Part shown: one piece after another, positions 1 to 20,716 of the stretch | How the letters are laid out: every line of letters starts with the position of its first letter | Numbering within the stretch: position 1 is the first letter of the stretch | IMG/VR virus record: IMGVR_UViG_3300031269_000105 | Location: 1-20,716 of that record | Length of the DNA: 20,716 nt | Source of the DNA: a virus | Direction: 5' to 3' (one strand) | The notes under the pieces: generated by a model | What the model was told of the DNA's origin: nothing | What the model saw: the letters and a program-made list of their open reading frames with translations, nothing else | The model's database searches: none | Position numbers and translations under genes: made by a program

Positions 1-56
1 AATTTATGAGCGTTATATTTGAATATAGAATTGATCAACAATTTATAAAAAGATGA
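1..56 (+). CDS. 3' end of an upstream gene (partial)
   Basis: An open frame enters from the left edge and stops at TGA 54-56. The last residues are hydrophilic and end in QFIKR. The stop overlaps the next start as ATGA (53-56), the same tight coupling used elsewhere in this operon, which supports it being a real gene end. Function cannot be read from about 18 residues; position suggests another tail gene. Confidence 0.55.
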   Translation, partial: FMSVIFEYRIDQQFIKR

Positions 57-1534
57 GCATTACAATATTAAGCACACCGCAGGAAATGACACCCGCGTAT
101 AATAAAAACTACTTTTACTTCGATTCAACTGAGAAATCGGAGGTTGGATTTAGGTATTTAGTGAGCGTTATAAGTGGTGGCATCACTTTAGGCACGTATA
201 AACTAAAACCTATCCCGACAACCTTATACGGTGAAGTAGATGTATCTAAGGTAATTCAACAGTCATTAGGGCAGTCATTTGACCCAACTCAGGATAATGG
301 ATATATTCCAACAGCTCAGTTCTTAGACTTCACATTACAGATAGATGAGGAGTATTTAGTTAACGAGCCATTCACAGACTACACATTTGCGGGATCTTCT
401 AACTGGCCTAATCACTCTGATCCTGCATTTAATCCAAACGGACTTGCAAGAACAGCTTTGAAGCACTCATCAGAACCTTTGTATTCTCAGGGTGATATTA
501 TAAATGTAGTACAAGAAGCATCGGCAAATTTTAGACCTGAGTTGGAAGGTATACACACCGTGTTAGACGTTTATTTGTCGGGCGGGTTCTACTACACTGT
601 ATTAGATTTGACGTGGATAGGAAGTGGTGCAGCAAGTGCAGGGGACTCATTCTATGCAGACAATAAGAAGTCAATATTCACAGGAGTAACATCTTCAGAA
701 GTAACTGCATATCGTGGTGCATTTGGATTTGTTGAATATAATACCTATGACTTTGAGGATTGGCAAACTTTAAATTCAACATCTAATTTATTAACCACAC
801 TCACAGAAACTAGAATTTCACGTGACAATCCAACCTGGTTAAAATTATACAAGGTTGGTGAGGGTTCAATTTATGCTGTATTCAATATTGCAGGCACGAG
901 ATATAGATATATAGTAGGCGCAGCAAACACATTCTATTTGATTAATACCTTACCTTCAGACGACAATATATTAGAAGTGTACAACGGTACTGCTTGGGTT
1001 GCTTTCGGGGGCGGCTTAGACCTATCAACGATAAAAACGTATGACTTAATAATTGCGACGAGCGCAGATTTACAACTAAGTAAAGCATATACTATTAACC
1101 TTTACGATGACTGTGACTTTTACGACACTTTCGATGTGTGTTTTATGGATAGATTAGGCTCGTGGATTACAATTCCATTTAACAAAGGTTCGTATGTTAC
1201 TCAGAAAGTTAACCGTTCTACATTTAGGAAGAAGTATGGCTCATTAGTTGATAGTGATTGGACATACAGCTTGCAAGATAGAGGTCTAGAAAACTACCAC
1301 ATTGAAGAGGAGTTGACGTACAAAGTAAATACAGGGCAATTGAGCGAAGTTGAATCTCAGTACATGAAAGAGTTAGTATCTTCTCCATTTGTGTTTGTAT
1401 CAGTTAACGGTGCAGATTTCGAATCAATCAATATTATCAACTCATCACTTCCACTTAACAAGAAACGAACGCAGCGAGATAGAAAGGTTCAGTTGACATT
1501 TGTTAAATCAGTTCAAGACAACATCAATATATGA
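53..1534 (+). CDS. Dit-like distal tail / baseplate structural protein
   Basis: A 493-residue virion protein, probably at the distal tail end. No signal peptide or membrane segment is visible. The N-terminal 100 residues and the C-terminal part (about 356-493, with FDVCFMDRLGSW, then a long polar stretch and LVSSPFVFVSV) follow a pattern I associate with Bacteroidetes phage tail-tip proteins located just before the hub. The middle (about 138-210, with GDIINVVQEAS and LEGIHTVLDVYLSGGFYYTV) looks like a small beta-rich module inserted between these parts. The gene starts inside the stop of the preceding gene (ATGA) and its own stop overlaps the next start at 1531-1534, so it is translationally coupled to the hub. 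The Dit-like role is inferred from position and pattern, not from a search. Confidence 0.5.
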   Translation: MSITILSTPQEMTPAYNKNYFYFDSTEKSEVGFRYLVSVISGGITLGTYKLKPIPTTLYGEVDVSKVIQQSLGQSFDPTQDNGYIPTAQFLDFTLQIDEEYLVNEPFTDYTFAGSSNWPNHSDPAFNPNGLARTALKHSSEPLYSQGDIINVVQEASANFRPELEGIHTVLDVYLSGGFYYTVLDLTWIGSGAASAGDSFYADNKKSIFTGVTSSEVTAYRGAFGFVEYNTYDFEDWQTLNSTSNLLTTLTETRISRDNPTWLKLYKVGEGSIYAVFNIAGTRYRYIVGAANTFYLINTLPSDDNILEVYNGTAWVAFGGGLDLSTIKTYDLIIATSADLQLSKAYTINLYDDCDFYDTFDVCFMDRLGSWITIPFNKGSYVTQKVNRSTFRKKYGSLVDSDWTYSLQDRGLENYHIEEELTYKVNTGQLSEVESQYMKELVSSPFVFVSVNGADFESINIINSSLPLNKKRTQRDRKVQLTFVKSVQDNINI

Positions 1535-4500
1535 CACGAATACAATTAGAAGAAGGCTTTATTGATTTACCTAATGGCGCAAATTTTCCTATCACTTTGT
1601 CAAGTGCTGACATTTTAGGAAATGGAGCGTTATCGGGTGGTTTCTCAAAAGCATTAAATATTGCAGGAACAACTGAGCATACCAAATTGATGGGCTTGTA
1701 TTTCGATGTTGACCTAACAAATGACAAGTTCAACAGAAATAAGAAAACTGAATGTACAGTAATTCAAGAAGGCACGGAAATATTCACCGGTTACATTCAA
1801 TTGATGGAGGTTGTAAGGGTGAACGAATTGAGTTCTACGAATAGCAAGCATATAGAATATAAGATTAACGTATTTGATGAGGTGTCGAATTTCTTTATCT
1901 CAATGGGTGAGAAGAAAATAAATGAGTTGTCATTTCCAGAATTAAACCACGTTTTTAATCGAGCAAACATCATTTCTTCGTGGAATAATACAGATGGTTA
2001 CATATATCCAATGTTTGCAAAAGACATCACTACATACACACTTCAAGATTTTAAGCCTGCTATTTTTGAATTAGACTATTTCACTAAGATATTTGCTCAA
2101 AACGGTTACACTTATACATGGGATTCTTTAACTGATGCCACGATCAAAATGGATAAACGCATCATCCCATTCAACGGAAATCAAGGAAACGAGGAGACAA
2201 CACAATTGCTTCAGCAACAATATACTGTTAAAGGTATAGATGACGCAATGAATCCCGTGATTGATGCAACAACAGTACCCGACTATCCTATCGGATGGCT
2301 GCCATTTAGAGATTACTTGCTCGCAGGCAACGTACAAGACTATGCAGATGATATTGGTGTGCACTTATCATTAGACACGGTTTATGAGGACGCACAAAAT
2401 CAATGGAACGCAGGAGATAACACTATTATAAACAAAGCAGGAGATAATAGAACATGGAGCTTCTTAACTGAATATAGTTATGATATTGACGTTCGAGCGA
2501 TAGATGGCGGTGGTGTTTTGCAAAATTGGGAGGTTTATTTCAATCAAGGAGGCGCATCAAGATTAGATGTTATAATTACATTGGTGGCACAATCAGTTAC
2601 TAATCCGACCAAGTTAGTTTACATAGATTCCCAGGTTGCTAAGACATTTTTTAATGGTGGTACTTATGACTATGGTGATGCGTATGAAGAGTTAGCGAGT
2701 GGCATAAATGCATCTTCAGCAGCACTTGGATTGTTCGATAATAACGAAGAAATCAGAATCACTCCAATGATTGTAGGAAGGTACTTCAATTCTAACGGTG
2801 ACCTTGTTTCGCCAAAAGCTCTATTCTTAAATGTATCTCCATTCAATACCGACAACTTATTAATTCCTTGTGCATTTATTGTCCAAGGCACAGCAGGAGC
2901 AGGACAAGAAGATGTTAGACTAGAATTTGACATCACAATAACAGATTTAAACATTAAGGCAGTACCCGACATTGAAGGGTTGGTTAAAGATTCCAATATT
3001 GAAATTGATAGGTTTATTCCAAAGGATATAAAGCAAAAAGACATAATTCGATCAATTGCTACTTCCTATAATTTAGTATTCGTACCCGATCCTGAAGATG
3101 ATAGAAATGTCATTATAAAGACAAGAGATGACTATTATGATGGTGGTGAAGAGTGGGATTGGACAAAGAAGTTCGTAGAGGATGAAGACAGTAAAATTAA
3201 GTTTATATCAAACGAAGTAAAGCGTGACCAAGTTTTTACATACAAAGAAGATAGCGACTCAATCAATGAAGCGTACACAAAAGAGACGAATGAAGTGTAC
3301 GGTGAAAGTTCTATTCGATTAGACAATGAATATATCAATGGAGAAGATGTGCAGGAGTTAATATATGCACCTACTCCATCCATAGAGAGTGCGATTGGCG
3401 TTGTGCTTCCTGCGATTAACGGTATAGTTCCAGAGAATAAAATTAGGGTGCTACTTAACAACGGTAAGAAGTCTGTGTTTGAATATCCATTTTACGACAA
3501 TATACTTCCAACTGGAACACCTCAAATGATTGACGAGTATTTAAGCACCTCAATGTTTGACAATGACGAGACGCCTAACTTTTCAATCTGTTTTGATTCA
3601 CCAAGGGTGCTTTTTCATTCTAGGCAGCAAGGGCAGACGAACAACTATCTTTATTCCATGCATCACTTAAGGGAGACGACAAACATAAATCAGGGTAAGA
3701 TGATGATAGGTATGTTTGATTTGAGTGAGGTAGACTTTCAGAAATTAGCGAAACGATTAGACTATAAGATATTCATTAAGGACAACGGATGGTTCTACAT
3801 CTCAACAGTCAATAGTTACAATAGTGGCAAACGCACCATTACTAAGGTCGAGCTCGTTACAGCAGACGACAACACAGGTCTGCTTTACAAACGCACGATT
3901 CCATCAGTAAACGTAGATAATAACGACGTTTCAAAAGATACGGGCGGATTTATGAAGACGGTAAACGATTCAACAAACATTATTATAGGCTCAAATAATG
4001 TAACTATTGTTGGTCGCTACAACGTTGTTCAGGGTGCTGACGACGTTAATATTATTGGAGACAAGAACGTAGTCAAGTCCTCAGATATATCAGTAGATGG
4101 AAACTACAATGTTGTGCCTCAAGGTGTGAACGGTTCAAAGGTATTTGGAGACTCAACTACATTAACGAAGTCAGGCATATTTCTTAACGGCAAAGAGAAT
4201 GGAAGCAATGTTATTTATAAAGCAAGGGTTTGGCAGTCGGGTACAGATGCAATAGTCTTAGAAGAAATTGAAAACGCTAAAGGATTTGTACTTACATCGT
4301 CTAGATCATCAGCAGGAATATATGCAATATCAGGGTTTGATGGGGAGCTATTTAATACTGTAGGTGAGAAATATGATTTATTCCTTAACCATCAATCTAT
4401 ATCGTTTAACGGAGATGTACTTACTACATTTAATACAAACACTCGACTTAGAATAAACACCTACAATACAAGTGATGTTCCTGCAGATGGCATCATAGTG

Positions 4501-4557
4501 AAAGACCTTGGAGGTACACAACGATATCATATTTTAACAATTAAAAAATACGGGTAA
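1531..4557 (+). CDS. Tail hub / tail-tip (Tal-like) protein with beta-helical C-terminus
   Basis: A 1008-residue protein that probably forms the central tail hub or tip. The N-terminal 120 residues (GFIDLPNGANFPITLSSADI, then TEIFTGYIQL) resemble the hub domain seen in Bacteroidetes phages, where a short peptide leads into a beta-barrel. About 160-200 holds the IISSW and YIYPM stretch typical of this family, followed by YFTKIFAQNGYTYTW. From about 811 to 880 there are short repeats of the form N-I-I-I-G-x-N-N-V and V-N-I-I-G-D-K-N-V, as in a left-handed or parallel beta-helix. The end (about 900-1008) may be a receptor-facing domain. It overlaps the upstream gene by 4 bases (ATGA) and the tape measure gene by 1 base (TAATG). 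Hub assignment is inference from pattern and neighbours. Confidence 0.55.
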   Translation: MTRIQLEEGFIDLPNGANFPITLSSADILGNGALSGGFSKALNIAGTTEHTKLMGLYFDVDLTNDKFNRNKKTECTVIQEGTEIFTGYIQLMEVVRVNELSSTNSKHIEYKINVFDEVSNFFISMGEKKINELSFPELNHVFNRANIISSWNNTDGYIYPMFAKDITTYTLQDFKPAIFELDYFTKIFAQNGYTYTWDSLTDATIKMDKRIIPFNGNQGNEETTQLLQQQYTVKGIDDAMNPVIDATTVPDYPIGWLPFRDYLLAGNVQDYADDIGVHLSLDTVYEDAQNQWNAGDNTIINKAGDNRTWSFLTEYSYDIDVRAIDGGGVLQNWEVYFNQGGASRLDVIITLVAQSVTNPTKLVYIDSQVAKTFFNGGTYDYGDAYEELASGINASSAALGLFDNNEEIRITPMIVGRYFNSNGDLVSPKALFLNVSPFNTDNLLIPCAFIVQGTAGAGQEDVRLEFDITITDLNIKAVPDIEGLVKDSNIEIDRFIPKDIKQKDIIRSIATSYNLVFVPDPEDDRNVIIKTRDDYYDGGEEWDWTKKFVEDEDSKIKFISNEVKRDQVFTYKEDSDSINEAYTKETNEVYGESSIRLDNEYINGEDVQELIYAPTPSIESAIGVVLPAINGIVPENKIRVLLNNGKKSVFEYPFYDNILPTGTPQMIDEYLSTSMFDNDETPNFSICFDSPRVLFHSRQQGQTNNYLYSMHHLRETTNINQGKMMIGMFDLSEVDFQKLAKRLDYKIFIKDNGWFYISTVNSYNSGKRTITKVELVTADDNTGLLYKRTIPSVNVDNNDVSKDTGGFMKTVNDSTNIIIGSNNVTIVGRYNVVQGADDVNIIGDKNVVKSSDISVDGNYNVVPQGVNGSKVFGDSTTLTKSGIFLNGKENGSNVIYKARVWQSGTDAIVLEEIENAKGFVLTSSRSSAGIYAISGFDGELFNTVGEKYDLFLNHQSISFNGDVLTTFNTNTRLRINTYNTSDVPADGIIVKDLGGTQRYHILTIKKYG

Positions 4558-6770
4558 TGGCTACGGAAAGAACGGTAAAAATTAAAGTTGAAGCAGACGG
4601 TACTGCAATTAATGACTTACTCCAAGAGATTGACCAATTAAAAGACAAGATTAAAACGGCTTCAGATCCCAAAGTTGTTAAGAAACTTAATGATGAGTTT
4701 GAAGAAACGACACGTAAATTAAAAGACGTTGAGAAGGCAACAAAAGGAATAACTTTAGATAAAACATTCGATGAAATCTATGGAGGCATCTTACCGTTGT
4801 CTGGTCGATTAGGTGAGCTTGAAGATAGAATGTACGAACTTGCCCTCGCTGGAAAAGCAGATACTCAGGAGTTCAAAGACATGAATGAGAAGGCTGCAAA
4901 ATATCGAACTACAATTAAGGATGTAGATAGACAAGTTGATATGCTTGCCGATAATAAAGGGATGAGTGTCTTTAGTGCAGGAGCAGACGAAGTGGGTTCT
5001 TCACTTCTAAGAATGGATTTTGAAACTGCTGCACTACAAGCCAAGTCCTTAGCAATGGCATCGGGTAAAATCTCATTTAAAAGTGCTATTAAATCGGTTA
5101 AATCGATGGGAAGTACATTTGCATCACTTGGAAAAGCCTTGCTTACAAATCCATTCTTTTTAATTGTCGGTGTGGTTGCGGCTATCGTTGGGGCTATCGT
5201 TGCTTTGATGGATGAACTCGGAATACTTCAAAAGATATTTGACGCTGTTGGGGATGCGATTGGATGGGTAATTCAGCAGTTTAAAGACCTACTCGATTGG
5301 ATGGGCTTAACTGATTATGCAGGCGAAGATTATTCACAAAAGCAAATTGATAGAAATGAAAAGTTGGTTAAGTCGTATGACGATAAAACTAAAGAGGTTG
5401 TTGCGGGAATGGATCACGAGATTCAAATGGCAGAAGCTCAGGGTAAATCTACTGAGAAACTAGAGCGCGAAAAATTACTACTATTAAATGAGGCTGCGTC
5501 AAAAAGAATACAGTTAGCAAATGACACGGCTGAACATTTGATAAAAGTACACGGCAAAGATAGTGAAGAATACAAAGAACAGATTGAGGCTATACGACTA
5601 TTAACCGCTGAAGCAAAGCAAGCAGCTAGAGACGTTGAACTATTCGATACTCAACAAATAGCAGCAGATAAAAAGAAGCGCGAAGAGAGCTTACAAAGTG
5701 AGCTAGAAGCTAAGACTGAGGCAGCTAATAAATGGAGAGACAAACAGGAGCAAATGGCTGAAGCTCAACTTTCGGCTGATAGAATGATCGAGCAAGCAAA
5801 TATTGAATTGATTGAAAACGATTTAGAACGTGGCCGTCAAATGAATGTGTTTAAACAGGAGCAAGCATTTAATGACATTAACCGCGAACTATTAACGAAT
5901 GAACAAATTGAAGCCTTAGCAATTCAGCACCAAACAAAACTACAATTAATTCAAGAGGAGTTTGATGCTCAGAAAGAAGCAAAAGCACAAGCGTTAAGAG
6001 ATAAAAAGATTGAAAGTGATTTAGCTGAAGAGCAAATTGCAATTGCAGCGGTTGAGAAACTAGAAGCGCAAAACGAAAGGATAAGAGAGTTAAGAGCAAG
6101 TGACTTAGAAAACAAAATATCTAGTATTAAGTCTGAGTATGCCATCCAGTTAGATGCAGCAAAAGGCAATGCAGATTTAATCGTTGAATTAGAAAAAGCA
6201 AAAGCAAATGAAATAAAAGAAATTCGTGACCAAGCATTAAGGGAAGAAATACAGAATCAAAGGGCTGCGGTTAATTTTGCAGTAGACCAAACCGGTGCAC
6301 TATTCGCACAAATGGGAGGTTTAGCAGAAGAAGGTTCAGCAGCATCAAAAGCGTTTGCATTAGCGTCAATCATTGCAGATACAGCAAGTGCATTAATGAA
6401 AGCGGTTCCAGTTGCACTTGAAGCAGCAAAAGCTACAGGACCCGCTGCACCGTTTATATTTGCAGGAACACTTGCAGGAATAATTGGAACAGTAGTAGGA
6501 GCAGCAGCAAATGCAAAGAAAGCATTAACATCAGGAGGTGGTGGTGGTGGAGGTGTAAGCGGTGGAGGTTCAGCAGTTTCAGCAGGATCAGCCCCGAATG
6601 TAGGCTCTCCACAACAGACACCTGAAGTAAGTCCATTCAATGAAAATGAAAATACCGATCAAAATGCAGGAGGTTCTGTCAACAGGAAGGTTATGGTTGT
6701 CGATTACTTTGATATAAAAGATAAAGGAAATGAGGTTAATGGTTTGCAAAATAGAGTTAAATTAGCGTAA
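4557..6770 (+). CDS. Tape measure protein
   Basis: A 737-residue tail tape measure protein, which sets tail length inside the tube and is thought to help DNA cross the host membrane. Residues 1-130 and about 270-560 are highly charged, rich in K, E, A and Q, and read as long coiled coils. A hydrophobic segment lies at about 195-245 (FFLIVGVVAAIVGAIVALM). A second, alanine-rich one lies at about 594-658 (KAFALASIIADTASALMKA, then FIFAGTLAGIIGTVVGAA), followed by a run of seven glycines. This alanine-rich end plus glycine tract is characteristic of tape measure C-termini. At about 1.5 angstrom per residue the tail would be near 110 nm. It directly follows the hub gene, whereas in most siphoviruses it precedes the tip genes. 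Confidence 0.88.
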   Translation: MATERTVKIKVEADGTAINDLLQEIDQLKDKIKTASDPKVVKKLNDEFEETTRKLKDVEKATKGITLDKTFDEIYGGILPLSGRLGELEDRMYELALAGKADTQEFKDMNEKAAKYRTTIKDVDRQVDMLADNKGMSVFSAGADEVGSSLLRMDFETAALQAKSLAMASGKISFKSAIKSVKSMGSTFASLGKALLTNPFFLIVGVVAAIVGAIVALMDELGILQKIFDAVGDAIGWVIQQFKDLLDWMGLTDYAGEDYSQKQIDRNEKLVKSYDDKTKEVVAGMDHEIQMAEAQGKSTEKLEREKLLLLNEAASKRIQLANDTAEHLIKVHGKDSEEYKEQIEAIRLLTAEAKQAARDVELFDTQQIAADKKKREESLQSELEAKTEAANKWRDKQEQMAEAQLSADRMIEQANIELIENDLERGRQMNVFKQEQAFNDINRELLTNEQIEALAIQHQTKLQLIQEEFDAQKEAKAQALRDKKIESDLAEEQIAIAAVEKLEAQNERIRELRASDLENKISSIKSEYAIQLDAAKGNADLIVELEKAKANEIKEIRDQALREEIQNQRAAVNFAVDQTGALFAQMGGLAEEGSAASKAFALASIIADTASALMKAVPVALEAAKATGPAAPFIFAGTLAGIIGTVVGAAANAKKALTSGGGGGGGVSGGGSAVSAGSAPNVGSPQQTPEVSPFNENENTDQNAGGSVNRKVMVVDYFDIKDKGNEVNGLQNRVKLA

Positions 6771-6780
6771 AAATTAATAT

Positions 6781-7341
6781 ATGGTAGTATTTGAAAAAGA
6801 TGGTAAGGAATATCAAATTCCAAACAAGGCAGATGAAGTGTCTTTAAATCAGTTGAGTCACATATCCGACTTGATGAATGACAAGAAAAATGATAAGCAG
6901 TTCTTCACAAGATGGATGACAGTGATCGAATACTTGGGAGGTAAGAAACTAAAGCAAGTTATAACTTCTACGGCTTTGAATAGTTACATTGAGAGCTTTG
7001 ATATTACTGATATTGACAACGAAGTAAGTGAGATTATCACAGTCGAAGGTAAGGAATATAAATGCGTAGTTGAAGATGGTGAGCTTCAAATGTCAGGTAT
7101 GGATATTGCAGAAGTGGAACAAGCAATTGCAACGAATGAAGACGTAGGTAAGAAAGTATTTGCAATCATGTACAAAGATTTAAGTAAAGGATTCAATGAC
7201 CACTACAATGAAGGTCACTTGAAAAAGAAAACTGAATTGTTTGGTCAGCACGTTACGGCTGACATTGCTGCACCAGTTATCTATCAAATCAACAAAGGAG
7301 TACTTGACAACGTAGATGCACTTAGAAAAGCTCATGCTTAG
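6781..7341 (+). CDS. Probable tail assembly chaperone (first of a pair)
   Basis: A 186-residue soluble protein with no membrane segment. It begins with a short beta-like stretch (VVFEKDGKEYQIPNKADEVSLNQLSHI), a pattern seen in small proteins next to tape measure genes in Bacteroidetes phages, and continues as mixed helical sequence. It starts 10 bases after the tape measure stop and its 3' end overlaps the next gene out of frame. Small adjacent genes with overlapping ends beside a tape measure gene are the usual setting of tail assembly chaperones (lambda G/GT), though here they follow the tape measure gene. Function is inferred from position. Confidence 0.5.
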   Translation: MVVFEKDGKEYQIPNKADEVSLNQLSHISDLMNDKKNDKQFFTRWMTVIEYLGGKKLKQVITSTALNSYIESFDITDIDNEVSEIITVEGKEYKCVVEDGELQMSGMDIAEVEQAIATNEDVGKKVFAIMYKDLSKGFNDHYNEGHLKKKTELFGQHVTADIAAPVIYQINKGVLDNVDALRKAHA

Positions 7342-8074
7342 TCTAGAACAATATCAGGAGTTATACAGTCACGACATTGATGGGGTGTTTTTAAAGACAA
7401 TACACTACGTTAGTGTCGTGAATGACTTTGATCCAATCGAGGTGCAGAATTGGAGTCCTGATAAATTGATTTCTGAGTACAAGAAAATAAAACATAAGTT
7501 AATTGTATCTGAAAAGTTCAATAAACAAATAAATATTGAAGATGCTACTTTGAATTTGATAGACTATAAGCACATTAAATTTGGTCAATTTATAGACATT
7601 GAACACTACATCAATGAGAACTATTTAGGAAACCTTCACAAGATTGCAGCGTTGTTGTATCTTCAAACTGAGGGCGGTGGTATTTACGAAGAAAAACCCG
7701 AAAGCATAGAGCATATAAATATTGATTATCGAAGTAATTTGATAACTTACATTCCCGCTAAAGAAGTGCTAGGTGCTTGCAATGCTTACTTAAAATTTAG
7801 AGCAAACTTCTTTGAGTCTTATAGTAGTATTTTTCAAGACCCACTCGAAGGAGTAGAAGACCTTGAAGATATGAGCGCTGAAGAACGTAAGATAGTTGAA
7901 GAAGAAACTGCACTTGCTGAAAAGAATAAGTCAAACCAATGGCATAGGATGTTGAACTATTTGACTGATTTTGACTTGACAAAATTTGATAAGATACTGG
8001 GTGAAAATCTGTTTTTAGTTTTCAATCAGTACGGTCACATTAAGAATAAGAGTAAGGAAAATCAAACAAAATAA
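7316..8074 (+). CDS. Probable tail assembly chaperone partner, unknown protein
   Basis: A 252-residue acidic protein, mostly helical, with phrases such as HIKFGQFIDIEHYI and LHKIAALLYLQTEGG. The second half has an acidic segment (about 180-205) and a WHRMLNYLTDFDLTKFDKI motif close to the end. It reads in the +1 frame relative to the gene before it and overlaps it by 26 bases. A TAG at 7313-7315 lies immediately before this ATG, so a frameshift product would have to slip within 7316-7341. A second in-frame ATG at 7334 would leave only an 8-base overlap and is an equally plausible start. I see no clear slippery heptamer. The chaperone role comes from context and a family-like pattern. Confidence 0.5.
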   Translation: MHLEKLMLSLEQYQELYSHDIDGVFLKTIHYVSVVNDFDPIEVQNWSPDKLISEYKKIKHKLIVSEKFNKQINIEDATLNLIDYKHIKFGQFIDIEHYINENYLGNLHKIAALLYLQTEGGGIYEEKPESIEHINIDYRSNLITYIPAKEVLGACNAYLKFRANFFESYSSIFQDPLEGVEDLEDMSAEERKIVEEETALAEKNKSNQWHRMLNYLTDFDLTKFDKILGENLFLVFNQYGHIKNKSKENQTK

Positions 8075-8095
8075 CTATTCCTACACTTATAGTTG

Positions 8096-10078
8096 ATGGA
8101 GGAAATTGCAACTTACTATGCGACTTTAAAGGCTGTAAAAGACGGTGGAATTATTCCAAATGGAATGCGTAAAATCGCTTATGTCGATAAACCTGCAATT
8201 GAAGAAGTTGGTATCTATCTCAAGAAACACGACACAAGAACAATTCCAAGTAGCGAAGAAGAAGATGCAATCATTCAGCATTTAAGTAGTTGTGGAATAG
8301 TTAAGCCCGACAATTGGACTGAAGTAACTGAAGATGACTATTTACAAGCGAAAGAAACTCACTTAACTACTGATCCAACATCTCGAGAATCATTTAACGA
8401 TGTTCAAAAAAGTGGCGGGGGTGGTCAATGGTTGGTTCGTTATGAATATGATGGTCCTTCCGATTCCAAAAACAGAACTTTCTGCGCTCGAATAATTGGG
8501 TTGGGTAGACTTTATACTGAAGAAGAAATTAAGAATGGATTATCAAACCCTCGATTTGGGAGCTATTCTATTTTCGATTATAAAGGATCATATGGATGCC
8601 GTCACATTTGGAAGCGAAAAATATACTTTGAAGATTATGAAGACGACGAAGTAAGGAGGGTTGGATTTGTACCTACTGTTGTAAGAAGATTAGATGACAG
8701 AGATGCAACAACATTAAATGCATTCCTATCTAAGAATGAGAAGATGCAAGTTGTCGCACCGTTGTTGATTCCTGACAAAGACATTTATCGAAATGATGAG
8801 CTAGGAAGATACAATATGCGCTTCTCACAAGATACCGTAAAAGAACTTTACAATGTTGCTTTATCGAACAAGCTATTTGAGAGTAAAGACTTATTTAAGG
8901 ACACTCACAAGGGAGGTATAGCACCTTCATATGTCATCGACCATTGGATTATACAAGACTTAAACGATAAGGCTTATACAGAATACAACTTCAACGCAAG
9001 TCGTGTGCCAGTTGGTTCATTAATGGTGCAGTCACAAGTTACTGACAAAGTATATTGGGAGCAAGATATTAAGATTAAGAAGAAACATTCCTACTCAATT
9101 GAAGCACTTATCAATTTAACTATTGTTGAAATGGCATCACAGAAGCCAAAGCAATATGGTGACGTTGTTGTTTTTAATGATAAGGATCAATTTTTAATAC
9201 TTCAGCGTAAGAATAGTGACAATTATATGCCTAATAAAATATGTTTACCGGGTGGCAAAATAGAAAAAGGCGAAGAAATAAAAGACGGTGCTATTCGTGA
9301 ATTGATAGAAGAAACTGGGTTACAAATAGAAGACGCTATTTTTTTAGAATCAATTGAAAATAAAGATGGTAGTTCTTCACATTATTACACCGCAAAAAGT
9401 AGTGATACGGTTAAATTAAGCGATGAGCATAAAACGTTTTCATGGGTCAAAAATTTAGATGCAATACCTAAAGAAATGTTTATTGAAGCAGACAAAGAAA
9501 GAATTGTACAAATAGTAAAAAAATCAAATATAAATCAAAAACAAATAAGTATGGAAAAGGATCAAATCGTTTTGCCTGATGGTGAGCATCTGATTGACGG
9601 TAAAATTTACATCGTTAAGGGTGGTGTTGTTGTCGAGGTTAAAGATGTAACTGATGGACAAGAGAAACTCATTGAGGACAACCTCGAAAAGTCAGCAGAG
9701 GAAAATCTAAAGGAAGAAGAAAAACCAAAGGAGGAACTTGCAGAGGACAAACCGAAAGAGGAAGAAAAATTAGCGGAGGAAAAGCCGAAAGAAGAGCTTT
9801 CTGAAGAAAAACCAAAAGAGGAAAAGACACCCGAAAAAATGATGAAAGACGGGGATGAAAAACCAAAAGAGGAAATGGCTGAAGAAGCACCTAAGGAAGA
9901 AAGTTATGACAATGTAAATCTTCAAAAGCAAATCGAAGACCTCGTTTCTATGGTTGCTGAATTAAAAACGCAAATTGAAAGCAAGCCTACTGAAGAAAAA
10001 GAGATTGAAATGTCAGATAAAAGGCCTATGTGGAAAAAGATTTCAGATGGAATAGAATCAATAAATAGTAACAATTAA
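8096..10078 (+). CDS. XkdF-like head maturation protease with Nudix domain and scaffold-like tail
   Basis: A 660-residue composite head protein (ATG 8096 preferred over TTG 8093). Residues 19-43 (IIPNGMRKIAYVDKPAIEEVG) match the start of XkdF-type prohead proteases. About 110-178 is a Cys/His module (RYEYDGP, FC at 129-130, GCRH at 167-170) like the end of phage head-morphogenesis proteins. About 239-350 is the rest of the XkdF-like domain, with candidate catalytic His283 and Ser334 (in SYSIEA). About 354-477 is a complete Nudix hydrolase domain, box 387-409 with both REL and EET parts intact. The remainder (486-660) is a charged, KPKEE-repeat segment ending in a short coiled coil (609-631), as expected of a capsid scaffold. 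It lies directly before the major capsid gene, which fits protease plus scaffold. Domain roles come from motifs; no search was run. Confidence 0.75.
   Translation: MEEIATYYATLKAVKDGGIIPNGMRKIAYVDKPAIEEVGIYLKKHDTRTIPSSEEEDAIIQHLSSCGIVKPDNWTEVTEDDYLQAKETHLTTDPTSRESFNDVQKSGGGGQWLVRYEYDGPSDSKNRTFCARIIGLGRLYTEEEIKNGLSNPRFGSYSIFDYKGSYGCRHIWKRKIYFEDYEDDEVRRVGFVPTVVRRLDDRDATTLNAFLSKNEKMQVVAPLLIPDKDIYRNDELGRYNMRFSQDTVKELYNVALSNKLFESKDLFKDTHKGGIAPSYVIDHWIIQDLNDKAYTEYNFNASRVPVGSLMVQSQVTDKVYWEQDIKIKKKHSYSIEALINLTIVEMASQKPKQYGDVVVFNDKDQFLILQRKNSDNYMPNKICLPGGKIEKGEEIKDGAIRELIEETGLQIEDAIFLESIENKDGSSSHYYTAKSSDTVKLSDEHKTFSWVKNLDAIPKEMFIEADKERIVQIVKKSNINQKQISMEKDQIVLPDGEHLIDGKIYIVKGGVVVEVKDVTDGQEKLIEDNLEKSAEENLKEEEKPKEELAEDKPKEEEKLAEEKPKEELSEEKPKEEKTPEKMMKDGDEKPKEEMAEEAPKEESYDNVNLQKQIEDLVSMVAELKTQIESKPTEEKEIEMSDKRPMWKKISDGIESINSNN
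9155..9526 (+). other. In-frame Nudix hydrolase domain inside the protease/scaffold gene
   Basis: The translated segment has the full Nudix box pattern G-x5-E-x7-R-E-U-x-E-E-x-G-U at 9254-9322 (GGKIEKGEE, then IRELIEETGL), preceded by a strand like those of MutT proteins (DVVVFNDKDQFLILQRK) and followed by a typical C-terminal strand and helix (FSWVKNLDAIP). Isoleucine is coded by ATA in 10 of 15 cases here (through the base before 9551), against about 5 of 27 upstream and 2 of 11 downstream in the same gene. The acidic residues of the box that bind metal are all present, so activity is plausible. Substrate cannot be read. Confidence 0.85.
9551..10078 (+). CDS. Possible nested scaffold protein from an internal start
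   Basis: An in-frame ATG at 9551 would give a 175-residue product holding only the charged scaffold-like part of the protease gene: KPKEE repeats and a terminal coiled coil. The bases before it (about 9510-9550) are nearly all A and T with many A runs, resembling the leaders of the true genes here, for example those of the capsid gene (10090) and the portal gene (12143). Lambda C/Nu3 shows that a scaffold can be made from an internal start in a protease gene. This is inference; the A-richness could equally be a by-product of the Nudix insertion just upstream. Confidence 0.3.
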   Translation: MEKDQIVLPDGEHLIDGKIYIVKGGVVVEVKDVTDGQEKLIEDNLEKSAEENLKEEEKPKEELAEDKPKEEEKLAEEKPKEELSEEKPKEEKTPEKMMKDGDEKPKEEMAEEAPKEESYDNVNLQKQIEDLVSMVAELKTQIESKPTEEKEIEMSDKRPMWKKISDGIESINSNN

Positions 10079-10089
10079 AATAAGTAAAA

Positions 10090-11118
10090 ATGGCTAAAGA
10101 TTTAAAAATCAATTTAGGAGGTAAATCATTTCACCTTTCAGAAGAAGACTTTACAAAAGGGATTCCTATGAATAAAGAAGGTAAAGAAGTAGACATGGCA
10201 ATGACTGTCGATGCCACTGCTGAATATGCAACAAACTCGAAGGAATACTTTAGACGTGCGTTGATTGGAGAGGAAAGAACACGTTCAAAGTTTAGATCAT
10301 TGTTAGGTGTTAAAGACCTTGTAAAATTGGGTACAGTGTCAATGAGTGCGATAGAAGTACGTCCAGGAGCAACTGATCCAAACTTTGACAACTCAGAAGC
10401 ATTTCAAAAAGAGTTTAGAGTTAACGCACTAATGGCTGCAACTTCAATTGACATTAGAGAATTGGAACTTGCATTTATGTCAGACCAACTTGCCAAAGGA
10501 AGTAATAGTTTTTCTGATAAGTTTGAATTTATGAATTTCTTTTATTCTCAATTAGAATTGAAGATTACAGAAATAGTTGAAAAAATAACATTTACAGGAA
10601 CAACAGCAGCAAATGGTGTTGATGGTTTAGAAGTACAAATGGCTGCAGATACATCAGTATTGAAACCAACCGCAGGAAATGGAGGTGTTGCAAGTAATGT
10701 AACGAGCACTAACATCATAGATAAATTAGTTCAAGCGCGTGACGTCATCACAGGAGTAAATGATGGTGCTGTTAGAGATATGCCTGACTTCACTTTTATT
10801 GTTGCGAAAAATGTTTATGATGCATTAGCAGATTCTGTTTCTGAAAACAAAGCAAGTGGACTTTATTATATTGAGGGTGATACTTTGGCGTTCCAAGGTA
10901 TTCCAATTTACAAAGCTCGTGGGGCAAGTGCAGATGTAATCATTGCAACTTATTGGAGTAACTTACTTAACATTCAAGATTTGATGGATGAAGAACTAGG
11001 CTTCAATATTGTGGACTTTATGAAGACAACTTTACAGCGTAAAATAGGTGTACGAGTAGATTTTAAATTCCTACCTTCTTTTGTTAACCCGGAAGAAATA
11101 TACTATCACGCAGTATAA
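10090..11118 (+). CDS. Major capsid protein (HK97-fold type)
   Basis: A 342-residue protein placed directly after the protease/scaffold gene, the usual position of the major head protein. Residues 1-60 are charged and could be a short delta-like or N-arm region (FHLSEEDFTKGIPMNKEG). The rest is mixed alpha/beta with phrases common in HK97-type capsids: an N-arm/E-loop-like stretch (SKFRSLLGVKDLVKLGTVSM), a long spine-helix-like stretch (about 135-165, FEFMNFFYSQLELKITEIVEKI followed by TFTGT), and a beta-rich end with ALAFQGIPIYKARG-type sequence. The length fits the family (about 300-400). A strong intrinsic terminator follows 7 bases after the stop. The fold is inferred from length, position and pattern. 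Confidence 0.8.
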   Translation: MAKDLKINLGGKSFHLSEEDFTKGIPMNKEGKEVDMAMTVDATAEYATNSKEYFRRALIGEERTRSKFRSLLGVKDLVKLGTVSMSAIEVRPGATDPNFDNSEAFQKEFRVNALMAATSIDIRELELAFMSDQLAKGSNSFSDKFEFMNFFYSQLELKITEIVEKITFTGTTAANGVDGLEVQMAADTSVLKPTAGNGGVASNVTSTNIIDKLVQARDVITGVNDGAVRDMPDFTFIVAKNVYDALADSVSENKASGLYYIEGDTLAFQGIPIYKARGASADVIIATYWSNLLNIQDLMDEELGFNIVDFMKTTLQRKIGVRVDFKFLPSFVNPEEIYYHAV

Positions 11119-11124
11119 TTAACA

Positions 11125-11154
11125 GGGAGGAGGTGAAAGTCCTCCCTATTTTTT
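11125..11154 (+). terminator. Intrinsic terminator after the capsid gene
   Basis: GGGAGGA (11125-11131) pairs with TCCTCCC (11140-11146) in a 7-bp G/C-rich stem with an 8-base loop, followed by TATTTTTT. It lies between the capsid stop (11118) and the next start (11176), so it would end or thin transcription after the capsid gene. Confidence 0.85.
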
Positions 11155-11175
11155 AACAATTAAACACAAAAATAT

Positions 11176-11733
11176 ATGGCATTATGTACAACACTTGTCG
11201 GTGTACCTGATAACTGCGGAGATAATAACCTTGGCTCTTTAAAGCGTGCGTTAATCGCATCCTTTTCAGATGTTGGTGCTATTACCTTGACATCAGATTC
11301 AGACCCCGACACAGATAACGAGGTTTCAGCTATCACGATGGAAACGGGAACAAAATTTGAAGAGTTCATTTTCGTAAAAGACACTTCAATGTTTACTGAA
11401 GATTTAGTCGTAGATGTAATTGCAGACACTAACTCATTTTCTCAGACATTGGAAATGGGATTCCGTCGAATAGATTTGAGAAAAAGAAACGCAATTATGT
11501 TGCTTACTGAAGGTCGAAGAGATTTAGTAGCAATAGTTCAAGATACGAATGATGACTATTGGATGCTTGGTTCAAGCCAAGGGTTAAGAGTTTCGGCAAG
11601 TTCAGCGACTACGAACAACACACGTTCGGCTGGACAGGCGTCACCAGTTACTTTACTAACTGAGAATGAGAAGTACAAAGCGTACAAAGTAGATCCTACA
11701 ATTATAGCAGATCTATTAATTGCAGCAACATAG
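11176..11733 (+). CDS. Probable major tail tube protein
   Basis: A 185-residue beta-rich protein without membrane segments. It has the general layout I associate with small tail tube proteins of Bacteroidetes phages: an N-terminal LGVPDNCGDNNLGSLKRALI stretch, a central strand-turn-strand part (EEFIFVKDTSMFTEDLVVD), and a C-terminal part with DDYWMLGSSQGLRVS followed by a TLLTENEKYKAYKV strand pair. It lies between two strong terminators, as expected for a protein made in many copies. An alternative is a head decoration protein. No promoter is visible in the short gap before it, so it probably depends on readthrough from the capsid gene. Confidence 0.5.
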   Translation: MALCTTLVGVPDNCGDNNLGSLKRALIASFSDVGAITLTSDSDPDTDNEVSAITMETGTKFEEFIFVKDTSMFTEDLVVDVIADTNSFSQTLEMGFRRIDLRKRNAIMLLTEGRRDLVAIVQDTNDDYWMLGSSQGLRVSASSATTNNTRSAGQASPVTLLTENEKYKAYKVDPTIIADLLIAAT

Positions 11734-11756
11734 TAATTATTTACTAAAAAAAAATG

Positions 11757-11784
11757 GGGGGATGTCAAACATTCCCCTTTTTTT
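11757..11784 (+). terminator. Intrinsic terminator after the tube gene
   Basis: GGGGGATGT (11757-11765) pairs with ACATTCCCC (11769-11777) in a 9-bp stem containing one G-U pair and closed by a 3-base loop. A T run follows (11778-11784), and an A run precedes (11746-11754), so it could also work on the other strand. Confidence 0.85.
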
Positions 11785-11800
11785 GTACACTTAATTATAT

Positions 11801-12139
11801 ATGAGCAACATTGTAATAGAGAAAAACAAAGTAAATAGTATTTATTTAACACTTGCTGAACGTAGTCGAGTGTCAAATGCGTACTATTTATTTGTGCTTA
11901 AAAATAAATTTGACGACTCAGATGTTTTGTTTTCTGTTCAAGATGAAAATGCACCAAATCTGAGGTTCAATCTTCTTGAAATCGAAGATGTTATTTCACC
12001 CAATAATCTATTAGGTCAATGCAATTTGGTTGCAGGAGAATGGACTTACGAGGTTTATGAGAGTGCAGTTCAAACATTAGTGAAGGCAGACACGACAGGA
12101 GAATTATTACAACAAGGTTTAATCATAGTAAAAAATTAA
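11801..12139 (+). CDS. Conserved small phage protein of unknown function
   Basis: A 112-residue protein beginning with an alternating hydrophobic pattern (NIVIEKNKVNSIYLTLAE), then YYLFVLKNKFDDSD, and a GEWTYEVYES motif near residue 83 with an IIVKN end. The strand-rich pattern resembles small virion-associated proteins seen near portal genes in Bacteroidetes phages. It starts 17 bases after the second terminator and ends 3 bases before the portal gene, so it is probably cotranscribed with the portal. No function is assigned. Confidence 0.6.
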   Translation: MSNIVIEKNKVNSIYLTLAERSRVSNAYYLFVLKNKFDDSDVLFSVQDENAPNLRFNLLEIEDVISPNNLLGQCNLVAGEWTYEVYESAVQTLVKADTTGELLQQGLIIVKN

Positions 12140-12142
12140 AAT

Positions 12143-13753
12143 ATGGGTTGGTTTAATACTAAAAAAGAAGCACCACAAGACACTACTGAGAACAAAAGTT
12201 TTGAAGGTTTTCGCTCAATTGACACCGAGGGGATGGACTTATCACAACCATTTGTTGACGACTATTATAGTAGAGGGTTTCAATGGGTTGGTTTTGGTGA
12301 AGACAATACCTATCCACAGATATTAAATCAACTTTATATTTCAGCTCCAATGCATCAAGCGTGTTGTAATTTCAAACGTTACTCACTTATTGGTAACGGT
12401 TACGAATGGCAAGGATATGAGAAGTTAGAGATGTCTCAAAAAATTGCCATTCGTCAATTTGAAACGATGAGTAATTTTAAAGAAGCATCTAAAAAAGGTC
12501 CTTTGGATTGGATTAAGCATGGTCGAGTTTTGGCATTACTACATTACAACGTTAAAACTAAAAAATACGATTACTTTAAACTAGTCGATCCTGCTGATTT
12601 TAGAAACAATCAAGTTAGTCTTTTTAATGACACACCAACCGAATACTACTATTCTAAGGACTGGACACGTCGAAGTATCAATCACAAGTTTAAACCTTAC
12701 TCTCCATCATGCGTTGACGAATGGCAGATAATTGAGATACGGAACAACGTTGGTGGATTCAAAGCGTATGGTATGCCCGACTGGATATCAAGTGCAAACT
12801 GGTCAAACGTTGGTGCTGACACTTCACTACTTCACAAGTCAGCAATTGAGAACGGAATACAACCTTCAGTACTTTATAAGTATCCTTATATCATGTCACC
12901 GCAAGAACGGTCTGATTGGGCTGATGGAATGAGACAAAATGCAAAGGGTGCTAAAAACTACGGACGTGCCATGAAAATAGAGTCTCAATCTAAGGACATG
13001 ACACCCGAAATTGAGGTTGTTAAAACGACTGACAATCATAGATTGTTTGAGCAGACTTCAAAGGAATATAAAGAAGAGGTTGCAATTTCTCACAACATTA
13101 ATCCTGCATTGATGGGTGTTCGAGTTGCTGGTAGTTTAGGAGCAAATGAAGAGATTGAATTTTCAGCAAAGCAGTTTGAAAAGATTTGGTTAAATGAGAA
13201 TAGGGAAATAATCGAAACGTTCCTAAATAAGCTATCTTCTATTTGTGGAATAACTCAGAATATTAAAATTAATAAGACTGAAATAATTGATGTCGTAAAT
13301 GAAATAAATGATGATGGAAATGCTGAACAACCTACAAGCTCGTTAGAAAAAGAAGCAGATGCAAGAGCGCAGCTTAGAGGTTCAGTTGGTGGTGTTCAAG
13401 GTATCATTCAAATTCAAACTTCCGTTGCGGAAGGGACAACAGATAGAAGTTCTGCTGCTGCATTATTAGAATTGATTTACGGATTTGATCCTATCGAATC
13501 ATTGAGACTTCTTGGTAACGTTAAGGAAGGCGCACAAGCAACACCATTGGCAGAAGGTGAAGTTGCACCAGAAGGTACAGAAACATTTGTAAATGATAGC
13601 CTTAAAGGATTGTCGGCAAAGGAGAATGCTGACATTAATCGAATCATTCGAGACTTTAAGAAAGGGCGAATGAATAGTGTAATTGCTAGAACAAGAATTA
13701 TGGCGTATGGTATTGACTCAACAGCAGCCGAAGAAATTTTAAACGCAGAATAA
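12143..13753 (+). CDS. Portal protein
   Basis: A 536-residue portal protein, the 12-fold ring at the head vertex through which DNA passes. Typical features: a polar N-terminus, a central part with FKRYSLIGNGYEWQGYEKL and LDWIKHGRVLALLHYN, the conserved mid-C-terminal region (about 300-350, EVAISHNINPALMGVRVAGS followed by NEEIEFSAKQFEKIWLNENR) that matches the ring-lining part of phage portals, and a charged C-terminus with a helical end (DINRIIRDFKKGRMNSVIAR). The length fits the family. It is placed after capsid and tube genes and before a head-tail adaptor, unlike the usual order where the portal comes before the capsid. Confidence 0.85.
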   Translation: MGWFNTKKEAPQDTTENKSFEGFRSIDTEGMDLSQPFVDDYYSRGFQWVGFGEDNTYPQILNQLYISAPMHQACCNFKRYSLIGNGYEWQGYEKLEMSQKIAIRQFETMSNFKEASKKGPLDWIKHGRVLALLHYNVKTKKYDYFKLVDPADFRNNQVSLFNDTPTEYYYSKDWTRRSINHKFKPYSPSCVDEWQIIEIRNNVGGFKAYGMPDWISSANWSNVGADTSLLHKSAIENGIQPSVLYKYPYIMSPQERSDWADGMRQNAKGAKNYGRAMKIESQSKDMTPEIEVVKTTDNHRLFEQTSKEYKEEVAISHNINPALMGVRVAGSLGANEEIEFSAKQFEKIWLNENREIIETFLNKLSSICGITQNIKINKTEIIDVVNEINDDGNAEQPTSSLEKEADARAQLRGSVGGVQGIIQIQTSVAEGTTDRSSAAALLELIYGFDPIESLRLLGNVKEGAQATPLAEGEVAPEGTETFVNDSLKGLSAKENADINRIIRDFKKGRMNSVIARTRIMAYGIDSTAAEEILNAE

Positions 13754-13754
13754 A

Positions 13755-14255
13755 ATGATATATTTCGTAACTGAAGAATTTATAAAAGACAAGACTAACA
13801 TCACTCAGAATGTAGATGCTAAAGACATAGCACCTTATATTTCATTGAGTGTGCGTACTTACATACAACCTATTCTAGGGTATAGGTTCACAAAGGATTT
13901 ACTAGCCAAATACAATGCAGGCACTTTGTCGACTGATGAAACTGAGTTAGTTGAGTTTATTCAATATGTAGTGGCTTTCTATGCAGCTTACGATGCTATC
14001 CCTAACTTATCCTTTAGAGTTTCAAATAAAGGAGTGCAGTCACAATTCGGAGACTACACGTCTAGCGAAGGAGTTGCAACCGTTGAGTATATTCGTAACA
14101 ACGTTTTAAAGTTTGCGAAGGTCAACGAAACTGAAATGCGTAAATGGCTCGACTTAAATAAGGCTTTATTTCCATTGTACAGCGATGCAACGAATAAAGA
14201 AATCCAAGCACCTGACGGAGAAGGTAGTTCTAAAACAGACACGACATGGCTATAA
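13755..14255 (+). CDS. Head-tail connector/adaptor protein
   Basis: A 166-residue helical protein. It contains the pattern IAPYISLSVRTYIQPILGYRF and a second helical part (ELVEFIQYVVAFYAAYDAIP, then SFRVSNKGV), which matches small adaptor proteins that bind under the portal (DUF6712-like in Bacteroidetes phages). The position after the portal, with a 1-base gap and a 10-base overlap with the next gene, supports a neck role. Assignment rests on pattern and place. Confidence 0.65.
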   Translation: MIYFVTEEFIKDKTNITQNVDAKDIAPYISLSVRTYIQPILGYRFTKDLLAKYNAGTLSTDETELVEFIQYVVAFYAAYDAIPNLSFRVSNKGVQSQFGDYTSSEGVATVEYIRNNVLKFAKVNETEMRKWLDLNKALFPLYSDATNKEIQAPDGEGSSKTDTTWL

Positions 14256-15970
14256 ACACACTTGTAACGATTAAAGATGCTTTGACTTCATTTGTGGCTG
14301 GTCACGGTCAACTTCAAAGAATTGAGTTTGAAGCTGAAGATCACAAAGCACCATCAATAACTGAAGGGAATGAGTTTCCGATGTTATTCGTTGCTCCTAA
14401 AAGTGTGCGTGTTGATAGAGCAATGAACATCCATAGGTTGCGAATATATGTATATGCTCGAATCAACGACGACCGCTTAGACATCATTGAAGATGCAAAT
14501 GATACTTCTTTAATTTTGCGTGACATTGCAGTTTGGTGGAATGGTTACAATCAAGATTCAGACATTGAAATCTTGGAGGGTGCGAATGGTGAATTTGTAA
14601 GCGATAGAGAGTTAGATAATTTAGTTGGTTATTATGCTGACTTTGAATTTCAAATCCCTTCGCATGGTCGTTGTGATGTTCCTGTCAATATAACACCGAT
14701 TACTCCTGTTCCGTGTGCTGAAGGAACAGTAAACGTCAATCAATCTGACGGCTCTTTAATTGAAGCGGTCACGGTTGAGAGTGGAGGCACGGAAAACTTC
14801 AATGTTCCTTTTTGGATTCGCAACCCCCTATGGCCTGACCTGCCTGTTATAAATGTCGGAGACGAGCGTTTTGTAGGTCTGTACGCAGTTTTTGAAAATG
14901 ATGCGGATGGCAACGTTATAGATATTGTTTTAGATGTAGCAGGAAATGATATTGATTATGGGGATGGAACAACAGCAACCTCAATTAATGGACTTAATAC
15001 TCATGTTTATGATTACGCTACAATAACTAGCTCAATCCTCCAAATGCCTGACGGCACTAATTATAAAATGGTAATTGTAGACATAGACCTAAATAACACC
15101 CGCTACATACTTTGCACAAGTAACTCACTTCCAAGGTCCCGGTCTCTGGCTGGGTGGCTGGAAATAACAGCTGCGGGTAGTGCTTTAGAGACCTTAAGAG
15201 CAGGGGCGAATCCCGCCCAAAATAATATAAGATACTGCCTGTATCTCGAAAGTCTAATAGTTAAGGAAATGTCGCCCATAAATACTACAAATCAAAGTTG
15301 TCAGGTTGCTCGTATTCTTACAAATTTAAAAGTTTTAGAATATCCAAATTTAAACGAATTAGAAAATGTTTTAAGTGCTTCATTTAGATATTCAGGAGAT
15401 ATTAGAGACTCAAACGGGCAGCCTTTATCCTTTAACAATACAAATTTTTCAGGAAGTTTAACATTAACTTTTTCAACTAGTAGCATAACCGAACTGGGTG
15501 ACTTCATTTTCCCTAATGTTACTGCACAGCTTCAATGTTTTTACAACTCGAAAATTCAAGAAATTGGAGACATGGACTTAAGTTCAATAAACTCGTTGTT
15601 TTTCTTTTTTGCCCTTTCAGATTTGCGAAAAGTAGGAACAATTACGGTTGGAACTAATCTTACGACTATTAGGCTATTAGCAGATGATTGTTACAATGTT
15701 AGAAAATTAATATTTGCAGGAGATATGTCAAGCGTTACCAACACAGCTAATGCTTTTGACAACACTTGGAATTTACAAGAGCTGATATTACCATTAATGC
15801 AGGTAGGATTTGATATTTCAGATACTGCAATGTCAGGAACGCCTCTACAAGACTTATTTACTTCTCTAGGTAACGCCAACGGAGCGCAAACAATAACACT
15901 CCCAAACTTCACAAGCGGTGAGAGTACAACCATAGCAACAAATAAAGGCTACACAATAGCTTATTCATAA
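14246..15970 (+). CDS. Neck/tail completion-like protein fused to PKD-like and leucine-rich-repeat regions
   Basis: A 574-residue protein with three parts. Residues 1-150 look like a tail completion or tail-terminator protein (VTIKDALTSFVAGHGQL, then IHRLRIYVYARINDDRLDII), in the right place after the adaptor. Residues about 160-190 form a linker with SDGSLIEAVTVESGG. About 218-263 is a PKD-like fold (DYGDGTTATS, VYDYATI). From about 330 to 555 the sequence has irregular leucine-rich repeats of BspA type (SLIVKEM, LKVLEYPNL, ITELGDFIFPNV, NVRKLIFAGDM, NLQELILP). It would place a receptor- or glycan-binding arm at the neck or tail. No stop or frameshift separates the parts. The LRR type and the neck role are inferred from motif shape. 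Confidence 0.6.
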   Translation: MAINTLVTIKDALTSFVAGHGQLQRIEFEAEDHKAPSITEGNEFPMLFVAPKSVRVDRAMNIHRLRIYVYARINDDRLDIIEDANDTSLILRDIAVWWNGYNQDSDIEILEGANGEFVSDRELDNLVGYYADFEFQIPSHGRCDVPVNITPITPVPCAEGTVNVNQSDGSLIEAVTVESGGTENFNVPFWIRNPLWPDLPVINVGDERFVGLYAVFENDADGNVIDIVLDVAGNDIDYGDGTTATSINGLNTHVYDYATITSSILQMPDGTNYKMVIVDIDLNNTRYILCTSNSLPRSRSLAGWLEITAAGSALETLRAGANPAQNNIRYCLYLESLIVKEMSPINTTNQSCQVARILTNLKVLEYPNLNELENVLSASFRYSGDIRDSNGQPLSFNNTNFSGSLTLTFSTSSITELGDFIFPNVTAQLQCFYNSKIQEIGDMDLSSINSLFFFFALSDLRKVGTITVGTNLTTIRLLADDCYNVRKLIFAGDMSSVTNTANAFDNTWNLQELILPLMQVGFDISDTAMSGTPLQDLFTSLGNANGAQTITLPNFTSGESTTIATNKGYTIAYS

Positions 15971-15971
15971 T

Positions 15972-16157
15972 ATGGAAAAGAGAATATACAAAATAGACGA
16001 CAACGGAAATTGGGGAAATTACTATAAGGTAGAATTTCCTGACGGTCAAATCATGGATGAAGATAACCACGACTTTGAAAGGGATGGTTTTTACTGGTCA
16101 AAAACACCTCCGAAAGAATATTTAGAATGGATTGAATTAAATAATCATTTGGAATAA
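15972..16157 (+). CDS. Small hypothetical protein
   Basis: A 61-residue acidic and aromatic-rich protein (IYKIDDNGNWGNYYKVEFPDG, RDGFYWSKTPP). It starts 1 base after the preceding stop and so is almost certainly in the same transcript. Its last codons overlap the -33 element of the next promoter. No family recognised. Confidence 0.6.
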   Translation: MEKRIYKIDDNGNWGNYYKVEFPDGQIMDEDNHDFERDGFYWSKTPPKEYLEWIELNNHLE

Positions 16158-16178
16158 CAAATATATTTACTATATTTG
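16148..16178 (+). promoter_or_regulatory. Bacteroidetes-type promoter for the lysis region
   Basis: TTTG at 16148-16151, a 19-base spacer, then TATATTTG at 16171-16178. This exactly matches the Bacteroidetes consensus (TTTG, about 19 bases, TAnnTTTG). The start codon of the next gene (16201) lies 22 bases beyond. It overlaps the end of the upstream 61-residue gene, so this gene block has its own transcription start. Confidence 0.8.
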
Positions 16179-16200
16179 TAGAAACAAAAAACAAATAATT

Positions 16201-16764
16201 ATGAAAAAGTTAATTTTAAGTATTTTAATCGTGTTAAGTTTTAACGTTCAATCACAGGACACTTGGGAGTATCGAAATGATAAGAGAGCACACGCATTAA
16301 CAGGTTATGCATTAGGCTCAGCAATGACAAACATAATGCTTCAAAACGACAAATATAAGAAGTGGGAAACAGTTGTAGCACCTCAGATATTTACGTCATT
16401 GATTGCAGGTTTTAAAGAAGGTGTCGATCACTCATTCAAATTAAACGGTTTCTTTTCGCATCAGGATTTTACTTATACGGTTGGTGGATCTTTTATAGGC
16501 TCATTAAAAACGCTTACAGAATATGAGTTAAGTGATTGGATGATTAGAGACGGTAGACATGGGTTATTCAACTCTTATGTCGTGCCAGTATTTTGTAGTT
16601 CTGGTATTTCTTTTGTGGCTGAATCAGTAATGTTTATGACGATCGACGGTTACCGCCCTAGTATTGTTAACTTAGCCGTGCAGACGGTGGTATCAATTGT
16701 ATCAATGAGCGTGAAGCATCACTACGATAAGAAAAATAACAAGTTAGAAAAGTTTAAATTATAA
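16201..16764 (+). CDS. Exported YfiM-like (DUF2279-type) protein
   Basis: A 187-residue protein with an N-terminal signal peptide (MKKLILSILIVLSFNVQSQ, probable cut near residue 19). The mature part carries a pattern like the YfiM/DUF2279 family of envelope proteins: DKRAHALTGYALG near 28, then GFKEGVDH near 78, then FSHQDFTYTVGGSFIG at about 92-107, with several hydrophobic stretches (112-125, 140-170). It is the first gene after a strong promoter and precedes holin-like genes, so a role in the host envelope during lysis is possible. Family resemblance is by motif spacing; function is unknown. Confidence 0.6.
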   Translation: MKKLILSILIVLSFNVQSQDTWEYRNDKRAHALTGYALGSAMTNIMLQNDKYKKWETVVAPQIFTSLIAGFKEGVDHSFKLNGFFSHQDFTYTVGGSFIGSLKTLTEYELSDWMIRDGRHGLFNSYVVPVFCSSGISFVAESVMFMTIDGYRPSIVNLAVQTVVSIVSMSVKHHYDKKNNKLEKFKL

Positions 16765-16770
16765 AACAAA

Positions 16771-17025
16771 ATGATTCAGGAAGCCACGAGTAGCATTATA
16801 CAGTCAGGAGTAGTAGCAGTTATATTAACCGCAGGGATTATTTTCATGTACAAATACTTTGCTAAAGAAGTGAATAGACTAAATGATATAATCAAAATTA
16901 AAGACGATCATATAATAGCGCAAAACGAGAAACTAAACGAGTTGATGTTAAGAGATATTGAAGTTTCAACTAAGCTAAACGCAGCTCTTGAATCACTAAC
17001 TAAAGTTATTCAAGATGGACCATAA
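16771..17025 (+). CDS. Small membrane protein, holin- or spanin-like
   Basis: An 84-residue protein with one N-terminal membrane segment (about 13-30, GVVAVILTAGIIFMYKYF) followed by a charged coiled coil (about 32-80). This layout matches BhlA-like holins and inner-membrane spanins. It lies 6 bases after the exported protein and overlaps the next small gene by 11 bases, within the lysis cluster upstream of the endolysin. Which lysis role it plays cannot be decided from sequence alone. Confidence 0.6.
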   Translation: MIQEATSSIIQSGVVAVILTAGIIFMYKYFAKEVNRLNDIIKIKDDHIIAQNEKLNELMLRDIEVSTKLNAALESLTKVIQDGP

Positions 17026-17155
17026 AATTAAGGTGTGCGAGAGAACTAAATTACTAAGGTGGAAGGACGTTAAGGAGAAACGTATGGATCAACTTCAAAA
17101 GTTAATGGACGCATTGGAGAAACGAAAAGAAACTGAATTAAAACAGACAGCATGA
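17015..17155 (+). CDS. Small charged helical protein in the lysis cluster
   Basis: A 46-residue protein (MDHKIKVCERTKLLRW..., ending KRKETELKQTA). It is very rich in K, E and R, has no membrane segment and reads as one coiled coil after residue 20. It overlaps the preceding gene by 11 bases and the next by 4 bases (ATGA 17152-17155), so it fits a coupled operon. Function unknown. Confidence 0.55.
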   Translation: MDHKIKVCERTKLLRWKDVKEKRMDQLQKLMDALEKRKETELKQTA

Positions 17156-17328
17156 TATTTACTGAAAAGCAAAGATTCGTTTTACAAATGATTAAAGTGG
17201 CTTCAGGAGTTGCAGGAGTTGCAGGGGTGTTGACTGAGAACCATCCTTACTTGACGGTCGGAATACTTGTTGTCGGTGCTTTGGCAAATGAGGCATTGAA
17301 TTATAAACCGAAAAAAGACACGCCCTAA
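17152..17328 (+). CDS. Small hydrophobic holin-like protein
   Basis: A 58-residue protein with hydrophobic stretches at about 13-27 (MIKVASGVAGVAGVL) and 33-49 (YLTVGILVVGALANEAL) and a lysine-rich tail (YKPKKDTP). Two short membrane segments with a charged tail is a holin-like plan. It is coupled to the preceding gene through ATGA, and its stop (17326-17328) overlaps the stop of the convergent helix-turn-helix gene by 3 of 4 bases (CTAA). A holin role is inferred from plan and location before the endolysin. Confidence 0.5.
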   Translation: MIFTEKQRFVLQMIKVASGVAGVAGVLTENHPYLTVGILVVGALANEALNYKPKKDTP

Positions 17329-17339
17329 TTGAGCGCGTC
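17311..17339 (-). terminator. Minus-strand terminator at the end of the HTH operon
   Basis: On the minus strand, GACGCGC (17339-17333) pairs with GCGTGTC (17323-17317) in a 7-bp stem with one G-U pair and a 9-base loop. Six T residues follow (the A run at 17311-17316). It overlaps the 3' end of the small holin-like gene on the plus strand. Confidence 0.65.
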
Positions 17340-17486
17340 CATTAATTTTGAGTAAGTTGACAGTAAAGGATCACATTCGTACTTGACTATTCTACCAATA
17401 GTGCTACGAGATATTCCCGTTATCTTAGAAAGTCGATAGGCTGTGACACCTTTCGACTTCATTTTTAGTTTTAGTTGTTCAATCAT
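17325..17486 (-). CDS. Small Cro/C1-type helix-turn-helix protein
   Basis: A 53-residue DNA-binding protein. The helices are visible as IEQLKLKMKSKG (2-13), TAYRLSKITG (15-24), SRSTIGRIVKYE (26-37, the recognition helix) and LSTYSKLMDAL (42-52), which matches an XRE/Cro domain with nothing else attached, so no dimerisation or peptidase domain. The start ATG (17486-17484) sits in an A-rich leader. It is the second gene of a two-gene minus-strand operon and ends in an intrinsic terminator. Placed between holin-like and endolysin genes, it could regulate this region or its own promoter. Confidence 0.8.
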   Translation of the reverse strand: MIEQLKLKMKSKGVTAYRLSKITGISRSTIGRIVKYECDPLLSTYSKLMDALN

Positions 17487-17496
17487 TTTTTAAAAC

Positions 17497-17640
17497 TTAA
17501 TCTCTACTAATTGCTTTGAATCCTCCATAAGAAAATTCTCCATACTCATTGAGATTTTTTTCCCAATCTTCGGGTACTGATGAAAGAAATCTTTCTTTTT
17601 GAATAGGCTGTCCGTGATAATAATAGATGTACTTTTTCAT
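17497..17640 (-). CDS. Small hypothetical protein upstream of the HTH gene
   Basis: A 47-residue protein (MKKYIYYYHGQP, then FLSSVPEDWEKNLNEYGEFS and GGFKAISRD). It is short but has a leader rich in A after a good promoter, and it ends 10 bases before the HTH gene start, so the two are an operon. I do not recognise a family. Confidence 0.6.
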   Translation of the reverse strand: MKKYIYYYHGQPIQKERFLSSVPEDWEKNLNEYGEFSYGGFKAISRD

Positions 17641-17671
17641 AATTTCTTTTTTTTAATTGTTATCGTTGGTA

Positions 17672-17702
17672 CAAATATAAGGCATTAGTTCCATCCTCAC
17701 AA
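17672..17702 (-). promoter_or_regulatory. Bacteroidetes-type promoter for the HTH operon
   Basis: On the minus strand TTG (17702-17700), a 20-base spacer and TATATTTG (17679-17672) match the -33/-7 consensus of Bacteroidetes. The first start codon (17640) is 32 bases downstream. It lies in the gap shared with the endolysin gene, so the two transcripts diverge from here. Confidence 0.7.
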
Positions 17703-17764
17703 CTATTCTAACGTTTATTTTACATTTATTTTTAGTTTTCTAGGTTTTATAGTACCTTTAGGAT

Positions 17765-18286
17765 ATGAAAATATCATTTATAATCGGACACAACGAGAAA
17801 AGACAAGGGTATTATTCCGATCATTTAGATACATCTGAATGGGATTTTTACAATGGAATATCTTGTGAACTCAACGAAATAGGAGATGTTTTTTTGCATG
17901 ATCCTACAATTAATAGTTATACCAATAGATGCAAAGAAATATCCGAACGTATTGGAACTGACTACGACCTTACTATTGCACTTCATTTTAATTCATTCAA
18001 TACAAAGGTTGGAGGTACAGAGTGCTTTTATTGGCATACAAATGAAACTACTAAGAAGATCTCCGAATATTTGAGTAGTGAGTATTCTCGTAAGGTAGGG
18101 TCAAACAATCGAGGTGATAAAGGTTTTGAGAGTGTTAATGATCGTGGAGCAGGTGAAGTATATTATCCTAAAGTTGATGCAGTATTATTTGAACCGTTTT
18201 TCGGAGACAATAAAGAGGACTGCGAGAAGTTTGATGTTTGTAAATTCATACTAACATTGGAGCGGTTAAAATTAGAGTTTGCTTAA
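17765..18286 (+). CDS. Endolysin: N-acetylmuramoyl-L-alanine amidase (Amidase_3)
   Basis: A 173-residue zinc amidase that cuts the bond between N-acetylmuramic acid and L-alanine of peptidoglycan. Metal ligands of the Amidase_3 fold are visible: His9 (IGHN), Glu25 (SEWDFYN) and His74 (IALHFNS), with the likely catalytic Glu143 (LFEPFF). The length covers just the catalytic domain, with no signal peptide and no wall-binding domain, so export would need the holin. Holin-like genes precede it but are separated by the minus-strand HTH operon. The stop overlaps the stop of the convergent gene at 18283-18286. No good promoter is visible: TACCTTTA at 17753-17760 is a weak -7 match. Confidence 0.9.
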   Translation: MKISFIIGHNEKRQGYYSDHLDTSEWDFYNGISCELNEIGDVFLHDPTINSYTNRCKEISERIGTDYDLTIALHFNSFNTKVGGTECFYWHTNETTKKISEYLSSEYSRKVGSNNRGDKGFESVNDRGAGEVYYPKVDAVLFEPFFGDNKEDCEKFDVCKFILTLERLKLEFA

Positions 18287-18531
18287 AAAGGCGTGTCCTT
18301 GTGTTCTTTAATTTCAAAATCAATATCATGTGTCATTTTCTTAAGTTGAGCAAATGATTTTCTATCTGATCCCAATTTAAACCCAACGTGCTTTTCATTT
18401 TTATCAAGCCATTTTGAACACTTAAGTAGGTTGTAGCCTCGTTTTCCATTTGAAAATGGAATCTTATATAACTCTTTTTTGTACCACCCGTATGGTTTGT
18501 TTTTGTATGTGAAACCTTTGGTATACCTCAT
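18283..18531 (-). CDS. Hypothetical protein, basic
   Basis: An 82-residue protein rich in K, Y and F (TYKNKPYGWYKKELYKIPFS, then GYNLLKCSKWLDKNEKHVGF), with an end EIKEHKDTPF. It is the last gene in the minus-strand set at 18283-20092 and converges on the endolysin with a 4-base overlap (TTAA). The sequence is not low-complexity and has an A-rich leader, so it looks real. No family recognised. Confidence 0.55.
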   Translation of the reverse strand: MRYTKGFTYKNKPYGWYKKELYKIPFSNGKRGYNLLKCSKWLDKNEKHVGFKLGSDRKSFAQLKKMTHDIDFEIKEHKDTPF

Positions 18532-18545
18532 AATTACATTTTTGG

Positions 18546-18573
18546 TTGTTTATATATGTTAGTTATAAAACAA
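18546..18573 (-). repeat. Small imperfect inverted repeat after the 59-residue gene
   Basis: TTGTTTATA (18546-18554) is complementary to TATAAAACAA (18564-18573) with one bulged base. It lies 1 base beyond the stop of the 59-residue gene on the minus strand. It may be a weak terminator or a degenerate member of the larger inverted repeats at 18768, 19162 and 20131. Confidence 0.4.
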
Positions 18574-18753
18574 TTAAATTATTCGCCTCCATTTATATTT
18601 AACCGATTTAAGCACGACATCTTTATTTGGTCTAATAACGGTATATTCATTTTTATTAATTTCCTCCCAACCTTCTTCTCCTAACTTAAATCTAACTTCA
18701 TCTATTTTATCAAATTCGTTTTCATTAAATTCTACTTCTGTAAATAATTCCAT
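18574..18753 (-). CDS. Small acidic hypothetical protein
   Basis: A 59-residue protein (MELFTEVEFNENEFDKIDEV, then FKLGEEGWEEINKNEYTVIR and SVKYKWRRII). Acidic front, basic end. The start is 14 bases from the edge of the first long inverted repeat, and it has an A/T-rich leader. It sits as a single gene between repeats, consistent with a cassette. No family recognised. Confidence 0.55.
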   Translation of the reverse strand: MELFTEVEFNENEFDKIDEVRFKLGEEGWEEINKNEYTVIRPNKDVVLKSVKYKWRRII

Positions 18754-18767
18754 AATTTAAAAGTTTA

Positions 18768-18893
18768 TAACAACGTATATAATTTATAGGCTGTTTGGTT
18801 AATATTTTAATGTTTAATTTATTCTATTTAAGTAGGTTTTTTAATCCAAATTTCTCGCTTATATACGCCTACAAAATCATATACAAACCGTTA
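18768..18893 (-). repeat. attC-like imperfect inverted repeat 1
   Basis: The arm 18768-18791 begins TAACAACGTATATAA and ends TAGGC. The arm 18867-18893 begins GCCTAC and ends ACCGTTA. They pair with few mismatches except for 3 extra bases in the second arm. Further pairing exists inside: TTTGGTTAA (18794-18802) against TTAATCCAAA (18841-18850). The second arm continues into CCCAC, giving GTTACCCAC (18890-18898), a word also found at the other sites. Shape and arm polarity match repeats 2 and 3. Confidence 0.6.
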
Positions 18894-18906
18894 CCCACAA
18901 TAAAAA

Positions 18907-19140
18907 TTACTGCATTGGTGAGTAACCATAATCAGGTTTGCATTTCGTAAATTTTGATTTAGTCTTTCTAACTAATTTCACGTTTGAAACTCCGTTATAC
19001 ATTTCAATTTCTTTACCATCTTTTATTGGTACAATTACCTTTACTTCAATTTCGGGTACTGCTCCAAAAAGTATTTTAATCTTGTCAATAAAATCAAAAT
19101 TTACTTGGGTTTTCGTTACTAATTCTTGTTCGTTTTTCAT
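18907..19140 (-). CDS. Hypothetical protein in a single-gene cassette
   Basis: A 77-residue protein with a polar front, a hydrophobic core (IDKIKILFGAVPEIEVKVIV) and a basic end (KLVRKTKSKFTKCKPDYGYS). Mixed strand pattern; no membrane segment certain. It is bounded on both sides by the 9-base word GTTACCCAC (18890-18898) and its complement GTGGGTAAC (19159-19167), which mark the inner edges of repeats 1 and 2. It is a good candidate for one mobile unit. Function unknown. Confidence 0.55.
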   Translation of the reverse strand: MKNEQELVTKTQVNFDFIDKIKILFGAVPEIEVKVIVPIKDGKEIEMYNGVSNVKLVRKTKSKFTKCKPDYGYSPMQ

Positions 19141-19161
19141 TTGTCCATAATTTTAAAAGTG

Positions 19162-19251
19162 GGTAACACTGTATAAAGTGAAAAGCCCATAAAGTTTTGT
19201 AATAAATAGCCAAATTTAGGTGCGGCTTCTCACCTTATACTTAATGTTACC
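19162..19251 (-). repeat. attC-like imperfect inverted repeat 2
   Basis: The arm 19162-19187 begins GGTAACACTGTATAA and ends AAAAGCC. The arm 19224-19251 begins GGCTTCTCACC and ends ATGTTACC. All but about 2 positions pair, apart from 2 extra bases in the second arm between GTAT and TAAC. It is the best of the three repeats. It lies between the 80- and 77-residue genes and ends 5 bases before the stop of the former. Confidence 0.7.
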
Positions 19252-19256
19252 AAACA

Positions 19257-19499
19257 TTAAATTACTTGGTACATCATTCCTGCAACTTGTGGACCGTGTG
19301 TGTCATACGCTTTATCATAAGCATCATTAATATCTTCTGCATCTATTTCAAACGTCCATCCGTCTTTCCCTTCTGATTCAAACCAGAATAAATAACGTTT
19401 GGTAACATTATGTAAATCACATAACTCAGCGTGTCTCTTGCCGTACAATCCGTTTTCCTCTTGTTCGTGTCTTTCTCCAAATAGTTCATTATCTTCCAT
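19257..19499 (-). CDS. Small acidic hypothetical protein
   Basis: An 80-residue protein when started at ATG 19499-19497. A longer reading from TTG 19535 would add 12 residues but would begin inside the repeat word GTTACCCACAA, so I reject it. Acidic, with a near-repeat at the front (ELFGERHEQEENGLYGKRHA) and a core LFWFESEGKDGWTFEIDAED, then NDAYDKAYDTHGPQ. No family recognised. It ends next to inverted repeat 2. Confidence 0.55.
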   Translation of the reverse strand: MEDNELFGERHEQEENGLYGKRHAELCDLHNVTKRYLFWFESEGKDGWTFEIDAEDINDAYDKAYDTHGPQVAGMMYQVI

Positions 19500-19524
19500 A
19501 TCGTTAAGTTTTTTACATTTAGGT

Positions 19525-19538
19525 GTTACCCACAATAC
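19525..19538. repeat. Isolated half-site GTTACCCACAATAC
   Basis: GTTACCCACAATAC is the inverted copy, with one mismatch, of GTACTGTGGGTAAC at 20121-20134. The two words flank the 184-residue gene exactly. No paired arm accompanies this half-site, so it may be the end of a cassette whose partner arm was lost. Confidence 0.55.
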
Positions 19539-20092
19539 TAAGACTGTGCTTCTAATTTAGCCAATTCGTCTTTCATTTTTTTTATATTACGTTGCTTTAA
19601 ATCTTCTTTATTTTTCTCGTAGTATCTTTTTATAATTGAATCATAAGCGTTATAAACCTTACTAGCACTTTCTAAGCTAAAATAAAGGCTTTTGTTTGCA
19701 GAGTCAATATATTTGGGCTTGTAGGTCTTTAATTCTAAAAAGAACTTTTGGAAAAATTCAGTTGGGTAATCTCCACCAAATATATAAGCACCTGTTGGGT
19801 AACTAATGCAAAGTAATGTTTCTTTGTTTGGTTGTCTTCCGTCATCAGACCAAGATATTTTTCTACGCTCACCATCCCAAAAACCAATAGTTACATTCTC
19901 TTTTAGTTTTTGCCAGTCGGTACTATTTATTTTTTTAGGGTCTAATTCAAAACCGTATTTTTCTACTAATTCAACACCAAACAAATGATGTTTCGCTTTC
20001 ATTTCTAAGCTGTCTACATCAAATACTATTTCTAATTTATACTTGTTAAGTGCTTTTAATATCTCTTTGTATGCTTTTTCTGTTGTATTCAT
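19538..20092 (-). CDS. Hypothetical protein, largest of the minus-strand set
   Basis: A 184-residue soluble protein with a basic coiled-coil C-terminus (about 148-184, IIKRYYEKNKEDLKQRNIKK). The middle has an aromatic, strand-rich part (VTIGFWDGERRKISWSDDG, then LLCISYPTGAYIFGGDYP). No signal peptide or membrane segment. It is flanked by inverted copies of GTTACCCACAATAC, so it appears to be one unit. No conserved catalytic motif recognised. Confidence 0.55.
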   Translation of the reverse strand: MNTTEKAYKEILKALNKYKLEIVFDVDSLEMKAKHHLFGVELVEKYGFELDPKKINSTDWQKLKENVTIGFWDGERRKISWSDDGRQPNKETLLCISYPTGAYIFGGDYPTEFFQKFFLELKTYKPKYIDSANKSLYFSLESASKVYNAYDSIIKRYYEKNKEDLKQRNIKKMKDELAKLEAQS

Positions 20093-20120
20093 TTTGTTTA
20101 AGTTTTATAATTAATAATCC

Positions 20121-20180
20121 GTACTGTGGGTAACAATGTATATAAGCCATAGAAAAAACGGCTCATATACTAATTCGTTA
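20121..20180 (-). repeat. attC-like imperfect inverted repeat 3 with flanking word
   Basis: The arm 20131-20148 is TAACAATGTATATAAGCC and the arm 20160-20180 runs GGCTCATATAC to TTCGTTA, pairing except for 3 extra bases in the second arm. The word GTACTGTGGGTAAC (20121-20134) joins the short arm. It marks the right edge of the minus-strand set; beyond it plus-strand phage genes resume. Confidence 0.65.
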
Positions 20181-20199
20181 TATGCAAATATACATAAAC

Positions 20200-20230
20200 T
20201 TTACATAAAAACTACACAAAACTATATTTA
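20200..20230 (+). promoter_or_regulatory. Candidate Bacteroidetes-type promoter for the spanin-like genes
   Basis: TTTA (20200-20203), a 19-base spacer and TATATTTA (20223-20230) match the Bacteroidetes -33/-7 pattern with one changed base in each element. The start codon at 20255 is 24 bases beyond. Spacing is exact but the elements are weaker than at 16148. Confidence 0.4.
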
Positions 20231-20254
20231 TTTTTAAATCATTAAATTTACAAA

Positions 20255-20584
20255 ATGAAAGACATAATAATCACATTAGTCGCTTTGCTTTTAATAATCG
20301 GTGGTATTGCTATATACAAACAAAACCAAGTTAACGATTTAAGAGCCGATTTAAAGCACTTAAACAACACGATTGATATACGAATACATAAATCTATTAT
20401 AGATGCAGAGAAACGCACAACAGATAGACTGATTGAAGAGTTTAACAACCAACCTGCCGACACGATTATTAAAACCCAAATAAAATATAAATATGAAACC
20501 ATTATTGATAGCATTTTTGTTTTGCCTGATTCTACCAAAGTTCAGTATATCACAACAGAACTCAATCGACTCTACCCAAATTGA
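20255..20584 (+). CDS. Membrane-anchored coiled-coil protein, inner spanin-like
   Basis: A 109-residue protein with an N-terminal membrane segment (about 4-22, IIITLVALLLIIGGIAIYK) followed by a charged helical part (NDLRADLKHLNNTIDIRI...) and a C-terminal end that lies in a second frame with the next gene. This is the plan of an inner-membrane spanin (Rz-like), which links inner and outer membranes during lysis. An exported protein is encoded out of frame inside its 3' end, again as in Rz/Rz1. Spanin role is inferred from arrangement. Confidence 0.55.
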   Translation: MKDIIITLVALLLIIGGIAIYKQNQVNDLRADLKHLNNTIDIRIHKSIIDAEKRTTDRLIEEFNNQPADTIIKTQIKYKYETIIDSIFVLPDSTKVQYITTELNRLYPN

Positions 20585-20716
20585 TAACATCATTCGTTTA
20601 ATCAATGATTTCAAAGCCTGTGAAGAATACAGTCAAGAACTCGAAACACGGTTAATAGATGCACGTGACTTGATCGGTCGGACAGTTAAGGAGCGAAACG
20701 AATACAAAGACTTGTA
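20493..20716 (+). CDS. Exported protein nested in the spanin-like gene (partial)
   Basis: An open frame starts at ATG 20493 in the +1 frame relative to the gene above and runs off the window end after 74 codons. It begins with a signal peptide (MKPLLIAFLFCLILPKFSIS, cut near residue 20 before QQNS), followed by a polar helical part (IDNIIRLINDFKACEEYSQE). There is no lipobox cysteine at the cut site, so it is not a typical outer-membrane lipoprotein spanin. The overlap covers the last 92 bases of the upstream gene. Together they resemble an overlapping spanin pair. Confidence 0.5.
   Translation, partial: MKPLLIAFLFCLILPKFSISQQNSIDSTQIDNIIRLINDFKACEEYSQELETRLIDARDLIGRTVKERNEYKDL

Follow-up and report, generated by a model that had tools for sequence, protein, structure and literature searches.

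The window analyzed here is the full 20,716-nucleotide stretch of a viral contig (IMG/VR record IMGVR_UViG_3300031269_000105, positions 1 to 20,716). In its lysis region, small minus-strand genes separated by hairpins lie between an endolysin gene and a candidate spanin gene, both on the plus strand. A sequence-only reading of this DNA had proposed that they form an integron-cassette-like array of five genes with no integrase in view. The features of the region, by position along the window, are as follows.

17765 to 18286, plus strand: endolysin (amidase), left flank; Pfam Amidase_3 (E = 1.2e-9), PHROG endolysin
18283 to 18531, minus strand: ORF Z, 82 aa; occupies the recombinase position next to the end site
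18547 to 18564, minus strand: putative terminal attI-like end site AACTAACATATATAAACA, identified with the end-site weight matrix; homology with the sister phage resumes within it
18574 to 18753, minus strand: ORF A, 59 aa, last cassette; box match 5/9
18769 to 18892, minus strand: site e1, 124-nt hairpin upstream of ORF A; stem −10.8 kcal/mol, spacers 5/3
18907 to 19140, minus strand: ORF B, 77 aa, cassette B; box match 7/9
19165 to 19248, minus strand: site e2, 84-nt hairpin upstream of ORF B; stem −14.5 kcal/mol, spacers 5/3
19257 to 19499, minus strand: ORF C, 80 aa; residues 1 to 31 from the hairpin loop, the rest from the mobile segment 19246-19414
19404 to 19527, minus strand: site t2, 124 nt; stem −9.0 kcal/mol, spacers 6/3; both flanking boxes match their cassettes
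19538 to 20092, minus strand: ORF D, 184 aa, cassette D; relatives at 86% aa identity in contigs L002 and L003, flanks unrelated
20132 to 20179, minus strand: site e3, 48-nt hairpin upstream of ORF D; stem −10.0 kcal/mol, spacers 6/3
20177 to 20188, minus strand: outer boundary and array start, R''-like TTTGCATATAAC; shared with the sister phage up to here
20255 to 20584, plus strand: Rz-like spanin candidate, right flank; PHROG 739 (E = 0.0085, weak)

Elsewhere in the window, a 53-aa Cro/C1-type HTH protein is encoded on the minus strand of the lysis region (17325-17486) and is 96% conserved in the sister phage, and a 661-aa protein beside a putative capsid gene (8093-10078) contains a central Nudix hydrolase domain (PHROG 1198, residues 344 to 475).

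The three inverted repeats of the sequence-only reading lie where it placed them, end in TAAC and GTTA, and share on the plus strand the arm motif TAACAACGTATA / TAACACTGTATA / TAACAATGTATA with paired GCC/GGC. The spacer asymmetry that it noticed also holds, at 5 to 6 nt from AAC to the stem and 3 nt from the stem to GTT on the gene strand. A scan for the geometry AAC-spacer-stem...stem-spacer-GTT found four minus-strand sites (20179-20132, 19527-19404, 19248-19165, and 18892-18769) with stem energies of −9 to −14.5 kcal/mol, against none on the plus strand of 18546-20200. The additional one, t2, was probably missed by the earlier reading because of its ~95-nt loop, which contains the start of ORF C. 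Among 1,000 dinucleotide shuffles of 18546-20200, 993 contained no such site, 7 contained one, and none contained more. The cutoff for the geometry was chosen after the sites had been seen, and covariance models built without the window recovered the three original elements independently. Folding of these three as single-stranded DNA, which had been proposed as a check, favored the minus strand by about 2 kcal/mol each time (minus/plus, −8.1/−5.9, −19.4/−17.2, and −7.5/−5.5). The window's spacers (5-6/3) contrast with the 5/2 of most recombinase-bearing arrays; a first strict scan at 5-6/3 found few sites near recombinases, and after widening the usual spacing there was 5/2 or 5/1. The junctions at 18531-18574 and 19498-19538 were considered as truncated attC sites and rejected, the former being the end site and the latter a full long-loop site.

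Three covariance models (R1, R2, and R3) were trained only on recombinase-bearing arrays of other phages, the window being left out. With E values that are rough because the calibration was short, R1 placed e2 at 19160-19253 on the minus strand (50.9 bits, E = 6.7e-8; 19.3 bits on the plus strand), R1 and R2 placed e3 at 20127-20184 on the minus strand (E = 6e-5 and 7.7e-6, respectively), and R3 placed e1 at 18764-18897 on the minus strand (47.6 bits, E = 2.2e-7); the fourth site, t2, was weak (R3, E = 0.88). With these models, the kind of covariance check named by the earlier reading came out in its favor for all three of its elements (E from 6e-5 to 7e-8). The same models detected sites in Polaribacter phage P12002L and in L002, L004, L009, and L194, and in chromosomal Bacteroidota arrays they found sites on the expected strand; they found none in L005 to L008, relatives of the window by structural genes. 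One near-identical 46-nt hairpin, GATGATAAACAATCGTTTTAATGTTGTTTATCAT, precedes different genes in many contigs (L045, L048, L049, L050, L073, and L094). In the 168-kb viral contig that contains L009, lone sites of the same kind lie away from the main array (G005:57137-57222, 128858-128945, and 149816-150004), as if isolated cassettes had landed elsewhere.

In L009/L010, an array of ~12 sites is followed by a 267-aa tyrosine recombinase. A scan with this protein found 99 relatives in viral contigs, of which 80 were fetched. These ~80 viral loci encode XerA-type tyrosine recombinases of 265 to 269 aa, most with arrays adjoining and a conserved end site between the two; in many loci whose sequence extends far enough, long same-strand arrays lie directly upstream of the recombinase, and 45 loci contain scored cassettes. 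All contigs are from IMG/VR, and among 20 tested a terminase family was present in 9 and ribosomal protein L4 in none, which supports their being phages, short of proof for all of them; two relatives (L114 and L115) lie in short contigs assigned to Bacteroidota MAGs.

The catalytic residues are kept in the phage-type recombinases. Their best model is XerA, NF040815 (NCBI title, site-specific tyrosine recombinase/integron integrase), and the closest solved structures are XerC-like/XerA proteins, with IntI4 aligning in two stretches. Against TIGR02249 they reached 136 to 159 bits, below the cutoff of 265; the alignment comes in two pieces and leaves out a stretch of the model. In the first related contigs, that model gave only sub-threshold XerA-type matches. 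Judged by these alignments, the proteins lack the IntI-specific extra segment and are not IntI. In a tree of the recombinases, the phage and chromosomal kinds split with 100/100 support, the chromosomal type being 44 to 47% identical to the phage type; chromosomal-type recombinases and sites also occur in L131 and L151, labeled Ignavibacteria and Candidatus Altarchaeum (an archaeal MAG that may be misbinned). By this profile, in a search run without a positive control, no recombinase was found in the 20.7-kb window, itself a fragment, or in L194, L198, L002, L003, and L004, in agreement with the earlier remark that no integrase is visible.

In L009:209-9339 (G005, ~22 to 31 kb), the array and recombinase lie between the halves of an RNase R gene (N-terminal part, 209-1771; C-terminal part, 8962-9339), and L094 and L095 have an uninterrupted-looking RNase R downstream of the recombinase. 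A conserved insertion site of the recombinase in rnr was considered and rejected, since one element only was involved. Two DNA methyltransferases in the array region of L009 (2211-2708 and 6574-7173; PHROG 954 and 359) recall the array methyltransferases of P12002L.

In the recombinase loci, a conserved element with the consensus AACTATTATATATAAATA separates the last cassette from the start codon, and where two loci share a recombinase but differ in the last cassette, homology breaks at the TAAC of this element. A weight matrix made from the end elements of recombinase-bearing arrays reached 17.9 bits at window position 18564 on the minus strand, against 9.9 bits for the next best match in the window; the window has therefore kept the end site, and ORF Z lies on its far side. 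Because the array ends at 18547-18564, with a site of another type than the hairpins, ORF Z lies outside, and of the five genes that had been assigned to the array four remain as cassettes. Relatives of ORF Z occur at the same place in L194/L197 (94% identity) and, in L198, immediately behind an unrelated array (38%; L198:5001-5216). In the window phage, in its sister, and in an unrelated phage, a member of the ORF Z family thus adjoins the end of the array, and it is perhaps an end-site partner.

Polarity was scored with the asymmetry of the sites as a compass. In phage arrays, the gene was on the site strand and pointed to the end site in 187/187 scored cassettes, whereas in cassettes from the genome collection, including those of Flavobacterium terrisoli, Flavobacterium luteum, and Maribacter halichondriae, it was on the opposite strand in 74/74. 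The window, P12002L, L002, L194, and L198 belong to the phage kind. The genes of the window read toward the end site at 18547-18564, and their polarity rests on site asymmetry because the copies of C and D found in other viral contigs share neither flanking hairpin with the window.

The extent of the mobile unit came from all-against-all comparison of the recombinase loci. All 10 gene-length matches with a definable left edge started at AAC and none at GTT, and the right edge of shared units, where definable, was AAC or the end site. For instance, L045:583-1542 and L055:2634-3593 are 99.9% identical over 960 bp and are followed by an ordinary hairpin in one and by the end site in the other, and L097 contains a 394-bp unit twice, once internally and once at the end site. 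Since these units run from AAC to AAC, the mobile unit in the recombinase-bearing relatives consists of a hairpin and its downstream gene; the canonical unit, a gene followed by its hairpin, is ruled out by near-identical units with these bounds. Viewed by its sites, a 475-bp duplication in the chromosomal locus L181 also runs from AAC to AAC; the cleaved box thus appears unchanged there, and what is inverted is the gene. The earlier proposal of an orphan integron-type array within a phage stands, but not with canonical cassette polarity, as the hairpin is upstream of the gene.

It is unlikely, in our judgment, that the window contains an ordinary orphan attC cluster (CALIN), that is, canonical cassettes cut at G|TT that came from a bacterial IntI-type integron and are passively carried. 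Phage CALINs are known: Qi et al. 2023 (PMC9892861) report them, with IntI1 activity of some sites in conjugation assays, among them attC2 of P12002L. Because such orphan arrays have been described, the phage setting is not in itself the novelty. The P12002L array has the site family and polarity of the window. Against a canonical origin, however, every scored phage cassette is opposite to the canonical polarity, units in the recombinase-bearing relatives start at AAC and not at GTT, and the phage-type end site is kept in the window; the chromosomal Bacteroidota arrays examined are not the direct source, because their gene orientation is opposite.

When an integron cassette is excised as a circle, its start box and end box come to lie opposite each other, and for this reason they are complementary. 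The start boxes in the window are GTTACCCACAGTAC (D), GTTACCAAACGTTA (C), GTTACCCACTTTTA (B), and GTTATAAACTTTTA (A), and the corresponding end boxes, in reverse complement, are GTTACCCACAATAC, GTTACCAAACATTA, GTTACCCACAATAA, and GTTATAAAACAATT. Beyond GTT, the start and end boxes of the same cassette agree at 8/9 positions in D, 8/9 in C, 7/9 in B, and 5/9 in A; cassettes B and D are not distinguished by this measure, as they have a box in common. In the recombinase-bearing arrays, own box pairs match at 6.6/9 positions and non-own pairs at 3.8/9.

Cassettes of the window recur in other surroundings. DNA homology to ORF D in two other viral contigs extends from about GTTACCCACAGTACGG to the terminal TAAC, with unrelated sequence outside; no copy of ORF D was found in species genomes. 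The cassette C segment 19246-19414 is 96.5% identical in L009/L010, from about G|TTACCAAACG to GGTAAC, and the part of ORF C upstream of it is unrelated to L009/L010, yet in frame. A search for relatives of ORF B among the viral contigs was negative, and Pfam/PHROG-type profile searches gave no confident family for ORF A. Cassettes C and D have only the gene segment GTT..AAC in common with their relatives, and the hairpins on either side are different; there must therefore also be exchange at the R' box or by another route.

The array as a whole differs between close relatives. A sister phage, L194/L197, emerged from scans with the endolysin and with ORF Z. It is homologous to window 17636-18554 at 86.5% and to window 20177-20716 at 97.8%, and the array between these flanks is another one, with sites, genes, and matching boxes of its own; the content of the array is therefore replaceable while both flanks stay. 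At the outer boundary, where L194 homology stops, the sister phage reads TTTGCACATAAC. The comparison of related phages that the earlier reading had proposed for this gap was thus partly answered, by the same flanks with different content in L194/L197; portal-protein relatives were diverged and did not cover the lysis gap, so no empty site came from them. A DNA search of annotated phages with the structural half of the window gave no match.

Phage genomes are mosaic, and the array could have been swapped between mosaic flanks by homologous or illegitimate phage recombination, the hairpins being relics that no longer recombine. The differing hairpins on either side of the C and D copies would fit, as would the negative recombinase search in the window. 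We nevertheless think that there is little chance of this, since the breakpoints in C, in D, and in the sister array fall at boxes and the matching of boxes within cassettes is preserved, which decay would erode. Fixed intergenic hairpins without mobility (transcription terminators or REP-like repeats) are scarcely credible: attC-like hairpins can be weak terminators, according to PMC9892861, and most of the hairpins are intergenic, but the strand-asymmetric geometry, the matching of boxes across genes, the context swaps, a covariance family tied to a recombinase, and Rfam searches with no convincing match (only two sub-threshold, chance-like ones) all argue against them, and the different hairpins and genes in the same gap of the sister phage largely refute them.

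Many of the longer hairpins of the phage arrays also encode the start of the gene. Where the hairpin is 100 to 135 nt long, the longest ORF starts inside it and crosses GTT in frame in 62/95 cassettes, compared with 1/59 for hairpins of 70 to 100 nt. Several of these ORFs have a common leader, such as M..FNE..ENLNISDV, with different bodies. ORF C is of this leader type, with 31 hairpin residues followed by the mobile segment; the same segment in L009 has a different 47-residue in-frame start, and phrog_37256 matches ORF C at residues 36 to 80 only. In L094, L050, L043, and others, loops of 120- to 135-nt hairpins code for similar N-terminal peptides (..ENLNISDV..) fused to different proteins. 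One long hairpin loop of L050 has a tRNA-like look, in which ARAGORN finds no tRNA. In L194:5935-6382, a small cysteine-rich ORF lies almost wholly within a hairpin loop, with ~40 nt from GTT to the next AAC.

With a probability that we put at roughly four in five, the segment 18547-20188 is a cassette array of integron type, orphan, and of a kind that is specific to phages and has reversed polarity. Its mobile unit would be C, hairpin, GTT, and gene through to TAA, cut at TAA|C, with the hairpin 5' of the gene. Another phage or the host would supply such a recombinase in trans, and this enzyme would fold the gene-sense strand into the hairpin and cleave at AA|C, and cassettes would be inserted at the end site, so that the newest gene would be the one adjoining ORF Z. 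The genes read toward the end site, so a single promoter there could not drive them; promoters would come with the hairpin, as would, for many cassettes, the start codon and the first ~20 codons. The benefit to the phage may lie in small accessory genes that are quickly exchanged in a permissive gap of the lysis region.

A broader proposal, which we hold to be somewhat better supported than its contrary, is that Bacteroidota phages, many of them with large genomes, have an integron class of their own, in which the recombinase is of XerA type and has no IntI insert, the array closes at its 3' end with a conserved end site, and the cassettes are inverted compared with canonical integrons. The hairpin would act as a 5' leader providing expression signals, a start codon, and an N-terminal tag; orphan arrays would be fed in trans, and box-level exchange would shuffle protein N-termini. 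The window is a partial, orphan member of this phage type, having the site family, the hairpin-first polarity, and the end-site motif, with ORF Z where an adjoining recombinase would be. It also appears to be a CALIN, given its strand-asymmetric hairpins bearing R and L boxes, its matching boxes, the recurrence of cassettes in other surroundings with the breaks falling at boxes, and content that varies between constant flanks, and it does not appear to be a canonical IntI integron, which would have attC 3' of the gene, the IntI insert, and genes directed away from attI.

Canonical IntI integrons (class 1 and the Vibrio superintegrons) resemble the present array in their single-stranded hairpin sites, AAC/GTT boxes with spacers, and one gene per cassette, and resemble the phage arrays further in a tyrosine recombinase with an adjoining end site; the phage arrays differ in having genes directed toward the end site, the hairpin 5' of the gene, and a recombinase without the IntI insert. 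Integrons of the Treponema denticola type share with the phage arrays a recombinase and cassette genes transcribed in the same direction, but there intI points toward attI and the cassettes away from it, whereas in the phage arrays the recombinase points away from the end site and the cassettes toward it (PMC3607928). Chromosomal Bacteroidota arrays (Flavobacterium terrisoli L120, F. luteum L152, and Maribacter halichondriae L190) have the same covariance site family and a related recombinase, and unlike the phage arrays have reversed gene orientation (0:74) and recombinases across a fully supported branch.

Closest to the window are the phage CALINs, above all that of P12002L, in which, according to the accessible part of PMC9892861, attC-like clusters and small genes occur without an integrase, as here; the P12002L sites also have the covariance family and polarity of the window. 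That part of the paper describes attC clusters and puts the divergent directions in P12002L down to mosaicism, and does not describe an end site, hairpin-first units, or an associated recombinase. IntegronFinder 2.0 found a complete integron in Bacteroidetes proper only in Salinibacter ruber (PMC9024848). A search of the open literature, with subscription papers and preprints outside its scope, gave nothing matching XerA-type, Bacteroidota, or large-phage integrons; relative to that literature, the polarity and the recombinase of the phage arrays appear to be new.

Integrons are regarded as platforms by which bacteria capture genes, with IntI as their defining feature. The present data point to a widespread relative of the integron in phages of Bacteroidota, with opposite polarity and a simpler recombinase, and tools built on IntI and canonical attC sites could miss or mislabel such arrays. 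The phage arrays offer a test of what sets cassette orientation and of how genes gain recombination sites, an open question for integrons, and they also bear on how phages exchange small accessory genes. Protein starts encoded in the hairpins would tie recombination directly to protein diversification.
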